From contig NZ_JASJOC010000005.1 in assembly GCF_030068615.1 (NCBI RefSeq), positions 1 to 64,000 of the forward strand: a stretch of DNA of 64,000 nucleotides. Direction: 5' to 3'. Below, in pieces: positions 1 to 64,000 of the stretch; positions within the stretch are counted from its first letter, which is position 1, and every line of letters starts with the position of its first letter. The position numbers and the translations under genes are program-made. Below the pieces are notes generated by a model. It had not been told where the DNA came from. It saw only the letters and a list, made by a program, of their open reading frames with translations, and ran no database searches. The DNA is from Halostagnicola sp. A-GB9-2 (GTDB taxonomy: Archaea; Halobacteriota; Halobacteria; Halobacteriales; Natrialbaceae).

Positions 1-251
1 GTTGATTACAATGGATCTAACGTGCCCGAATTTCCACTCCGATGAAACGATTTTGGACCACGTCCGGTATGAAAACAGCGCCATCTGTTCCGGTCGCATT
101 GTTCTATTCTCCCCTATCCTTTCCGAAATCATTGGACAATTTTTGTCTGTAAGGTACAATATGGCACTTCCTTCCTCTCGATAGGAAATGATCCATCGGC
201 CAAATTTCGATGGTAGCTAACATGACACGATCAACGCTTCGGTCTGCTAAA
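1..251. other. Left-edge region without a supported gene
   Basis: The first 45 bases contain an open frame on the + strand that ends at a TGA at 43-45. It could be the tail of a gene lying outside the window, but it is too short to identify. The rest, up to the stop of the MBL-fold gene at 252, shows no convincing coding sequence. Confidence 0.4.
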
Positions 252-1943
252 TTACTCGTGGACCAGAATATCTACTTCGACGACATTTCCGGGTTCGATG
301 TCGGTCGTTTCGAGCAGTTGGAGAAACTGCGTTTCGTCGCCGCCGTCGAGGACGCGCGCAGGGACCGTTCGTTCGGTCCGGTCGAGCGTCGCCTCTATTT
401 CGGTGAGTCGGTCTCTGATTTCTTCCCGAACGGAGTGAGCGGACTCGGTAGTGTCTGTCGTCGTCTCTTGTCTCGCCTGATCGGCTTCCTGCGAGTTTTC
501 CTCATTCTCGAGTCGTTCCGTGGAATGACACGCGGTTTTCTCGTCCACGACGGCCGCGTGGTGTGTTTGTGGCGAATTTCGGGAAAAGATTTCCTCGAGT
601 CCGACGATATCCACACCTTCCGCTTCGAGGTCGATCTCCCCTCGACGAACGGCGATTAGTTCACTATCGGTACGGATAGGGAGTTCTCGGTTTGCGTGCC
701 ACTGGTTCCGTCGTATCTGTTTTTCGGCTTTCTCGCTAATCCACCCGGGTGCTTGCCACTCCCCGTTGTCGTAGAGTCGATACTGCTCGGAATCGTCGGT
801 TCCCCACGTAAAGCACCGGTCGAATCGGCGTTGTAACTCCTTTAATTTGTACCCTGAGGCGTGTTTGAGGACGACTTCTTTGGGCGCGAGTCGTTTCACG
901 ACATCGTCGATCGTGGCGGTATCCGGGTGATTGCCGCACTCGTACCTATACGTCGTACACTGCTCGTTAGATATCCCCCTTTGGTCGGTCGCCGAGAGCT
1001 GAACGAAAACGCCGTCCGGATCCGTTTTAATCGCTCGAAAGAGTCGTCTCGTGCTTCCCCTCGTGGGCGTATTCGGTCCCGCGATAGTTATTCCTCCGTG
1101 ATCAAGTACCTCCGTTGGCGATTCGAACACGTCGTACGCGTCGACCCCGGGCACGTCTATCTCGAGTGACTGGTACAATTTCGCCGCTTGACCGACGATG
1201 GAAACCGGTATACGTCGTCCGAGGGTTTCGATGGTGGTTCCCAAAAGCGCCGCGTATCGAACGCCAGTGAGTGAACTACAGGCCACGACTATCCGCGACC
1301 CGGCCGACGCTCGCTCGAGGATCGTCCGAATCGATTCGTTACAAACTGTTGTCGGCGAATCGCTGGTTGCGACGTTTAGCAGTACGGCGTCGATTTCGAA
1401 CGGATACTCAGTTGGCAGTCCAGCGTAGCCGGCACAGGGTCGCGTCGTAAAATCTCCTGTCGCGAGGATGTGATGTTCGTTGTCCAGCTGTTGGGCCGGG
1501 TCGCTTTCATCACGAAATCGGAGCACGAATCCCGCGCCACCGGGTGTGTGTCCGGCCGGCACCGGGCGGACCTCCAGCGCGTTGAGAATCGAGGTCCACG
1601 CCGTTATCGGTTCGACCGCCTCGAGTGCGTCGCGAACGTTTCCCAGGTCGTTATCTTTTTGCGCTTCCGGAAGCGCGTGTTCGAGAACCGTCGCCGTGCT
1701 CGGAGCGGTATAGATCGGTGCGCTGTGTATGGTGTTCTTTGCGAGGGTCCGATAATGATCGATATGGGCGTGAGTGAGGAGGATGGCATTCAGATACTCG
1801 TCTTCGCCGAGTAGCGAGTCGACATCGACCCCGGCTCCAGAATCGATAAGGACGCATGCTCGAGTCCCGTCGTCCGCAGTGAATCGGACCAATGACGATT
1901 CGTTACCGCCCCTGATGTTGGCGTGTTGATAGGACACTCGCAT
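252..1943 (-). CDS. MBL-fold metallo-hydrolase (large, two-part)
   Basis: A 563-aa protein with a metallo-beta-lactamase fold in its N-terminal half. The metal motif HAHIDH lies at residues 58-63, a second loop reads HTPGG near residue 131, and ATGDF near residue 160 supplies the bridging Asp. The middle part resembles the nuclease-type MBL proteins (RNase J/CPSF-like group), but a beta-CASP domain is not certain. Residues about 430-520 are charged and Gln/Glu-rich, likely a linker or coiled coil. No signal peptide is seen, so it is probably cytoplasmic. A TATA-like box (TATTTAAATA, about 1972-1982) sits 30-40 bases upstream of the start and supports ATG at 1943. The hydrolytic fold is clear; the substrate is unknown. 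Confidence 0.8.
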   Translation of the reverse strand: MRVSYQHANIRGGNESSLVRFTADDGTRACVLIDSGAGVDVDSLLGEDEYLNAILLTHAHIDHYRTLAKNTIHSAPIYTAPSTATVLEHALPEAQKDNDLGNVRDALEAVEPITAWTSILNALEVRPVPAGHTPGGAGFVLRFRDESDPAQQLDNEHHILATGDFTTRPCAGYAGLPTEYPFEIDAVLLNVATSDSPTTVCNESIRTILERASAGSRIVVACSSLTGVRYAALLGTTIETLGRRIPVSIVGQAAKLYQSLEIDVPGVDAYDVFESPTEVLDHGGITIAGPNTPTRGSTRRLFRAIKTDPDGVFVQLSATDQRGISNEQCTTYRYECGNHPDTATIDDVVKRLAPKEVVLKHASGYKLKELQRRFDRCFTWGTDDSEQYRLYDNGEWQAPGWISEKAEKQIRRNQWHANRELPIRTDSELIAVRRGEIDLEAEGVDIVGLEEIFSRNSPQTHHAAVVDEKTACHSTERLENEENSQEADQARQETTTDTTESAHSVREEIRDRLTEIEATLDRTERTVPARVLDGGDETQFLQLLETTDIEPGNVVEVDILVHE

Positions 1944-2077
1944 AGTCTTTTGCTAACCCTCTCCTCTCTCCGTATTTAAATAATGGTTATTTTGATGGGT
2001 AATTTCCGCCTGCCAACCTCCGGGTGGTCTCTGGTATCTTATGACATTGAGAACCTCATTTTGGTATGTCGTATCCA

Positions 2078-2092
2078 AATATATATTACAAA
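2078..2092 (+). promoter_or_regulatory. TATA box for the 2111 gene
   Basis: An AT run (AAATATATATT) lies about 25 bases upstream of the ATG at 2111, the spacing expected for a leaderless haloarchaeal transcript. A very similar AT run precedes the short frame at 8486. Confidence 0.55.
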
Positions 2093-2110
2093 CTTCGATA
2101 ATTACTTCGT

Positions 2111-3481
2111 ATGACGCTCTCCGATTTCTTTGACCCTGACGGAATCGCTGTCATTGGCGCATCGAAGACGCCCGGAAAACTCGGCAACGACGCGATGACG
2201 AATATCGAATCGTACGACGGAACGGTGTACCCGGTCAATCCGTCGAGTTCCGGTACCGTCTACGGCTACGAGTTCGTGGACTCGGTTCACGACACGGACG
2301 CAGATCTGGCGTTGTGTTGCGTTCCGGGTCCCGTTTTGCCGGAAATTATCGAGGAGTGCGGTGAGGCCGGCATCGAGGCGGCGGTTATCTTCGCGGGCGG
2401 GTTTGCAGAGGTCGATGAGGAGGGCGAACAGTTGGAGGCGACGATCACCGAAACGGCAGACGAGTACGATATTACGCTTCTCGGACCGAACACGGCGGGG
2501 TACATCTTGCCTCACCTCGATCTCTACGGTTCGTTCGTTCCACGAATCAACGAAGTAGAGACCGGTAACGTCGGTATCCTCGCACAGAGCGGTGGCGTCG
2601 GCGTGACGGCTTCCTTCCAACTCGAGCGTGAAGGCTATGGTGTCTCTGCGATGTTCGGCCTCGGCAATCGTGCGAACACCGGTTTCGCGGAACTCATCCC
2701 GGCCCTCGATGAGGATCCGAACACGGACGCGATCGCGCTTCACATCGAAGGGACCGAAGATATCGACGGTTTCCTCGAGGCGTGCAAAGCGGCGGAGACG
2801 CCCATCGTCGCGCTCAAGGTCGGCAACGCGGCTGTCGGCGAGTTCGTGCAATCCCATACCGCCGCCCCGACTCAAGATACCGCTCGTTACGAGGACGAAC
2901 TCGTCGGCCACGGCGTGACGATGGTCTCTTCGCTGACGGAACTTATTGACGCGAGTCGCGCACTGGCCGATACACCCGTTCCTGACGGACAAAACGTCGG
3001 CGTCGTGACGGCCCAGGCGGGGCCCGGTATTATCGTCGCCGATGCACTCAAGGGGGCCGGAATCAACTTTCCGGACCTCTCGGAGGAAACGCAGGAAACC
3101 GTCGATGATCTGCTACAGGGTATCACCTACACCGAAAACCCCGTCGACACCGGTCGCCCGATGCCCGAATTCGGTGCCGTCGTCGAGGCCGTCGCTCGAG
3201 ACGAGAACGTCGATATCGTCCTCGTGTACGAGATTTACGAGGATTCACTCGGCTATCCCGTCGACGAACTCGAGCGACTCACCGACGAAGTGGATAAACC
3301 AGTGCTCTTTACGATCGCTGGTCCGAACGAGGCCCTCGCGGACGAACGCGAAGCGATGGAGGAGATCGGCGTTCCGACGTTTCAGTCGCCCGGACGCGGT
3401 GCAAATGCTGTCAGGGCGATCGTCGGCTCGAGTTTGAACGGATCCGAACCTGAAAAGCGTGCAGTAGAAACCCCGATCTGA
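2111..3481 (+). CDS. ADP-forming acyl-CoA synthetase, alpha subunit (orphan)
   Basis: A 456-aa protein with the CoA-binding Rossmann domain (IAVIGAS at 12-18), followed by the succinyl-CoA ligase-like domains (LLGPNTAG near 123-130, AQSGG at 158-162). The phosphorylated His expected in this family is present at residue 249 in QSHTAA. These enzymes convert acyl-CoA, ADP and phosphate to acid, CoA and ATP, and need a beta (ATP-grasp) subunit or domain. No beta partner is adjacent; the only one in the window is at 11570-12280 beside a second alpha subunit of similar length. It could share that beta subunit or act on a different acyl group. The start is supported by the TATA box 25 bases upstream. 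Confidence 0.85.
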   Translation: MTLSDFFDPDGIAVIGASKTPGKLGNDAMTNIESYDGTVYPVNPSSSGTVYGYEFVDSVHDTDADLALCCVPGPVLPEIIEECGEAGIEAAVIFAGGFAEVDEEGEQLEATITETADEYDITLLGPNTAGYILPHLDLYGSFVPRINEVETGNVGILAQSGGVGVTASFQLEREGYGVSAMFGLGNRANTGFAELIPALDEDPNTDAIALHIEGTEDIDGFLEACKAAETPIVALKVGNAAVGEFVQSHTAAPTQDTARYEDELVGHGVTMVSSLTELIDASRALADTPVPDGQNVGVVTAQAGPGIIVADALKGAGINFPDLSEETQETVDDLLQGITYTENPVDTGRPMPEFGAVVEAVARDENVDIVLVYEIYEDSLGYPVDELERLTDEVDKPVLFTIAGPNEALADEREAMEEIGVPTFQSPGRGANAVRAIVGSSLNGSEPEKRAVETPI

Positions 3482-3527
3482 GTTCGCTCAGCCGACTCCT
3501 TCCGTTCGACCGTGAACCCGCCTGGCC

Positions 3528-3917
3528 TCAAAGCGGCTGACAGACGACCGGTTGATCGGCTTCCAGGATCACTTCTTGTGTCACACTTCCGAATATCGCC
3601 TTTCCCGTGGGTGATCGTTTACGACCTCCGAGACTAATTAAGTCAACATCGTTATCGTTTGCGACTCGTCTAATCTCGCGTTCAGGTTCTCCGCTGGTGC
3701 CGATGATTTCAGGTTCTATTCCGTGCTCGTCGAATATATCCATCGCCGTTCGGACGGAACTGACCTGTGGAACCGCAATACCGTCCGGATTGTCGGTGAA
3801 GACGTGAAGTATCTGGATCTGATGGGCGTCGGGATCCATCGGCATCGCGGTGATTTCTTCGGCCTGCTTGCGCGCCTGTTCGTCTGATTTATCGAGACAG
3901 ACTAATATCTTGTACAT
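3528..3917 (-). CDS. Universal stress protein (UspA family)
   Basis: A 129-aa single-domain Usp protein. It begins with the typical beta strand YKILVCLD and ends with the nucleotide-binding loop GGRKRSPTGKAIFGSVTQEV near residues 96-115, which follows the G-x2-G-x9-G-(S/T) pattern of ATP-binding Usp proteins. Length matches the family. It is cytoplasmic and probably binds ATP or AMP in stress or metabolic signalling. It lies tail-to-tail with the acyl-CoA synthetase alpha gene, 46 bases from its stop. Confidence 0.9.
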   Translation of the reverse strand: MYKILVCLDKSDEQARKQAEEITAMPMDPDAHQIQILHVFTDNPDGIAVPQVSSVRTAMDIFDEHGIEPEIIGTSGEPEREIRRVANDNDVDLISLGGRKRSPTGKAIFGSVTQEVILEADQPVVCQPL

Positions 3918-4011
3918 ATCTCGAATCTAATCGTGTTACACAAATAAATCCATGCCAAAGGAACATTGACATGATACTATGATGAAAAGAAACAGTTTCC
4001 GATTCGACTAC

Positions 4012-5514
4012 TTAGAAGGGATACTCGCGCGGTTCGTGCTGAAGCGAGATCCACTTTTTCTCGGTGACTTCGTCGAGGAAGTCCTCGCTGTTGTAGCCGC
4101 CGACACCCGACGCTCCGGTTCCGCTGAACGGAACGTGCGCTTCGTCGTTAATCGGCTGGTCGTTGACGTGGACCATTCCGGTCTCCATCCGTCCAGCGAT
4201 TTCCTTTCCGGTACCGACGTCACCTGCGTGAACCGATCCTGACAGTCCGTACTCCGTACTGTTTGCCATTTCGATCGCTTCGTCGACATCAGAGAACGGG
4301 ATGACGGGAGCGATCGGTCCGAAGTGTTCGAAACAGGCGGCGGACATGTCGTTGGTCACGTCCGAAAGCACTGTCGGCGCAACGACGAGACTGTCCTCGA
4401 CGCCGTCGATGTCGACGGTGTCGCCGCCGGTTTCGAGCGTCGCACCGGCCTCGAGCGTTTCGTCGACGTACTCGAGCATTTCCTCCCGCTGGGACTCGTC
4501 GATGATCGGACCGACAATCGTATCCGGATTGTGGGCCGACCCGACCGGAAGCGACTCGGCACGTTCGGTGAGTCGCTCGACGTACTCGTCGTAGATATCC
4601 TCGTGAACGAGGTGTCTGTTGATCGAGATACAGACCTGTCCCTGGTGGACGAAGCTACCGAACGTCGCCGCGTCGACGGCCGTCTCGATGTCCGCTTCCG
4701 AAGTCACGATGTGTGCGTTGTTTCCGCCGAGCTCCATCGCCGCAACGGCCAGGTTCTCGCCGGCTGAGGCTGCGACTTGACGGCCAACCGGCGTCGAGCC
4801 GGTGAACGCGACGACGTCGCTCTCCGGGTGGCTTGCGATTTCGTCGCCGATTTCGGACCCGCGACCGGTAACGACGTTAAGGACACCGTCGGGGAAGCCA
4901 ACCTCATCGAACAGTCGACCGAAGAGGAGCCCGCCGACGACGGGCGTGTTTGTCGATGGTTTGAGGACGACCGTGTTCCCCGCGGCAACCGCCGGTGCGA
5001 CCGCTCGCATCGAGAGGTTCAGCGGGAAGTTCCACGGTGAAATCACCGTCACAACTCCCTTCGGTTCGCGCTCGACGATATTTTCTTTCCCCGGAATGTT
5101 CGAGTGTGCGTGTTCGCCTTTCATCCGCCGCGGAAGCGTCGCCGCTTCGGCGAGTTGATCCTCGGCGAGGTGGACCGATGTTCCCCCCATGACGGCCGAT
5201 CCCCCAGCTTCGTTGGTCAGCAAGCCCATGATCTCCTCGCTCCGTTCTTCGAGGGTTTCGAGGAGTTCCTGTACGAGTTCTTCGCGCCGCGCTGGCGGCG
5301 TCGCCGCCCACTCGTCCTGTGCGTCTGCGGCTGCTTCGTACGCGTCATCGACGTCCGCCGGTGATCCGCGCGGAACGTGCGTAATCGTCTCACGCGTCGA
5401 TGGATCCTCCACTGCGATCGTTTCACCGCTCGCGGATTCGGTCCACTCGCCGCCGATGTACAGTTCGTCCCACTCCCCCTCGATACTATATGGTGACTGA
5501 CTCTGTTGAGCCAT
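4012..5514 (-). CDS. Aldehyde dehydrogenase family protein
   Basis: A 500-aa NAD(P)-dependent aldehyde dehydrogenase when started at the internal ATG at 5514. An upstream in-frame ATG at 5652 would add 46 residues that do not look like this family, so it was not used. The expected active-site parts are visible: SPWNFP with the oxyanion Asn, the general base Glu in MELGGNNAH, and the nucleophile Cys in QGQVCISINR. It oxidises an aldehyde to the acid; given the aromatic acid genes nearby, a benzaldehyde-like or semialdehyde substrate is possible but inferred only. It stands alone, reading toward the Usp gene. Confidence 0.9.
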   Translation of the reverse strand: MAQQSQSPYSIEGEWDELYIGGEWTESASGETIAVEDPSTRETITHVPRGSPADVDDAYEAAADAQDEWAATPPARREELVQELLETLEERSEEIMGLLTNEAGGSAVMGGTSVHLAEDQLAEAATLPRRMKGEHAHSNIPGKENIVEREPKGVVTVISPWNFPLNLSMRAVAPAVAAGNTVVLKPSTNTPVVGGLLFGRLFDEVGFPDGVLNVVTGRGSEIGDEIASHPESDVVAFTGSTPVGRQVAASAGENLAVAAMELGGNNAHIVTSEADIETAVDAATFGSFVHQGQVCISINRHLVHEDIYDEYVERLTERAESLPVGSAHNPDTIVGPIIDESQREEMLEYVDETLEAGATLETGGDTVDIDGVEDSLVVAPTVLSDVTNDMSAACFEHFGPIAPVIPFSDVDEAIEMANSTEYGLSGSVHAGDVGTGKEIAGRMETGMVHVNDQPINDEAHVPFSGTGASGVGGYNSEDFLDEVTEKKWISLQHEPREYPF

Positions 5515-5867
5515 ACCGAACCTTAGGCCGAGTCCGTAATCAACCTTTGGGCAGTTCTTCTCGAGCGTACGCCAAATCGCAAGCAGGCTATGGCTCGGCG
5601 AGTAGCATCCTTCGTTGCGTTTAGTTACTCGATGCGATGGACCTCGCGACATCCCGGTATCGTGAATGTAACCGCCTTCGCTCTGACTGCTTTATCGCCG
5701 ACTATCCGGTTAGTGGGGTGTTCTGCCCTTGTTGTAATACTAATTCGATGGTTGGTTTGAGAGCGATTGAAACCGATTGTGTTGTAAACTGTATCGGAGT
5801 TAAAACAAATTTGTATAATAAAATTACTGATAAATTACCTCAATCATGTTCCATCTGCTAGGTGTGG
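5515..5867. other. Intergenic region upstream of the aldehyde dehydrogenase
   Basis: A 353-base spacer between two genes on the minus strand. It becomes AT-rich toward 5780-5850, the end next to the DUF3179 stop. It should hold the promoter of the aldehyde dehydrogenase and the end of the DUF3179 transcript. No gene is supported. Confidence 0.4.
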
Positions 5868-7283
5868 CTATTTCGAGCCCGCAATTACGGTGAGGTCTTC
5901 GTACTGACTGCGAAACGCGAACCAGAGGCCGTGTCGGCCCGAAACCCGATCAAGGGTTTCGCCCCGAGACGCGAGTTCCTCTCGAGCGATCGTCCACTCT
6001 CGCTGATCGTCGTCGACGAGCGCGTTTCCGTTTCGTTCGACCGGGAGTGGGGGTGCTCGGTAGACTGCCACGTCTCCAGTGGGGTCTTCGAGAACGACTC
6101 GTGGATCGCTCGAGTCGTCGTCGACGATGATCCCTTCCCGGCGGACTGCCTCGGTCGGGTAAATTCTCGTCCCATCGGATTCGGTTGTGGCGCCGTAGAC
6201 GCGTTCTTTTTCGGGGAGTTCGCTTTCGGCGGCTTCGACACCCGGTTGAACCACGCTTTCGTTTTCCCAGTAATGACGGAAGATCCCGATTTCGTCGGTG
6301 TAGTAGCTGTAGTCGTAATCGTATCCGGTTTCGATATCAAGGGTTCGGCTGTCCGGATTTTCCCGCTTCCATTCGCCCCAGTTCGTCTGTGTTATTGAAC
6401 GGATGTCCAGCCGTTCCTCCCGACTCAAATACTCCCCTGCGATCGGAACCCCACGATGTTGACTCCAGAGGCTTTCGGTCTCTTCGTCGAACATCACTTT
6501 GTTTCCCTCGAGTAGCATTCCCGAACTCCCGAACGTCAGCGTTCGATCACCGACCGTTCGCTCGTAGAGGATCGGTGCATTACAGAGCGTACAGTACGTT
6601 AGACTGACTGAGTGGCCGTCGATAGTCGCGTTCAAAAGCTCGTGTGGAAACAGTATCCAGCGCGGGACGGCGTATGCCGTTCCCTCGATTTCGAATCCGA
6701 ATACGAGGTCGTCATCCGTCAGATAGCGCCGGTCGTCACGTGTGTCCGTTCCCGCATCGACTTCTGTCGCGGGGACGAAGTCGGGTTCGTTGAGGGCGGC
6801 CAGAAACGATCTGTCGCAGTTTCCCCAGCGGATGTCCTGTAGATCGAACGTCCGAGGCGTTGCCTCGAGGAGCCCGCCGACCGGGGGCAGATAGGATCGG
6901 TACAACCGGAGTTTCCACTCGTCGAATCCCTCGAGTGGTTCGATGTCCTGCTGGGAATACCAGGTTTCCCACTCGACCCACGCGTGGTCGGAATCGAAGT
7001 TCGGTTCGGCGAGTTCACACAGGGCGTCGACGACACCGGGCCACTCTGCCTCCGGAAGCTCGAGGTACCTGGGTGGTGACCGATCTCGCATCACTTCAGG
7101 GAAGCCAAACGCCTCCCACTGATTTGCGATGGAGTCGATCATCACGATCTCCACCAGATGGGGGACCACTCGCTCGTCACCCTGTTGGCTCAGCTTTTCG
7201 ATTGCTTCCGCGTGGGCGTCCGCGTCGCGTACGAGCAATTGCTCGGACAATCGTTTCAGTTCGTGTGATCTTTCCGTGTCCAT
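5868..7283 (-). CDS. DUF3179 domain-containing protein
   Basis: A 471-aa protein of the DUF3179 family, recognised by the core around VPRWILFPHELLNATIDG followed by TYCTLCNAPILYER and LWSQHRGVPIAG. The Cys pair in YCTLCNAP is a hallmark of the family and suggests metal or cofactor binding, though no activity is established that I can state. The N-terminal 150 residues are helical, with a short HEAT-like segment near residues 20-50 (HAEAIEKLSQQGDERVVPHL). No signal peptide is seen, unlike many bacterial members. It is separated from the IS6 element upstream by about 70 bases, so its promoter lies very close to the insertion. Confidence 0.85.
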   Translation of the reverse strand: MDTERSHELKRLSEQLLVRDADAHAEAIEKLSQQGDERVVPHLVEIVMIDSIANQWEAFGFPEVMRDRSPPRYLELPEAEWPGVVDALCELAEPNFDSDHAWVEWETWYSQQDIEPLEGFDEWKLRLYRSYLPPVGGLLEATPRTFDLQDIRWGNCDRSFLAALNEPDFVPATEVDAGTDTRDDRRYLTDDDLVFGFEIEGTAYAVPRWILFPHELLNATIDGHSVSLTYCTLCNAPILYERTVGDRTLTFGSSGMLLEGNKVMFDEETESLWSQHRGVPIAGEYLSREERLDIRSITQTNWGEWKRENPDSRTLDIETGYDYDYSYYTDEIGIFRHYWENESVVQPGVEAAESELPEKERVYGATTESDGTRIYPTEAVRREGIIVDDDSSDPRVVLEDPTGDVAVYRAPPLPVERNGNALVDDDQREWTIAREELASRGETLDRVSGRHGLWFAFRSQYEDLTVIAGSK

Positions 7284-7358
7284 TCTGTTTCACCCTGCGT
7301 TTCCTGTCGTGATAAATCTAGATACTGACTCCCACCCTCACTGCTTTCTCATTAGTTC

Positions 7359-8103
7359 GGCACTGTCTAGTTCAGCACCTCGTCGGCTGGCGTTCGTCCA
7401 TTGAGCGATTGGTGCGGTCTCTGATAGTTGTAGTAATGCACGAACTGTTCAATCCATTTGCGTGCGCTCGCCCGACTGACCACCCATGAGTTATGAAAAC
7501 GGTCGACTCGAATTTTGAGGGAATGAAACCACTTTTCGATGAGGTTTCGGTCGGTGTAGTTCCCTCGACCGTTCAATCCTAATCGAACAAGTGCAGTCCG
7601 ATAGACGAATTGATAAACGAGAAACTCAGCGTCCGAGAGATCGTGTTTCTCGCGAAGTCCATGCAGAAATGCAGCCGCCGGATCGGTACCGTGCCGACCG
7701 AACAACGCGACATCGAGGATTAGCTTTGACTCGATGTCTATTGCGGCATACAACCAAGACCATTCTCCGTTGATCTTGACAGCGGTTTCGTCAACAGCGA
7801 CCCGCTTCGGCTTCGCCTCAAGCGGGTCGCGTCCGCTGTCAGACAGCCGATGTACCCAGTTCCAAACCGCTCCATGAGAGCGCTTGACGCCTAATTCAGC
7901 GAGAATCGTTGTTGTCTCTCGAAGCGAACAGCCGGTCTGATGGAGGCGGACGGCAAACGCCCTGACGGGCGTCGCCGTCCGGTCGTTCTCCCAAGATTCT
8001 TCTAAATCCACCTCATACCTCTCACTGAGCAGGTCTGCGAGCATTCTAACCAATTCACTCAACGACCTGCTCACTTCTCAAACTGGCTCAACTAAATACT
8101 GCC
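7359..8103 (-). mobile_element. IS6-family insertion sequence (745 bp)
   Basis: The left end begins GGCACTGTCTAGTTCAGC and the right end, read on the other strand, begins GGCAGTATTTAGTTGAGC, giving imperfect terminal inverted repeats. The flanks carry a likely 8-base target duplication: ATTAGTTC at 7351-7358 and ATTAGTCC at 8104-8111, with one mismatch. IS6 elements make 8-base duplications, so this fits. The single gene is a transposase with a damaged active site. The one-base difference between the duplications suggests an insertion that is not very recent. Confidence 0.85.
7367..8074 (-). CDS. IS6-family transposase, probably inactive
   Basis: A 235-aa DDE transposase of the haloarchaeal IS6 group. 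The first catalytic Asp is in VAVDETAVKI and the final Glu in RNLIEKWFHSLK. The second catalytic position, which in related haloarchaeal copies reads FLVDQFGYRTAL, reads FLVYQFVYRTAL here: the Asp codon is changed to TAT (Tyr) and a Gly codon to GTC (Val). With the second catalytic Asp gone, the enzyme should not catalyse strand transfer. The frame is otherwise intact and full length. The comparison sequence is from memory of the family. Confidence 0.85.
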   Translation of the reverse strand: MSRSLSELVRMLADLLSERYEVDLEESWENDRTATPVRAFAVRLHQTGCSLRETTTILAELGVKRSHGAVWNWVHRLSDSGRDPLEAKPKRVAVDETAVKINGEWSWLYAAIDIESKLILDVALFGRHGTDPAAAFLHGLREKHDLSDAEFLVYQFVYRTALVRLGLNGRGNYTDRNLIEKWFHSLKIRVDRFHNSWVVSRASARKWIEQFVHYYNYQRPHQSLNGRTPADEVLN

Positions 8104-8485
8104 ATTAGTCCCTTACTCTTGCCTTCCTGCACTTTCACCTGCCCCGTTCCCTTGGATGGGATGATTCCACTCGGATACGGTCGTCAGTACCGATTACAAC
8201 TATTCGTTTGTAACATTTGTTTTAACTGGTTGTAATCTACGTTCATTGGGTAGACACTTCGAGTTTGCTGGTCGCTCTCGGCCCGGGCTGGATATTATAA
8301 TTGACTGCGTTCTCCTCTGTTCGTCGGTATTTGGTAAACTATTGGTCGGTATCTCTGACAAATCCATCTCTTTTGCGCATTCCCAAGCGTTCGCTATCAG
8401 AGAACGAGGTGGGTATCACCGCTATATCCGCCCAGGTGGCATGCTGTGGCTTAACAACGATATATATTACAGACTTAGGAATGTA

Positions 8486-8653
8486 ATGTATGGTGAGATT
8501 GCCGACGAACTGCGTTTCTTGCTGTCGAACGAAGATAACCCGCGTTTCATGAACACCTTGCCGTCGATTCCGGAGTTACCGCTCCCAGTACTGGCATCAC
8601 GCCCCGATTCGTATTCGGTTGATTCTACGGTTCGGTTTCGTCGCGGAGTCTGA
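8486..8653 (+). CDS. Short ORF of unknown function (55 aa)
   Basis: A 55-codon frame whose ATG lies about 25 bases after a strong TATA-like run (GATATATATT, 8459-8468). The product is slightly acidic, Pro/Leu-rich in the middle, and resembles no family I know. It may be a real small protein, the truncated start of a lost gene, or a chance frame behind a promoter that drives the FAH-family gene 117 bases downstream. Confidence 0.3.
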   Translation: MYGEIADELRFLLSNEDNPRFMNTLPSIPELPLPVLASRPDSYSVDSTVRFRRGV

Positions 8654-8769
8654 TTTTGCGTATCCGAGCGCTCGCTTTCTGTTACTGCACGAGGCCTTCG
8701 CCTGCTCTTCGCTTCGTAACGCGTACTCGAAAGGGATGTTTTATAACGCCATGTCCGAATGAATCAGGT

Positions 8770-9645
8770 ATGCATTTCGTCCGATACGACGGCGACCGAC
8801 TCGGAGTACTCACCGATGACCAGACCGGAATCGTCGACCTGACCGATCGCCTCGGCCTCGAGAGCGACGACCCACTAATCGAATACATTCAGGGCGACTA
8901 CGACGCAACTCAGTATGCCGACGAAGACGCCGACCACGACGTCGAGGACGTTCACGTCGAATCCCCCGTCGAGCATCCGAAGAAAGTCATCGCCGCTCCA
9001 CTGAACTACGAAAACCACATCGAAGAAGCAATCAGCGACAAGGATATCACCACTGACGAGTGGTTCTCGATCGAAGACAAAGGATACTTCCTGAAAGCGC
9101 CTTCGAGCATCGCCGGACCGGACGACGGCATCGAACTGCCGTTCTCGGATCGCCGTGTCGACCACGAAATCGAGCTGGCGTTCATCATGGGTTCGGACGT
9201 CAAGGATGTCGACGCGGACGAAGCGTGGGACAACATCTTCGGCTACACGATCCTGCTTGACATCTCCGTCCGCGGGGATCAGGACCGTTCGAACCGGAAG
9301 TCCTACGACACGTTCACCATCATCGGGCCGTGCGTCGCGACGCCGGACGAAGTCGACGACCCCCAGGATCTGGACATGGAACTCCAGCTCAACGGCGAAA
9401 CGCAACAGGACGACAACACCAACGACATGGTTTATACCTGTGCTGACGTCGTCGAATACGCGTCTCTCGGCGCGACGATTTCGGCCGGTGACGTCATCAC
9501 GACCGGGACGCCGGAAGGCGTGAGCGAACTCAACGACGGCGATACGATCGACGCCGAAATCGAGGATGTCGGCTCGATGACCGTCGACGTTACCGAACGC
9601 GATGCCCGATTCGCTGACGTCAACGTCGAGAAGGGCGGACAGTAG
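8770..9645 (+). CDS. Fumarylacetoacetate hydrolase (FAH) family protein
   Basis: A 291-aa FAH-family enzyme, using the ATG at 8770; an in-frame start at 8656 adds a Cys/Arg-rich stretch unlike the acidic protein. The C-terminal catalytic domain shows VDHEIELAFIMG with the metal-ligand Glu residues, the Asp-containing segment FGYTILLDISVRG, and the closing TTGTPEGV motif. FAH-family members cleave C-C bonds of fumarylpyruvate, maleylpyruvate or fumarylacetoacetate, or act as decarboxylases/isomerases. With gentisate 1,2-dioxygenase 670 bases downstream, fumarylpyruvate or maleylpyruvate hydrolysis is the best guess. The enzyme is cytoplasmic. Confidence 0.88.
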   Translation: MHFVRYDGDRLGVLTDDQTGIVDLTDRLGLESDDPLIEYIQGDYDATQYADEDADHDVEDVHVESPVEHPKKVIAAPLNYENHIEEAISDKDITTDEWFSIEDKGYFLKAPSSIAGPDDGIELPFSDRRVDHEIELAFIMGSDVKDVDADEAWDNIFGYTILLDISVRGDQDRSNRKSYDTFTIIGPCVATPDEVDDPQDLDMELQLNGETQQDDNTNDMVYTCADVVEYASLGATISAGDVITTGTPEGVSELNDGDTIDAEIEDVGSMTVDVTERDARFADVNVEKGGQ

Positions 9646-9759
9646 CTTCAGCGGCGAAGACCTCGATTTTTGTGGCGACGTTTTTTACCCGAAACAGGCC
9701 CGAAGAGCTTCAGCCAAACTACCCGTGGAGATCACGCTGAACGGGCCCGTATAACGTCT

Positions 9760-9810
9760 TTCTCTACGTGTTCAAATTCTCTACGCGCTCGAATTCTCTA
9801 TGCGTCCGAA
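9760..9810. repeat. Three tandem 17-bp repeats
   Basis: Three head-to-tail copies of a degenerate 17-base unit: TTCTCTACGTGTTCAAA, TTCTCTACGCGCTCGAA and TTCTCTATGCGTCCGAA. They lie between the FAH-family gene and the small zinc-binding protein gene, ending 57 bases before its ATG. They might be a binding site for a regulator of that gene or a replication-slippage remnant. Confidence 0.7.
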
Positions 9811-9866
9811 CGGCGATTCGGTGTGGAGGCAGTATTCTTATGACCGATCCGCTACAATAGCCGTCT

Positions 9867-10052
9867 ATGGCCGAATTCGAGAATCCGTACGCAAAGGAAG
9901 ATCCGTTCGTTCAGGCGCATTTCGACTGTCTCGAGTGTGGTGGAAAACTCTGGGAGTATGCGATCCAGCAACAGATGGTCTGTGAGGATTGTCGAGAAGT
10001 CTTTCGCTCGGATCGCGTCTTCGACGATCAGATCGACGACCAGGACCGCTGA
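9867..10052 (+). CDS. Small CxxC-CxxC zinc-ribbon-like protein
   Basis: A 61-aa protein with two Cys pairs, CLECGG near residue 21 and CEDC near residue 39, spaced like a rubredoxin-type zinc ribbon. The tail is acidic. No partner domain is present. Small zinc-ribbon proteins are common in haloarchaea, and their roles are mostly unknown. It stands between the FAH-family and gentisate dioxygenase genes but has its own upstream region with tandem repeats and is followed by a strong palindrome at 10111. Confidence 0.7.
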   Translation: MAEFENPYAKEDPFVQAHFDCLECGGKLWEYAIQQQMVCEDCREVFRSDRVFDDQIDDQDR

Positions 10053-10110
10053 TCCGATTCCCAGCGTTGATCGCCGAGTGAGTGTCGTCGGTCCAGTCGG
10101 TCCATTCATA

Positions 10111-10186
10111 GGGTCGGTTGTAACGATTTACCGGAGCAACCGCAGGACGACTCGCGGCTGCTCCGGAAATGACTGACAACCGACCC
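10111..10186. repeat. 76-bp palindromic element, copy 1
   Basis: Arms of 33 bases face each other around a 10-base centre. The outer 11 bases (GGGTCGGTTGT / ACAACCGACCC) pair perfectly and the inner part pairs with a few mismatches (CCGGAGCAACCGC against GCGGCTGCTCCGG). A related element with the same core lies at 44513-44572, so this is a dispersed repeat rather than a private terminator. It could be a MITE-like remnant, or act as a transcription terminator after the small zinc protein gene. Confidence 0.75.
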
Positions 10187-10314
10187 CATCACGGAATCTC
10201 TCTCGCCGCTTTACTCGTCCCGCAAGGCCGGTGGCGTGTGACAACTCATCCGCCCGTTGAACCGGTGTAGATGTGCTCCAAACACTTATGGTGATACTTG
10301 CGTAACCATACGAT

Positions 10315-11391
10315 ATGGCACAGCAAGAGTCAGAAGACCCGATAGAGTTGAGTTCCGAGACTCGGAGCATCTTAGAGGAGCAGAACCTCAGACCGCTCTG
10401 GGAGGTTGAAGAGACCTTCGGTGATGTCTATGACGACCTCCAGGCCGAAATCTGGAAGTGGGACGACATTAAAAATGCTATCGACCACGTCGAAGAGGAT
10501 ATGCCGATCGAGGAACTCCCACCGGGATTCCAGCGTCGAGTTGCAGTACCGATCAACGCTTCGCTCGGGAATTCAATCACGAATACGATCTACGTCGGCG
10601 TCCAGACCGTTTCGCCGGGTGAAACCGCGCCGTCGCACCGCCACGGTGCGAACGCGTTGCGGTTTACCATCGACGGCCACGAGGACATGAAGACCGTCGT
10701 TGCCGGCGAAGAGTTCCCGATGGAGAACAACGACCTCATCACGACGCCACAGTGGGAGTGGCACGACCACGTCAACGACTCCGACGAGACGGCCATGTGG
10801 CTGGACGTACTCGACCTGCCGCTCGTTCTGGATTCGCTGAACGCCACAAACGTCTTCGAAAATCACGAACTCGAGCGCCAACCCGTCACCAAAACGGAAG
10901 GGTACTGGGACTCGCAGTACGGTCGAGCGCGTTCGTACGACCAATCGAAAGACGGCTCCATCCCCGGACCGTTCGAAGGAATCCGGGATCCGACACCGCC
11001 GTATCGGTTCCGATGGGAGGATACGGTTCAGACGCTTCGACAGCGCGCGGATAACGATCAGCCGGACCCGTACGACGGCTACAGTATGTCCTACGTTAAT
11101 CCGACGTCGGGGGCACCGCCGTTGTTCCCGACGATGTCGTTTCGGGCGCAGTTACTCAACGAGCCGACGGACGCTCACTTCCACAACGCGACTGAGGTCT
11201 ACTTCGTCATCGAAGGCGAGGGCGTCACCCACGTCGAGGACGAAGCCCTCGAGTGGGGCAAGTGGGATATTTTCTGTGTCCCACCCGGCAAAGCCCACCA
11301 TCACGAGCCGGACGACGAAGCGATCCTCCTCGGGATGACGGACCGACCGGTGTTCGAGGCGTTTAATTTCTACACCGAAGCAGAGGCCTGA
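10315..11391 (+). CDS. Gentisate 1,2-dioxygenase
   Basis: A 358-aa bicupin of the gentisate dioxygenase family, close to the family's usual 340-380 aa. The N-terminal cupin has the iron-binding signature SHRHGANALRF near residues 103-113, with a third His in WEWHDH near residue 145. The C-terminal cupin has AHFHNATEVYFVIEGEG and a PGKAHHHEPDD stretch. The enzyme opens the gentisate ring with O2 and Fe(II) to give maleylpyruvate. Its context (FAH-family hydrolase, IclR regulator, aryl/acyl-CoA ligase) supports aromatic acid degradation. No maleylpyruvate isomerase is seen nearby, so direct hydrolysis of maleylpyruvate or an isomerase elsewhere is implied. Confidence 0.9.
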   Translation: MAQQESEDPIELSSETRSILEEQNLRPLWEVEETFGDVYDDLQAEIWKWDDIKNAIDHVEEDMPIEELPPGFQRRVAVPINASLGNSITNTIYVGVQTVSPGETAPSHRHGANALRFTIDGHEDMKTVVAGEEFPMENNDLITTPQWEWHDHVNDSDETAMWLDVLDLPLVLDSLNATNVFENHELERQPVTKTEGYWDSQYGRARSYDQSKDGSIPGPFEGIRDPTPPYRFRWEDTVQTLRQRADNDQPDPYDGYSMSYVNPTSGAPPLFPTMSFRAQLLNEPTDAHFHNATEVYFVIEGEGVTHVEDEALEWGKWDIFCVPPGKAHHHEPDDEAILLGMTDRPVFEAFNFYTEAEA

Positions 11392-11569
11392 GAATTCCCG
11401 GCGGCCGTTTCTCCGTCTCTTCGCTGTGCATCTACGCTGAGGCGCGCCCCCGCTGTTTTCGTGTTCTGTCGAGACCGACCGAAACTGATAGCGACGGTCA
11501 ACTTTCACCGGAACTGAACCGATACCGTCGTCCGAGCCGCGGCCGATTGGACGAGGCGCAACGGTTCGC

Positions 11570-12280
11570 TCAGTCGCTCTCGTCGTCGGGAGCTAACGCG
11601 ATCAGCGCATCGAGTGCAAGCACATCCTCGGACCGCGCCAAGAGCGGATTGATCTCGACCTCCGACACTTCGGACTCCTCGACCAGGAACTCACTGACCG
11701 TCTGTATCGCGGCGGCGATCGCTTCCCGGTCGACGGCCGGTTCGCCACGATATCCGTCGAGAAGTTCCGACGCCTCGAGTTCGTGGGTCATCTCGAGGGC
11801 TTGTTCTTCGGTTACCGGTGCGAGCCGGTGGCTCGTATCTTGGAGGACTTCGACTGCGACGCCGCCGAGACCGACAAGCACGGTCGGACCGAACGACGGA
11901 TCTCGCGTTCCGCCGACGATGACTTCGATGCCGGCGTCGACCTCGAGTGCGGATTCGACGCGTACCGCCGCGTCTATCCCCTGACGGTCGGCCGTTTCGA
12001 AGATTTCACGGGCGGCGTCGGCGACCGCATCGTCGTCCGCCACGCCGAGGACGACACCCGCGCCGTCGCCCCAGTCGCTTTTGTGCTGAACGCTTGGCGA
12101 TTCGATCTTTACGACGACCGGATAGCCCAATCGCCGCGCTGCGTCGGTCGCTGCTTCCGGCGAACGAACGGTTTCACCGTCGGGGACATCGATGCCGTGT
12201 GTCGCAAGTACTTCTTTGGCTTCGGATTCGGTTAGCGTGGTTCGTCCCGTTGACGTCGCCGTTTCGATGTGATCAGTCAT
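11570..12280 (-). CDS. ADP-forming acyl-CoA synthetase, beta subunit
   Basis: A 236-aa ATP-grasp protein typical of the beta subunit: LTESEAKEVLATHGI at the N-terminus, the nucleotide-binding strand YPVVVKIES near residue 53, HKSDWGDG near 68, GGTRDPSFGP near 128 and EINPLLA near the C-terminus. Its start overlaps the end of the upstream alpha gene by 8 bases, which means translational coupling and a shared transcript. With the alpha subunit it would make ATP and a free acid from an acyl-CoA. Some haloarchaeal enzymes have alpha and beta fused in one chain, so the split arrangement here is of note. Confidence 0.9.
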   Translation of the reverse strand: MTDHIETATSTGRTTLTESEAKEVLATHGIDVPDGETVRSPEAATDAARRLGYPVVVKIESPSVQHKSDWGDGAGVVLGVADDDAVADAAREIFETADRQGIDAAVRVESALEVDAGIEVIVGGTRDPSFGPTVLVGLGGVAVEVLQDTSHRLAPVTEEQALEMTHELEASELLDGYRGEPAVDREAIAAAIQTVSEFLVEESEVSEVEINPLLARSEDVLALDALIALAPDDESD

Positions 12281-13655
12281 CCGTGTTCACCTCGCTTTCG
12301 ACGGCGTCAGCAAGTGGATTCCGCTTCGCGTAGTTGACGAGCGCCCCGACAGCGTCGGCTCCTCGTTCGGGAGTCGTGTACGTCGGAATGTCACACTCGG
12401 TCATCTTCTCGAGTTCGGGCTCGAGCGCCGCTCGTGCACCGCCCGTTGCGAAGACAATCGGTTTTCCGGTTGCCTCCGGGAGGCCCTCGAGTGTCTCCGT
12501 CGGGAATCCGAGTCCCTCCTCGAACAGTTCGTAGACGAGGACGATATCGACGTTCTCGTCGCGAGCGACGGCTTCGACGACGTCCCCGAATTCGGGCATC
12601 GGACGACCCGTGTCGACGGGGTTGGCCGAGAAGGTGATTCCCGGCAGGATCTCCTCGACGACGGCCTGTGTCTCGTCGCTCAGCGAGGGGAGGGTCGCTC
12701 CGTCGGCTTTCAGCCGGTCCGTGATCGCGATCCCCGGACCGGCTTGTGCGGTCACGACGCCGACGTTCGGTCCCGACGGGCGCGGACAGTCCGCCAGCGC
12801 CGTTCCGGCGTCGTACAGTTCGGCGACCGAACGTACCGTCGGGACGCCGTACTGTGCGAAGCCCGCTTCGTACAACTCGTGGTCTCCGGTGAGCGATCCG
12901 GTGTGTGATTCGGCGAAGTCGCCGACGTCTTGTTCGCCGACGTTGTACGCGACGACGGGTGTCGATGCCGACTGACACGTTTCGAGGAGACCTCGAGCAT
13001 CGTTGGTCCCTTCGACGTGCAGGACGATGGAGTCGGTTTGATCATCGGTGTCGAAGAAGTCGATAGCTTCCTGAAAACCGACGTTTGCACTGTTGCCGAG
13101 TCCGACCATTGCGGACACACCACGCCCTTCGTTTTCCGCTCTGAACGCGGTCGCAAACGCAATTCCGCCGCTCTGGGCGATAATTGCGACGTTTCCGGAG
13201 CGGATATCTTCAGTCCCGGTTGCGAAGGTGGCGTGTAGATCCTCTGCAGGACGCAAGAACCCGCTCGTGTTCGGTCCAAGCAGATGGACATTTCCGTCGT
13301 CTGCGGCCTCGACGAGTCGTCGCTGTAACTGTTCGCCCTCTTCGCCAGCTTCGGCGAAGCCGCCCGAAAAAATAACGGCGGCTCCGATACCCGCCCGACC
13401 GCAGTCTTCGATTACGTCCGGAACGACCGGCCCGGGGACACAGGAAAGCGCGAGGTCGACGGGACCGTCTATCTCCGTTACCGAGGAGACGAACTCTCGA
13501 CCGAACACGGTTCCTGATCCGGATGGGTTGACCGGATAGATCGGCGCATCGTACGCAATCGCGTTTTGCATCGCTTCGTACCCGATCTTTCCTTCCGTTG
13601 CCGAGGCACCGACTACGGCAACGCCATCGGGGTCAAATAAGCTATCTAAGGCCAT
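12273..13655 (-). CDS. ADP-forming acyl-CoA synthetase, alpha subunit
   Basis: A 460-aa alpha subunit with the CoA-binding domain (VAVVGASATEGK near residue 13), LLGPNTSG near 124, AQSGG near 158, and the phospho-His motif ESHTGSLTGD near 250. It is first in a two-gene operon with the beta subunit. Overall it is clearly related to the orphan alpha subunit at 2111-3481, though that copy reads SHTAAPTQD at the His loop. The pair probably recovers ATP from CoA esters made by the catabolic genes around it; the acyl group cannot be read from sequence. Confidence 0.9.
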   Translation of the reverse strand: MALDSLFDPDGVAVVGASATEGKIGYEAMQNAIAYDAPIYPVNPSGSGTVFGREFVSSVTEIDGPVDLALSCVPGPVVPDVIEDCGRAGIGAAVIFSGGFAEAGEEGEQLQRRLVEAADDGNVHLLGPNTSGFLRPAEDLHATFATGTEDIRSGNVAIIAQSGGIAFATAFRAENEGRGVSAMVGLGNSANVGFQEAIDFFDTDDQTDSIVLHVEGTNDARGLLETCQSASTPVVAYNVGEQDVGDFAESHTGSLTGDHELYEAGFAQYGVPTVRSVAELYDAGTALADCPRPSGPNVGVVTAQAGPGIAITDRLKADGATLPSLSDETQAVVEEILPGITFSANPVDTGRPMPEFGDVVEAVARDENVDIVLVYELFEEGLGFPTETLEGLPEATGKPIVFATGGARAALEPELEKMTECDIPTYTTPERGADAVGALVNYAKRNPLADAVESEVNTDD

Positions 13656-13834
13656 AAGTGGATTTGTGTATTACGGAGCATAGTGTTTTCCCATCCGATT
13701 GTTTTCGTCGCAAGTCATGTCCGTCGGTGCAGATAAGCTATCCGCCGATCGACGGTCGAAGCGATGTGAATGCACCGCTCAGTGTACCGATAATCGGTTC
13801 GCTGTCGATAACCGCGATATCGTCTACGGATCCG

Positions 13835-14269
13835 TTAGGTCCAGTCGTCCGGATCCACTGCATCCATCGGTTCTGTTCGGTGTTCCTCGTGCAGGTCGAA
13901 GTCCCCGTCCGGGTAGTAATCCGGGGCCTCGAGTTCGAACCCGCTCCAGATGAGCGAGAACTGGTCGAGTTCGCCCCAGTCGGTGTACTGGATCGGTTCG
14001 GCGAAGATGGTATCGACCTCGATTTCTGCATCGGGGAAGGTATCTTGTATCGCGTCGTTCGAAGCGACACCCCACGCGTAGTCGGCGGTAATCGCACCGA
14101 GCGTGTCGAATCCGCGATCTTCGACGAGTCCTTCCTGGCCCCTGATGAACGCCGGTGACGGCGGCAGTCCCGTCCTGAAAGTGTAGTTCGAATCGTGACT
14201 GACAATCTTGATGTCTCCCGCCGCGTGTAGAAACAGCGGAATCTCGTGGTCCTCCCCACCGCTGGACAT
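13835..14269 (-). pseudogene. Fragment of a LivK-type ABC substrate-binding protein
   Basis: A 144-aa frame that resembles the middle and C-terminal part of a periplasmic-binding-fold type 1 protein (branched-chain amino acid, amide or aromatic acid receptors): GAITADYAWGVASNDAIQ and FPDAEIEVDTIFAEPIQYTD. Family members are about 400 aa and start with a signal and lipobox; neither is present. No matching upstream part was found in other frames. It is probably the remnant of a lost uptake system for the aromatic or carboxylic acid handled by the neighbouring genes. A short intact protein cannot be ruled out. Confidence 0.55.
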
Positions 14270-14546
14270 GACCGTTTTCCTTCTCGAGTGTGGTTGTGGT
14301 AGACAATCACGGGCCCTCGTCTCGTGTGTCCCCCGTTTTCATGTGAACTTCTAACCATGCTCTATCGTATAGCTTGCCAGCAGACTATTATAAATTCTGG
14401 TTGGTATTGTCAAGCGCATCGCTCTCAGACCTCGAACGGCTGCGAGTTCGCCGACGGATTCGTGTCTCATAGACGACTCTTACCGAACCGTCGGTTCCGA
14501 GAATACGTGAACAAGTTTCAATAGAACCGACGAGTAACGTCTCTCA

Positions 14547-15314
14547 ATGAGTGGTCCGGAATCGAAAAGCCAATCGGTCAAATCCGACGAAACCCTGTTC
14601 GCCATCGTCGAATGCGTTCAGGACTCAGAGCGCGCGGGCGTCACGGAGATTGCCCAGACGCTTGAGCTTGCGAAAAGTACCGTCCACAAACACCTCGCCA
14701 CCCTCGAACAACACGGGTATGTCGTCAACGAAGGGGGGACCTACCGGCCCGGATTGCAGTTTTTCGGCGATGGAATAGACGTTCGAAACCAGTACGATGT
14801 CTTCCACGCCGCCAAAGACAGGGTAGACATGCTCGCCGCCGAAACGGACGAAGCGGTGTGGTTGGTCGTCCACGAAAACGGTCGAGTCATGTTTCTGTAC
14901 GGCTCCGTGAAAAATAACACCTTTAACAGTCATTCCGTGGTGGGACAATGGAAACACTTACATTCGACTTCGGGCGGGAAAGCGATTCTCGCGCACTTAC
15001 CGGAGCAAACAGTGCACGAACTGACCGCTCGAGACGACCTCCCGAGCCATACCGAGAACACGATCACGGACCGAGCGGAACTTGAGGAGCAACTCGAGGA
15101 AGTTCGTGCCACCGGCGTCGCGTGGAACCGGAAAGAGGACTTCACGGGCGTGCACGCGATTGCGGCACCGATTATTCTCGATGGCGAACCGATCGCTGCG
15201 ATCACGATTGCGGGTGCCGCGAGTCGACTCACCGAGGAGTACTGTGAGACACAGCTCCGGGATCCACTGCTGGAAGCGGTCAACGACGTCGAACTCCGTC
15301 TGGCGTACGACTGA
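14547..15314 (+). CDS. IclR-family transcriptional regulator
   Basis: A 255-aa regulator of normal family length. Residues about 15-75 form the winged helix (TLFAIVECVQ, GVTEIAQTLELAKSTVHKHL), and the rest is the IclR effector domain (TSGGKAILAHLPE near 145, GVAWNRKEDFTGVHAIAAP near 188). Such proteins often control operons for aromatic or carboxylic acid use and bind a pathway intermediate. The divergent binding-protein remnant and the downstream CoA ligase are likely former or present targets. A run of three 28-bp repeats lies between this gene and the ligase. Confidence 0.9.
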   Translation: MSGPESKSQSVKSDETLFAIVECVQDSERAGVTEIAQTLELAKSTVHKHLATLEQHGYVVNEGGTYRPGLQFFGDGIDVRNQYDVFHAAKDRVDMLAAETDEAVWLVVHENGRVMFLYGSVKNNTFNSHSVVGQWKHLHSTSGGKAILAHLPEQTVHELTARDDLPSHTENTITDRAELEEQLEEVRATGVAWNRKEDFTGVHAIAAPIILDGEPIAAITIAGAASRLTEEYCETQLRDPLLEAVNDVELRLAYD

Positions 15315-15394
15315 TCGTCGAGCGTGATAGCCCCCGATCCGTTGCTAGCTGAGCACTTTTTGGAACCTCGCTTCGTCGAACATCGCTCGGCCTA

Positions 15395-15478
15395 TTCCTG
15401 CGCTCGAGTCTTTTCGAACCCGTTCCTGCGTTCGAGTTTCTTCGGACTCATTCTTGCATTCGAGTCTCTGACGAACCG
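15395..15478. repeat. Three tandem 28-bp repeats
   Basis: Three adjacent degenerate copies of 28 bases begin at 15395, 15423 and 15451; each starts TTCCTGCG or TTCTTGCA followed by an (C/T)TCGAGT core. They occupy the spacer between the IclR gene and the acyl-CoA ligase, ending about 140 bases before the ligase ATG. The location suits a multi-site operator, but tandem duplication by slippage would look the same. Confidence 0.7.
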
Positions 15479-15616
15479 ACCCACGCCGGTCAGCAGTCGT
15501 CGCCACCCGCGATCAAACGCCGCCAGCAGTCCCAATTCGGGTACTCTCGTATCCGTGGCGTCAGACGAAAATTATTAATGTAGATGGGAAGTGGTATGAC
15601 GTACCTTGGAGAAACG

Positions 15617-17167
15617 ATGAACTTTATTGAGTCTTTTAACAGGTCAGTACGGTGTAATTCGGAAGAAACAGCGATTATTACTGACGACGGATGGAGCGAA
15701 ACATACGGGGAACTCGATAACAGGTCGTCTCGGTTGGCGAACGCGTTGACGGAGCGATGCGGGGGGGACCGTATCGCGACGCTGGCGTGCAACGGCGTGT
15801 TAGCTATCGAATCGATAGTAGCGAGTCACAAGCGCGGTATCGGAAACGTCCAACTGCCGTTTCGGGAGAGCCCGGGGAGCATCGTCTCGATGCTGGAGCC
15901 GACTGAAGCGACGGCGTTGCTCTTCGACGACAACAACGTCGAGAAAGCACTGGAAGTTATCGACCGGTCGGCTATCCAGACGGGTATTCACCGCGGTGAC
16001 GCGTCCGTGGATCACGACGCCGTCGAATCGTACGACGCGATTCTCGAGGAGGCCTCGAGCCAAGCGCTCGAGACGGACTCTTCTTACGAGCACGGGATCT
16101 TCTACACCAGCGGAACGACGAGCACGCCGAAGGCCGTTTTACACGACCAGGAGTCGATGTGGCTCGGAAGCACCCAGGTAATCATGGAGATGGGTATCGA
16201 ACAGACCGATATCGCACTCGTCACGTCCCCGTGGTATCACATGGTGACGTGTGACGCGTGGATCCTTCCGCACATCCAGGTCGGTGCGACGATGGTAATC
16301 CAGACCCATTTCGATCCGCACGAAGCGCTCGAACTCATCGACGAGTACGATATTACTGGACTACTCGCGGTCCCGACGCAACTCCACGCGCTTCTCGACG
16401 CCCAGCGGGAGGAAAACTATGCGATCGCCGATCTTTCGTACATTCGAACCGGGGGATCGATCGTTACAGAGGCGCTCGTCAAGGACGTTTCCGATCACCT
16501 CACCGATAACCTCTACAATACGTACGGATTGACGGAGGGTGGTCCGAACCTCACATACGCGCATCCATCGCTCCAGTCAGAACATCCCGGGACGATCGGC
16601 AACGAATCGTTCATGTGGGAGATCCGAGTCGTGGAACCCGCGGGAGCATCCGATGCCGTCGACCCCGACGCGACGGTCGGTGCGGGCGAAACCGGAGAAG
16701 TGATCGCCCGCGGTGATGGAATGACGGACGGCTACCTCGACCGTCCGGAGGAAACCGAGCAACTTTTCGCCGGGGAGTGGCTTCGAACCGGCGACATCGC
16801 CGAGATCGATTCCGACGGGACCCTCCATATAATCGGTCGTGCGGACAACATGATCGTTAGCGGGGGCGAAAACATCTATCCCGAGGAAGTAGAGGAAATC
16901 CTCGAGGGGTACGATGCCATCGACGAGGCGGTCGTAATCGGGTTGGAGGACGATCACTGGGGAGAACGAGTCGTCTGTGTCGCCTGTCTCGAGGACGAGG
17001 CGAAGGCCGCTGAAACCGAACTCGACGAGTTCTGTCAGGATCACGATCGGCTGGCGAATTTCAAGCGACCGCGAGAGTACATCCTCACGGAGGAACAACT
17101 TCCCCGGACTGATACCGGAACGATCGAACGAGAGACGGTATCGCGCGAATTCTTCGATACCGAATAA
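15617..17167 (+). CDS. AMP-forming acyl/aryl-CoA ligase with altered catalytic Lys
   Basis: A 516-aa member of the class I adenylate-forming superfamily. The ATP-binding P-loop YTSGTTSTPKAV, the YGLTEGG motif, and the hinge RTGDIAEIDSDG followed by GRADNMIVSGGENIYPEE are all intact. The last conserved motif, normally PRTxTGK, reads PRTDTGT: the codon at 17120-17122 is ACG (Thr) where AAG (Lys) is expected. That lysine contacts the carboxylate in the adenylation step, so activity should be weak or absent. The start at 15617 was chosen for the GGAG sequence 8 bases upstream; ATGs at 15596 and 15584 are alternatives. Substrate is unknown; an aromatic acid is plausible from the neighbours. Confidence 0.85.
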   Translation: MNFIESFNRSVRCNSEETAIITDDGWSETYGELDNRSSRLANALTERCGGDRIATLACNGVLAIESIVASHKRGIGNVQLPFRESPGSIVSMLEPTEATALLFDDNNVEKALEVIDRSAIQTGIHRGDASVDHDAVESYDAILEEASSQALETDSSYEHGIFYTSGTTSTPKAVLHDQESMWLGSTQVIMEMGIEQTDIALVTSPWYHMVTCDAWILPHIQVGATMVIQTHFDPHEALELIDEYDITGLLAVPTQLHALLDAQREENYAIADLSYIRTGGSIVTEALVKDVSDHLTDNLYNTYGLTEGGPNLTYAHPSLQSEHPGTIGNESFMWEIRVVEPAGASDAVDPDATVGAGETGEVIARGDGMTDGYLDRPEETEQLFAGEWLRTGDIAEIDSDGTLHIIGRADNMIVSGGENIYPEEVEEILEGYDAIDEAVVIGLEDDHWGERVVCVACLEDEAKAAETELDEFCQDHDRLANFKRPREYILTEEQLPRTDTGTIERETVSREFFDTE

Positions 17168-17294
17168 TCGAGCCGATTGGCGTTTTTTGATGACACCGTT
17201 CCCTGTTCGTTCGAGACGAGTCACCGTAGTCGCATTCGGGCTCCTGACCTGTTTTAGACAGTAATTTTAATAAAAATGGGAGCGAAGCCGAGGT

Positions 17295-17921
17295 ATGGTC
17301 ACCGAGTTCGTTTCGGGAGTGTACGATATCACGGTACGGGACGATGGCAACGGACGCTACCGAGCACACTTCTTCGATTTGCCTGTGCCGACCCTCGTCG
17401 ACACGGGCCTTGAAAGCACTACTGACGCGCTCTTCGAAGGAATCGAGGAAATCGGTACCGAACCCGAACGCGTGATCATCACCCACGGAGATGGAGACCA
17501 TATCGGCGGTCTTGAGTCGGTAAACGAACGGTACGATGTCGAAACGTGGGTTCCAGCGCAGACGAACGTCGACGACTCGCTCGTCGACCGGCGTTTTTCA
17601 ACCGGCGATACCATCGGGCCGTTCGAGGCCGTACACGTTCCCGGTCACACTCCCGATCACCACGCACTGGTCGACGAAGCGAACGGTATCGCCGTTCTCG
17701 GTGATGCAGTGTTCGGCTCGGACGCTCGAGGCCTGCCGTCGGGATACTTCGTTTTGCCCACCGGATTTTACTCGGCAAACCTGCTCGAAGCCGACGAACA
17801 CCTCGAGCGACTCCTCGAGTTCGAGTTCGATGTCGGCCTCGTTTATCACGGTTCGTCTGTGAAAACCGATGCGGTGGCTACACTCGATGACTTCGTTAAT
17901 TTCGACGGCAAGCCCCAGTAA
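17295..17921 (+). CDS. MBL-fold metallo-hydrolase (small)
   Basis: A 208-aa single-domain metallo-beta-lactamase protein. The metal loop reads THGDGDHIGGL (residues about 58-68), so the second His of HxHxDH is Asp, a variant I know from other MBL families. Further motifs are PGHTPDHH near 119 and GDAVFG near 138, with a late His in YHGSSVK near 191. The start lies about 20-25 bases after an AT-rich run (TAATTTTAATAAAA), in line with a leaderless transcript. It might be a thioesterase or lactonase serving the nearby CoA pathway; that is inference. Confidence 0.85.
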   Translation: MVTEFVSGVYDITVRDDGNGRYRAHFFDLPVPTLVDTGLESTTDALFEGIEEIGTEPERVIITHGDGDHIGGLESVNERYDVETWVPAQTNVDDSLVDRRFSTGDTIGPFEAVHVPGHTPDHHALVDEANGIAVLGDAVFGSDARGLPSGYFVLPTGFYSANLLEADEHLERLLEFEFDVGLVYHGSSVKTDAVATLDDFVNFDGKPQ

Positions 17922-18063
17922 TCTGCTTTGGGGAGAAACGGCATTCACTACGGGATCGGATCGAAGTATTGAAGGACTGTTAGCAGAATTTCCGGGTAGC
18001 ATGCTTTCTCCGCCTATTCGCGGCCAATAGTTATATTATACTCGTCTGGTTATAACCTTGTAA

Positions 18064-19398
18064 ATGGCTGATGGGAATTTATTGCTTCAACCTTCGGACA
18101 GTGCCGAAACTAACGGGGACGAAACCGAGTTGGAGCAACTTCGTGAACAGCGGGACTTCTGGCGAAGTCTTTTCGGAGATCTCGTCGACGAATTTCCGGA
18201 GCCTGTGGTCGTCGTTGACGACGACGGAACGATCACCCACTGGAATGATGCCCACGTCGAGATGACTGGCATCACCAAAAATGATGCCGTCGGGAACAAG
18301 GCGATGAACGTTATCGGGACCGACGGCGTCGACGAAACGTTGGCTGAGGAGATCGCTCGCAAGGGAGAACCGGTCCGAGAAGACAAGATCCGCTCCGGCG
18401 AAAGCGACGGCGATAGCTGGCACATTCGCGCGGCGGGTACTCCGTTGCGATCTCCCGACGGCGAATCTATCGGTGCGTTCGAATACGTTTCGATCGTCAC
18501 CGATCTGGTCGAGCAGCGCAAAGAACTGGAGCGAATTCAGACGGCTATTAGCGAGACTGTTGAGGGAGCAGTTGGAGATCTATTGGCGGCCGCCGAAACA
18601 AATGCAGAAACCACCGAAGAGGTCGACAACCTCGCCGAAGAGCAAGTCGAAAACCTCGTTGAGGTGCGCAACGAGATGGAATCGCTCTCGGCGACCGTCG
18701 AGGAAATTTCCGCCAGCGCCGAGGAGGTCAGTAGTCAGAGCGAAGCCGCAGCCGAACTGGCAGAGGAATCGAAGGACGCCACCGGCGAAATCGTCACGAT
18801 GATCGACGACGTTCGAGGGGCGACCGACACCCTTTCGGAAAGCAGCCGCAACCTCGAACAGCGGATGGAAGAAATCGACAAAGTCGTCGACGTGATCGAT
18901 CAAATCGCCGATGAAACGAACCTCCTCGCGGTCAACGCGAACATTCAGGCAGCACAGGTCGATGCAGGGGCGGAAGGGTTCGGCGTCGTCGCGGACGAAG
19001 TCAAAGAACTCGCCGACCAATCGAAAGAAGAGGTCGAAACGATCGAAGACATTGTTGACGATGTCAGCGAGAACACGACCGAAACCATCGAAAGCGTCGA
19101 AACGACGATCAGCCGGGTCGACGATGCAATCGAACGGGCCCGTATGGTCGACGACAAGCAATCCGAAATCAAGTCCGCAGTCGAGGAAGCAAATACCGGG
19201 ATCGAACAAATAGCCGGGGCAACCGACGATCAGGCGGCAACTGCAGAAGAGGTTGCCACGATGCTCGGCAGATCCGTCGACCAGATCGAGGACGTTTCGG
19301 ATGAAATCGAGACCCTCGCGGAAACCAACGATAAGCAGGCCGAAAAGGTCAGAGAGGTTCGGGACGACGTTCGAGACCTCGAGTCTGATCTCTCCTAG
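18064..19398 (+). CDS. Soluble PAS-domain methyl-accepting transducer
   Basis: A 444-aa chemotaxis transducer without membrane segments. After a short coiled start, a PAS domain spans about residues 40-155 (VVVDDDGTITHWNDAHVEMTG at its core), then a long coiled-coil signalling domain to the end. The hairpin tip region is LLAVNANIQAAQVDAG with VVADEVKELADQS following. Gln stands at the position where many transducers have Glu in NAxIEAA. It should sense an intracellular signal, perhaps redox or a small ligand, and pass it to CheA/CheW. Its position between catabolic and energy genes suggests metabolic taxis; no ligand is shown. Confidence 0.9.
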   Translation: MADGNLLLQPSDSAETNGDETELEQLREQRDFWRSLFGDLVDEFPEPVVVVDDDGTITHWNDAHVEMTGITKNDAVGNKAMNVIGTDGVDETLAEEIARKGEPVREDKIRSGESDGDSWHIRAAGTPLRSPDGESIGAFEYVSIVTDLVEQRKELERIQTAISETVEGAVGDLLAAAETNAETTEEVDNLAEEQVENLVEVRNEMESLSATVEEISASAEEVSSQSEAAAELAEESKDATGEIVTMIDDVRGATDTLSESSRNLEQRMEEIDKVVDVIDQIADETNLLAVNANIQAAQVDAGAEGFGVVADEVKELADQSKEEVETIEDIVDDVSENTTETIESVETTISRVDDAIERARMVDDKQSEIKSAVEEANTGIEQIAGATDDQAATAEEVATMLGRSVDQIEDVSDEIETLAETNDKQAEKVREVRDDVRDLESDLS

Positions 19399-19484
19399 CG
19401 TCGGTATTTCGGCATACTCGCGCCTGATTTGTTCGCCCACGACTGTTGAAGTAATATGCCTGTCAGGAGGACAGTGCGAGAAAA

Positions 19485-19496
19485 AATATTTAAATA
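19485..19496 (+). promoter_or_regulatory. TATA box upstream of 19521
   Basis: The run AAATATTTAAATA lies about 25 bases before an ATG at 19521. It either starts a short leaderless gene or is the promoter of the large oxidoreductase at 19734 with a long leader. Confidence 0.5.
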
Positions 19497-19520
19497 GCGC
19501 TGGTGTCTGGTACTCAGTGA

Positions 19521-19703
19521 ATGCGAAACCGTCTCATCGGGAGCATAACGAATCCTGATGAACTTCCTGAAGCGAATCTGTCCGTTCTCGGTATCACGAG
19601 TATCGACTCTACGCTGGCATCCATCCCCGACCTCGGGGCGACGGTACTGCTGCCAGACAATGATGTCTCTACCGTGGTCCGAACTATCTTTCCACAGCCG
19701 TGA
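19521..19703 (+). CDS. Possible small protein (60 aa), leaderless
   Basis: The frame starts about 25 bases after a good TATA box and ends 30 bases before the large FAD/Fe-S oxidoreductase. The product resembles no family known to me and has no Cys pair or membrane segment. It may be a genuine small protein co-transcribed with the oxidoreductase, an upstream ORF controlling it, or chance. The promoter spacing is the only support. Confidence 0.3.
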   Translation: MRNRLIGSITNPDELPEANLSVLGITSIDSTLASIPDLGATVLLPDNDVSTVVRTIFPQP

Positions 19704-19733
19704 ACCCCTGTTCGAATCGTCCAATTACAAGCG

Positions 19734-22700
19734 ATGACTACGAGTTCCAATAATCCACCCGACGGTAGTATAGCCACCCCGACAACGGATTCCAGAGCGG
19801 AATACGAGTACGTCTCTACGGACGTCGACCGTCCGGGTCTCGTCGACGATCTCAGGGAGCGTCTCGACGGCGACGTTCGCTTCGATACCTACACGCGGCA
19901 GTTGTACGCGACTGATGCGAGTGCGTACGAACAGACCCCGATCGGCGTCGTCTTTCCGGACGGAACCCCGGACGTCGCCAGCGTCGTTTCCTATTGTGCA
20001 AAACGCGAGATCCCAGTCCTCCCGCGGGGTGGCGGAACGAGCCTCGCCGGACAGGCCGTAAACGAGGCGGTCGTCCTCGATTTCACCCGCTACATGGACG
20101 GGATCGTTTCGATCTCTCCCGAGGACGAACGCGCTCACGTCCAGTCCGGAACCGTCCTCGAAACGCTCAACGAAGCGCTCGCACCGCACGACCTGAAGTT
20201 CGCTCCCGATCCGGCGGCAGGAAACCGCAGCGCCATCGGCGGAGCGATCGGCAACAACTCGACCGGAGCGCACTCGCTCGTGTACGGAAAGACCGACGCG
20301 TACATCGAGGAGTGTGAAGCCGTCCTCGCCGACGGGACCGTGACGACGCTAGGCGAGATTTCCGTCGACGAGATCCGTGCGAAAGCGGATCCCAACGGCG
20401 ACCTTCTCGAGCGCGTCTACGCCCAGATCACCACGGTTCTCGACGAACAGGCGGACGCCGTCCGGGATCGATTCCCCGATCTGAAACGCAACGTTTCCGG
20501 ATACAATTACGATGTCCTGGTCGAGGAAGCCGAAACGGGTACTGTCAACCTCGCCCGATTACTCGCCGGGAGCGAAGGAACGCTCGCTATCGTCACGGAG
20601 GCGACGGTCTCTCTCGAGCCCCTTCCGGAAACCAAGGCCGTCTCGCTGTTGTTCTACGAGAGCGTCCTCGAGGCGGTCACCGACGTTCAGTACGTTCTCG
20701 AACACGATCCGGCGGCCGTCGAACTTATCGACGACGTGTTACTCGGGTTAGCTCGAAATACGGCGGAGTTCGAGGAGGCCGCTTCGCTCGTTCCGCCGGC
20801 GGCAAACGCCGCGTTGCTCGTCGAATTCTACGCCGAAGACGACGATGACGGACGAGATCAAACGGCCGGCGTTCTCGCCGATCGAGTGCCGGACGGCGGC
20901 GACGACACCGAGAACCCGCCACCGGCCGATCATCCACGGTCCGACGACAGCTTGGCATTCGCCGGTCTCGAGGCCCACGAGAGCGGAGAGCGAACGATGT
21001 TCTGGACCCTTCGAAAGGCTGGACTTCCGATCTTACTCTCGCGGACGTCCGACGAAAAGCACATCAGCTTCATTGAAGACTGTGCCGTGCCGCCGGAACA
21101 CCTCCCCGAGTTCGTCGAGCGATTTCAGGAACTACTCGCCGAAAAGGATCGCGACAACGACGCTGCCTTTTACGCCCACGCCGGACCAGGCGTGCTACAC
21201 GTTCGCCCGCTCGTGAACACGAAAGCGGATCGCGACCGCTTGGACATGGTCGATATCGCCGACGAGGTGACCGACATGGTCGTCGAGTTCGGTGGGAGCG
21301 TCTCGGGCGAACACGGCGACGGTCGCGCGAGAACCCAGTGGAACCGCAAACTCTACGGGGACGAACTCTGGCACTCGTTCCGCGAATTAAAGACCGCCTT
21401 CGATCCCGACTGGTTGCTCAACCCCGGAAACGTCTGCGGCGATCACGACATGACCGAGCACCTGCGCTACGACGACGAATACGCCTATGACGCCGGCCTC
21501 GATCCCGCCCTAAACTGGGACAACGAGAACGGAATGCAGGGAATGGTTGAACTCTGTCACGGCTGTGGCGGTTGTCGAGGCAGTCAGGACACGACCGGCG
21601 GCGTCATGTGTCCAACCTACCGCGCCGCAGACGAGGAGATTACGGCGACTCGAGGCCGGGCGAATCTGTTACGCCAGGCGATGAGCGGCGATCTTCCGGA
21701 CGACCCCACCGACGACGAGTTCGCCGAGGAGGTGCTCGATCTCTGTATCGGCTGTAAAGGGTGCGCTCGAGACTGCCCGAGCGAGGTCGATATGGCCAAG
21801 CTCAAAACCGAGGTTATGCACGCGCGACACCAGAAACAGGGAGCGAGTCTGCGTGACAAACTGTTCGCTAATTTCGACACACTCGCCTCTCTTGCAAGCA
21901 CGCTCGCGCCGGTTTCGAACCTCGCGCAGTCGATTCCAGGATCGAAGCTTCTCGCCGAGAAAACGGTCGGTATTGCACGGGAACGTTCCCTTCCGACGTT
22001 CCACCGTGAGACCGTTCAGGACTGGTTTGAAGCACGCGGAGGCTCGAAAGTCTCTGCCGAGCAAGCGAATCGAAAAGCCGTCCTTTTTGCCGATACGTAC
22101 ACCAATTATAGCCATCCCGAGGTTGGGAAAGCGGCTATCCACGTTCTCGAGGCTGCTGGCGTGCACGTCGATATCGCCACTAGAACCGGGAGCGGTCGGC
22201 CCCCGCTTTCGAAAGGATTCATCGATCTCGCTCGCGAACGGATGGATGGAAACGTTGCGGAACTCGAGCCACGCGTGAACGACGGGTGGGACATCGTTCT
22301 CGTAGAGCCATCGGATGCCGTCATGTTTCAGTCGGATGCGTTGGATCTCCTTTCGGGCGAGCGTGTCGAAGCTGTTGGCGCGAACTCCTACGGTATCTGT
22401 GAATATCTCGACCAGTTCCGCCTCGATCAGAATATCGACTGGAACGCGCCGGGCGATTACGTCGCCTACCACGGCCATTGCCACCAGAAAGCGTCGAAAA
22501 AGGAGCATCACGCAGTCGGCGTCCTTCGCCGTGCCGGTTACGAGGTCGATCCCCTCGATTCGGGCTGTTGTGGGATGGCAGGCACGTTCGGCTACGAAGC
22601 CGAGCACTATTCGATGAGTCAGTCCATTGCTGACATCCTCGTCGACCAGATCGATGCAAGTGACGCCCCCGTCGTAACGGCACCGGGTAATTCGTGCCGC

Positions 22701-22823
22701 ACTCAACTCGAGGGACGGGAAGTCGACCCCGTTCCGGTTGGTAGTTCGCTTTCTGGATCGAAACTCGATGGAGATTCCCCGCCGACGCCGATCGAACTGT
22801 TAGCGTACGCCGCGACTCGCTAA
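19734..22823 (+). CDS. FAD-linked oxidase fused to Fe-S and CCG domains (D-lactate/glycolate dehydrogenase type)
   Basis: A 1029-aa fusion. The N-terminal half is a PCMH/VAO-type FAD domain (PVLPRGGGTSLAGQAVN near residue 97, GGAIGNNSTGAHSLVYGKTDA near 165) followed by an FAD-oxidase C domain. Residue about 600 begins a ferredoxin-like region with CHGCGGC and CIGCKGCARDCPSE, then two CCG-type segments (HCHQKASKK, DSGCCGMAGTFGYE). This arrangement is known from quinone-linked D-lactate or glycolate dehydrogenases. It would oxidise a 2-hydroxy acid and pass electrons through Fe-S centres to the quinone pool. No membrane segment is seen, so it is probably peripheral. The substrate is inferred. 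Confidence 0.9.
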   Translation: MTTSSNNPPDGSIATPTTDSRAEYEYVSTDVDRPGLVDDLRERLDGDVRFDTYTRQLYATDASAYEQTPIGVVFPDGTPDVASVVSYCAKREIPVLPRGGGTSLAGQAVNEAVVLDFTRYMDGIVSISPEDERAHVQSGTVLETLNEALAPHDLKFAPDPAAGNRSAIGGAIGNNSTGAHSLVYGKTDAYIEECEAVLADGTVTTLGEISVDEIRAKADPNGDLLERVYAQITTVLDEQADAVRDRFPDLKRNVSGYNYDVLVEEAETGTVNLARLLAGSEGTLAIVTEATVSLEPLPETKAVSLLFYESVLEAVTDVQYVLEHDPAAVELIDDVLLGLARNTAEFEEAASLVPPAANAALLVEFYAEDDDDGRDQTAGVLADRVPDGGDDTENPPPADHPRSDDSLAFAGLEAHESGERTMFWTLRKAGLPILLSRTSDEKHISFIEDCAVPPEHLPEFVERFQELLAEKDRDNDAAFYAHAGPGVLHVRPLVNTKADRDRLDMVDIADEVTDMVVEFGGSVSGEHGDGRARTQWNRKLYGDELWHSFRELKTAFDPDWLLNPGNVCGDHDMTEHLRYDDEYAYDAGLDPALNWDNENGMQGMVELCHGCGGCRGSQDTTGGVMCPTYRAADEEITATRGRANLLRQAMSGDLPDDPTDDEFAEEVLDLCIGCKGCARDCPSEVDMAKLKTEVMHARHQKQGASLRDKLFANFDTLASLASTLAPVSNLAQSIPGSKLLAEKTVGIARERSLPTFHRETVQDWFEARGGSKVSAEQANRKAVLFADTYTNYSHPEVGKAAIHVLEAAGVHVDIATRTGSGRPPLSKGFIDLARERMDGNVAELEPRVNDGWDIVLVEPSDAVMFQSDALDLLSGERVEAVGANSYGICEYLDQFRLDQNIDWNAPGDYVAYHGHCHQKASKKEHHAVGVLRRAGYEVDPLDSGCCGMAGTFGYEAEHYSMSQSIADILVDQIDASDAPVVTAPGNSCRTQLEGREVDPVPVGSSLSGSKLDGDSPPTPIELLAYAATR

Positions 22824-22931
22824 CCGACAAGCGGCTCTGGATACGTCTCCGTTGGTAAGTCCTCGTCTCGTCTTTGGGCCTGTTGCTCTTCTTTGAGAAA
22901 CTGTTAACATGATACATGCGTACGCTTCACT

Positions 22932-23300
22932 ATGGGATATCACAATATCGATCCGAATGAGCTTCCAGCGATGGAGGATCGATCGGCGACGGCTCGTTCG
23001 ATTACGGATTTTGCCGATCTGAATAACATCGGTATTCGAACGTACGAGGCTGCTCCGGGCGAGAAACTTCCGCTTGCGTATCATTACCACGAGGAACAGG
23101 AGGAGGCCTTTTTCGTTATCGATGGAGAACTCCATATCGAAACCCCGGAGGGAGAGTTCGTTACGAAAGCTGGAAACGTATTCGTCGCGGAACCCGGGAG
23201 TCCACACAGGGCGTACAATCCGGATGATGCGTCCGACTCCGTCGAGGTACTCGCCCTCGGGGCGCCCTCCGTGGACGACGCTGCGGTGTACGAGCCCTAA
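22932..23300 (+). CDS. Cupin domain protein
   Basis: A 122-aa single cupin. The metal-binding motif is complete: YHYHEEQEEAFFVIDGEL (about residues 48-65) and a second part AEPGSPHRAYNP near 92. Length and layout match small haloarchaeal cupins of unknown substrate. It follows the oxidoreductase by 108 bases on the same strand and may be part of the same unit or have its own promoter. Confidence 0.88.
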   Translation: MGYHNIDPNELPAMEDRSATARSITDFADLNNIGIRTYEAAPGEKLPLAYHYHEEQEEAFFVIDGELHIETPEGEFVTKAGNVFVAEPGSPHRAYNPDDASDSVEVLALGAPSVDDAAVYEP

Positions 23301-23519
23301 CCAGTACGTCCTCCTCGAGGTCACTCCGTCGATTCGCTCGAGGGGCGTCGAATCGGCTGGTTCATCCCAGCCACCACCGGAATAGTACTGGTACAGAAAG
23401 CTTGCAGTTCCAAGGGCGACACCGACAGCACCGAATCCGAGCCCATATTTGACTGGTGATCCTGTTGTCGCATTCGAATCCGAGCGCCGGTGCCAGCACT
23501 GCGTACTGCTCACGACCAA
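23301..23519 (-). other. Possible remnant of a small membrane protein
   Basis: A minus-strand frame starting at 23519 contains a convincing hydrophobic segment (YGLGFGAVGVALGTASFLY) followed by a polar tail. The frame then runs on through the antisense of the cupin gene, which is not expected for a real protein. Only the part outside the cupin gene looks natural. It may be a truncated or frameshifted membrane protein gene. Confidence 0.25.
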
Positions 23520-23868
23520 TATTTGGGTATCGCAGTATGTGGTTTATGCAAACCACTCTACTCGTTTCGCATTCGAACTCTCTGTCTACTCATTGTATTG
23601 GTCCGAAATTTCGAATCGCTTGTGTTCGTTGAGCGTTATTGCATCTCGTTCACTGCAGTGTTCCTTGTCGTTGAAAGCAGTTTGAGAATCTCTTGATCGA
23701 TTGAGTACCGAGTGGCGTTCCAAGCCTGAGCTGATGGGTAAAATTGATGGCGTCAACTGTGCTCGCTCACCAGTCGACGCTTGGAACGGAACTATATTTT
23801 CACCGATGACTGTTCAGCCATGTCGTCGTGCCCGTCACATCAATCCATTTCGACAGACCGCTCGTTTT

Positions 23869-23900
23869 GGCAGTGTCTAGTTAGGCCAGTTTGAGAGATG
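23869..23900. mobile_element. IS6-type terminal repeat remnant
   Basis: About 30 bases beginning GGCAGTGTCTAGTTAGGC match the transposase-start end of the IS6 element at 8103 (GGCAGTATTTAGTTGAGC, then CCAGTTTGAGA in both). No IS6 transposase follows. It is a solo end left after deletion or recombination, and it lies directly beside the plasmid-type partition region. Confidence 0.65.
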
Positions 23901-24221
23901 ATTGAACAATGGGTCGAAGATCTCATTCTCTACAAATCATATATGGGCTTCGACGCCCGTGAAGTGATTATTCCGAAGCTCGGACGCGAACTGCAGGTTG
24001 GATCACGGCTACTCAACCGATTGTCTCTAGCGTTTGAACGGTATATTCGATCCAAACAAGTGTTTGAGATGCTGTTGTTGTATGCTGAAATCAACTCCTT
24101 GACACAAATATTAAAATGCTCTGTACAAAACGTACATTTGTCACTACTGCTCGTTACTTCCACTCATTGTATACCATTCGAACAATTGGATGTTGGTAGT
24201 GTGAAACTCGGTTGTTTGTAG
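23898..24221 (+). CDS. Doubtful ORF of 107 aa in the repeat region
   Basis: An open frame that starts inside the IS6 end remnant and runs through part of the GTTTG/CAAAC repeats. Its first 60 residues have a plausible composition (many charged residues, helical), but no family is recognised. It may be the damaged end of a plasmid gene or non-coding. Confidence 0.2.
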   Translation: MIEQWVEDLILYKSYMGFDAREVIIPKLGRELQVGSRLLNRLSLAFERYIRSKQVFEMLLLYAEINSLTQILKCSVQNVHLSLLLVTSTHCIPFEQLDVGSVKLGCL

Positions 24222-24357
24222 CGTTTGTATGATCCAAACAATGGTTGCAAATGTGTGTTTCAAACGCAGGTTTCAAACAATTATTTCAGGTGGTAGTCAC
24301 ACTCGAAACATATAAATAATACTTCTGTTTGTTGGTGGGGTATATATGATCTGTTTG
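24029..24357. repeat. Iteron-like GTTTG/CAAAC repeat region upstream of parA
   Basis: About ten GTTTG or CAAAC pentamers lie in 330 bases. Clear longer repeats are GATCCAAACAA at 24049-24059 and 24231-24241, and GTTTCAAAC at 24257-24265 and 24270-24278. They precede the ParA-type gene, so a centromere-like partition site or autoregulatory operator is likely; a replication iteron array is also possible. The region is AT-rich compared with its surroundings. Confidence 0.55.
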
Positions 24358-24405
24358 CGTAGTCTGACGAAAACTTATAGTTGATGCCTTCAATGAAACT
24401 CATAC

Positions 24406-25302
24406 ATGCTTTCATACGCGGTATACAGCGAAGCGGGCGGCGTCGGGAAAACGACGCTTAGTGCGAATCTAGCGGTTGCACACGCTCGAGCCGGGCTTGA
24501 CGTCCTCGTCGTTCCACTCGATCCACAGGACGGTGACCTGAGTTATCTCTTCGATGTCGACGACGATCGGGCGAATACCGATACGGATACGCTGGTTCAT
24601 CACCTCGTCGGGCGCGCAACCGATGACTTCACCGAGCTCGTTCGAACCGTCGAACACGGTGTCGATATTATTCCGGAACACAACCGCCTTGAGGATCTGG
24701 GTGAAGCGCTGCGCAAGGAACAGGAGGCCCGCAGTGACTTCGGCGAATCGTTCCCTATGTGGACACAGTTACAGCGTGTCCTCCGAGAGGCGAACGTCAA
24801 CAAACACTACGATGTGCTGATCGTTGACCCGCCTGCGAGTTCGGGTCCGCATCTGTACAACGCCCTCGACGCGACACGGAATCTCGTCTTGCCGCTCGAA
24901 CCATCGGGCAAGGGACAGGCATCCGTGAGCGGGCTCGATGACCTCGTAACGAACCTCGAGGAACAACTCGAGATCAATATCGGCGTTCTCGCGGCAGTGC
25001 CGAACCGATTCAAGGGCACCCGTGATCAAGATAGTATCATCGAGGAGATCGAAACGCAGGGGTTCGACGTCCCGGCTATTCTCCGAGACCGGACGTCCCT
25101 GCTCGAGGGCTGTTGGCGCAAGAAGTGTAGTGCGTTTACGTACGTGCGCGAACACCGCGATCGGCGACGAGAGTACGAACTCGAGACCCTCGAGAAATTC
25201 GATCGACTGGCCCGCCATCTCGAAGCGCAGGGCGATATCGAGGCACCGGCCCCTCCGGAAGCGGGCTCTCTCGAGCGTGAGGACGTGGAGGTCCGCGCAT
25301 GA
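24406..25302 (+). CDS. ParA-family partition ATPase
   Basis: A 298-aa ParA/MinD-type ATPase. The Walker A motif EAGGVGKTTLSANLA is near residues 8-22, with Ala where the signature Lys of KGGxGKT normally stands; a DPQDGDLSYLF switch-like segment is near 44 and LIVDPPAS (Walker B type) near 143. Such proteins move plasmid or chromosome copies together with a DNA-binding partner. The next gene overlaps its end by four bases (ATGA), fitting a two-gene partition operon. The start is placed at 24406, about 30 bases after a TATA-like ACTTATAG. Some haloarchaeal ParA-like proteins act in other positioning tasks, so the partition role is inferred from repeats and partner. Confidence 0.88.
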   Translation: MLSYAVYSEAGGVGKTTLSANLAVAHARAGLDVLVVPLDPQDGDLSYLFDVDDDRANTDTDTLVHHLVGRATDDFTELVRTVEHGVDIIPEHNRLEDLGEALRKEQEARSDFGESFPMWTQLQRVLREANVNKHYDVLIVDPPASSGPHLYNALDATRNLVLPLEPSGKGQASVSGLDDLVTNLEEQLEINIGVLAAVPNRFKGTRDQDSIIEEIETQGFDVPAILRDRTSLLEGCWRKKCSAFTYVREHRDRRREYELETLEKFDRLARHLEAQGDIEAPAPPEAGSLEREDVEVRA

Positions 25303-25835
25303 CCGGGCTCAAGTCGGGGTCCGGCGACGATCTGTGGGGAGATGACGAAGAGACAACCGACGAGGAACCTGCCGATGGGAGATCGGACGAGAAAGCGGAG
25401 ACCGAGACTGCCGAAGAGCGGTCGGTTCAGTCGGAATCTGCTGAAAGCACGCGGAACCAGGACCAAACGAGCCCTAGCCCCGGAAGTGCTTCCGAATCTG
25501 CCAGTTCCCCAGGGGGCGGGTCCGAATCGTCGACCGAGCGGCAGCCGGAATCTCCCCGGCGTTCGTCGACCCAGTCGGACCAGTCACATTCCTACATCGT
25601 TCGCCGTGCTATTCAGGACAAATCCGTTCAGTTCGAACGCGACGAACGACTCACGTTTTTCGTTCACGACGATGTCATCGAGGGCGAACGAGATCTCATA
25701 ACTGATCTCGAGTCTACGCTCGGCCGCGACGTTCCAAAGTTTGACATCCGTGAGGCAGTGTATCGTGCCGCATTACGGAACCAGGATGACGTTCTCGAGG
25801 AACTGGTGCAGATGGGATACTCGGAAAACGAGTAA
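25299..25835 (+). CDS. Probable ParA partner protein (partition accessory)
   Basis: A 178-aa protein whose ATG overlaps the parA stop. Residues 1-100 are a low-complexity acidic Ser/Glu/Pro/Gln-rich stretch. Residues about 100-178 form a compact domain (SYIVRRAIQDKSVQFERDERLTFF and so on). It has no ParB N-terminal motif. By position it should be the DNA-binding or adaptor partner of the ATPase, as in small plasmid partition operons where the second gene differs from ParB. Function is inferred from operon structure only. Confidence 0.7.
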   Translation: MTGLKSGSGDDLWGDDEETTDEEPADGRSDEKAETETAEERSVQSESAESTRNQDQTSPSPGSASESASSPGGGSESSTERQPESPRRSSTQSDQSHSYIVRRAIQDKSVQFERDERLTFFVHDDVIEGERDLITDLESTLGRDVPKFDIREAVYRAALRNQDDVLEELVQMGYSENE

Positions 25836-26078
25836 CGGCCATCTCATAAATCACACAACGCGATATCTATTGTGGGTGCCAACAAATCGCACAGATTCTG
25901 AATTTGGATTTCTACAAACCACCAACTAATAAACACTTATTATCGATGTCGAGCTAATTCAGCGATTCAGAAGAGGTAGCCGGTACCCTACACTCAGGAG
26001 TGAATCAAGTGAATATCAACCCTCTCCTGTCTTTTGTGGTGGAATCTGATTCTGAACTAAGATCGACTCTCACTATTT
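25836..26078. other. Intergenic spacer after the partition operon
   Basis: An AT-rich spacer with no gene. It separates the partition operon from the decayed transposase. Confidence 0.4.
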
Positions 26079-26466
26079 CGTCAGTCGCCCACGCACCAAA
26101 CCGCAGGCGGGGATGATTACAGTGGTAAAAACCAATACCACCTGGTTCTGGGTTGTCGCTGTCCTTTCGATCGTTACCCCCGATTGCAACTATGTCCTCG
26201 GCTTCGAACCCGCCGGTGCAGCTGACGAATACGATCACGTCCTGGATACAATGCTCGAACGCACCTAAGACCAGTTCAATCTCGAGTTTGGCCGGATCTA
26301 CCTCGATAGCGGACTGCGGAACACCAAGATCATGGACGTCTGCGAAGAATATGATCTGAACTTGCCTTGTTGAACGCAAGACGGCATCGGGGTGGGGTTG
26401 CTGATCTACAATTTCACGGCGGTAGAGACGACTTTTCAAACTCAGAAGATGCAGTAGCTGTCAGTC
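26079..26466 (+). pseudogene. Decayed IS4-type transposase, 5-prime piece
   Basis: Translating the + strand gives recognisable transposase core sequence with stops: TTWFWVVAVLSIV, CNYVLGFEPAG, then a stop near 26268 and FNLEFGRIYLDSGLRNTKI followed by VCEEYDLNL. The second piece (27480-28054) carries the YREK end, so an IS5-type element has inserted into this old gene. The N-terminal part of the transposase is not recognisable. Confidence 0.65.
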
Positions 26467-26500
26467 ACAGTGATTGCTGATGAGTCAAAACTATGGTACC

Positions 26501-27480
26501 TTGCTCCGTTGTTCCGGTGACGACGGTGATGCCTCTCCCGGATACGTCCGGAAAAGGGGAGCAGGCGGCGAGCCCTAACTCGCCGCCTGCGTTAGGTTAT
26601 GCACGATGCACTTGCGAGTTAGCTCCCGGAACTGGCCGTGCCAGCTCCGGGAGCGGAGCTTCTCGCCGTCGTCTTGCTTCAACTGCGCGAAGCCGGTTTC
26701 ACTCATCCAGCGCTGGTTGTAGTCATCGTTCATTCGTGCGTTGTGGGCCTTCTGCAACGGTGTCTGTTCCCTGTGATTGATCAACGGTCGTGTTGACTCG
26801 GAGCGACACTCCTCACGGAGGTCGCTCCACGAGTAGTTCGCGTCAGCAGACAACACACGCAGGTCTTCCGCGTTCCGGCGGAAGACCTGCATCCCGATGT
26901 GGCCGTCCCAGGCCTTCTGCGTCGTAAAGTGAACGTCCTTGATCGCTAGTGAGTTCACGTCGATCAAGATCGTTGTCTTCATCGACTGGAATGAGTAGTT
27001 CGCTCGGTCGCGGTAGTGGTAACTGGTTTGATCGCGCTGGAAGCCACTTGCATCAATCGCAGCTTCACCACTCCAGCCCGCCTGCTCCGCCGAAGCGCGG
27101 AGCAGGCGGCGGAGTTCACGCATCCGATACTCGTCTTCCCACCGGCAGAACGAACTGTAGTGCGGTGCCTCGTCGAGATCGAATACAGCAAGAACACCTG
27201 GCATCTCGTTGAGGTAGTCTTCAGTTTCACGGAGGCTCTTCTCCAGTTCGACGCGGAACAGAATTAACGCGATCTGTGTCCACTTGGCGTACCCGGCCGC
27301 GCCGTCCGGCGCGGCGGGTACGTCCGGATCGTCAACGTGCTGTTTGGCAAGGTCTTGATACATTCGCGCTAGCCGTCTGAACGATGCCATATCGCCAGAC
27401 GGCGTCCATTTCCCGGTCAATCTGACGGAATATATCCGTGAGAGCGTCTGAGACTGTCGTCATTCGGAAGCAAAACAAGG
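26501..27480 (-). mobile_element. IS5-type insertion sequence (about 0.95-0.98 kb)
   Basis: Imperfect inverted repeats frame the transposase: CCTTG...TTCCGG TGACGACGGT on the left (26501-26529) and its counterpart CCTTG...TTCCGAA TGACGACAGT read from 27480 inward. Outer limits are uncertain by about 20 bases and no clear target duplication was made out. The element splits an older transposase pseudogene. Confidence 0.6.
26575..27420 (-). CDS. IS5-family transposase
   Basis: A 281-aa DDE transposase. Catalytic candidates are the Asp in AAIDASGFQRD (residues about 121-130), the Asp in LSADANYSW near 195, and the Glu in RWMSETGFAQLKQDDG near 240, which fits the IS5 DDE layout. The N-terminal 90 residues are the usual helical DNA-binding part (PHYSSFCRWEDEYRMRELR). 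The frame is complete, so the element may still be active. It reads opposite to the pseudogene it interrupts. Confidence 0.88.
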   Translation of the reverse strand: MTGKWTPSGDMASFRRLARMYQDLAKQHVDDPDVPAAPDGAAGYAKWTQIALILFRVELEKSLRETEDYLNEMPGVLAVFDLDEAPHYSSFCRWEDEYRMRELRRLLRASAEQAGWSGEAAIDASGFQRDQTSYHYRDRANYSFQSMKTTILIDVNSLAIKDVHFTTQKAWDGHIGMQVFRRNAEDLRVLSADANYSWSDLREECRSESTRPLINHREQTPLQKAHNARMNDDYNQRWMSETGFAQLKQDDGEKLRSRSWHGQFRELTRKCIVHNLTQAAS

Positions 27481-28054
27481 CATATGAACTTGTTAATTCG
27501 GAGGGAGACGAACGGGAAAAACGCGAAAACCCTTGTGAAGAAACTACGGCAAACACCCCTGGCGGACAGAAAAGAGTCGAATTCGGAGAGGACAAGAAGG
27601 TGATCAATATCTTCGCCTGTCCCGATTACAAGGAGACGATCAAATCGACGGGTGAAAATGCTGACGGCAAATCGAAGACGTCGACTCTCGGCGAGTTCAC
27701 CCCAGAAAATGACAATGAGAGCGCCTCAGAGGGCACCGAGATGAACGGATCAGACACCTTTGATGATATGGAATACGCGGGGGTGGAGGGGTTAAAGTTT
27801 GCGACGAACTCGCGATCGAGAGCAATGGGATGTGGTCAGTCTGGAACACCAACATGGACGTCGAAGAACGCGATCTCCGGGGCCTCGCCTATCAGTACCG
27901 GTACCGATAGCGGGTCGAAACAGCAATACGGCAGCTAAAACGGGACTTCATCGGATGGTGTGGCTCTGATAGTCCTCAAGTCCGTGCCTTCTACCTCGGA
28001 ACGGGGCAGCTGCTGTTCAATTTCTGGGTTGCACTCAACCACGAACTCCCCTAA
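27480..28054 (+). pseudogene. Decayed IS4-type transposase, 3-prime piece
   Basis: Right of the IS5 element, transposase-like sequence resumes and switches frame. Near its end it reads VEERDLRGLAYQYRYR, a stop in place of Trp, then RVETAIRQLKRDF and FYLGTGQLLFNFWVALNHELP. The Tyr, Arg, Glu and Lys spacing (Y-2-R-3-E-6-K) is the IS4-family YREK signature. The internal stop and frameshifts show that it is dead. Confidence 0.7.
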
Positions 28055-28190
28055 CCTAGATCACACAGGGGTTCGAGTGACCGGACTCGAGTTCCTCCTC
28101 GGGATTCGCGAAGCCAATTTCGAAGCGGCAAAAGCAAGGAAGCTACCTGAAATATAGCGCCAAATTCGAAACTACTGCTAACCGTGATGG

Positions 28191-28580
28191 TTAGTCTTCT
28201 TGCTTCACAGTATGGAAGACTTCACCATCTGGCTCGAGGATTAGATGTGCAAAGGATCGTCGATCACCCTCAGGAGTAGGTATTTCGTGGGTAGTTTGCC
28301 AAACCTCTCCACCATCAACGGTAAAACTCGCTGAGAGTGTTCCTCCCTGATCAATCCGGTCTACTGTCCAAGTTTGGCCCCCTTTGACTGTTTCAGGGCC
28401 AAATGTGAATGGCTCATCGTTAAGTTCTCCTTCAACCATAACTTCATATTCCGTATCACGGTTGTTTTGAACTAAGAGCACATGTTCGATATTTTCATCT
28501 CGGTTGAGTAGCATGAATGTTCCTGCAACGCCTGCTAATACGGTTCCACCGGTGAGGAGGATATTACGTCTATTTGCCAT
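28191..28580 (-). CDS. Hypothetical membrane-anchored or exported protein
   Basis: A 129-aa protein with an N-terminal ANRRNILLTGGTVLAGVAGTF segment: a twin Arg followed by a hydrophobic stretch, either a Tat-like signal or an anchor. The rest looks like a beta-rich extracellular domain (EHVLLVQNNRDTEYEVMVEG, GGQTWTVDRI). Similar small proteins with carboxypeptidase-regulatory-like or Ig-like folds are common in haloarchaea, but the family is not recognised. A TATA-like run (ATATATTT) lies just upstream of the start. Confidence 0.65.
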   Translation of the reverse strand: MANRRNILLTGGTVLAGVAGTFMLLNRDENIEHVLLVQNNRDTEYEVMVEGELNDEPFTFGPETVKGGQTWTVDRIDQGGTLSASFTVDGGEVWQTTHEIPTPEGDRRSFAHLILEPDGEVFHTVKQED

Positions 28581-28668
28581 ATATTTTCTCGTCCGGCCTT
28601 GAATATATGCCTTGTTGTATGGGTGTCAGAACAGATAAGGTAATTAATGTTGTCAATACGATTTGCGA

Positions 28669-28818
28669 CTAGTAGTTCACGTTCACGCCGAAGAAGTCTT
28701 CAATCCCGATCATCATATTCCCTGCTGGTCCTTTATCATCATCATCTGTATTGCCCCAATTGTGGATACCGAGAATCCAACAATGTTCATCCCCGGAATC
28801 GCCATATGCTTTGAGAGC
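28669..28818 (-). pseudogene. C-terminal remnant with a GDSG motif (serine-protease-like)
   Basis: About 48 codons open between a TGA and the stop at 28669 read AYGDSGDEHCWILGIHNWGN, then an Asp-rich loop and a tail ending in FFGVNVNY. The GDSG motif followed by a hydrophobic Gly-containing strand resembles the active-site Ser region of trypsin-like proteases. There is no start codon and no preceding part. The protease assignment rests on one motif. Confidence 0.35.
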
Positions 28819-29015
28819 GTGTCATACAATGGTTCTCAATAGGCAGTATTCACGGTCTTGATCTTGAGCACAACCACTGACTGACGAGGTTACTGACTTA
28901 TACGCGAATTTGAAATTGTATAATCGTTAGGTACAGGGTGTGAGGCGTATTCTATGATACTCTGAGTGTACAGCTTCAAAGGAAATGAAATAGAGGCCCA
29001 AAATTCGAAATCACT

Positions 29016-29103
29016 GCTATAGTAGCCACTGAAAGTCATTGCACACCCAATCGAAAGACGGCTTCGCGATCAGTGTGTAAATCGTTTCAGTGGCTACTAT
29101 AGC
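29016..29103. repeat. 88-bp palindromic element (MITE-like)
   Basis: Perfect 19-base inverted repeats (GCTATAGTAGCCACTGAAA at 29016-29034, its complement at 29085-29103) enclose a centre that continues to pair partly (TTxCACACxxATCG on both sides). No coding capacity. It sits 22 bases after the stop side of the winged-helix gene and could end its transcript, but the length and perfect ends look like a small non-autonomous mobile element. Confidence 0.7.
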
Positions 29104-29124
29104 TAGGGCTTCTCCAGAGCCATC

Positions 29125-29697
29125 TCACTTGCTGCTTCTTCTTTCCTTATCGTTCTGCTCAATTTCTTCGACTGGCTTGAGGTTCGCTTCCATACGCTCG
29201 TATTTGGCTTTTCGAAGCTCCTCCCCTGACGGTGTCTTCGGCACGAATGACGTGCCTTCAGGGAGGTCAATATCTTGATCTTGGATCAGGTCTGAATCGG
29301 AGACCATTTTACGAATCTCCATATCCCGGTTAATTTTCCCAACCAGCTGCTCGAATGCCGTCTCACGTTCCTGCCGAATCCGTCGGAGCTCTCGGACCTT
29401 TCGCTCGAACTCCGTCTGTACTGCCCAATCATAGATCCGACGTCCAAGGATTGTGAGCGCATACCGCTTCTCTGTCCCATGCTCGGTTGGTCTGTGACTC
29501 ACTGTGAACACGTCGTTCCCAACGCCTTCTGAAAGTCGTGTGGAAACCGTCGATCCACTTATTGAAACCGCGTCGACGAGCGCGTTGAACGTCGCTGTTC
29601 CCGTCCCGATCTCCGTGATGAGTTCCGCCGCCCCCTTCTTCCGAAGAAACGCCTCGAGTTCGTCCAAGCCCATCGTATCTCCCTGTTCTCCACCCAT
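29125..29697 (-). CDS. Winged-helix transcriptional regulator with coiled C-terminus
   Basis: A 190-aa protein from the ATG at 29697; an upstream ATG at 29787 would add 30 residues of unlike composition, and 29673 is another option. Residues about 10-85 form a winged helix (LDELEAFLRKKGAAELITEI, STVSTRLSEG, KRYALTILGRRIYDWA). The C-terminal half is a charged helix (FERKVRELRRIRQERETAFEQ). This layout is common in haloarchaeal regulators of the ArsR/HxlR kind. Its target is unknown; it lies in the accessory zone beside mobile elements. Confidence 0.75.
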   Translation of the reverse strand: MGGEQGDTMGLDELEAFLRKKGAAELITEIGTGTATFNALVDAVSISGSTVSTRLSEGVGNDVFTVSHRPTEHGTEKRYALTILGRRIYDWAVQTEFERKVRELRRIRQERETAFEQLVGKINRDMEIRKMVSDSDLIQDQDIDLPEGTSFVPKTPSGEELRKAKYERMEANLKPVEEIEQNDKERRSSK

Positions 29698-29970
29698 CAC
29701 TATAAATCCAATCGATATTTGATTCAAACTGATTCTTGAACCACACCGAATTGTAGTCACAATCAATTCTCCAAGTACAGCACGCATACCCCTTCATATA
29801 TCTCCGACCACAAGTTTAGAGCAGACAATCGACGCTGATGTCAGACTATATTTTCACTCCACTCTATATTGATATTCGTTCCTACGCAGTAGCCACGTCT
29901 ACACAGTATCACTCCAGTCTCTGCTCGAGCAGAGCCCAGCAGCGGAGTAGCTCGCCCCAGAGGTGGTACA

Positions 29971-31701
29971 ATGTCGACTGACCCGTCGGCTGTCGCTGAG
30001 TCAATCATTGTTCACGCGGAGACGCTCTGTGAACGAGAAGACCATCTCTGGGATGTCATCCGGAAACTCTCAATCCCCGTCGCCGAACTGGAGGATGCCC
30101 GCGATCAGAACCGCGTTAACTTCGGGACCGACGAAATGTTCCGCACGCTCTTGTTCAAGGGAATTCGCGGCATCTCCCAGAACGAATTAGCGCAACGACT
30201 TGGCCGGGAGCCGAGCTTAGTCAAGAGCTTCCACCTCGATATTACCGATCTCTCGAATACGCCCACCCAACAAGAGCTTTCGTACGCACACGCGCAGTTC
30301 AGCGAGGACACTCAGGAAGTCCTCAATCAGACGGTTGCTGGCATCCGGCAGGTGGCTCTCGACAACGACGTCCTCACGGAAGGCCTCGTTCCGTCAGTTC
30401 CAACGGATGACGAGGATGAATCGCCGAGCAAGAACGAGTACAAGAAAGAGAAAGCTCAGAAGACGCTGACGCTCGCTCGCAAACACGTCATTCCCGAATT
30501 CGACACCCATCGAGCAGCCCACAAGAAGTACTCCGACGAGGTGATGCTGGATATGTTCGCGAGTATCTGTGCGAACAACGGCAGTGCCCACTCAGAAGCC
30601 GAGTACGGCTGGCTCACTGATGACGACCTCATCTGCGATGACTCAACGTTCCTACGGGCAATCAAAAAGATCGCTACGCCAGAGGATTCGGACGGCCAGC
30701 TCACGTTCGAGGATTTCGGGGACGATGATTCGATGCCCGAGATCGACCAAATTCGGGACGCGATTATGACAGCGTTCAACGCCGCCACGGAGAACATTAT
30801 CAACTCGATCCGGGGGGACGATCCATTCGACTCGCGTGAGACCGTTGCAGCGATCGACATCACCCACGAGCAATTCCACGTCTGGCCGTGGGAGGACAAG
30901 GAAGCAGGTATCGCGAAGCCAGACTACCCGAAGATGGTGAGCGGGTACAAGAAAGACGGCGAGTACAAACGTGGGTACAAGTACGCCACCATCACGCTGG
31001 TCGGTGACCACGCACCGATCGTCCTCGGCATTGAGCCGGTCAAGGAGGATTCTACATGGGAGCCAAACGACTCTCCATCGTACTCGAAAGCCGATTTAGT
31101 GAGCCGATTGCTCGACCGCGCGGAACAGTTCGTCGATCTGGATCTGGTGATGTTCGACCGAGGGTTCTACGTCAATCGCGTGTACGCAGATGTTCACGAG
31201 CGCGGGCTCACGTATCTCTCTCCAGTGCCGACGTACGAGGATGATTTAGCGGCGATCCAGAATATTCAGGAGCATCCAACAGCGGATGAAGCTGTCAAGC
31301 ACGACGTCCCGTTCGGAATCGATGGTGAGATCCATCACGAGGCAGAGTTCCTCTATGCCCCGAGTACGAGCGACGATGCCGACGGAAAGTATGCAGTATT
31401 TGTGACAAACCAGGACCGCGTCGAGCCCGAAGAGATCTCGAGTGTCGTGAACGGGTACAGTCGGCGGTGGGATATCGAGAACCAGTACAAGTCGATCAAG
31501 GATTTCATGCCGAAGACGTCGTCGACGGACTATCGGCTTCGACTGTGTAACTTCGCGCTATCGACGCTGATCTATAACCTGTGGCGGCTCACAGACTATT
31601 TGATCAAGGTCGCGCTCGACGAGCCGATCCGGTCGCCGCCAGTAATTACGGCGAAGACGTTCGTGCGAGCGTTGGGCGACTTCCTGCGTGAGTTCGGGTA
31701 A
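29971..31701 (+). CDS. IS4-type DDE transposase, solo
   Basis: A 576-aa DDE protein. Catalytic candidates are the Asp in VAAIDITHEQFHVW, the Asp in LVMFDRGFYVNRVY, and the Glu in YSRRWDIENQYKSIK. The last motif fits Y-2-R-3-E-6-K exactly, the IS4-family signature. An acidic Lys-rich linker near residues 145-165 separates an N-terminal DNA-binding part. I found no inverted repeats in the 150 bases before or 300 bases after it, so it is either a solo or degraded element, or a domesticated gene. The reading frame is complete. Confidence 0.8.
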   Translation: MSTDPSAVAESIIVHAETLCEREDHLWDVIRKLSIPVAELEDARDQNRVNFGTDEMFRTLLFKGIRGISQNELAQRLGREPSLVKSFHLDITDLSNTPTQQELSYAHAQFSEDTQEVLNQTVAGIRQVALDNDVLTEGLVPSVPTDDEDESPSKNEYKKEKAQKTLTLARKHVIPEFDTHRAAHKKYSDEVMLDMFASICANNGSAHSEAEYGWLTDDDLICDDSTFLRAIKKIATPEDSDGQLTFEDFGDDDSMPEIDQIRDAIMTAFNAATENIINSIRGDDPFDSRETVAAIDITHEQFHVWPWEDKEAGIAKPDYPKMVSGYKKDGEYKRGYKYATITLVGDHAPIVLGIEPVKEDSTWEPNDSPSYSKADLVSRLLDRAEQFVDLDLVMFDRGFYVNRVYADVHERGLTYLSPVPTYEDDLAAIQNIQEHPTADEAVKHDVPFGIDGEIHHEAEFLYAPSTSDDADGKYAVFVTNQDRVEPEEISSVVNGYSRRWDIENQYKSIKDFMPKTSSTDYRLRLCNFALSTLIYNLWRLTDYLIKVALDEPIRSPPVITAKTFVRALGDFLREFG

Positions 31702-32086
31702 CGCTTTCCCCACTCCGAGTTCATTGATTCGGTAGCGGCCGCGCTGTCGATTTTTCGTATTTTTGGACCTCCTGTCACATGGGTGACCAACCTATAGCTG
31801 CTAATTCGATCTCGTCCGATTTTCGCCCCGGATTTAGAGTCGCCAGCTCGCGAATTTTCTAGTTTCATTTGTAAGTTTATAAGCACGCGAAGAATGTGAA
31901 ATCGAGAACCATCTCTGCTAAGCATGCTTTGTTACACCGAGTGGGGCTAAACACCTCGAAAGGCCCCTAGCACATGCTGTCGTCGCCGTTCCGGGGCGGA
32001 CGAAACGAGTGAATCAGTGTGCGGGAACGGACATTTCCGATTGATCCAGCACACATTGTGGCGGCGAGGAAGAGGATTGATTCCGT
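31702..32086. other. Intergenic region after the solo transposase
   Basis: A 385-base spacer that is AT-rich around 31860-31890. No gene, tRNA or clear inverted repeat matching the transposase upstream flank was seen. Confidence 0.4.
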
Positions 32087-33352
32087 TCACAGGCGGGCGC
32101 CTCGTTTCTCGACGTCGAATTCGGACTCGAGGAATCCGACAACGAGCTCTCCCGCTCGTCTGGCACCGATCACGTTTCGGGCGAACGGGCCGAGGACCTG
32201 TTGTGCCGCGACGCCTGAAACTACGATCTGTGAGGGCGTCCCGTCCTGACGCATCCATCGGAGCGTGTCGTCGTCCAAAACAGGCGCCCCGTGATAGCCC
32301 GTCTGCAGCCCAGAGTCTCGGCGCAGGTGACGAAACAGCTCACCGTCGTACGGCGATCCGAACCCCGTCGCACAGACCAGTTTGTCGAGACAATACGCGC
32401 TGCCGTCGCGACAGGTGATGACGACTGTCCCGCCAGCTTCGGTTGCAACCGCGATTTCCGATCGCTCGAGTTTGATCTGCCCCTGCTCGAGTGACCGCCG
32501 TAGTCGGCGAAACACGTATGGTGGCATCGCTCCATCGTTTCGAGCCTCAGCTACTAGTTCCTCGCGAGCACGCGACGCCGGTGGGTGTGCGTGGAGTTTC
32601 TCGGTGACGCCCGAAAAGTGCATCCAGTCGGTGCTCGCTTCGAGTGTCTCCACCCGAAACGGGCTTCGGGCGAACAGAACCACGTCACGCCCCGGCATCT
32701 GAGCGAGCGTCGTCGCAAGTTGTGTGGCGGTGATGCCACCACCAACGATGCCGACGGACGATGTCTCGCCGATCGAATCAGGGTCGAACGTCGGATCCCA
32801 GACGTGAGTCACCGGCTGTGTCGAGACCAGTTCGGTCGCCCACTCCGGATCGGTAAAGGAGCGACCGTGTCCGATGGCGAGGAGACACCACCGAGTGGAG
32901 ATGCGACCCTGCGTAGTTTCGATCTCGACAGCACCCCGATTATCTCGGATAGCAGTGGCTCGAGCGTCTATGTGGATCGATTCGAGGTTGTGTCGATCGC
33001 AAACCCACTCTGCGTGGTCAAAGAACAACGACGCCGTCGGTCGCTCTGCGCCGACCGTCGTTGAACGGAGTTCGTCTTCTCGCCCCCGTGCTCGAGCGAA
33101 ATCCCTGAGGGAGAACGGATCGGTAGCGACGTGATGGACGAACGGAGATCTGAACTCGACCATCCCACATTGGCGACACTTCTGGCGAAACGACTTGAGG
33201 AGCCCAGACGGGTCGACGATACGCAACTCGCTCGGGGCTATTAGGTCCGCCTGCAGGAGCCGAACGGCCAGATGAACGCCGTGGACGCCACCTCCGACGA
33301 TTGTGACGAGGGCGTCAGGATTCATCTCCGTCATGGCCATCCGCAGGTCCAC
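32087..33352 (-). CDS. FAD/NAD(P)-binding monooxygenase-like oxidoreductase
   Basis: A 421-aa flavoprotein with an N-terminal dinucleotide motif VTIVGGGVHGVHLAVRL (residues about 16-32) and a second one VGIVGGGITATQLATTL near 210. The two nucleotide sites and the HWxS-like FRSPFVHHVATDPFSL region recall the SidA/IucD N-hydroxylases and FAD-NAD(P)-binding proteins that hydroxylate amines for siderophores. Equivalent family assignment is tentative. ATGs at 33340, 33334 and 33325 are alternative starts. The iron-uptake genes 2.4 kb downstream make a siderophore link possible. It follows the small Cys-rich gene by about 50 bases on the same strand and is likely co-transcribed. Confidence 0.75.
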   Translation of the reverse strand: MDLRMAMTEMNPDALVTIVGGGVHGVHLAVRLLQADLIAPSELRIVDPSGLLKSFRQKCRQCGMVEFRSPFVHHVATDPFSLRDFARARGREDELRSTTVGAERPTASLFFDHAEWVCDRHNLESIHIDARATAIRDNRGAVEIETTQGRISTRWCLLAIGHGRSFTDPEWATELVSTQPVTHVWDPTFDPDSIGETSSVGIVGGGITATQLATTLAQMPGRDVVLFARSPFRVETLEASTDWMHFSGVTEKLHAHPPASRAREELVAEARNDGAMPPYVFRRLRRSLEQGQIKLERSEIAVATEAGGTVVITCRDGSAYCLDKLVCATGFGSPYDGELFRHLRRDSGLQTGYHGAPVLDDDTLRWMRQDGTPSQIVVSGVAAQQVLGPFARNVIGARRAGELVVGFLESEFDVEKRGARL

Positions 33353-33402
33353 CGCCGATAGAACTGTCCCCGACTTGCGGTGACTCGAGGGTCATCTTCC
33401 AT

Positions 33403-33618
33403 TCAGTTCGCTCGTTGCCGTGCCAGCACGCGAGCATCGTGGCACTGGCAGTTACATTCGAAATGGGCCGCGCTATATCCCGCTGTTTCGGCCAAGTCGA
33501 TGAGCGAATCGGCGTCGGATTGCTCACTGACTTCGAGGGTAGCGACCGACCGTTTGCGGCGTTCGAGCACCTCGTATACTCGTTCGGGGCTCTGTCGTTC
33601 AGGTGGGGGTCTCTCCAT
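33403..33618 (-). CDS. Small Cys/His-rich protein (71 aa)
   Basis: A 71-aa product with a Pro/Arg/Glu-rich start, a helical middle (ADSLIDLAETAGYSAAHFE) and a compact CNCQCH cluster near residues 54-59. The Cys-Cys-His cluster suggests metal binding. It precedes the flavoprotein gene and may be in the same transcript. The family was not recognised; a longer overlapping frame (33315-33797) looks like its shadow. Confidence 0.5.
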   Translation of the reverse strand: MERPPPERQSPERVYEVLERRKRSVATLEVSEQSDADSLIDLAETAGYSAAHFECNCQCHDARVLARQRAN

Positions 33619-34533
33619 GGGTATCGTTTCGGCGGTCCACTTTGGAACACCGGCAGACGTCCGTCGTCGACGGCCGTCGAAGTATCTCCATCGTCATTTG
33701 CCTTGCCGACGCCTGGATAACCGATAAACGCGATACGGAGCGTCTCAGACTCGCGCTCGTTCTCGAGCGTTCCGATCTCTGTTAGCTTCGTCAACACTGT
33801 TATTGGTATCTGGGTCTCCTTCGATAATCAAAATTGTTATTCTACTACTATACTTTAATAACTTCTATGTACGGGATAGGCGACGAGACGACCACCCCCT
33901 CCAATCAGAACCATAAAACTACCAGTCAGCCATGAATGAACCCAGGCCTTCGAGGGAGACGTCAACTGATCCGCGGACAGCGCCGAGATCCACGCTCTAC
34001 GCGTTCGTTCGTAGTTGCAGTAGCGTCGAAGTCTGTACGCTGTATCCACCCACTGTCATCGCCCCACACCGAACCGACGCGTGGATCCGTGCGACTGGCG
34101 ATAGCTTTCGGTCGATCGAAGAGTGTCGGTGAGCGGTTGTGAGTTACGCCTCTGCGGTAACTCCCCGCATCTACGGTGGTCAATTGCCAGATAGAGCAGT
34201 ACAGCGGAGAGTCGGGGACTCAACCGAAATTCTGTCGAGGTGAGCACCTTTCGTTCGTGATCGGTCAGACCGCTCCGTACCGTCCGACGTGATCGGAGAC
34301 TCCCTCGACAATCGCCCGATCGTTGGAGAACTCCGGAATCAGTTCAGTGATCAGATCAATGATCAGTTCAGTGATCGGATCAGGGCGTTTCGGGCTTCGC
34401 CATTGGCACTCACGAGTGTCTGATGAATCTGTAAACGGCCGGTCAATCGTGTGAGTGGCGACGTTGTGAGTTCGAAGTAACCGCACCGACTGACGGAAAG
34501 TCGTTTGTCCCACGGTGTTTTTGCTCACCCGGT
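33619..34533. other. Gene-poor region with tandem repeats
   Basis: About 0.9 kb without a convincing gene. An AT-rich run at 33830-33860 may hold the promoter for the minus-strand genes. A pair of 24-bp direct repeats lies at 34338-34385. A minus-strand frame at 34265-34618 crosses the repeats and the start of the HEAT gene, and is judged non-coding. Confidence 0.4.
34338..34385. repeat. Two tandem 24-bp repeats
   Basis: ATCAGTTCAGTGATCAGATC is followed by AATG, then the same unit recurs with two or three changes. The unit itself contains several GATC sites. It lies about 150 bases upstream of the HEAT-repeat gene. A regulatory role is possible but not shown. Confidence 0.65.
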
Positions 34534-35565
34534 ATGATTGCCCAAACGAGTCCAATGGACGAAATTTCGGATCCGCCACCGATTGATGAACTAACGCGGC
34601 GACTTCGAGACGGCCCACACGACGGCGTTTACAAACTCCTCCGTGCGTATCATCACGCCGACGCCGAGCGCAGAAAGGGCTTGGTTCGAAACGTTCGGTC
34701 GCTTGCGATGGAACAGCCGGCTGCTGTCTCCCCTGTTGTAGCTGAGCTATCCCGCTTTTTGACGGACGAGCAACGGGCTGTTCGGTTGACGACCGCGAAG
34801 CTATTCGTTACGCTGGCCAAGGCGGATCCGGACTCGGTCGTCAGCGTCGTTGACGAGCTGGCCGACCGTCTCGGAGACGAGGCGGAGTTCTATTACGTGC
34901 GAGCACGGTCAGCTGAGGCGGTCGGATACGTTGCCGTCGAGCACCCAGCGGGAGTCATAACCCCCACCGTCCTTGCGGAGCTTCGAATCGGATTGTCGTT
35001 CGACGAACCGGAGGTCACAGAAAAACTGTCCAAAGCACTCGCATACATTGCGTTAGGAAATCCGCGTCGATTACGCCATCACGTCTCCACTCTCGGAGAG
35101 CACCTCGACGACGAGAACGAACTCGTTCGGTATCACCTTGGTACGGCGATCGTCTCTGTCGGATGTGAGTATCCGGAGGTTTTGTCCGAAGTGATTGCCC
35201 CGCTTTCGGCTCGCCTTGATGATGAATCCCCTCATGTTCGCGGACGTGCTGCCGAGGCTCTCGGATTGTTTGTTCGCGTTGCTCCGGACACCCCCTCATT
35301 TCCGGACAAACAACTCGAAACTATGGTCGAACGTAGCGAGGAGCTGTTTGCAATTGAACGCGGTCGTTTTGCGCTCGCTCGAGGTGAGGAGTCGATTCCA
35401 CCGGCCGACGGTGCGGACGGGATCGGATCTCTCGATGGGATCCGCGAACAAACGGACGAGATAGTTGACGAAATTACGTCACCTGCTGGGGAGTGTCCAC
35501 ACTGCGGGCTTGCTCTTTCGGAGGGTGGACCGCTGATGTGTCCGCGTTGTGGCGTGCCATACTAA
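34534..35565 (+). CDS. HEAT-repeat protein with C-terminal zinc ribbon
   Basis: A 343-aa protein built of five to six helical repeats over residues about 20-260 (for example SVVDELADRLGDEAEFYYVR, TLGEHLDDENELVRYHLGTA, PLSARLDDESPHVRGRAAEA). The C-terminus is a zinc ribbon, CPHCGLALSEGG then CPRCGVPY. HEAT repeats bind proteins; the ribbon may bind zinc or nucleic acid. An ATG at 34555 is a possible alternative start. It ends 12 bases before the first DtxR-like operator, so its terminator overlaps the iron locus promoter. The role is unknown. Confidence 0.8.
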   Translation: MIAQTSPMDEISDPPPIDELTRRLRDGPHDGVYKLLRAYHHADAERRKGLVRNVRSLAMEQPAAVSPVVAELSRFLTDEQRAVRLTTAKLFVTLAKADPDSVVSVVDELADRLGDEAEFYYVRARSAEAVGYVAVEHPAGVITPTVLAELRIGLSFDEPEVTEKLSKALAYIALGNPRRLRHHVSTLGEHLDDENELVRYHLGTAIVSVGCEYPEVLSEVIAPLSARLDDESPHVRGRAAEALGLFVRVAPDTPSFPDKQLETMVERSEELFAIERGRFALARGEESIPPADGADGIGSLDGIREQTDEIVDEITSPAGECPHCGLALSEGGPLMCPRCGVPY

Positions 35566-35576
35566 TTCTCTCCTGG

Positions 35577-35627
35577 TTTAGGCTGGCCAAAATCGAAAGC
35601 ACTATTGTGTTTTAGGTTGGCCTAAAT
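35577..35627 (+). promoter_or_regulatory. Paired DtxR-like operators upstream of the first iron operon
   Basis: Two related inverted repeats lie 34 bases apart: TTTAGGCTGGCCAAAA (35577-35592) and TTTTAGGTTGGCCTAAAT (35610-35627). The spacer CGAAAGCACTATTG closely matches that of the second locus (39077-39129). TTAGGxxxxCCTAA palindromes are the type bound by iron-dependent DtxR/SirR/Idr repressors in haloarchaea. The first substrate-binding gene starts 120 bases downstream. Confidence 0.75.
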
Positions 35628-35746
35628 CATATGGTGCGTATCTTCGCTCAACGTGAGACAACTCGGAGGAGAACAGACGCAGGGTACACTGGGGCGGTCG
35701 GTAATTCTCGTCGTGTGGTTCCCCGTCGTACTGGTGACCTCGCGGC

Positions 35747-36943
35747 ATGAGTTCCGAAAATACCGTCCGCGCCGAAACACCCACGCGACGGCAGTACCTC
35801 AAACTCGGTGGCTCCGTCGTCGGCGGCGGGCTGTTCGCCGGATGCCTGAACGATGATCGCGCGGATTCAATGGAGGCAGATCCAGACGGGACGTACTCCG
35901 TCACGATGGCACCGACAGGTGCGGTCACTTTCTCCGATGTTCCGGAAAATGTGCTGGTTTACAGTCTGTTGTACGCCGATATGGCCGTCGCGTACGGGCA
36001 CGGTGATTCGATCAATTCGCTCGGTTTCGACGCCGAGGCGGAAGGACAGGCACTGAATTCCTTCTACGACGTTCTCGAGGGTGTTTCGTTCGACGGAAGC
36101 GACCTAACCCAGCTCAACACGGGCTCGGGAAGCGTGACGATCGATAAAGAATTGTTTTACGAACTCGATTCGGATCTGCATCTCCTCGATCCGTGTCTCG
36201 TCTCGTCGATGGACGGGTGGGACCGTTCCGATGTCGAAGAGATCAAGTCGACTGTCGGCCCGTGGTTCGGGAATACGTATAGTCGCGAACACGCTGAACC
36301 ACCCGAGGAGTGTCGAGATGACTATCAATACTATACGCTCTGGGAAATCGCAGAGAACGTCGCTGCAGTCTTCCAGGCACGAGACCGATTCGAGGCTCTC
36401 ACTGAGGTACACGAGGAGCTGATTCGGTCGATTCAGTTGAATCTCCCGCCCGAAGACGAGCGACCGACGGTCGGATCGGTCATTGTTATGGATGAGACGT
36501 TTTATCCATCGGAAACGAACGCTTCGGGATTCGCAACTGCCGATCTCCGTCCGTTCGAAGTACCTGATGCGTTTGCGGCCGAGGACATCACGTACGAGAC
36601 CGCCTACGATTACGAGACCATGCTCGAAATCGATCCCGATATTCTCCTTCACCGGTTCGGAATCGCATCCTACGACGTGGACCATATTCGTGGAACGCTG
36701 GAGGATCATCCGGTCGCTAGTCAGCTAACGGCCGTCGAGAACGATCGCGTCTACGCGTCGGGGAATCCGATACAGGGCCCGATCATGAATCTCTTTCAAC
36801 TCGAGATGGCGGCAAAACAGCTGTACCCGGACCAGTTCGGCGAGTGGCCGGGGTATGGTGGGGACACGTATCCCGAGATCCCCGAGGACGAACAGCTGTT
36901 CGATCGCGACTACGTCGCAGCTGTTATCCAGGGGGACTTCTGA
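35747..36943 (+). CDS. Tat lipoprotein, iron/siderophore ABC substrate-binding protein 1
   Basis: A 398-aa protein with a twin-arginine signal (TRRQYLKLGGSVVGGGLFAGC) ending in a lipobox Cys near residue 33. The mature part is a TroA/FepB-type binding fold: YADMAVAYGHGDSI, the STVGPWFGN loop, EIDPDILLHRFG, ENDRVYASG and a C-terminal MNLFQLEMAAKQLYPDQFG. It should be anchored outside the membrane and bind ferric siderophore or metal. It is first of three tightly spaced genes behind paired DtxR-like sites, so iron repression is likely. No permease or ATPase gene is in the window. It is paralogous to the genes at 36946 and 39132. Confidence 0.88.
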   Translation: MSSENTVRAETPTRRQYLKLGGSVVGGGLFAGCLNDDRADSMEADPDGTYSVTMAPTGAVTFSDVPENVLVYSLLYADMAVAYGHGDSINSLGFDAEAEGQALNSFYDVLEGVSFDGSDLTQLNTGSGSVTIDKELFYELDSDLHLLDPCLVSSMDGWDRSDVEEIKSTVGPWFGNTYSREHAEPPEECRDDYQYYTLWEIAENVAAVFQARDRFEALTEVHEELIRSIQLNLPPEDERPTVGSVIVMDETFYPSETNASGFATADLRPFEVPDAFAAEDITYETAYDYETMLEIDPDILLHRFGIASYDVDHIRGTLEDHPVASQLTAVENDRVYASGNPIQGPIMNLFQLEMAAKQLYPDQFGEWPGYGGDTYPEIPEDEQLFDRDYVAAVIQGDF

Positions 36944-36945
36944 GA

Positions 36946-38076
36946 ATGACGAACACTAATACGGATCGACTCGAGGCACCGACTCGACGGTCGTACGTAA
37001 AGTACAGCAGTGCGGTTATTGGAGGCGGCTTGCTCGCCGGTTGTACGAGCGATACCGGGGCCGAACCGACGACGCCAGTAGAGGAGACGTATTCGGTCGA
37101 TATGGAACCGGTCGGGCCGGTCGAGTTCGATGCGGTTCCCGAAACCTGGTTCCCGTATACGGGGGATTACGCCGACATGGGTGTCGCACTCGGGCAGGGG
37201 GGCGGACTTTCCGCGATCGGTGTTCGTGCCCGTTTCGGCTCACATCTATACGAAGAGTTACCCGGCGTTTTCGTCGACAAGGACGACCTCACGGAACTTT
37301 GGCAGGACGGTACCGGTAAGGAGGTCTTCTACGAACTCGATGCAGACGTTCACATCATCGATCCCAACTTCATGGTCAACCGATTACAGTGGAGTCAGGA
37401 CGATGTCGACGAGATCGATGAGTACGTCGGTCCGTTTGTCGGAAACACGACCTACACGGATGCCTATGATTGGCACGATTACGCTGAGTACACGATGTAC
37501 GAGGCCTTCGAGAAAATCGCACAGCTCTTTCAGGAACACGAACGGTTCGAGGCGTTCGAACAGTACCACGACGAGATTCTCGAGGATGTCCAAGCGCGGC
37601 TTCCGGACGAGTCGCCCACTCTCGCGATTCTCTACCCCGAGAACGTCCCTCCCGAGTCGTTCTACCCGTATCTCGTCGGCTCCGGAACGCAGTCCAAACA
37701 CTGGAACGACCTGCACGTCGAGGATGCTCTCGCACGGAACGACGTTGTGGACACACAGGCGGGCGGCGGTACAATCGACTACGAAACCCTGCTCGAGATA
37801 GATCCGGACGCCATCGCGATACGGCTCCAGGGTGAGATCACACAAGAGTACTTCGATCAAGAAATCGGCTCGCACCTGCAAAACCACACCATTGCAAGCG
37901 AGCTCACGGCTGTTCAGGACGAGTGTGTTTTCTACGGTGGGGTAACGTATCAGGGGCCGATTATTCACCTGTTCCAGCTCGAGCGAGCTTCCCAGGGGCT
38001 CTACCCTGACGAATTCGGCGACGAACGACTGTTCGATAGACAGCGAGTAGCGGACATCATCAACGGGGAGGTCTGA
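36946..38076 (+). CDS. Tat lipoprotein, iron/siderophore ABC substrate-binding protein 2
   Basis: A 376-aa paralogue. The ATG at 36946, two bases after the previous stop, is right because it gives a twin-arginine lipoprotein signal (TRRSYVKYSSAVIGGGLLAGC); earlier in-frame ATGs lie inside the upstream gene. Shared features are YADMGVALGQGGGL, VGPFVGN, EIDPDAIAIR, QDECVFYGG and IHLFQLERASQGLYPDEFG. It is more similar in layout to the third copy than to the first. Tight spacing means co-transcription with copy 1 and the flavoprotein. The bound ligand is unknown. Confidence 0.88.
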   Translation: MTNTNTDRLEAPTRRSYVKYSSAVIGGGLLAGCTSDTGAEPTTPVEETYSVDMEPVGPVEFDAVPETWFPYTGDYADMGVALGQGGGLSAIGVRARFGSHLYEELPGVFVDKDDLTELWQDGTGKEVFYELDADVHIIDPNFMVNRLQWSQDDVDEIDEYVGPFVGNTTYTDAYDWHDYAEYTMYEAFEKIAQLFQEHERFEAFEQYHDEILEDVQARLPDESPTLAILYPENVPPESFYPYLVGSGTQSKHWNDLHVEDALARNDVVDTQAGGGTIDYETLLEIDPDAIAIRLQGEITQEYFDQEIGSHLQNHTIASELTAVQDECVFYGGVTYQGPIIHLFQLERASQGLYPDEFGDERLFDRQRVADIINGEV

Positions 38077-38078
38077 GT

Positions 38079-39014
38079 ATGGTCGACGATGCTTTCGGTT
38101 CGACCGACTTCGACGTCGTCGTCGTCGGCGGAGGACCTTCGGGGTGTTCGGCAGGGGTATTCACTGCTATGTACGGTCTCGAGACTGGTATTTTCGATCG
38201 AGGCAACGCGGCGCTCCGCCGGTGTGCCCACCTCGAGAACTACCTCGGATTTCCCGCGGGAATCGATATCAAGGCCTTCTACGATTTGATGCACGCGCAT
38301 GCGGAGGAGGCTGGTTGCGATATCGTCTCGGATATGGTCGAATCCGTCGATCGAACCGAAGATGATTCGGCGTTCGTCGTCGAGACACAGGACGGTCGGC
38401 GCGTCAGCGCTAAAAAGGTCGTTGCGGCCGCGTGGTACGACGGCGAGTACCTCCGACCGCTCGGCCGTGATGCGATGTTCGAACACCACGACCACCACGG
38501 AGAGGAACACGAGCACTTCGATCCCGAGTATTCCGATGAAGACGGACGAACGCCGATAGATGGACTGTACGTCGCGTCGCCGTCCGGTCAGCGAAGCGTA
38601 CAGGCCATCGTCGCCGCTGGACAGGGCGCACACGTCGGACGGTGCGTTCTCGAGGATCACCGGCACGAGCAAGGGTACCCCGGCGGCGTTGCCGAACACT
38701 ACGATTGGCTCCGCCCGGATGCCGAATTCTCCGGCGAATGGGGCGGTCGTGACCGCTGGCGGGAATGGTTCGAAAACGAGGCCGAGGACGACCACGACGT
38801 CGATGAAGAACGCTTCGTCGAACTGCGCGAACAGTATATCGATCGGGTGTTCGAGGCACGCGTATCCGATACGGCCGTCGAGGAGAGATCCGAACGTGGT
38901 CTCCGTCGACTCGTCGAGACACTCGGAACCGATCGAGTCCTGGACGCGTTGGATACTCGTAAAATCGTAGAGTACGTCGAGGGCGAAGAATCCAGTAACC
39001 TCGACTCGACATAA
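38079..39014 (+). CDS. Thioredoxin-reductase-like flavoprotein with His-rich insert
   Basis: A 311-aa protein that begins as a TrxB-type FAD domain (VVVVGGGPSGCSAGVF, residues 13-28; LENYLGFPAGID near 52-63). After residue about 125, where the NADPH domain with CxxC should come, there is only a short segment rich in His and acids: H136, H137, H139, H140, H144 and H146. The second half of the FAD domain (DGLYVASPSGQRSVQAIVAAGQGA, residues about 161-184) follows at once, then a charged helical C-terminus. So it lacks the NAD(P)H domain and redox Cys pair. It sits two bases after a metal-binding-protein gene, so a role in iron release, reduction or sensing is suggested. Confidence 0.8.
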   Translation: MVDDAFGSTDFDVVVVGGGPSGCSAGVFTAMYGLETGIFDRGNAALRRCAHLENYLGFPAGIDIKAFYDLMHAHAEEAGCDIVSDMVESVDRTEDDSAFVVETQDGRRVSAKKVVAAAWYDGEYLRPLGRDAMFEHHDHHGEEHEHFDPEYSDEDGRTPIDGLYVASPSGQRSVQAIVAAGQGAHVGRCVLEDHRHEQGYPGGVAEHYDWLRPDAEFSGEWGGRDRWREWFENEAEDDHDVDEERFVELREQYIDRVFEARVSDTAVEERSERGLRRLVETLGTDRVLDALDTRKIVEYVEGEESSNLDST

Positions 39015-39076
39015 TATTCGGACGTGGGGACACCTAACGCGTTCCAGGCTCGCTGGGTCGTGTTGGAGGCTTAATT

Positions 39077-39129
39077 TTTAGGTTGCCCAAAAAATCGAAA
39101 ATACTATTACCTTTTAGGCTAGCCTAAAA
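39077..39129 (+). promoter_or_regulatory. Paired DtxR-like operators upstream of the second iron operon
   Basis: TTTAGGTTGCCCAAAA (39077-39092) and the perfect 18-base palindrome TTTTAGGCTAGCCTAAAA (39112-39129) flank CGAAAATACTATTACC. The palindrome ends two bases before the ATG at 39132, so a bound repressor would cover the transcription start of a leaderless mRNA. Layout and spacer repeat the arrangement at 35577-35627. Confidence 0.8.
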
Positions 39130-39131
39130 AC

Positions 39132-40283
39132 ATGGGCGCTGGTTCCAGTTCACCCGTTCGCGACGAAACGACGCGTCGAGAGACCATCAAACGCGGCACA
39201 GCAGTCGTCGGCGGTGGTTTGCTTGCTGGCTGTGTCGAGGACGCAGAACCGGACCCGTCCGTAGGAGACGGTTCATATACCGTTTCGATGGAACCAGCCG
39301 GCGCGGTCACATTCGAATCCGTTCCCGAGCAGTGGATTGCCTACAACGGAAGCTATGCCGACATGGGAATTGCACTGGGGCAAGCCGACGGGATGACCGG
39401 TAGCGGTGGTGCACATCGCTTCCATACGCACGTCTACGATGAGCTACCTGGCGTGACGGTCGACCGAGAGACGATCGAAGCCAATCCGGAAGTCCGAACG
39501 AAAGAGCAGTTCTACGAACTCGAGAACGACGTTCATCTGTACGACCCGCAAATGATGAAACAGTGGTTCGACTGGGACGAAGATGACCTCGAGGAAATCA
39601 CCACAAACGTCGGACCGTTTATTGGGAACTTGATATTTCGCCGGTCCGACGAGTGGCACGAGTATCGATATTATACGCTGTACGAGGCGTTCAAAACGGT
39701 TGCGGCTGTGTTTCAACAGGAGGAACGCTACGAGGCCTTCGAGCAATTACACGATGAATACATTGCGAAGATACATGCCAAACTCCCGCCGGTAAATGAG
39801 CGCCCGAGCGTTCTCGTTGCGTACGACGAGACCACAGAACCGGATTCGTTTTCGCCCTATCGACTCGATGATAACGGTACGAGTACGAAACAGTGGCGTG
39901 ATCTCGGCCCCACAGACGCGCTCGCAACGAGCGATATCGATCACCTCAGCTCGACGGAGCGAGGCACTCTCGATTATGAAGCTCTCCTCGACATCGACCC
40001 GGACGTTATTCTTCTTCGCGGCCACGAGCGCCGGTCTCGTTCGGAGTTTCGAGAAATCGTTCTCGAGTACATGCGAGACCATCCTGTCGGAAGCGAGTTG
40101 ACGGCAGTTACAAACGACGCAGTCTACCGCGGCGGATACCTCCATCAGGGACCCATCCACAATCTCTTCCTCACCGAGCGCGCAGCAAAGCAACTATATC
40201 CGGATATTTTCGGCGACCCAACGGGAGGTTCCCAGTTGTTCGATCGTCAGCGAGTCGCAGATATCGTTACCGGAAACGTATGA
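39132..40283 (+). CDS. Tat lipoprotein, iron/siderophore ABC substrate-binding protein 3
   Basis: A 383-aa paralogue of the two proteins upstream. It has the Tat and lipobox start (TTRRETIKRGTAVVGGGLLAGC), YADMGIALGQADGM, NVGPFIGN, DIDPDVILLRG, TNDAVYRGG and IHNLFLTERAAKQLYPDIFG. It is driven from its own promoter with an operator touching the start codon. The following genes on the same strand (40387, 40953) may be read through. As in the other two, no membrane component of the transporter is adjacent. Confidence 0.88.
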   Translation: MGAGSSSPVRDETTRRETIKRGTAVVGGGLLAGCVEDAEPDPSVGDGSYTVSMEPAGAVTFESVPEQWIAYNGSYADMGIALGQADGMTGSGGAHRFHTHVYDELPGVTVDRETIEANPEVRTKEQFYELENDVHLYDPQMMKQWFDWDEDDLEEITTNVGPFIGNLIFRRSDEWHEYRYYTLYEAFKTVAAVFQQEERYEAFEQLHDEYIAKIHAKLPPVNERPSVLVAYDETTEPDSFSPYRLDDNGTSTKQWRDLGPTDALATSDIDHLSSTERGTLDYEALLDIDPDVILLRGHERRSRSEFREIVLEYMRDHPVGSELTAVTNDAVYRGGYLHQGPIHNLFLTERAAKQLYPDIFGDPTGGSQLFDRQRVADIVTGNV

Positions 40284-40386
40284 TCCCAGAAAATCGATTC
40301 AAGCGTCTCTCGGCACGCTTCCGACGTATTTCGCCGAACACTACGGCGTATTCACGGCGGGTTGTTCCCCTCCGAGTTGGTCGTTC

Positions 40387-40956
40387 GTGACGATCTCTCC
40401 TGCGATCTACCACGCGCTCGATCGAACAACCGATGAACGAACGAAAATCGGCAGTAAGGTGAGTGCGTTCGCCAGATTCGACGCGCGTGTTCGCGACCTC
40501 GATGCCGTCGCATCAGTCGACACGGCCGAAGCAGTTCCCCGCTCGGATTGTGGTCGGATATTCGACACGCGGTTGCTGAAACGAAATGCAAACCAGGCCG
40601 CCGAAATCGATCGCGTTCGGGAGCTCTTCGCACGGACCGTTCGACCCCACAGTGTCGATGCTATCGATGAAACGGAACCGCTCGTCGAGACGATCGAGGA
40701 AGAGCTGCGGGCAGAAATCGCCCTCGCACTGTCGTCGTCGGCATCCGGCCGGTTTTCCCCCGAAATGAAAGCTGCGATCCGTTCAGTTGTCGACCGTCGA
40801 AGGACCGAACTCGAAACGATGTACCGTGCGCTCGACACGACACCCTTTCTACTCACCGTTCCCATTGCGAGACGATCGTTCGCGAACGGCAGGAGTCGCT
40901 TCATAGAACGATATGCGGGGACCAGGGGTGTAATCTCTCCCACTCGACGAGTATGA
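40387..40956 (+). CDS. Hypothetical helical protein (189 aa)
   Basis: A mostly helical, charged protein that starts at a GTG. Repeated patterns such as DERTKIGSKVSAFARFDARVRDLDA and ELRAEIALALSSSASGRFSPEM suggest coiled coils. No membrane segment or metal motif is seen. It lies between a binding-protein gene and a DtxR-like gene and overlaps the latter by four bases (ATGA), so the two are translationally coupled. Its family is not recognised with confidence. Confidence 0.65.
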   Translation: MTISPAIYHALDRTTDERTKIGSKVSAFARFDARVRDLDAVASVDTAEAVPRSDCGRIFDTRLLKRNANQAAEIDRVRELFARTVRPHSVDAIDETEPLVETIEEELRAEIALALSSSASGRFSPEMKAAIRSVVDRRRTELETMYRALDTTPFLLTVPIARRSFANGRSRFIERYAGTRGVISPTRRV

Positions 40957-41210
40957 GCCAGCGCTCTCGCTATGTACTCGTCTCCTACATGATAGCCCGG
41001 GACGAACGGGAGCCGATTTCACCGGGTACCGTGGCCAGGAAACTGGATCGGTTGCCGGCGGCGGCAACTGAAATGTTACAGCGACTCGAGGCCGAGGGCT
41101 TGCTTACGTACGAACCCTATTACGGCGTACCCCTTACCGATGGGGGGCGGAACGTCGGCAGTGATTTGCTCGAGAAATCCGATGTTCTCTTGCGGTTTTT
41201 CGTGACGTAA
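40953..41210 (+). pseudogene. DtxR/SirR-type metal regulator, cut short by a frameshift
   Basis: The frame encodes a winged helix (YVLVSYMIARDEREPISPGT, ARKLDRLPAAATEMLQRLEA, LTYEPYYGVPLTDGG) ending LLRFFVT. In the +1 frame the next residues read FRDVIEVDEPE, which is what follows LLRFF in related haloarchaeal regulators. A T run (TTTTT, near 41196-41200) is one base short for continuity. The dimerisation and metal-binding part is therefore lost or not read. Either it is a true mutation, leaving a DNA-binding stub, or a sequencing error. Downstream sequence does not clearly give a full metal-binding domain, so decay is likely. Confidence 0.6.
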
Positions 41211-41525
41211 TCGAGGTCGACGAACCCGAATTCCTTCTCGAGTATCATGGGTCTCCCCCTCCGCCGACTGTCCCGGGCGAGCTTCGGGGTTGTCCACTCG
41301 AGGGTTGGTACACCTCGCTGTTTGCCTGTCCGACTCGCCTCCACAGATTCTCACAACCGAACCATCCCACGTCCGCACAGGTCGCCGTTCTCACACGATG
41401 GTGGGATGACGGGCGTGGGAACGAGCCGGGTTTCGCTGAGCATCAAAGGGTGAGGCACTTATGTTTGGATTGATAAAATCAACCGATCGCATGAGTACCA
41501 AATCGTCAGCGAGGAGGTGTGGACG

Positions 41526-41897
41526 ATGAAAAACGACGAGCCAATTGACTCTCCACAGTACGTCGAAGCCCTCGAGGACCTGCGTGAGGAAGTCCAATCG
41601 GATCCAATCGAACAAACGCGACTATCGGGACTCTACGAGGAAGCGAGCACCGCTCGAGTCGATCTCTGGAATACTGTTACCGCATTCATCGATATCGAAA
41701 ACGGCCAAGCAGTCGTGACGGAAGAATCGAAGCTCGCGGCGGGCAAGTGGGCCCCAGAAATCGTCGACGACTGTGACGCGATGCTAACCGTCGACGTTCA
41801 GCACGGGTTAACAGAGCAGATGTTCGAATCGATCGTCCAGGAGAAGCTCTCGGAACTGATCGGCGAAGCGACCGATACCGAAAACGATCCTCGATAA
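41526..41897 (+). CDS. Hypothetical acidic protein (123 aa)
   Basis: A 123-aa acidic protein using the ATG at 41526; an in-frame start at 41517 would add three residues. GGAGGTG lies a few bases upstream and could be a ribosome-binding site. Composition is typically haloarchaeal (LEDLREEVQSDPIEQTRLSG, LYEEASTARVDLWNTVTAFI). No motif is recognised. It follows the regulator stub by about 300 bases. Confidence 0.6.
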   Translation: MKNDEPIDSPQYVEALEDLREEVQSDPIEQTRLSGLYEEASTARVDLWNTVTAFIDIENGQAVVTEESKLAAGKWAPEIVDDCDAMLTVDVQHGLTEQMFESIVQEKLSELIGEATDTENDPR

Positions 41898-43124
41898 TTG
41901 ATGAACGACTTTCGATAGTTGACGGACGAGTTCGATTCGATAATTCTGCTCGGTATCGGATTCGGTTTCGCGGCGATCAGTTCCGTTCGTCTTCCCGATC
42001 CGTGTTCACTGAACAGCGCTCGGCCTTTGGGAGTGAGTATCGGCTCAGGTCATCGCCGAGCAACACAAAGACTGATCCGGAAATTGCCCATCAAATATGT
42101 TTTCCCAAACTCGATTTGGATCACGTTCGTCTGTTCGATTGATCATTCGCTGTTTACTATTTCTATCGGTTTGGACTGTTACAGTGTCTAAGTTCTCCGA
42201 TCACACGATTTATACCTAAATTAGCAGAGGCCGTTGCTTTTCATCATACGAGCTATCGATATTGTCTTATCCAGTACTGTCTGCCAACGCTAACTAGTCA
42301 ATATTGCTCGTATTGACAGTTGAACGGACTCATTCCCCCTCGTACTCGTGTTGTTGATCAAACTCGAGTTGTCGACCAGCTCAGCTCTGCCAAATCGTCC
42401 TTTGAATACCCTGTGGCCGCTCAGTAAGGTTTTTTACTTCCTGGTCTCGAGTAATTCCATCTCTCGATGAGTTGTTACCCGATCTCTCATTCACTGCATG
42501 TTGAATGGGAAATATATTTTACGGGTTACCGGCCTGGGGACATCGTTATCGGTTGGTGGTACTAGCTTTCGAACCCATTGATGACTCCTTTGCAAACCGT
42601 TTGAATTGAGTACGTACCCGCTCTTCCTGTGCTGTATTCCTCATCTGTGAGATCCCGACGTTGTGATGGATTTCCGCTGACCCGAGCGTTTGAACTCCGT
42701 TATCAGTTTTCATTGTCACAGGTGTAACTAATCTTGTTACATCCATACGTGTGTAATCTGTCTACGAGTCGGTATCACGTCCTCCGTTCGATAATGTATA
42801 TATAAAAAATTGCCTCTTATTGAAACGTTCAGTTGCCTCATTCCCATAATGTGCGTAGAGCCATTACCGGGCAGGAAACGCTTGTATAGGAGTTTAGCAC
42901 CGTCTTAAACACTGACTTATCGTTCTTGTAACTATCTTTGTGGGTAGGAGCATCGAAACTGGTAGCGATGTGGCGGTGAGATCGTTTCCGGTCGTTCGTC
43001 CCGAATGGCTGGTTCCTCGATTTATACTCATCACGAGGTTGCGACCAGGGTGACTCACAGCTACCCGCAATTCAGATACCGACAACTGTATATGAATGGA
43101 GTTCACTAGTAAAAATTACTGAAC
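41898..43124. other. Gene-poor stretch of 1.2 kb
   Basis: No convincing protein gene fills this region apart from a possible 66-aa minus-strand frame. It holds AT-rich islands near 42180-42260 and a strong TATA-like run (GTATATATAAAAAA) near 42797-42810. An undetected small RNA or a decayed gene is possible; nothing specific was recognised. Confidence 0.45.
42546..42746 (-). CDS. Possible small protein (66 aa)
   Basis: A 66-aa frame whose start lies about 50 bases after a TATA-like run on the same strand (TATATATAC near 42800). The C-terminal half is basic and helical (MRNTAQEERVRTQFKRFAKE). No family recognised. Support comes only from the promoter-like sequence and its isolation in a gene-poor region. 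Confidence 0.3.
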   Translation of the reverse strand: MDVTRLVTPVTMKTDNGVQTLGSAEIHHNVGISQMRNTAQEERVRTQFKRFAKESSMGSKASTTNR

Positions 43125-43271
43125 ATGGCTTACTGTGACAACTGTGGTGCACACGTAACAGATCGATATCGGCGCGTCTTTTCGGCAAACGACGGGTCGT
43201 TACAGGGGTGTTCGAACTGCCAAAATCAGACCGACATGCTCAATGGTGCCGGCTCGAAGTTGACCGAGTAA
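43125..43271 (+). CDS. Very small zinc-binding protein (48 aa)
   Basis: Codons from ATG 43125 to TAA 43271 encode a 48-aa protein starting MAYCDNCGAHVTDRYRRVFS, with a second Cys pair in GCSNCQNQ. Two CxxC knuckles 25 residues apart fit a zinc ribbon. Proteins like this are common in haloarchaea and their functions are mostly unknown. It lies alone 74 bases before the stop of the convergent epimerase gene. An AT-rich run upstream (AGTAAAAATTACT) may be its promoter. Confidence 0.6.
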   Translation: MAYCDNCGAHVTDRYRRVFSANDGSLQGCSNCQNQTDMLNGAGSKLTE

Positions 43272-43345
43272 TGCAATAATCGCGGCCGTGCGTTAACGAT
43301 CGTCGTGCTGATAACGCGTTCGGAGGGCGTATCGTCGCCCGACTG

Positions 43346-44278
43346 CTACTCCTTTCGAATCCACTCGGCAGTTCGCTTTAGGCCCTCGCGAAGCGAGACG
43401 CTCGGCTCGTATTCGAGATCGGTTCGAGCCGCGGTAATATCTGCTTCGCTGTGACGAATATCACCGTTTCGGCCATCAGTGTGGGTGACCTCGGAGTGTG
43501 AGTCGGTTACCTCAATGATCACCTCAGCGAGTTCTCGAACGGTGACGCTGGTCCCGGTACCGATATTGTAGGCCGTTCCGACAGCGTCCGTCGTGGCCGC
43601 GCGCAGATTCGCCTGAACCAGATCGTCGATATAGACGAAGTCGCGCGTCTGTTTGCCGTCGCCATGGACCGTGACCGGTTCGTTCCGTTCGGCCTGGTCG
43701 CAGAAAATGCTGATTACGCCGCTGTAGTCGCCGGCCGTCTGGCCCGGTCCGTAGGCGTTGAAATACCGTAGTGCAACGGTTTCGAGGCCGTACAAATCGT
43801 GGTACTGACGAGCGTAGTGATCGATCGTTAGTTTATCGAGTCCGTACGGGGAGGTCGGCGATTTGGGGTCGCCCTCCGAGATGGGGACATGCTCCGGCTG
43901 GCCGTAGATCGCGGCACTCGAGGCGAGTACGACCCTCGCGTCCGCTTTTCGAGCGGCCTCGAGCAGATTCAGCGTTCCCCTGGTGTTGATCTCGTGGCTC
44001 GTCAACGGATCCTCGACCGAGCGTTGGACGCTCACGAGGGCGGCTTCGTGAAATATCAGGTCGACGCCGTCGGATGCAATGGCAAGCGTGTCTTCGTCGA
44101 GAAGGGTCCCCTCGAAAAACGTTGCGCCGTCGGGTACGTTCGATCGGTGGCCCGTCGATAGGTTGTCGAGCACCCGAACGTCGTTGTCCGAAACGAGCGT
44201 ACTCGCGAGATGACTTCCGATAAATCCAGCTCCGCCCGTGATGAGAATCGTCTTGTCAGTAACCGCTTCGGGTTGCAT
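43346..44278 (-). CDS. NAD-dependent sugar epimerase (GalE/UDP-glucose 4-epimerase type)
   Basis: A 310-aa short-chain epimerase from the ATG at 44278 (44284 is possible). The Rossmann motif TGGAGFIGSHLA is near residues 13-24, the catalytic Ser in ASSAAIYG near 121, and the Tyr/Lys pair in SPYGLDKLTIDHY near 145. ALRYFNAYGPGQ and VYIDDLVQA follow. It interconverts C4 epimers of a nucleotide sugar for glycan synthesis. It is transcribed away from the polysaccharide genes at 45-58 kb. An upstream in-frame start at 44392 adds sequence unlike this family. Confidence 0.88.
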   Translation of the reverse strand: MQPEAVTDKTILITGGAGFIGSHLASTLVSDNDVRVLDNLSTGHRSNVPDGATFFEGTLLDEDTLAIASDGVDLIFHEAALVSVQRSVEDPLTSHEINTRGTLNLLEAARKADARVVLASSAAIYGQPEHVPISEGDPKSPTSPYGLDKLTIDHYARQYHDLYGLETVALRYFNAYGPGQTAGDYSGVISIFCDQAERNEPVTVHGDGKQTRDFVYIDDLVQANLRAATTDAVGTAYNIGTGTSVTVRELAEVIIEVTDSHSEVTHTDGRNGDIRHSEADITAARTDLEYEPSVSLREGLKRTAEWIRKE

Positions 44279-44406
44279 ACACATCAGTATCAAAGCACCG
44301 TACGTGAGTTTTCTGGTTCGCGTTGGATTTCGGTTTGTGCTGGACGGTCCGAGGAACGCCGAATCGTCTTGACCGGACGGTCGAGAGAACACGTACGCAC
44401 GACGGC

Positions 44407-44476
44407 TCCGATTGTCTCACAGTTTCGGCTGCTGACGTCGTTCCGATTGTTCCACAGTTCCAGCTGCTGACGTCGG
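44407..44476. repeat. Two tandem 35-bp repeats
   Basis: The unit starting TCCGATTGT and containing CTGCTGACGTCG occurs twice head to tail (44407-44441 and 44442-44476) with about five differences. It lies between the epimerase and the ligase-like gene, 37 bases before the palindromic element. Probably a local duplication; regulatory meaning is unknown. Confidence 0.65.
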
Positions 44477-44512
44477 TTTGGGGATCCCACCTCTCTGTGA
44501 TTGCTACGGCCC

Positions 44513-44572
44513 TTGTAACGATTTACCGGTACTGTCGCAGAACGGTCGCGGTTGCACTGGAAACGACTGACA
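44513..44572. repeat. Palindromic element, copy 2
   Basis: This shares the core of the element at 10111-10186: both contain TTGTAACGATTTACCGG, then GTCGCAGxACG or a close form, a GCGG(C/T)TGC core, and GGAAAxGACTGACA. The two arms pair imperfectly. It lacks the perfect outer arms of copy 1. It sits in a 0.7 kb intergenic gap. Confidence 0.65.
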
Positions 44573-44965
44573 GCAGTCAGTACGAGGTCGACTTCGCCAT
44601 TATATAAGTACTAACGGACAGTTGAGGTTTGTCGATGGGGCGCGTGTTCAACAATGAGCGTTTTGCGGCGGAAAACCCGTCGAGAGAGTGACCGTCGGAA
44701 ATCACACTTCGCCACTGTTGGCGGAAACGTTGCTGTGGCTACAACTCAAACGCCCGTTCGATGTTTACGGAAGTACCGTTGTAATTAGCACAACTGCATT
44801 AAGAACTCGTTCAGCTTCAATTTCGACGGTCTCGGGAACGGGTGGTAGAACCCCTTGTTCGTCGAAATCGGCTGCAACCGTTCATCGGCGGACCGGTAAA
44901 ATCCGACGACCGACATCGCTTGCTACTCGCGTCGTTCACTGTATTCACGCGCGTCACTATTGGGT

Positions 44966-44976
44966 TAGATATTTAT
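44966..44976 (+). promoter_or_regulatory. TATA box for the 45000 gene
   Basis: GATATTTATTG lies about 27 bases before the GTG at 45000, the spacing of a leaderless start. This is why the start was placed at GTG 45000 instead of the distant upstream codon. Confidence 0.55.
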
Positions 44977-44999
44977 TGACACCTCTGGTAAGTAGACCT

Positions 45000-46430
45000 G
45001 TGAGTACAACCGAACGAAAACCGACGGTGCTCCTTGCTTCCGATTGGAGCATCGATCGGATCATGAACGGAGTTATTTACGGATTGTTCGGGGTCCACCT
45101 AGTTTTGGTTATTCTTGCGCACGCGACTAGCTCGGTGCCAGCGTGGTACCTTGGGGCGTCTTGTGTCTTCCTCGGTGGTATCCTCGGCTGTCGCTACGCC
45201 GTAGAATCCTACCAGGACCCCGAGACGATCCAATCGGGAATTCTTACGGCTCTCGGTTTCACCCTCGTCATCTTGGCCGTTATCTACCAGGCCACTTCGA
45301 CGGGTTTCGGTTTCGGCCGATACCGAACGCCTGCTGTCATCGGGGCGTTTTTGCTTATTGTTGCCTTCATGCTTATCGTCAGTGATCCAAGACAGTTTTC
45401 GATCGCCGAATGGGCCGTCTTCGGCTGTTTCGTGGTGCTCGCCGGTATCTACGTCATGCGTACCCTCGCGTTTCACCCGACGAGTGCGCAGGCCCGATGG
45501 CCGCTGTGGTCGATGATTGTGATGGGGAGTAGCCTATTCGTGATCCCGAACCTCGTTCCCGAACGAATTTTTCTCTGGTTTCTTTCTCGTCTGGCGGCGG
45601 TCGTCGTACTGCTTGGGCTGGTTACCTACGTCGTCGGCGACTACACGGTGTGGATCTTCGAGATTCAACAGTGGCCGGACTCTCCGTCGGTTCCGGGAAT
45701 CGACACCGACGCCTCGACGCTCCGCTCGATCTTCCCGAACCCGAACTCCTTCGGTTTGCTTTCGTTCGCCGGATTTATCGCTGCCTTCGTCGAGTTCCAT
45801 CGCTCCGTAGTCGCTCGTCGCCCACTCGGAGCGCTCACCACCCTCGTTCTTACGGGGATTTGCGGTCTTGGGCTGTTCCTGTCGAACGCTCGAGCGGCGA
45901 TGCTCGGCGCAGCGGTCGCCGCGGCGATCTACGCGGTGTACGCCGTTGGTGGCCGAATTACCGTTCCGATAACGGTTATTGCGGGCTCCCTTGGGGTGTG
46001 TGGATTGCTCGTCGGGATGTACACCAACGTTATCGATATCTCTGCAACGAATCGATTCGAACTCTGGCGCGGGAGTTTGGCCGCGTTTCGCGATGGTCCC
46101 CTGCTTTTCGGGCACGGGAACCTCTCACCGAATAACGCTATCGAACCGTACCTTGCAGGCGATCTCTCGACGTCGCCGCACAACTCGTATCTCTCGATAC
46201 TCGTCCAGACTGGAATCGTCGGAGGGCTCGCGTATTTCGGTATCGTCGCCGGGAGCATCGTTGCCGGACTTATCAACTTCCGCGACGTCAACGTCGCGAT
46301 GCTCGCGCTTGCGATCGGCTGGGCCGTCCACCAGATGTTCGAATCGTACACGCTATTTCGGTGGTCACTCGGTGCAGTGATCGCCACCATGACGATCGGA
46401 TATCTCCTTCAGGGGGTGCGATCGAATTGA
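45000..46430 (+). CDS. O-antigen ligase/polymerase-like membrane protein
   Basis: A 476-aa polytopic membrane protein with about eleven hydrophobic segments. The extended loop with a conserved pattern SIFPNPNSFGLLSF near residue 245 and TSPHNSYLSILVQTGIVGG near 400 is typical of the Wzy/WaaL O-antigen ligase family. The frame is open further upstream, but that part is basic and Thr/Arg-rich, unlike a membrane protein. It should polymerise or transfer lipid-linked glycans at the cell surface. It opens the polysaccharide gene group. Confidence 0.85.
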   Translation: MSTTERKPTVLLASDWSIDRIMNGVIYGLFGVHLVLVILAHATSSVPAWYLGASCVFLGGILGCRYAVESYQDPETIQSGILTALGFTLVILAVIYQATSTGFGFGRYRTPAVIGAFLLIVAFMLIVSDPRQFSIAEWAVFGCFVVLAGIYVMRTLAFHPTSAQARWPLWSMIVMGSSLFVIPNLVPERIFLWFLSRLAAVVVLLGLVTYVVGDYTVWIFEIQQWPDSPSVPGIDTDASTLRSIFPNPNSFGLLSFAGFIAAFVEFHRSVVARRPLGALTTLVLTGICGLGLFLSNARAAMLGAAVAAAIYAVYAVGGRITVPITVIAGSLGVCGLLVGMYTNVIDISATNRFELWRGSLAAFRDGPLLFGHGNLSPNNAIEPYLAGDLSTSPHNSYLSILVQTGIVGGLAYFGIVAGSIVAGLINFRDVNVAMLALAIGWAVHQMFESYTLFRWSLGAVIATMTIGYLLQGVRSN

Positions 46431-46863
46431 CCCGCTGGCCCGCCTTCGGGACACCGCGTTTTCAGGGATCGGTTCGGGGCGCGAGACTGCTATGGATGCG
46501 TCCATCTGGCTTCGGATCGACACCTTGCCGGCGGTGGACACAGGGGAACGGTTCAGGCCTCTGTTGCACTACTGAAATCGTCCACCGTTCCAGACAACTT
46601 CCTGCTCGCGATAAAATCCGACGGCGCTCTTCAGTTGATCCGGATCAACGGACCTCAGACCCGAGAATACGGCGTTTGCGTCGAATCTCCTTCGGCCTAG
46701 AAGCTAGTGCAAACGACAGCTCTAAATCGTCTATTAAGGACGGCAAAAAACGATTTTCACCCCCTTCGATGAGGGGTTTGTGAGTAGATATTTGTCCACT
46801 TTACAATTGAACTGGAGTATCTCACAAGCTTTAATATAATCAAACACAAATTAAATTTGTTGA
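46431..46863. other. Intergenic region before the sugar transferase
   Basis: A 433-base spacer, AT-rich near its right end. TTTAATATAATC (about 46830-46841) is a TATA-like box about 25-30 bases before the ATG at 46864. No gene supported. Confidence 0.45.
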
Positions 46864-48321
46864 ATGGTATCTCGTTGGAAGCACGGTGGAGTAACCGCTG
46901 GTGGAACGGTACTGCTCGCACTCGTGGCCGGGCTCGTTGGAAGCTACCTAACTGGGACGCCGATGACGCTCATAACCGATCAGGCGACTGCGGTCGTGCT
47001 TATCGGTAGCGTCGTCGGTGTAGCGCTTGCACCGTTGTACGTTCCGCGGCCGCGATCGATGAGGACGATGATCAGACGAACCGGACAGCAGATCGTCGTC
47101 GCCTGTCTCGTTCTCGCAAGCCTGGGATCTGTCGGGATCACCGCAGCACCTGCGCTACCGACGACGATTGTGGTCGGCGTCTTTCTTTTACTGACCTTGC
47201 CATTTTGGTATGGAGTGCGCCAACGCCGCTCGAGTCCGCAACGAGTGCTGGTCGTTGGCGACGACCCCTCCTTGATCGAGTCGGTGATTCGGTCGCTTCC
47301 GGTCGCGCCGATCGGGTTTCTTTCCCCGCTACAGACAGACCGGGCTATCGAGATAACGCATTCGAAGCCGTCGATCGAGAATGCCCCGGAAACCGTCGTT
47401 GCAACCGACGGCGGACTGTCGGCCGCCAATCGAATCGACTCGATTTCCGGCGTTGATCGACTGAGCGGGCTTTCGAGGCTCGAGCACGTGCTCAAACAGC
47501 GCGATATCGATACCGTCACACTCGCGTTCTCTCACGCCGACCGCGAGGAGTGTTTTGGCGTGTTGCGTACCTGCCGTGATCAGGGCGTCGACGCGCTCGT
47601 TCACGAGTCGCTCGCGGATCAGGTTCTCGACGGGGAGGAAGTCGGTGCCGAACTGGTTCGGGCCGACCTCGACCCCTGGCCGTGGTACAGTCGGGCGGCC
47701 AAACGGGCCTTCGATCTGGCGTTCGCGATGGTCGGAGTGATCGTGTTGGCGCCGTTGATCTTGCTTATCGCAGTCGCAATCAAGGTGGACTCACCCGGGC
47801 CGGTGTTGTACAATCAGACCAGGTCCGCTGAATTGGGAGAAACGTTTACGCTCGCGAAGTTCCGAAGTATGGTTACGAACGCCGAGACTGACGGGGCTCA
47901 GTTGAGCGAGGAGGACGCTGGCGGCGTCGATCCGCGGGTGACACGGGTGGGGCGAATCCTCCGGAAGACCCACATGGATGAGATTCCGCAGCTGTTCTCG
48001 ATCCTTCGCGGCGATATGAGCGTCGTCGGCCCACGACCGGAACGGCCGGAAATCGACCGTGAGATAGCGGCTGACGGCATCGATTGGTCCAAACGGTGGT
48101 TCGTAAAGCCAGGCCTGACCGGCATCGCGCAGGTCAACGATGTTACCGGCTTTCAACCCGAACAAAAGCTCGAGTATGATCTCGAGTACGCCCGGCACCA
48201 ATCGGTTCGGCTCGACGTCAAACTCGTCACCCTGCAAGTAACGTCCGTCCTCGAGGATGTGATCGGACTGCTATCGAATCGGATGGGTGACGGTCTCGAC
48301 GAGGACTCGAGTCCGAAATGA
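46864..48321 (+). CDS. Polyprenyl-phosphate sugar-phosphate transferase (WcaJ/PglC type)
   Basis: A 485-aa initiating glycosylphosphotransferase. Four N-terminal membrane helices (to about residue 115) precede a soluble Rossmann-like part, then a fifth helix ([20 protein letters not shown] near 280). The catalytic domain carries [41 protein letters not shown], and [10 protein letters not shown]. It moves a sugar phosphate from a nucleotide sugar to a polyprenyl-phosphate carrier, the first step of a lipid-linked glycan. It is probably expressed with the glycosyltransferases that follow at 48446 and 49629. Confidence 0.92.
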
Positions 48322-48445
48322 CGCCGCCGCTAGCAACGGATCTACCGATGTAGTTGATTGAATATATGACAAACGAAACATTGTCCAGGGGCCCTCTCCA
48401 GGACACGGAAATCGATTCGGAAGCAACGAGAACAACGAGTGAACG

Positions 48446-49609
48446 ATGATTGAGAGCACACTATTAGTAGCGCTCGTCGCCTCGGTGGCGCTTTTGGTGT
48501 GGACGTACTTCCTCTACCCCGCGTTCCTATTCGTCTGGGTTTCTCTCACATCGGATACCGATCGCTCCGAGCCGGACGAACTTCCGTCAGTTGCGCTCGT
48601 TATCGCCGCGTACAACGAAGAAGAGGTGATTGCCGAGAAAATCGAAAACAGTCTCGATCTTGCCTATCCAGACGATCGATTCTCTATCGTCGTCTTCTCG
48701 GATGCGTCGTCCGACCGAACGGACGAAATCGTCCGCTCATACGAAAGCGAGGGGGTAAAATTGATCCGAATCGAGGGGCGCGTTGGAAAAACCGAATGTC
48801 AGAACAGAGTGGCTGAACGGCTGGACGAAGAGATTATCGCCTTTTCGGATGCGAACAGTATGTACGAACCCGACGCGATTATGGAACTGGTTCGAGGCTT
48901 CGATTCGGAGGTCGGATGCGTCGTCGGCGAACTCAAGTACCGAGATTCGAGCGATGTCGAGGGGGAATCGCTTTACTGGAAGTACGAATCCGCGATCAAA
49001 CAACTCGAGTCGACGTTTCACTCGACCGTCGCCGGAAACGGTGCAATTTACGCCGTTCGAAACAGCTCATATGTCCCACTCTCGAGGGATACAATTAGCG
49101 ACTTCGCTGAGCCGTTAGCTATCGTTAGCAACGGGGAAAAAGCCGTGTACGCGAAAGATGCGACGGCTTGGGAGAGTACGGCCGAACAGGTAGAAGAAGA
49201 ACTCAGCCGTCGCAGTCGGATCGCGACCCGGTCGTGGCATACTATCGCAAAATTTAGCCACCTGCTCAATCCGGTTTCGTATCCGCTGTTTTCACTTCAG
49301 CTGTTTTCCCACAAGATTCTTCGGTGGCTCTCTCCGATTCTCCTCGCGGGAACCATCATCGCTAACCTGGGGCTCGTCCTCGTTTCGCCGAGTCCCGTCT
49401 ACGTCGTTCTCCTGGGGGCACAGATCCTGTTTTACTCGCTCGCAGCGATCGGGGCAGTTCACGATCGAATGGGTCTGTTGAATCCGATCGTCACCTACGT
49501 TCCGTACTATTTCCTCACGTCGAATTACGGGATGTTGATCGGCCTCTGGAACTTCGTCGTCGGACAGAATATCGTAACTTGGGATACCGCCACTCGGAAA
49601 ACGAACTAA
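48446..49609 (+). CDS. Glycosyltransferase family 2, membrane-associated
   Basis: A 387-aa GT-A enzyme. An N-terminal hydrophobic helix is followed by the nucleotide-sugar domain (VALVIAAYNEEEVIAEKI near 51, FSDASSDRTDEIV near 91, AFSDANSMYEPDAI near 130). The C-terminus has three to four membrane helices from about residue 285. Such proteins add sugars to lipid-linked oligosaccharides on the cytoplasmic side. It starts 124 bases after the sugar transferase and 19 bases precede the next gene. Confidence 0.9.
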   Translation: MIESTLLVALVASVALLVWTYFLYPAFLFVWVSLTSDTDRSEPDELPSVALVIAAYNEEEVIAEKIENSLDLAYPDDRFSIVVFSDASSDRTDEIVRSYESEGVKLIRIEGRVGKTECQNRVAERLDEEIIAFSDANSMYEPDAIMELVRGFDSEVGCVVGELKYRDSSDVEGESLYWKYESAIKQLESTFHSTVAGNGAIYAVRNSSYVPLSRDTISDFAEPLAIVSNGEKAVYAKDATAWESTAEQVEEELSRRSRIATRSWHTIAKFSHLLNPVSYPLFSLQLFSHKILRWLSPILLAGTIIANLGLVLVSPSPVYVVLLGAQILFYSLAAIGAVHDRMGLLNPIVTYVPYYFLTSNYGMLIGLWNFVVGQNIVTWDTATRKTN

Positions 49610-49628
49610 TGGTCGCTCACTTGCACAC

Positions 49629-50759
49629 ATGACACACGTTGTTCACCTATCGTCGGTCCACTACCCGTTCGACCCTCGTATCTTTCACAAGCAACTGCGG
49701 TCGCTCTCCGCAGAGGGGTATCGAACGACGCTCCTCGTTCATCACGAGGAATCGACGACCCGGAACGGGATTCGCGTTCGATCGGTCGGCGACGTCGACT
49801 CGCGCCGCGAGCGGTGGCGTAACCTACCGACCCTCTATCGGCGAGCGAAATGCGCGGACGCTGATGTTTATCATTTTCACGATCCCGAACTCCTCCCGAT
49901 CGGCATGCTCCTCTCACGAACTACGGACGCCGAAGTCGTCTACGATGTCCACGAAGACTACACGGACGCTATTCGCGTTCGAGAGTGGATTCCGGAGACA
50001 ATCAAACCGGCTCTCACAACGCTCTTTCCGAAGCTCCAGTCGAACGCCGTCCGGCTCCTGGATATGGTCGTGACGGCGGACGAATCGACTGCTCGAAAGC
50101 TCGAGGCGAAAAGTACCGTCCCGGTCACCACGGTTCGTAACTTTCCTCGAACGGAGGACATCGAAATTCGCGATGTCGATGTCGAGCGTTCGACCGAGTA
50201 CGTTCTGACGTACGTCGGCGGACTGGATCGCGAGCGCGGATTGTTGAACATGTTGCGAACGACGGCGCGATTGCGAGAGGCCGGTCTGGATGTCGGATTG
50301 TGGCTGATCGGACCGTTCCAGGACGACGAGATCGAACGCGAAGTACGGTCGTTCATGGACCGAGAGGGAATCACCGAACATGTCCGTCTCTTCGGCTACG
50401 TCGATTACGACGACATCTTCTCGTACCTCTCGCTCGCCGACCTCGGACTCCTCCTTGTCGATGAGGAACGTTTCGAACGGAACGTCCCGACGAAGTTCTT
50501 CGAGTATATGTACTGTGAGTTGCCGGTCGTCTCGACCGAGGTACCGTCGCTCGAGCGATTTTTCGACGACGAGTACTGTCTGACAGTGTCCGAAGACCGA
50601 CTCGAGGAAAGCGTTAGTGAGATATCCAGACTTCTCGAGGATGATCAACGACGGCAACGAATGGGCGATGCCGCGCGAGAGAAAGTCACGTCAGAATTCA
50701 GTTGGGAAGTCGAAGAGGATCGACTGTTAGATGCGTATCAGTACTTGCTCGACTCGTAA
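49629..50759 (+). CDS. Glycosyltransferase family 4
   Basis: A 376-aa GT-B enzyme with no membrane helix. HLSSVHYPFDPRIFHKQLRS near residue 6 is the N-terminal nucleotide-fold start, VYDVHEDYTDA near 103 follows, and the C-terminal donor site is FEYMYCELPVVSTEVPS near 292. It is predicted to add a sugar to the growing glycan. The start is 19 bases after the preceding gene, so it is an operon member. The next gene is convergent. Confidence 0.9.
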   Translation: MTHVVHLSSVHYPFDPRIFHKQLRSLSAEGYRTTLLVHHEESTTRNGIRVRSVGDVDSRRERWRNLPTLYRRAKCADADVYHFHDPELLPIGMLLSRTTDAEVVYDVHEDYTDAIRVREWIPETIKPALTTLFPKLQSNAVRLLDMVVTADESTARKLEAKSTVPVTTVRNFPRTEDIEIRDVDVERSTEYVLTYVGGLDRERGLLNMLRTTARLREAGLDVGLWLIGPFQDDEIEREVRSFMDREGITEHVRLFGYVDYDDIFSYLSLADLGLLLVDEERFERNVPTKFFEYMYCELPVVSTEVPSLERFFDDEYCLTVSEDRLEESVSEISRLLEDDQRRQRMGDAAREKVTSEFSWEVEEDRLLDAYQYLLDS

Positions 50760-50798
50760 GCTTTCGAATTTACGAAGCGAATGTGGTCGACTCGTACG

Positions 50799-52422
50799 CT
50801 ACGAACTGGGCCGTGACGGTTCCTCGAACGGCGCACGAATAACCGAGTCCGCCGGCATTCGATGCGAATCGGGGTCACTAAAATCGAGTCTATCGACGGC
50901 CTCGGCGGCTCGGAAGGAGTGGTTCGTCTCGTTTCCGGTCGTGTGCGTACTGTATTGTCCGTCAGCGAGGAGAGCATAGATCGCAAGCGGCCCGGTGTCC
51001 CCTCGATCGGGATTCTGGAGATATTTTCGGTAGAGGACCTGCGCGTAGGGTCGAAGCGACGAGTTCTTTACTCGCTCTTTTACTCGCATTGATATTGCCG
51101 TTTCTGACTCCGATTTGCCTGCCTCCTTCGGATCGATATCGGCGAGTGAACTGTACAGCGCCGCGCTGTACGCTTCGATCAGCGACTTGTCGCGCCGACA
51201 GTCTTCGGGAAGGGTTTCGAAGAGTTCCATCAGCTGTCGATCGGCCATCGGATACCAGTAGTCGTACCCGAAGTAATCGTACGCGATCCAATCTTGATAC
51301 AGGTATTTCGATTGGCGCTCTCGTTGCTCCCAGTGGGCGTACTCCGCCAGCCAATCCGTACTTCGGTTCGGTAGCCTGTCGGAGATCCGCTCCTTGAGAA
51401 CTGATTCGAGCGTTTCGCTGGACGGCCAGACCGAATAATGCTCGTCGAAGATGTACTCAATGAGCTGGGCTCGAGATGACGGAGACGGGGGAAGGTGACT
51501 CCCGACGCCTCCAATTGTCTGTCCCGAAACGATGAACGCGTCGTCGTCGATTCGGGAGTCGGTTTCGAGTTCTACCAAGGCGGGAAGTACCTGAATGCCT
51601 GGAATGGAATCGAGGTTGAACGCACGATCGTAATAGTCCTCCCAGACGTCCGAGTCGTACAGTGCGTTCCACATTCGGGGGGTGTATTCGACGAACACAC
51701 AGTTGATATCGAGTTTTGTCGCGATTTCCTGTGCCATCACTGGGTCGACGCCATCCGGTTTTCCGAAGGTGAACGCGATGATGTTATCGTACCCTGCTTG
51801 AGGAGCGAACAGAGCATCACCCTGGAATCGTGACCGCCGCTGAGCGAAACGCATATTTGTCGCCCATCGGCAGCGGCGATAACGCGTTGGGATATCCCGT
51901 CCATCACGCTGTCTAATTCCGCTATCGCGTCCCGCTTGGTGTACTCCTGTGGCACCGGATAATAGTCCGAATACGAGTGAACTGTTGCTCCCGAACTCGA
52001 GAGGGTAATACTCGTCCCCGCCTCGAGCTGTTTCAGCTCGGTATGAAGCGTATCGGATCCGGTTACGTAACTCGCGGTCAGAAACTCCCGTTCCGAAACG
52101 GGGCTGTACTCCGCTGAGTCGACATCGCCGACGACCGCTCGAGACGTATCGCCGATACAGACCGGGTCCGTCGTGTAGAAAAGCGGGTGGCTCCCACAGT
52201 GATCGACCGCCGCACAGAGTTTCTCTCCCAGATCCACGATCAGCGAAAAGAAGCCACTGAGCGAGGAGACGAACTCGTGGAACGCATCTTCCGACGGGAT
52301 ACTTCGGAGTCGCGCTTCGAGATCAGCCGTCTCGAGGTACTCCTCGTTTTGAAAGGCGTGGCCTCGAGCGTGGACGGTCCCGGGGTACGGGTTCCCCCGT
52401 CTCGATGAAGTCGAATATTCAT
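50799..52422 (-). pseudogene. Asparagine-synthase-like amidotransferase, frameshifted
   Basis: Three frames together encode one asparagine-synthase-like protein of about 540 aa. An ATG at 52422 starts MNIRLHRDGG; one extra G in the GGGGG run near 52395 would join it to GNPYPGTVHARGHAF in another frame, which runs through the N-terminal domain to SGGHDSRVMLCSLLKQG. There a second missing base (near 51792) separates it from the C-terminal frame AGYDNIIAFTFGKPDG that ends at 50799. The PP-loop SGGHDSR is intact. Such proteins often occur in surface-polysaccharide loci. Two one-base deletions mean a dead gene or sequence errors. Confidence 0.75.
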
Positions 52423-52747
52423 ATCAATAACCCACTCGCTATTCGACGTGATTGTCGATCTTAATGGGTTTGGTTCCGATACCACCGTTGTCCTCTGGGT
52501 AGTCGTCTATCCCTTTCCTAACCGTCTACTTGGACGGTTGAAGCGGGTGTGAGACACTATCTCCGTGTGACGGTTTTTCAAAACAAACGAGAATTCCTCC
52601 GGTTGTAGAATCTCGCTATGATCGCACACTGTGGTGCAAGGGAGGGAACGGTCGCTCTTATCGTCTTCGATCAGCATGTTTATCATGTTAAGACGAACTA
52701 GCTCTATGCACAGTGTCGGTCTACCGAATCGCGTCTACGTCGTATCT

Positions 52748-54214
52748 ATGAGTCTTCGGAAAAAAGTCGTATCCGGATTTTCAGCCGAACTAGTGGCCCA
52801 ATTATTCGGTGTTATATTCAGCGGGCTTTTACTGGTTATTCTCGCTCGATTGCTCACAGCGGAACAATACGGGTTGTTGTATTTGTCAATCTCTATCTTC
52901 TCGGTTATTATACTGATTACGAGCTTTGGTTTCTCGCGGTCGGCGGCGAGATATATCACGGATTACGAGGAGAACGACCCCGGGCAAATCCCGTATATCA
53001 TACGGGCGTCGTTGCTATACTGTGCAGTGGCGTTGTTGGTGGTCGGTTTCTCGTTTACGGTGTTTCAAGAACAGATTTCTCACTGGCTCGGTGAACCTGA
53101 TTTACAACCACTTTTGCTTGTTGGAATCCTGTACATTATCTTCTACAGTTTCGTCGAGTACTGTCGTCGGATTTTCCAGGGATTCAAGAGTATCAAAAAG
53201 AGTGCGACTCTTCACGTCGTGAACACGTCGTTCAAGTTTGTGTTTGTCGTTTTACTGGTGGTGATCGGATTCGATGCGGTCGGCGCGCTGGTCGGGTACG
53301 TGGTCGGTTTGGTCGTCACGTCGCTGTTCGGTGCGGTATTGCTTTACCGAACGGTCAAAGCCTACGAGAGCTCTGCGAAGGTTGAACCCGGGTTGCGCCG
53401 CAAACTGTTCGAATACAGTCTTCCGATCACGCTGACCTCGAGCGGAACGGTTCTGATAAAACGAGTCGACGTGATCCTGATCGGATTCTTTCTCAATCCG
53501 GTTGCGGTCGGATACTACACGGTCAGCAAGCAGATAATCGACTTCGTCGTCAAACCGGCAAACTCTCTTGGGTTTTCGATATCTCCCCGATACTCGGAGC
53601 AGGTTTCGAAAGGGAATTACAGTCGAGCGGCGACGCTCTATCAAGACGCGTTACACAGTATGGTGCTTCTTTACGCACCGGCGGCGATTGGCCTGTTTCT
53701 CGTCGCGGACCCGGCTGTTACGCTGATATTTGGTCAAGAGTATCACGGCGCGATTCCGGTCGTTCAGATGTTCTCGATCTACGTTCTTATTCAGGCAATC
53801 AGTTACGTGACCGGTAGCGGGTTGGATTATCTCGGGAAGGCAAAGTTTCGTGCGATCCTGAAGGGGACGATTGCAGTCGGAAACGTTGTCCTCAACATTA
53901 TCCTTATCCCGACGATCGGCATAACCGGTGCTGCCCTGGCCACAGTGCTAACGTACGGGTTCTACGTGACCGGAAACGTCTATTTGATGCATTGTGAACT
54001 GCCACTCGATTGGGCGAAGATAGCGGCAAATACGATCAAAGCGCTCCTGATCGCATCGGTAATGGGGGCTATCGTGTTCGCACTTTCGGCGTATATTACT
54101 GGATATCTCTCGCTGATAGCCGTCATCGGAACCGGAATCGCTATTTGGGCTACTCTCAGCATCGCAACCGGCGTAGTCGAACCCCAGGAAATCAGAGCAC
54201 ATATGGGGGTCTAA
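52748..54214 (+). CDS. Lipid-linked oligosaccharide flippase (Wzx/MATE-like)
   Basis: A 488-aa protein with about fourteen hydrophobic helices, typical of polysaccharide flippases. It begins SLRKKVVSGFSAELVAQLFG and contains the family stretch YSLPITLTSSGTVLIKRVD near residue 222. The ATG at 52748 is preferred to 52631 because the earlier part is Ser/Arg-rich and not conserved in style. It should turn lipid-linked glycans to the outer face for polymerisation or transfer. It is alone on its transcript start after the convergent amidotransferase. Confidence 0.9.
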   Translation: MSLRKKVVSGFSAELVAQLFGVIFSGLLLVILARLLTAEQYGLLYLSISIFSVIILITSFGFSRSAARYITDYEENDPGQIPYIIRASLLYCAVALLVVGFSFTVFQEQISHWLGEPDLQPLLLVGILYIIFYSFVEYCRRIFQGFKSIKKSATLHVVNTSFKFVFVVLLVVIGFDAVGALVGYVVGLVVTSLFGAVLLYRTVKAYESSAKVEPGLRRKLFEYSLPITLTSSGTVLIKRVDVILIGFFLNPVAVGYYTVSKQIIDFVVKPANSLGFSISPRYSEQVSKGNYSRAATLYQDALHSMVLLYAPAAIGLFLVADPAVTLIFGQEYHGAIPVVQMFSIYVLIQAISYVTGSGLDYLGKAKFRAILKGTIAVGNVVLNIILIPTIGITGAALATVLTYGFYVTGNVYLMHCELPLDWAKIAANTIKALLIASVMGAIVFALSAYITGYLSLIAVIGTGIAIWATLSIATGVVEPQEIRAHMGV

Positions 54215-54311
54215 ACTTGTGATCCGATTCCTTCCCTCCCCGCCCCTGATACGCTCGAGTAGGAAGATAGCTGTTGTACCGCGTCCCGAGCCCAATCAAA
54301 CGCGACCTCTC

Positions 54312-54391
54312 ATACTGTCGGCTGTCAGGCGTTCTCGATTCTCGTCCCCCCGGGGGTGCGAGAATCTTCACAGAGGTACAGCCGACAGTAT
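54312..54391. repeat. 80-bp nested palindrome
   Basis: Outer arms ATACTGTCGGCTGT (54312-54325) and ACAGCCGACAGTAT (54378-54391) are perfect complements. Inside, GATTCTCGTCCCCC and a matching GGGGG...CGAGAATC form a second hairpin near 54338-54367. It lies between the flippase and the following gene, ending 18 bases before its ATG. It could be a MITE, a terminator or an mRNA leader structure. Confidence 0.7.
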
Positions 54392-54409
54392 TAGTTTCAA
54401 CACCGAGCC

Positions 54410-55207
54410 ATGATTCGCTCTCAACTTTCACGTAGTCGGGTTTCGGAACAACGAGCGCTCTATAGCGCACTCGAGAAGAAACTCAAAACAGGGGGTCTCA
54501 GTATCCCGTGGCCCGTTCAGAAACGTCTTCTTACTGGTATTCATCGAACTCAGCGGGTTATTCAACCCGAACGCTACGTTGACGCGGACCCGTACAAATT
54601 GTTGTACGTTGATCCGAGCAATGTCGAGTACCACGTCAACTGGGATACCACGCCACGCGTCTTTGGGACGGTTGCTGACGGCGACTGGGACCGGCGACGT
54701 GAACCCATCTCTGATGTTTCCCTCTATCGATCACTGGTCGAGCGGTTTCGACATGAAGAGCCCTGGGAGAACACGGAGCTCTACGAGATGCTTGTCGAAG
54801 AGTCAGACGAACGGTTGTGGGATCGCGTCTGTGACTCCGAACGGGAACGCTCGTCACGTTTAGAAGCGATCGACGCGCTATTTGAGGCGATTTCGTCGGA
54901 AGGTTATCTTACTCAGTGTGAATTACTCGAGCGTGATTCGGCGAATACGAACTCGTTAAACAACGAAGAGTGCCATCCAATTCTCAACGAGATCGGACTA
55001 AATATCGGACGCAATGGAGAGTTGCTGTGGCGTCATCGCGGTTTGCATCGGCTTTCGATCGCGAAGATTCTCAACCTTGATCGAATTCCGGTGTTGGTAC
55101 TCGCCCGGCATCGAAACTGGCAGCGAAAGCGTAATTTCGTCCGAGAGAATCCGACGGAGGTAGCTGATTCGATAGTGTCACATCCTGATCTCCAGGATAT
55201 TTTATAA
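54410..55207 (+). CDS. Hypothetical protein with a ParB/sulfiredoxin-like C-terminal segment
   Basis: A 265-aa soluble protein. The first 180 residues are charged and unrecognised (PVQKRLLTGIHRTQRVIQPE, YKLLYVDPSNVEYHVNWDT). Residues about 200-245 read IGRNGELLWRHRGLHRLSIA then KILNLDRIPVLVLARH, close to the G-x-HRL-x-x-AK-x-L-x-x-x-x-IPV pattern of ParB-like nuclease/sulfiredoxin folds, which bind nucleotides. Its place inside a glycan cluster suggests a kinase-like or nucleotide-binding role in surface glycan metabolism. That function is inference. Confidence 0.6.
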   Translation: MIRSQLSRSRVSEQRALYSALEKKLKTGGLSIPWPVQKRLLTGIHRTQRVIQPERYVDADPYKLLYVDPSNVEYHVNWDTTPRVFGTVADGDWDRRREPISDVSLYRSLVERFRHEEPWENTELYEMLVEESDERLWDRVCDSERERSSRLEAIDALFEAISSEGYLTQCELLERDSANTNSLNNEECHPILNEIGLNIGRNGELLWRHRGLHRLSIAKILNLDRIPVLVLARHRNWQRKRNFVRENPTEVADSIVSHPDLQDIL

Positions 55208-55676
55208 CACTCGATGGACTCTGTTCGAAAATTAGCTTTCCAGTGGCTGCTTGAATTAGCTCCCCATTATGGCAACGATAGACGCTCATCGTTTCGAAAT
55301 TGAATGGTGTATTATAATTTACAAACTGTATAGATATATTGAAGACCAAAATTGATATCGACAGAAAGTAAAGCGGGTGCAATGTAGACTGACCTCATGA
55401 ACGAACAGGGAAAGAGCAGTAGCGAATTCACGTTGGAGTCGGAAATTGGGAAGGGACTTCAAGGGGCGACGCTCCGTTCGCAGTCTTGTCGTCGCAGATT
55501 CCAAACTACCCCACGCTCTTGAACACAAGTCAAAAACCAATATGGTGGAAACATCGGATAAATCTGACAGTATGAGGGGGTGTTGTTCGAGTGGCTAGCC
55601 AATCCAATGAGCCAGCCATTGGTGTTATTATTTCAATAGGTAGGACATCTGCCTATCTGGATTATCGTGGTGTGGA
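55208..55676. other. AT-rich intergenic region
   Basis: A 469-base spacer with lower GC than the flanks. AT-rich runs near 55310-55340 could be promoters. No gene or clear repeat seen. Confidence 0.45.
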
Positions 55677-56915
55677 ATGACGGATAGCCTAAATAGAAGT
55701 CTCGATAGTACGTTTGCTGTCTCTTATGTTGCATTTGTGTTTTCTGGCGTCTACAAGAGTGCTGGATTTCTCGAGTGGGTACCTGTCGATCTTACCCTTC
55801 TCTTGGGAATCATAACTGTCGCGTTCACGGTTATGATCGCTGTAGTCAATCAGTTTAAAGTTACATTCTCTGCCGTTGTTATAACGTTGCTGTTTAGCGT
55901 GTTCGCTACGTATGCCGTTTTTACTGGGTTCTGGACTTCAAGTTCCGAATACTATTGGTCCAAATCTTTCCGATTGATCGCAGTAACCGGACTTGCTTTT
56001 GGAATCGGCTCAATAGTGATCGCGACATCATATCGTCGCCTCATATATGTAGCCTTCTCCACGACAGGACTCTCAACAGTCACCGCACTCGAAACACTCA
56101 ATCAGTATAGAATGGTCACCGGAAACGTCGAACTCTATCCTTTCGGGACAAACTACCTTATAACAGGTCGCGTTATTGGGTTGGGTCTTATTCTGACAGT
56201 GAGTTATCTCATCTTTTCTCGAGAAAATCCATCGATTTCCGTAGCATCCCTCTTTGTGTCGGTTGTGACAGGTTACGCACTCCTTGTAAGTGGCGCTCGC
56301 GGACCAATGGTACTGGTATTTGGCGCAGTCGTTTTGCTCGTCGTCACCGGTGTTGTAACTGGTTCACTTCCGAATAATCGACCTGCCTTAGTTGGGTATG
56401 CGATTGCCGTGTCCTTAATTGGTGCCGCGTTGACAACAATCGCACAAGAATTACGTGGCATGAGACGAATTCTTCAACTTGTTGAAGGGCCAGGGAGTTC
56501 GCTCGGGACACGGTTTGATTACTGGACTGCAACGATCGAGGCATTTGGAAGGGATATGTGGTTTTTCGGCGAAGGATTGGGTTCGTGGCCGGTACATGTG
56601 TACTATTACGCTGATGACCAATACTATCCTCACAATATCCTACTCGAGGTAATCTTCGAGCTTGGTACGATTGGATTCGTTATCTTTGTAGCGCTTGTCC
56701 TGTATGCGGTTGCCCATACTATCCAAGAATGGGTTACATATAACCATCCAACACAGATTGTGCTTGTCGTTTTGCTCATTTACATGCTGGGCAATGCAAT
56801 GATATCCGGCGACTTGAACGAGAATCGCTATCTATTCGCTATTCTCGGAGTTATGGCGTACTCGTTTAGATCTCCCCTGACTGAAGGGCGAAGATCTGCG
56901 TCTATCTTACAGTAA
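55677..56915 (+). CDS. O-antigen polymerase/ligase-like membrane protein
   Basis: A 412-aa polytopic protein with about eleven hydrophobic segments and the family loop HNILLEVIFELGTIGF near residue 320, preceded by GTRFDYWTATIEAFG. It is a second Wzy/WaaL-like protein in the island. Codon use is more AT-rich than in the genes at 45-50 kb, consistent with separate acquisition. It probably polymerises the glycan units flipped by the 52748 protein. Confidence 0.82.
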   Translation: MTDSLNRSLDSTFAVSYVAFVFSGVYKSAGFLEWVPVDLTLLLGIITVAFTVMIAVVNQFKVTFSAVVITLLFSVFATYAVFTGFWTSSSEYYWSKSFRLIAVTGLAFGIGSIVIATSYRRLIYVAFSTTGLSTVTALETLNQYRMVTGNVELYPFGTNYLITGRVIGLGLILTVSYLIFSRENPSISVASLFVSVVTGYALLVSGARGPMVLVFGAVVLLVVTGVVTGSLPNNRPALVGYAIAVSLIGAALTTIAQELRGMRRILQLVEGPGSSLGTRFDYWTATIEAFGRDMWFFGEGLGSWPVHVYYYADDQYYPHNILLEVIFELGTIGFVIFVALVLYAVAHTIQEWVTYNHPTQIVLVVLLIYMLGNAMISGDLNENRYLFAILGVMAYSFRSPLTEGRRSASILQ

Positions 56916-56975
56916 CTTCGTCAAGCTATCCTCTTAGAACGTGTACTGCTACCCTAAATTTTCGAGCAGGTCTCG

Positions 56976-57281
56976 GGGACACCAGTCCACGGTGCCTATT
57001 TCCACTTTCTCCGATTTGGAATCGTTGGAGCAGGGCTCTGGCTGTTCACCGTTTGGGGTTCGATTCTGTTCGCGGTGATAGACGAGAAGACGAACGACTT
57101 CGCTCTCGCGCTCTCGAGCGGCTTCGGCGTCTTGATGATCTTCGAAGCGGTCAACGTTTTCGACGCGCGTCTCGGTGCAGTTCTACTGGCGCTCTCGTTT
57201 GGGTACCTGTTCGCTGGTGTCTCGCGGACAGTGGAGATACGGCCATCGTTGAGTTCATCCCGGAAGACCCCCCTATCCTGA
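56976..57281 (+). pseudogene. C-terminal remnant of an O-antigen ligase-like protein
   Basis: An open frame without a proper start reads TPVHGAYFHFLRFGIVGAG, then hydrophobic segments WLFTVWGSILFAVID and ARLGAVLLALSFGYLFAG. The H-x-x-Y-x-x-x-L-R-x-G pattern is the end part of a Wzy/WaaL protein. The N-terminal two thirds are missing. It is a leftover of gene replacement in the glycan cluster. Confidence 0.6.
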
Positions 57282-57472
57282 GTGATTGGGTTCCCGTTCG
57301 ATAGTGTGCCGTATTTGGTCAGGGAAACGATCTGGAACCGGTCTTTCAGAAGATTGATCAGGCCAGTCGCTGGGTTTCTTCCCTCTCTTCGTGCCGAACG
57401 TATCTGTTCATAACCTGATTGGACCGCATCCAAAGCATAACGATCATATGCCATTCCGAGGTAGGAATCACC

Positions 57473-58366
57473 ATGAGTTCGCCAGAAGAGGGTATCGTGT
57501 ATATCGCAACCGGCAGGAATTACATCGAGGAAGCTTGCCTCTCCGCAAAAAGTCTGAAAGAGCATAACGAAGATCTCCACGTCACTATCTTTTCGGATCG
57601 AACGTTCGACTCCCCGTATTTCGACCGAGTACGAAAGATTGAGGATCCCGATTATGATTTCGGTGATTCAGTTATCGATCCCGAGATGACCCCGTATGAT
57701 CGAACACTCTTTTTGGATACGGATACGTACATCTGTGACGACATCACCGGGATGTTCGATATACTCGATCGGTTCGATATCGCCGCATCGCACAATCCTG
57801 GGAGTCGAAAAGACTCCGTTCCGGGCGGATACACGGCCTATAACGTCCCGGATGCGTTTCCACTATACAATACCGGCGTCCTATTGTTTGCCGATAATTC
57901 AGATGTCAGAGACTTCTTTTCTACCTGGTCGGATATCTACGAGAGAGCAAAACGCGAGACCGGATCCGGACTGAACCAACCGGCCTTTCGAGAAGCGTTG
58001 TATCACAGCGATCTACAGATAGCGACGCTTCCGTCGGAGTACAATCTACGCGTTCATTACGACGGCAGTGTCGGCTTTATGACCGACTCGGTGAAGATTG
58101 TACACGGGAGACACCCTGCCGGGCTCCCAAAAGTATCCAAACGCCTCAACGAACATACCGATATGCGTGTATTTTCGCTTCGGAAGTGGCCCCTCGAGAT
58201 CACCACAAAACACCCTTCGTATCGCTATTACATCCGGAGTCTTCTCATCGAAGAGACAAAGCCCTACACGTTCCGAGGCAGAGTGTACGCGTCTCTGAAG
58301 GATCGTGGGGTTCGCGAGACCGCATCGCGGATAGCGAGAGACGTGAAGAATGCGTCACCCATCTGA
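57473..58366 (+). CDS. Putative glycosyltransferase (GT-A, DxD)
   Basis: A 297-aa protein starting at ATG 57473; an in-frame ATG at 57419 is less likely because of composition. YIATGRNYIEEACLSAKSLK opens a nucleotide-sugar fold and DRTLFLDTDTYICDDI near residue 77 supplies the DxD metal motif. PLYNTGVLLF, SGLNQPAFREAL and IVHGRHPAGL resemble GT8-like enzymes. It should transfer a sugar to a glycan or lipid. It converges with the PAP2 gene. Confidence 0.75.
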   Translation: MSSPEEGIVYIATGRNYIEEACLSAKSLKEHNEDLHVTIFSDRTFDSPYFDRVRKIEDPDYDFGDSVIDPEMTPYDRTLFLDTDTYICDDITGMFDILDRFDIAASHNPGSRKDSVPGGYTAYNVPDAFPLYNTGVLLFADNSDVRDFFSTWSDIYERAKRETGSGLNQPAFREALYHSDLQIATLPSEYNLRVHYDGSVGFMTDSVKIVHGRHPAGLPKVSKRLNEHTDMRVFSLRKWPLEITTKHPSYRYYIRSLLIEETKPYTFRGRVYASLKDRGVRETASRIARDVKNASPI

Positions 58367-58459
58367 CTACCGTATTACTGATCGGACAACGTTCATCCCC
58401 TCTTTACGGTGACTTCGACAACTCGGGCCGATCGACGAGCACAGAAACGAGACCTGTGC

Positions 58460-59182
58460 TCATTTCGTCTCCGCTCTTCTCGCAACTTCGATCAGTTGCC
58501 GCCGAACGGCCGGCAATTCGACAAAATACCACCCGATCGCCGCAACGACGCTCCCAGTGAGCGCTACAACGGCTCGAGAACTGGCCTCGGTCGCTAGCAC
58601 GGCCAGCGTTGCAATCGCAATTGCGACGGCGAACGCCCTCGTCGGCCGTCCTCGAGCGACCCGGTGGATCACCAGCAGGTATACTACGCCGAAGAGAACC
58701 GATGCGACCACGTCGACGAGGAAGTGGACGCCGAGGACGAGTCGTGAGAGGCTGACAAGCATGACGACCGTTCCGGCGAGTGCGAATCTCGATGGCCGGG
58801 TCCTGACCGACGACCACAGTGCGAACCCACCCCAGAATATCGTCGCCGACATTGCATGACCGCTTGGGAATCCGTGTTCGCTGGGTGAGATTACGTGCAA
58901 TTCCGCCGGCGGCCTCGGAAACGCAAACACTCCTTTGAGGAAAACGACCAGTGCGAGCCCGCCGAATACGGCCGCGATGAACGAGACCGTACGGTTCGAA
59001 CAGAGCGGTTTCTCCTCGGTATCCCGAGCAATCGTCCACCCGACGTCTGTGAGGTACAGTAGCCCCAGCACGGGGACAATGAACGCCAGGTCGCCAAGTA
59101 ACGAGAGTCCGACGAACCCCTCGAGCGCCCATTCGGGGACAGTCTCGCGGAGTCCCTCCGTTACTCCTATTCCGCGGCTCAT
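58460..59182 (-). CDS. PAP2-family membrane phosphatase
   Basis: A 240-aa integral membrane phosphatase with six or seven helices. The three PAP2 motifs are present: KGVFAFPRP near residue 83, FPSGHAM near 104, and SRLVLGVHFLVDV near 143, giving the catalytic His pair and Arg/Lys contacts. In a glycan locus it may dephosphorylate polyprenyl pyrophosphate to recycle the lipid carrier. The assignment is sound; the substrate is inferred. Confidence 0.9.
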   Translation of the reverse strand: MSRGIGVTEGLRETVPEWALEGFVGLSLLGDLAFIVPVLGLLYLTDVGWTIARDTEEKPLCSNRTVSFIAAVFGGLALVVFLKGVFAFPRPPAELHVISPSEHGFPSGHAMSATIFWGGFALWSSVRTRPSRFALAGTVVMLVSLSRLVLGVHFLVDVVASVLFGVVYLLVIHRVARGRPTRAFAVAIAIATLAVLATEASSRAVVALTGSVVAAIGWYFVELPAVRRQLIEVARRAETK

Positions 59183-59594
59183 GGACGTGATGTAACAGTC
59201 AATCGGTGTGTGAATTTCGATTCCGTTCGATGGCCGAGCGTGTGTACCATCAGCGAGCCGTGTTTGCTAACGTGTTGGCTGAACCAGCCCCGGCTGGGCA
59301 TCGATTTGTCGCCCAGCAGTGTACGATTCTTGGGACCCTCACTGGCGGTATTTTCGAAGACAGCTGCCGGCGGCCCGGAGTTAAAGCCATCTCCAGGGCC
59401 ACAGTCGTCATCAGGAGCGCAAAATTTCATTATCCAATCACAACACGCTGATTCCCAAAAACGTATCGTCTTGACTATATCTTTGATCGGTTGTCCGGCT
59501 TTCAGAGATCGTCATCCCCCCGCTCAACGATCAGTGGTCGTCGAGGAAGGTTTTCGTTTCGTCACCGAATGGCTGGACTCCGTTCCAGTTCTTC
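59183..59594. other. Intergenic region with possible gene debris
   Basis: A 412-base spacer. Frames on both strands give stretches that look somewhat protein-like (for example PKNRTLLGDKSMPSRGWFSQ on the minus strand), but no start, stop and family agree. It may hold a remnant of a lost gene. Confidence 0.35.
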
Positions 59595-60329
59595 TCAATC
59601 CATCGCCGCCACCGCTTTCGGATCTTGAAGCCGGTCCTCCGCCTCGTCGCGGTCCTCGGGATAGCCGACGTCTATTCGCCAGCCCTCGAGGCCGATTGCA
59701 TCGATCGTTCGGCCGGACTGAATCAGGAGGTCGATCGCCTCGCTGATTTCGTACTCCCCGCGGTCGGAGGGTTGAACGAGGTGGCAGGCGTTGAAAATCG
59801 CCGGCGTGAACGTATAAAACCCGGTCATCACGAGGTTTGACGGCGGTTCGTCGGGCTTTTCGACGACGTCGGTAATTTCGCCGTACTGGTTGGTATCACA
59901 GACTCCATATCGGGAGGCTTCGTCCCAGGGTACTTCCTCCACGAGGAACGCCGCATCTGCGCGCTCTTCGCGCTGGCGACGAACGACGTCCTCGAGATTC
60001 GCCTGAAAGATATTGTCGCCGAGAATCAGCATGAAGTCGTCGTCGATGTGTTCTTCGACGGTCAACAGCGCGTGGGCCAGCCCCTGTTGTTCGCGCTGGT
60101 GGGCGTACGTAATCGGTACGCCGCGGTACTCGTCGCCGTAGTGGTCGATAATCTTCTCCTTGAGGTAGCCGACGACGACGACGAATTCGTCCGCACCGAG
60201 TTCGACCAACTGGTCGAGACAGTGGGTGATAATCGGTTCGTCGTCCACCTCGACGAGGCCTTTCGGCTTGTCTTCGGTTAGCGGGCGGAGCCGCGTCCCT
60301 TCGCCAGCGGCGAGGACAACTGCTTGCAT
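59595..60329 (-). CDS. Sugar-1-phosphate nucleotidyltransferase (AglF/GlmU/RmlA-like)
   Basis: A 244-aa nucleotidyltransferase. AVVLAAGEGTRLRPLTEDKP at residues 3-22 is the nucleotide-binding signature; VEVDDEPIITHCLDQLVELG, LGDNIF near 97, and VEKPDEPPS near 151 follow, with GWRIDVGYPEDRDEAE at the end. It makes UDP- or dTDP-sugar from a sugar-1-phosphate. Its divergent neighbour is UDP-glucose dehydrogenase, so UDP-glucose is the likely product, feeding glucuronate synthesis for glycosylation. The 104-base gap is shared by both promoters. Confidence 0.9.
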   Translation of the reverse strand: MQAVVLAAGEGTRLRPLTEDKPKGLVEVDDEPIITHCLDQLVELGADEFVVVVGYLKEKIIDHYGDEYRGVPITYAHQREQQGLAHALLTVEEHIDDDFMLILGDNIFQANLEDVVRRQREERADAAFLVEEVPWDEASRYGVCDTNQYGEITDVVEKPDEPPSNLVMTGFYTFTPAIFNACHLVQPSDRGEYEISEAIDLLIQSGRTIDAIGLEGWRIDVGYPEDRDEAEDRLQDPKAVAAMD

Positions 60330-60433
60330 TGATAGTAATTGACTCTTCCCAGGTTACAATAACGTTCTGATTTCGGTACTGTTCGTTCCCGGTATCACAA
60401 CGTTCTTGCATATAGCTCTAATCTCCCTATTCA

Positions 60434-61720
60434 ATGCATATCTCCGTCATCGGCAGCGGATACGTCGGAACGACGATTGCGGCCTGTTTCGCAGAACTCG
60501 GTCACACTGTTACGACAATCGATATCGACGAAGAGATCGTTGCGGCGCTTTCTGCAGGGCACGCACCGATAGACGAGCCGGGTCTCGAGGACCTTCTTGA
60601 GAGCCACGCAGGTGACAGTCTCGAGGCCACGACCTCCTACGATGCCGTCGTCGAATCGGATGTGACCTTCCTGGCGATCGGTACCCCTTCCAACGACGAC
60701 GGGAGCATCGACCTCACGGCGCTCGAAGCCGCCGCTGAAGCGACCGGCGAAACCCTCGCCGACAAGGAAAACCGCCACCTGGTCGTCATCAAGAGTACGG
60801 TCACGCCGACGAGCATCGAAACCGTGCTCGAGCCTGCAGTCACTCGAGGGTCAGGAGGGAACGAGAACATCGAGGTGGGGATGAACCCCGAGTTTCTCCG
60901 GGAAGGAAGCGCCGTTTCGGATTTCATGCAGCCGGACAAGCTCGTCTACGGAACGGATTCGGAGTGGGCGACGGAACGATTACACGCGATCTACGAGCCG
61001 TTGCTTGCGGATCACGACGCCCATATCGTCGAAACAGATCCGGCGACCGCTTCGATGATCAAGTACGCGAACAACGCCTTCCTCGCCTCGAAAATCAGCC
61101 TGGTCAACGACCTCGGAAACATCTGTAAGGAATTTGGTCTCGACGCCTACGAAGTGATGGAAGCGGTCGGCCTCGACGACCGTATCTCCGAGCGGTTCCT
61201 CCGAAGCGGCGTCGGGTGGGGCGGGTCGTGTTTCCCGAAGGATGTCAACGCGATCATCGCGGCCGCACGCGAGGAGGGCTATGACCCGGCGCTCCTCGAG
61301 GCGAGCGTCGAGATCAACGACCGACAGCCGGAACGGATGCTCGAGCTGTTGGAACATCACGTGGCTCTCGAGGGGAGCCACATTGCGGTTCTTGGCCTGT
61401 CGTTCAAACCGCGGACGGACGATATCCGAAACTCTCGAGCGATTCCGGTCATTGAAAAACTACAGGATCGCGGTGCCGAGGTCGTTGCGTACGATCCCGT
61501 CGCGGTCGACCCGATGCGCGAGCGATTTCCCGACGCCGAGTACGCGAACTCGGCGGCCGAGGCGTTAGACGGCGCGGACGGCGTTGCGGTCGTTACCGAC
61601 TGGGACGAGTTCGCGGTGTTAGATAGGGAGTTCGACGCGATGGACGAACCGGTCGTCGTCGACGGCCGTCGGATCGTCGAGCGACGGGACGGCATCGTCT
61701 ACGAGGGGCTCACGTACTAA
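60434..61720 (+). CDS. aglM: UDP-glucose/GDP-mannose dehydrogenase (UDP-glucose 6-dehydrogenase)
   Basis: A 428-aa nucleotide-sugar dehydrogenase of normal length. The NAD-binding GSGYVGTTIAACFAELGH is near residues 7-24; the central SMIKYANNAFLASKISLVND near 207 and catalytic Cys in GVGWGGSCFPKD near 256 are present; the C-terminal domain has LGLSFKPRTDDIRNSRAI near 318. It oxidises UDP-glucose to UDP-glucuronate. Haloarchaeal AglM does this for N-glycans, and the symbol is given on that likeness and context. It is divergent from the nucleotidyltransferase. Confidence 0.9.
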   Translation: MHISVIGSGYVGTTIAACFAELGHTVTTIDIDEEIVAALSAGHAPIDEPGLEDLLESHAGDSLEATTSYDAVVESDVTFLAIGTPSNDDGSIDLTALEAAAEATGETLADKENRHLVVIKSTVTPTSIETVLEPAVTRGSGGNENIEVGMNPEFLREGSAVSDFMQPDKLVYGTDSEWATERLHAIYEPLLADHDAHIVETDPATASMIKYANNAFLASKISLVNDLGNICKEFGLDAYEVMEAVGLDDRISERFLRSGVGWGGSCFPKDVNAIIAAAREEGYDPALLEASVEINDRQPERMLELLEHHVALEGSHIAVLGLSFKPRTDDIRNSRAIPVIEKLQDRGAEVVAYDPVAVDPMRERFPDAEYANSAAEALDGADGVAVVTDWDEFAVLDREFDAMDEPVVVDGRRIVERRDGIVYEGLTY

Positions 61721-61871
61721 GTCGTTTCTCGAGATCCCCTATTCACCGCTAGCGGAAATTACTGGCAGGAAGGTCGGAGATCCCCTCAAACGCGCCCAAC
61801 GTTTGTTGATGACTCCGTACAGCTACTCATTCCTATGTAACCCACTACACGAAAAGTTTCAGTATATTCGG

Positions 61872-61884
61872 ATATTATAAAAGC
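61872..61884 (+). promoter_or_regulatory. TATA box for the alkaline phosphatase gene
   Basis: GATATTATAAAAG lies about 22-26 bases before the ATG at 61898, indicating a leaderless transcript and supporting that start. Confidence 0.55.
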
Positions 61885-61897
61885 ACTATATGTCGCG

Positions 61898-63412
61898 ATG
61901 GAATCGTTCACTCGCATGTCCGATACTTCAGACAGCAGTGACAAAACGGATGATCGATCGATCGTTTCGGCTAACCGGCGGACCTTCATGGGCGCAGTGG
62001 GGGCGATCACGGGCGCGAGTGCACTCGGCGGATCTGCGCTGGCGAACGATGACGGTAGCGAGACGGAACTCAGCGGCGGCGACAGTCGGTCGGGGGACGC
62101 ACATAACGCGATCGTCGTTATCCCTGACGGGGCAGGCCAGGCCCACATCAGCGGTGCTCGATACCTGAAGGCGTGGCGGGAAGATCCGGAGGAGTTCCCA
62201 CTGAACATTACGCCTGACGGAACGTCCCTCAACGTCGACCGCGCCGAGCAGATCGGAGGAATGAGCACCCAACCCGACGATCCGGATCAATTGATAACTG
62301 ACTCCGCGGCGGCGGGGACGGCGATGGCGACGGGGACGAAGATCTATTCCGGTGCAATCAGCGGAATCGGAACGGAAGAAAACTTCACACCGGTGCGTAC
62401 GATCCTGGAAGCAGCTCACGACGCAGGGATGGCCACCGGCTTGGTGACGACCACTGAGATCACCCATGCGACGCCTGCAAAGTTTGCCTCCCACGTCCCC
62501 GATCGGGGGATGGGCGAAGAGATCGCTCGGCAGTACGTCGAGAACGCGACCGTTGACGTATTACTGGGTGGCGGAAAGCACCACTTCGATCCGGAAGAGC
62601 GAGAAGACGGCGAGGACCTGATCGCCTGCGCTCAAGAGCAAGGCTACCAGTACGTCGAGACTGACGACGAACTCGACAGCGTCGACTCGAGAAAAGTCCT
62701 CGGGTTGTTCGGGAGCGAAACTGACCGGTCGACTCACATGAGCTACTACGTTGACCGCGAGTATGTCGGGGATACGGACGAACCTGATCTCGTCGATATG
62801 ACCGAGATGGCGATCGAGACGCTTTCGAAGTGCGACAACGGATTCTTTTTGATGATCGAATCCGGCCGGGTTGATCACCAGGGTCACGCCCACGACAACG
62901 CGATCACTCACGAACAACTCGAGTGCGACGAGGTGTTCGGGACTGTTCTGGACTACGTCGAGGATCCTTCGACGCCGGAGACGTTTGCAATGCAGGTCGC
63001 CGACCACGAGACCGGCGGAATGTCACTCGGTGCGGACGCGTACGACATGGATTGGGAGGCGATCGACAATATTCGCGCGAGCCTCGAGTATCTCGACGAC
63101 GCGATGGACGACTATCAGGGTACTGACGAAGTCGCCGAACTCATCGAGAAACGCACCGGCCTCGAGCTCAGTTACGGCGAGTTGATGGATGCAACAGGCG
63201 GTCAGCTCACCGACGTGCTCAATGCTCGCACGCAAATGGGATGGTCTTCCGACTCGCATACGGCGGAGGAAGTTCCGGCCTACGCCCACGGACCGAACGC
63301 CGAATTCTTCGGTCGATACTTCGACAACACGGAGGTTTCAGTCGGGATCGCAGACGTACTCGGCCTCGAGTTCGAGCCCGGTCAAGAGATCGATTACGAG
63401 TACCAAGAATGA
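61898..63412 (+). CDS. Alkaline phosphatase, Tat-exported
   Basis: A 504-aa protein with a twin-arginine signal (ANRRTFMGAVGAITGASALG, residues about 26-45). The mature enzyme shows VVIPDGAGQAH with the metal Asp near 71, the nucleophile Ser in TDSAAAGTAMATG near 135, ESGRVDHQGHAHDN near 324, ADHETGGMS near 366, and a late His in SDSHTAEEVPAYA near 451. All zinc and Ser positions seem to be present. It releases phosphate from organic phosphates outside the cell. No lipobox follows the signal. Phosphate control is likely in general, but no operator was seen. Confidence 0.9.
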   Translation: MESFTRMSDTSDSSDKTDDRSIVSANRRTFMGAVGAITGASALGGSALANDDGSETELSGGDSRSGDAHNAIVVIPDGAGQAHISGARYLKAWREDPEEFPLNITPDGTSLNVDRAEQIGGMSTQPDDPDQLITDSAAAGTAMATGTKIYSGAISGIGTEENFTPVRTILEAAHDAGMATGLVTTTEITHATPAKFASHVPDRGMGEEIARQYVENATVDVLLGGGKHHFDPEEREDGEDLIACAQEQGYQYVETDDELDSVDSRKVLGLFGSETDRSTHMSYYVDREYVGDTDEPDLVDMTEMAIETLSKCDNGFFLMIESGRVDHQGHAHDNAITHEQLECDEVFGTVLDYVEDPSTPETFAMQVADHETGGMSLGADAYDMDWEAIDNIRASLEYLDDAMDDYQGTDEVAELIEKRTGLELSYGELMDATGGQLTDVLNARTQMGWSSDSHTAEEVPAYAHGPNAEFFGRYFDNTEVSVGIADVLGLEFEPGQEIDYEYQE

Positions 63413-63851
63413 TAGATCCTGATTCGAATGCTTTGAGATCTCCCTGAAAGAAGCCGTGTACAACCTTTTTTCGTGGGTTCGGGACAATATTGATTGAGTC
63501 GTTAATGACCTCATGAACGAAATCGACCACCTCTTTGTTCCCTTAACAGCCGAGGGTCATGTACAAATCTGAGTCACGGTCTCAAGAAATATATTTCATT
63601 GAATGAATAGCGTGGATGCTATGAAGTGCTTGATTTGGTAGACTCTCACGCTAAGATTGACGCAGAACGTGTTCAAATGATCCGTATTGAACTGCCCATG
63701 TGGTTTTATCAAGTCGTGAATTTGAATCACTGTTAGTTATTGAGAAATTATTAGGTGGAATAATTACCAATAATATTTCTTTCTCCCATATACTGTTGGA
63801 TCCAAAGACTTATTTAGTTTAAAACTCGAACATGAGTGAAGAAGAACCAAT
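63413..63851. other. AT-rich intergenic region near the right edge
   Basis: A 439-base stretch with clearly lower GC than the alkaline phosphatase gene, containing several AT-rich runs (for example near 63760-63785). No complete gene was found. It precedes the partial membrane protein. Confidence 0.4.
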
Positions 63852-64000
63852 ATGGGCAATGAGTCTGGAGTTATACGGCCAGCCGAATCGAATATAAATA
63901 ACCAATGGCCGTTTACCCTCAAACGGTATGTGATGGCTATTACATTAATTGGTATAGGGTTGGCGATACTATTCGCTCCAATACCGCATATTGGACAACC
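63852..64000 (+). CDS. Partial membrane protein gene at the window edge
   Basis: An open frame from ATG 63852 runs off the right end (49 codons visible). After about 28 polar residues it has a hydrophobic segment YVMAITLIGIGLAILFAPIP, likely the first membrane helix. It may belong to the same polysaccharide island as a transporter or polymerase, but the visible part is too short to identify. Confidence 0.5.
   Translation, partial: MGNESGVIRPAESNINNQWPFTLKRYVMAITLIGIGLAILFAPIPHIGQ

Follow-up and report, generated by a model that had tools for sequence, protein, structure and literature searches.

A palindromic foldback element family of haloarchaea with three-base target duplications that often fall on stop codons

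Results

Three copies of a palindromic element in the window

The window (positions 1 to 64,000 of contig NZ_JASJOC010000005.1 of Halostagnicola sp. A-GB9-2) harbours, at positions 10106-10191, an 86-bp unit which is composed of an 80-bp palindromic element (copy 1) with the triplet TCA on either side. Two additional copies of the same family were identified elsewhere in the window, the features being as follows:

10106..10108, no strand: left-hand TCA of the target duplication (from the letters and the duplication rule derived from 237 copies)
10109..10188, + strand: foldback element copy 1 (from the letters, fold, BLAST and arm covariation)
10189..10191, no strand: right-hand TCA of the target duplication (from the letters)
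44513..44585, + strand: copy 2, decayed; lacks the left terminal repeat and has 2 mismatches in its right end (44570-44585)
54310..54393, - strand: copy 3, subfamily Z, with TACTGTCGGCTGT ends and the flanks TCA and TTA

Copies 1 and 3 each sit between ORFs of the window. The terminal repeats of copy 1 are 13 bp in length (10109-10121 and 10176-10188) and contain at most two mismatching pairs, located at the outer end; the left repeat reads TAGGGTCGGTTGT and the right one is its near complement, while the interior between them is made up of an asymmetric internal loop and an inner stem. The element is predicted to fold at -48.3 kcal/mol (z -8.2), a value equalled by none of 200 shuffled sequences. 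The original prediction had placed a hairpin at 10111-10186, and the hairpin is indeed present, with perfectly matched outer 11 bases as described (10111-10121 with 10176-10186), but its extent was given too small as these positions represent the inner part of the unit. An Rfam scan of the window returned no match above the gathering score of any family, and a reading of the internal loop as a k-turn, judged by eye, was dropped.

The proposed kinship between copies 1 and 2 was borne out, since the core TTGTAACGATTTACCGG occurs at both 10118-10134 and 44513-44529, and GGAAANGACTGACA is likewise present at both sites. This 17-mer core has three exact copies in the genome and none in the reversed-pattern control. 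The proposal that the two sites constitute a pair of hairpins holds for their sequence but not for the structure of copy 2, which is decayed and whose fold does not go beyond that of shuffled sequences (z -0.28; 76 of 200 shuffles as good). Copy 3 retains both ends intact, with an interior that differs from that of copy 1. In two congeners, the genes on either side of copy 1 are conserved and the element is absent from this neighbourhood; the interval between the matched parts measures 155 bases in congener G057 as against 243 here and aligns poorly, so that the absence of copy 1 is in this case an argument from length.

Spread and subfamilies

Dozens of copies are present in the genome of A-GB9-2, where BLAST with copy 1 returned 73 rows at E<=10 (several rows for some copies), and many dispersed copies share 77-90% identity with copy 1 across approximately 80 bases. 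The end pattern, allowing up to two mismatches, matched this genome 150 times compared to 18 times for the reversed control. Exact end matches were detected in 101 of 292 Halobacteria genomes, representing 35 of 77 genera; five or more were present in 47 of the 292 (counted from the table), while the reversed control never exceeded three. The distribution among the genomes of the class is one of lineage-specific bursts, with 70 exact end matches in A-GB9-2 and none in the three congeners included in the 292-genome search. Furthermore, a pattern scan of named genomes identified at least 112 stretches, and the titles of the matches listed were all haloarchaeal. The site at copy 1 is therefore part of a dispersed repeat family rather than a local terminator, as had been suggested, with further copies in its own genome and in many haloarchaeal genera. 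A Z-type query, the only one applied to a phage collection, produced no match, and three patterns applied to a viral collection produced 26, 0 and 10 stretches (GC 0.34-0.63), which is approximately the number expected by chance according to our own estimate and included no convincing pair; one viral locus (L234) was read and dropped.

The family terminal repeat is 13 bp long and reads TACNGYCGGYTGT or TAGGGTCGGTTGT, or a near variant of these, and 94-97% of its cells are paired. Among 237 copies gathered from the collected loci, element length is mostly 79-103 bp (commonest 84), with no transposase gene inside. Three main subfamilies, here named X, Y and Z, have their ends in common and differ in their interiors. 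In the single-contig genome G069, the 90 exact ends matching the Z pattern were resolved by hand count into 40 short pairs, one pair interrupted by another IS and eight ends without a partner.

Several variants were also observed. A 142-bp variant of subfamily X, in which one side of the inner stem is longer by approximately 60 bases, is present at four loci of the A-GB9-2 genome (L001, L032, L040 and L042). A further variant of 113 bp, which keeps the ends but has another interior, was found in this genome at L049:185-297 and as several pairs of 113-114 bp in genome G147. A second palindromic family of approximately 114 bp was noted in QS_5_68_33, with ends TACTGTCGGACACAAG whose outer nine bases are shared with subfamily Z; its five paired copies (L123:3635-3748, L131:7139-7252, L162:6146-6259, L171:3653-3766 and L183:2700-2814) all display a TCA or TGA duplication, and it also occurs with unpaired ends at L084 (6388) and L088 (965).

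Arm structure and covariation

Covariation between the arms was scored for 31 subfamily Z copies (from 53 of length 84, picked for at least six differences and a clear orientation) and for 22 hand-picked X/Y copies. The Z set scored 0.175 as compared to 0.124 for shuffled and 0.06-0.11 for slid partners, and the X/Y set 0.223 as compared to 0.113 and 0.02-0.11, respectively. None of 500 shuffles reached the score of either set, although the structure was read from the same sequences, which favours it. Pairs with double changes in the Z set were not in excess over shuffles (at least as many in 151 of 500). In all 31 copies of this set, columns 19 and 66, a mismatch of the internal loop, are unpaired. 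Both selection on the hairpin and repair of the palindrome during replication are possible sources of this covariation.

Target duplication and empty sites

Target duplications, which the original prediction had suggested looking for, were found to be 3 bp in length and to consist of TCA or TGA. The flanks of the 237 copies are TGA/TGA in 80, TCA/TCA in 72, TTA/TTA in four and TAA/TAA in two cases, while 20 copies pair TGA with TCA and the remainder carry a changed flank. The middle base of the flank agrees in 195 of the 237 copies, as against 79 of 237 for the next base outward. Among the 139 copies with a confident core orientation and a TGA or TCA pair, 73 carry TGA and 66 TCA; as the two triplets are thus nearly equal whatever the orientation of the core, the triplet belongs to the target rather than to the element.

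To locate empty sites, the flanks of all 21 copies found in the first 200 kb of each of the Halomicrobium plasmids pLC1Hm-01 and pHmuk01 were joined with one triplet and compared with the other plasmid. Nine of the 21 aligned across the junction and 12 did not, six of the latter being without any match. Four of the nine are clean, the triplet occurring only once in the other plasmid:

L269:12938-13021: 306 bases, 90.5%, 0 gaps
L271:23652-23736: 398 bases, 94.7%, 0 gaps
L274:37712-37796: 403 bases, 93.3%, 1 gap
L276:37622-37706: 403 bases, 92.8%, 0 gaps; left flank of the filled allele TCG

At all four, the triplet is an annotated stop codon in both plasmids (coordinates compared by hand). The empty sites were read from the joined-flank comparison and from the letters themselves. 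The fixed-length duplication, the single triplet at empty sites and the mobility that the latter demonstrate, together with dispersal in many copies, terminal inverted repeats and the short, transposase-free interior, are features of miniature inverted-repeat transposable elements (MITEs).

Five other sites were set aside: L269:17147, where the other plasmid has a different base at the site; L274:9002, with 16 gaps and TAA in the other plasmid; L273:4599, where the same stop is occupied by a different element in the other plasmid; and L273:21102 and L271:29901, which hold tandem element copies rather than a simple insertion. The tandem at L273:21102-21300 (pHmuk01) consists of near-identical copies of one element, with a unit of approximately 84 bp, and immediately follows a stop codon. 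In the two plasmids, the stop of a glycoside hydrolase family 2 gene carries elements that belong to different subfamilies (L272:16544-16628 and L273:4599-4683), and it was apparently hit twice independently. At an M48 protease gene of Haloarcula, H. sinaiiensis and H. marismortui lack the element and the gene ends in CGGTCCTGA; H. hispanica carries TGA-element-TGA, the sequence past the site having diverged, and a more divergent copy is present at the same stop in Haloarcula sp. CBA1115.

Placement at stop codons

Five of the six plasmid matches examined first are annotated, and in two of these the first TGA coincides exactly with the end of a gene, which encodes a universal stress protein in Halomicrobium mukohataei and the M48 protease in H. 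hispanica. Of the 21 copies on pLC1Hm-01 and pHmuk01, 11 fall on an annotated stop (TAA in one case), eight are intergenic and two overlap a gene. The TNA sites available on these plasmids number 229 at stops, 2898 intergenic and 6743 coding, stops thus representing 7% of the available non-coding target sites, and the enrichment at stops corresponds to an odds ratio of 17 (P 1.8e-8), with an incomplete gene table. Copies with three or fewer mismatches are distributed as six at stops and six intergenic (P 1e-4). Two of the 11 stop copies (L271:29901 and L273:21102) are orthologous to one another.

A count on the named contigs was based on crude gene calls, with rates expressed per 1000 TSA sites and 15 copies near contig ends left unclassified:

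Stop sites: 125.7 (43/342)
Convergent intergenic sites: 36.6 (6/164)
Codirectional intergenic sites: 36.3 (17/468)
Divergent intergenic sites: 20.1 (5/249)
Long gaps: 10.5 (13/1237)
Coding sites: 1.1 (8/7227)

On these gene calls, the per-site rate at stops is 3.4 times that at convergent intergenic sites (P 0.003). The excess over intergenic sites persists when QS_5_68_33 and the other contigs are taken apart, and at CTGA sites alone. Additionally, a test independent of gene calls revealed codon periodicity 5' of the duplicated TGA, with G in first and C in third position; the commonest last triplet before this TGA is GAC (31 of 152). An open frame with a coding signature precedes 52% of 79 copies compared to 4% of 2388 random TGA triplets. 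In the A-GB9-2 genome itself stop placement is weak, involving two of 14 strict copies, which have short flanks.

Search for a partner transposase

The collected loci contained no partner transposon, neither among paired ends 0.4-4 kb apart nor among ends 90-3500 bp apart with equal flanks, and no transposase was recognised at the unpaired ends in L084 and L088, which belong to the second palindromic family. The IS1031 and ISL2 groups of the IS5 family duplicate TNA. No transposon with ends of the present type was found among 30 loci with PF01609 (30 of the 69 listed matches in six genomes), and partner ends were likewise absent from 29 inspected loci with PF13358; PF13359 gave no match in six genomes and PF13340 none in ten. 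The loci and families examined thus yielded no transposase flanked by such ends, and the elements are therefore probably moved in trans. The window itself contains two PF01609 matches, at 26593-27060 (- strand) and 30934-31581 (+ strand), and the flanks of the former hold none of the studied ends. One pair of ends 1.5 kb apart in G069 (L204) was rejected as a partner because its 1403-bp insert is another IS, found elsewhere without such ends; at L204:1005-2501, this IS, which encodes a PF01609 transposase, is inserted within a Z-type element.

Discussion

The results argue strongly, with a probability of roughly 0.86, that copy 1 is a member of a haloarchaeal family of foldback MITEs of approximately 80 bp, moved in trans and inserted preferentially at TNA triplets and stop codons. 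According to the proposed mechanism, a transposase supplied in trans would recognise the 13-bp terminal repeat and insert the element at TNA, mostly TCA or TGA, the 3-bp stagger becoming the duplication; insertion at a TGA stop would duplicate the stop and leave the upstream gene intact. Given what is established for such elements, the combination of terminal repeats, a 3-bp duplication and empty sites suggests transposition of the DDE type, and the enzyme would thus be a DDE-type transposase acting in trans. In kind, this is an ordinary MITE family, and its unusual trait is a placement at stops that is repaired by the duplication. In the open literature that was searched, no account of the family was found.

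Other origins of the hairpins fit less well. Convergent evolution of local transcription terminators would explain the stable hairpin at copy 1, but can practically be dismissed in view of the 77-90% identity to many dispersed copies, the fixed ends and the duplication, and is refuted by the empty sites. Mobilisation of a REP/RAYT-like or PATE/IS605-like element by an HUH transposase would be in keeping with hairpins in many copies without a transposase between their ends; it is nevertheless very improbable, being already contradicted by the clear terminal inverted repeats and 3-bp duplication, both of which are absent by definition from PATEs (PMC3119063). It is rather unlikely, though far less so than either of these, that the family is in essence a hairpin that functions as RNA or DNA and is retained at gene ends as a stabiliser of mRNA 3' ends, a terminator or a processing signal, with mobility being secondary. 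Such a role, modelled on what is discussed for bacterial REPs, would have stop copies persist because they are helpful, and would account for the compensatory changes in the arms and for the many copies directly behind stops. However, the set of copies varies between close relatives, neither orientation of the core relative to the gene predominates (73 and 66), the window is without an Rfam match, and arm repair in replication could equally maintain the palindromes.

Within the preferred reading of a trans-mobilised MITE family, the stop excess might be due to purifying selection only, acting on random TNA insertions through losses from genes and control regions. This possibility carries appreciable weight even if it is the less probable one: coding sites are hit least and an insertion at a stop is harmless by construction. 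Nonetheless, convergent gaps, where insertions are presumably also harmless, are hit less per site, which indicates that the bias exceeds mere avoidance of genes, although few sites fall into this class, the gene calling was crude and common descent may link some copies; the persistence of the excess at CTGA sites and across contig sets also speaks against selection alone. We therefore infer that the bias is in part due to targeting; the preference for stops may reflect accessibility of gene ends, a wider target signal or a stronger purging elsewhere than assumed. A more specific and tentative suggestion, somewhat less probable than selection only, is that a stand-alone, possibly domesticated haloarchaeal transposase favours translation stops by sensing features of gene ends in addition to the T(S)A triplet. 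If so, a hairpin that is conserved and co-evolves in its arms would be put directly behind many stops, leaving genes unbroken.

The coincidence of a 3-bp target and duplication with the stop codon used most often in these genomes represents a built-in means of low-damage spread, which bears on how mobile DNA survives in gene-dense genomes. Many genes may owe the hairpin behind their stop to such an insertion, and close Halomicrobium strains carry both filled and empty alleles.

With regard to known systems, the family resembles the IS1031 and ISL2 groups in its 3-bp TNA duplication, and differs from IS5-family groups in that no IS with its ends was found among the inspected PF01609 loci and PF13340 was without match in ten genomes. 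REP elements, which are moved by RAYT (Y1) enzymes, are similarly palindromic, intergenic and present in many copies. The present elements differ from these in their terminal repeats, duplication and length of approximately 80 bp, REPs being given as 20-40 bp in PMC3733652. The PATEs of Haloquadratum walsbyi are likewise haloarchaeal palindromes in many copies, but they are described in PMC3119063 as lacking the terminal inverted repeats and duplication that distinguish the present family from PATE/IS605-type elements. The same text describes the SMR-A and SMR-B elements of this organism as 80-110 bp in length (80 bp for SMR-B HqIRS41), with a high copy number and terminal inverted repeats untied to a known transposon, all of which parallels the present haloarchaeal family; SMR-A elements insert into PATE/IS605 palindromes, and SMRs are reported to have no target duplication, so that the 3-bp duplication sets our family apart by description, not by sequence (PMC3119063). 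The closest correspondence is with prokaryotic MITEs, characterised in PMC10969869 as short, non-coding elements with terminal inverted repeats, a target duplication and many copies, each of which applies here. Unlike these, the present family is without a parent IS among the families and loci examined, forms a near-total palindrome with a conserved asymmetric loop, and generates a duplication that coincides with stop codons.

Follow-up and report, generated by a model that had tools for sequence, protein, structure and literature searches.

In two families of haloarchaeal CoA ligases, the catalytic lysine of the A10 motif was replaced by threonine and the replacement was conserved, which was a wider result than the change in one acyl-CoA ligase gene that had been noticed in the original prediction. 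One family contained the ligase gene of the window (the whole stretch of 64,000 nucleotides from Halostagnicola sp. A-GB9-2 that was analysed), and the other was the haloarchaeal MenE. The A10 lysine is a textbook catalytic residue and acetylation switch, and has been described as invariant in acyl-CoA synthetases, NRPS adenylation domains and luciferases. The best reading was that both families adenylate their substrates without this lysine. As for the window gene, its product is probably a functional AMP-forming aryl-CoA ligase that belongs to a gentisate-type pathway of haloarchaea; the threonine of A10 was probably kept by selection, and adenylation would proceed with the charge of the lysine supplied otherwise. 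A conserved Thr in two families, one of them an apparently dedicated menaquinone ligase, would mean either that a lysine-free solution for adenylation exists or that the present account of the catalysis is incomplete. Active-site filters which call members without the A10 lysine inactive would then fail throughout an entire archaeal class.

The protein encoded by the window gene matched the AMP-binding (PF00501, 172 bits) and AMP-binding_C (PF13193, 48.8 bits) domains, both above the curated cut-offs, and its AlphaFold model displayed a complete two-domain fold with a mean pLDDT of 91 and a TM of up to 0.89 to ANL structures. By domains and fold the protein belongs to the ANL superfamily, but the invariant A10 lysine required of its members was absent, hence it is a variant. 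The ATG at 15617 agreed with the RefSeq start of the Halostagnicola larsenii orthologue, so the start chosen in the original prediction was reasonable. The A10 stretch of the protein was LPRTDTGTIER, in which Thr513 was aligned by HMMER to K492, the A10 lysine of 4-chlorobenzoate:CoA ligase (CBL), and a lysine occupied this column in 41/41 Lys-type reference enzymes of the joint alignment. The codon, the HMMER alignment and the reference column thus upheld the claim that ACG (Thr) stands in place of the A10 lysine codon. The coordinates of the gene, its neighbours and the residues discussed are listed below.

Features of the window and of the men operon (residues in the numbering of the 527-aa protein)
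Feature	Position	Strand	Remark
AMP-forming ligase gene	15584..17167	+	527 aa; 516 aa from ATG 15617
A3/P-loop FYTSGTTSTPKAV	16100..16138	+	Ser180 and Ala184 at two usual glycine sites
Arg508 (PRT)	17105..17107	+	five residues before Thr513; invariant in both Thr families
Asp510	17111..17113	+	Asp/Glu in all window-family Thr members; Ser/Asn/Glu in Lys members
Thr513, replacing the A10 catalytic lysine	17120..17122	+	codon ACG
Arg516	17129..17131	+	invariant in the window family, nearly so in haloarchaeal MenE
FAA-hydrolase family protein	8770..9645	+	probable fumarylpyruvate/maleylpyruvate hydrolase step
Gentisate 1,2-dioxygenase homologue (bicupin)	10315..11391	+	below the NCBIfam curated cut-off
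ADP-forming acyl-CoA synthetase, beta (ATP-grasp) subunit homologue	11570..12280	-	
ADP-forming acyl-CoA synthetase, alpha subunit homologue	12273..13655	-	
IclR-family regulator	14547..15314	+	usually adjoins the ligase in relatives
MBL-fold metallo-hydrolase	17295..17921	+	in relatives, frequently the gene immediately downstream of the ligase
men operon	L049:1679-9527 (G000:C35, ~67.3-75.1 kb)		MenE with Thr at A10

All other adenylation motifs had been described as intact, and this held for A4, A5, A7 and A8 but not for A3. The A3/P-loop read YTSGTTSTPKAV, where Ser takes the place of the final Gly in TSGTTG and Ala that of the Gly in PKG. These replacements were family-wide (Ser in 39/44 and Ala in 38/44 Thr members; TSGTTS-PKA in most), and the Gly after PK was relaxed in both Thr families while it was kept in 40/41 Lys-type references. 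Of the five superfamily-invariant positions, the four besides the A10 Lys were read as present; three of these were mapped by column, and they, the Glu of A5 (Glu318), the Asp of A7 (Asp404) and the Arg of A8 (Arg419), were invariant in the window family. The A4 His and the A8 Glu-Asn of aryl-CoA ligases were kept as well (His219 in 44/44, Glu429 in 44/44 and Asn430 in 43/44 Thr members). Position 403, the Gly of the A7 TGD, was one more superfamily position that had been relaxed: it was Arg in 18/44 Thr members and differed from both Gly and Arg in some others, whereas the window gene had Gly.

The alignment of homologues that had been proposed as a check was run, and Thr was found at A10 in 46 of the 52 haloarchaeal orthologues, which came from several families, and Lys in the other six. 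Within the window's own family, Thr was present in all 18 other orthologues found (52-78% identical), and the same-genus orthologues from two genomes, one of which matches Halostagnicola larsenii XH-48, were 77-78% identical to the window protein. Among the 46 orthologues, the Thr codons were ACG (27), ACC (17) and ACA (2), and the use of three codons indicated that the residue, not the codon, was under conservation. With such a distribution and varied codons, neither an error in base calling nor a mutation private to this genome could explain the Thr, and raw reads were not needed to exclude them. In the comparisons with the two orthologues of the same genus, the dN/dS was 0.14 and 0.15; it ranged over 0.08-0.33 for the remaining usable pairs, the pairs L067/L070 and L070/L073 being dropped as frame artefacts (in-frame stop in the upstream extension of one row). 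The window gene family is under purifying selection. Only one base lies between ACG and AAG, and a decayed transporter-gene fragment is found nearby, both of which would suit a decaying gene or a sequencing error; however, the same Thr occurred with three codons in dozens of independent assemblies and the reading frame was intact under the low dN/dS given above, which leaves this explanation a negligible chance. The idea that the gene is starting to decay was also refuted by the order-wide Thr and the kept gene neighbourhood, and neither relaxed selection, nor a broken frame, nor a private loss of an essential residue, which mark a pseudogene, was found in the window gene. In one orthologue (L045 / L027, G020:C2:255473-257014), a TGA was reported inside the matched stretch.

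In the tree, the six Lys orthologues fell into three groups nested in Thr lineages; two of the three nestings had starred support, while that of the L053 group was less firm. At least four changes at A10 were needed when Lys outgroups were included, which may be read as one early Lys to Thr change followed by three returns to Lys. The replacement would then have occurred before the divergence of the sampled haloarchaeal orthologues and have been held by selection thereafter. A gentisate-dioxygenase homologue was located near 6/6 Lys orthologues and likewise near most Thr members. Since Lys and Thr members occurred in the same kind of cluster, the two residues seem interchangeable for the selected function, and these natural Lys and Thr orthologues make the question directly testable.

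From its gene context, the window gene probably encodes an aromatic-acid:CoA ligase that takes part in gentisate catabolism. In most orthologues, the ligase was accompanied by an IclR regulator, the alpha and beta subunits of the ADP-forming acyl-CoA synthetase and a gentisate 1,2-dioxygenase homologue, and many clusters also contained an MBL-fold hydrolase, an FAA hydrolase, an ABC transporter, a hotdog thioesterase or an FAD monooxygenase accompanied by a small protein. A few deep members of the family (L066, L071, L080, L081b and L082) stood outside a gentisate-type cluster. A tie of Thr to the presence of the ADP-forming synthetase was considered and rejected, Thr being found both with and without the synthetase nearby. 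The degradation of benzoate and 4-hydroxybenzoate by haloarchaea has been reported to involve a gentisate 1,2-dioxygenase and, in the case of 4-hydroxybenzoate, an NIH shift (PMC4005966 and a title cited in it). The window cluster fits this gentisate pathway, for which Haloarcula sp. D1 and Haloferax sp. D1227 are cited there, through its dioxygenase homologue and FAA hydrolase, and many clusters of the relatives fit it further through the FAD monooxygenase and the hotdog thioesterase. Unlike in these relatives, the monooxygenase homologue of the window genome (81% identical) was located ~71 kb away on the same contig. A route to gentisate by a CoA ligase, a CoA-ester hydroxylase and a thioesterase would fit the cluster, with an aromatic acid as the putative substrate; in the literature examined, the ligase step of the haloarchaeal gentisate pathway was found neither assigned to a gene nor tested.

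Among the canonical ANL enzymes of the window genome whose A10 could be read, a survey revealed only two without the Lys, the window gene and MenE. MenE (L049:7953-9527) was the last gene of menF-menD-menB-menA-menC-menE, whose products were named by homology, and this linkage to menF, menD, menB, menA and menC identifies it as MenE; the menA-menC-menE linkage was present in four further lineages. The window gene itself is not a menE, as its product scored 230 bits with the menE profile against an NCBIfam cut-off of 330 and it was located in a gentisate-type cluster instead of the men linkage. The search with the MenE of the window genome gave matches in 137/146 genomes of the order and in 121/122 of the good ones, and Thr was found at A10 in 66/66 distinct haloarchaeal MenE examined (70 rows minus four duplicates), with all four Thr codons in use. 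Lys was found at A10 in the bacterial MenE of Thermomicrobium, Anoxybacillus and a Pseudomonas plasmid. The haloarchaeal MenE was ~30% identical to the window protein and grouped with bacterial Lys-type MenE. In a tree of 75 rows, built with the A10 column left in, the window family and haloarchaeal MenE stood apart with full SH-aLRT support, each with Lys relatives; when the A10 residue was masked and fewer sequences were included, a single clade for both Thr families was not rejected by an AU test (p 0.17). Thr at A10 thus probably arose independently in the two families, two origins being favoured but not proven. Menaquinone is the respiratory carrier of haloarchaea, and in Haloferax volcanii the gene assigned as menE is HVO_1375 (PMC8305020). 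The best argument for a working Thr-type enzyme is MenE, because Thr was universal in the sampled haloarchaeal MenE, the gene was linked to the men operon and the organisms use menaquinone.

When 374 class I adenylate-forming enzymes were aligned, five residues proved invariant, among them the A10 Lys, and replacement of this Lys led to a 500-fold loss in kcat/Km in CBL (K492A) and a loss of 96% of the activity in FadD13 (K487A) (PMC6122825). No natural family lacking the A10 lysine was found described in the open-access literature. The losses in these mutants count against an active window ligase, and the enzyme may have no adenylation left; it would then perform the second half-reaction (adenylate to thioester, its reverse or hydrolysis) or bind or sense CoA esters, and the acid would be activated by the ADP-forming acyl-CoA synthetase. 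The changed P-loop could reflect such a wider loss of adenylation, and the synthetase present in the cluster of most members could be the alternative activator. However, some Thr members had no ADP-forming synthetase nearby and some Lys members had one, the cluster was of the same kind for both, no such partner accompanied the Thr-type MenE in the men operon, and the ATP-binding residues of A5, A7 and A8 were retained, so that this loss is regarded as rather unlikely. The use of pre-formed adenylates, another earlier suggestion, was also unlikely, as no other adenylate-forming enzyme was seen travelling with the gene and MenE was the sole ligase of the men operon. The distribution of Thr among the orthologues, the dN/dS values, the kept cluster, the nested Lys orthologues, the confident fold and the uniform Thr of MenE all favour an active ligase.

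If the ligase is active, the Thr enzyme would most likely still carry out both steps, forming first the acyl-adenylate and afterwards the CoA thioester. A flanking arginine would most likely supply the positive charge that the lysine provides elsewhere, namely Arg508 and/or Arg516, possibly assisted by the altered P-loop or by K+ of the KCl-rich cytoplasm, and the hydroxyl of Thr513 may provide an extra contact. Arg was found in the Arg508 column in 44/44 Thr enzymes of the window family and 65/65 haloarchaeal MenE versus 10/41 Lys-type references, and in the Arg516 column in 44/44 and 62/65 versus 15/41. Arg508 also occurred in enzymes that keep the lysine, both the bacterial MenE and the Lys orthologues; it is therefore not specific to Thr enzymes and may be a permissive condition only. 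This lack of specificity, together with the few deep members outside the gentisate cluster, counts against the proposal. A more novel but less likely possibility is a K+-dependent adenylation, in which Thr513 and oxygens close to it (Asp510 in the window family) would bind a K+ ion of the multimolar KCl cytoplasm in place of the lysine ammonium; it would have evolved repeatedly, both in the gentisate-cluster ligase and in MenE. Across the alignment of Thr and Lys-type enzymes, no conserved substitute lysine specific to Thr enzymes was detected; K83, K183 and K494 were conserved in the family and rejected as replacements, as they were common to Lys-type enzymes too. Two candidate partners of Thr513 were also dismissed: Asp510 was lost in 3/3 switches to Lys, but n=3 cannot reach significance and haloarchaeal MenE has mostly Ala, and the loss of Gly180 was inconsistent across the three switches.

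The A10 lysine is an acetylation switch in many CoA ligases (PMC8388817), including B. subtilis MenE, whose active-site A10 lysine K471 is acetylated and touches the ATP alpha-phosphate (PMC11619455). A ligase without this lysine might therefore evade inactivation by acetylation, with the cost in rate tolerated, and a GNAT acetyltransferase gene was found in the cluster of one relative. Against such a regulatory adaptation, the lysine was kept by other ligases of the same genome, and escape from acetylation would account for the loss of Lys but not for continued catalysis; its chance is slim, and it would be an addition to an active lysine-free ligase, not a replacement of it.

Among solved structures, CBL (PDB 1t5d, 3cw9) was the best sequence match of the window protein, at only ~27% identity. 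The window model superposed on the thioester-forming CBL structure 3cw9 with a TM of 0.86-0.88 and an rmsd of 2.8, and CBL His207 (A4), Glu410 and Asn411 (A8) were kept. Different from CBL were the Thr in place of Lys492 and the Ser and Ala in place of two P-loop glycines. The window protein is thus a putative CBL-like aryl-CoA ligase, for which the gene context supports the formation of an aromatic-acid thioester. Haloarchaeal MenE shared with the window protein the A10 Lys to Thr replacement and the arginines at both flanking positions, but differed in its men operon and, as a rule, in having no Asp510. B. subtilis MenE (PDB 5bur, 5gtd, 5x8f) agrees with haloarchaeal MenE in superfamily, fold and gene role, but retains its A10 lysine (PMC11619455). 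Both folds were predicted with high confidence; the predicted arrangement was thioester-forming for the window protein and adenylation for MenE, a difference that is not evidence of mechanism.

Further genes were observed in and around the clusters. A remnant of an ABC-transporter substrate-binding protein gene, ~144 codons in two pieces, was located at 13841-14275 (-), and its counterpart, a 407-aa protein, was intact beside the cluster in relatives. A second alpha homologue of the ADP-forming acyl-CoA synthetase was found at 2111-3481 (+), 56% identical to that at 12273-13655, and no beta subunit homologue was found beside it. The small conserved protein of L041:792-1154 (-) and its homologues, ~105-120 aa in annotated relatives, had no Pfam or NCBIfam match; it almost always adjoined the FAD monooxygenase of the gentisate clusters and is possibly a partner subunit of this enzyme.
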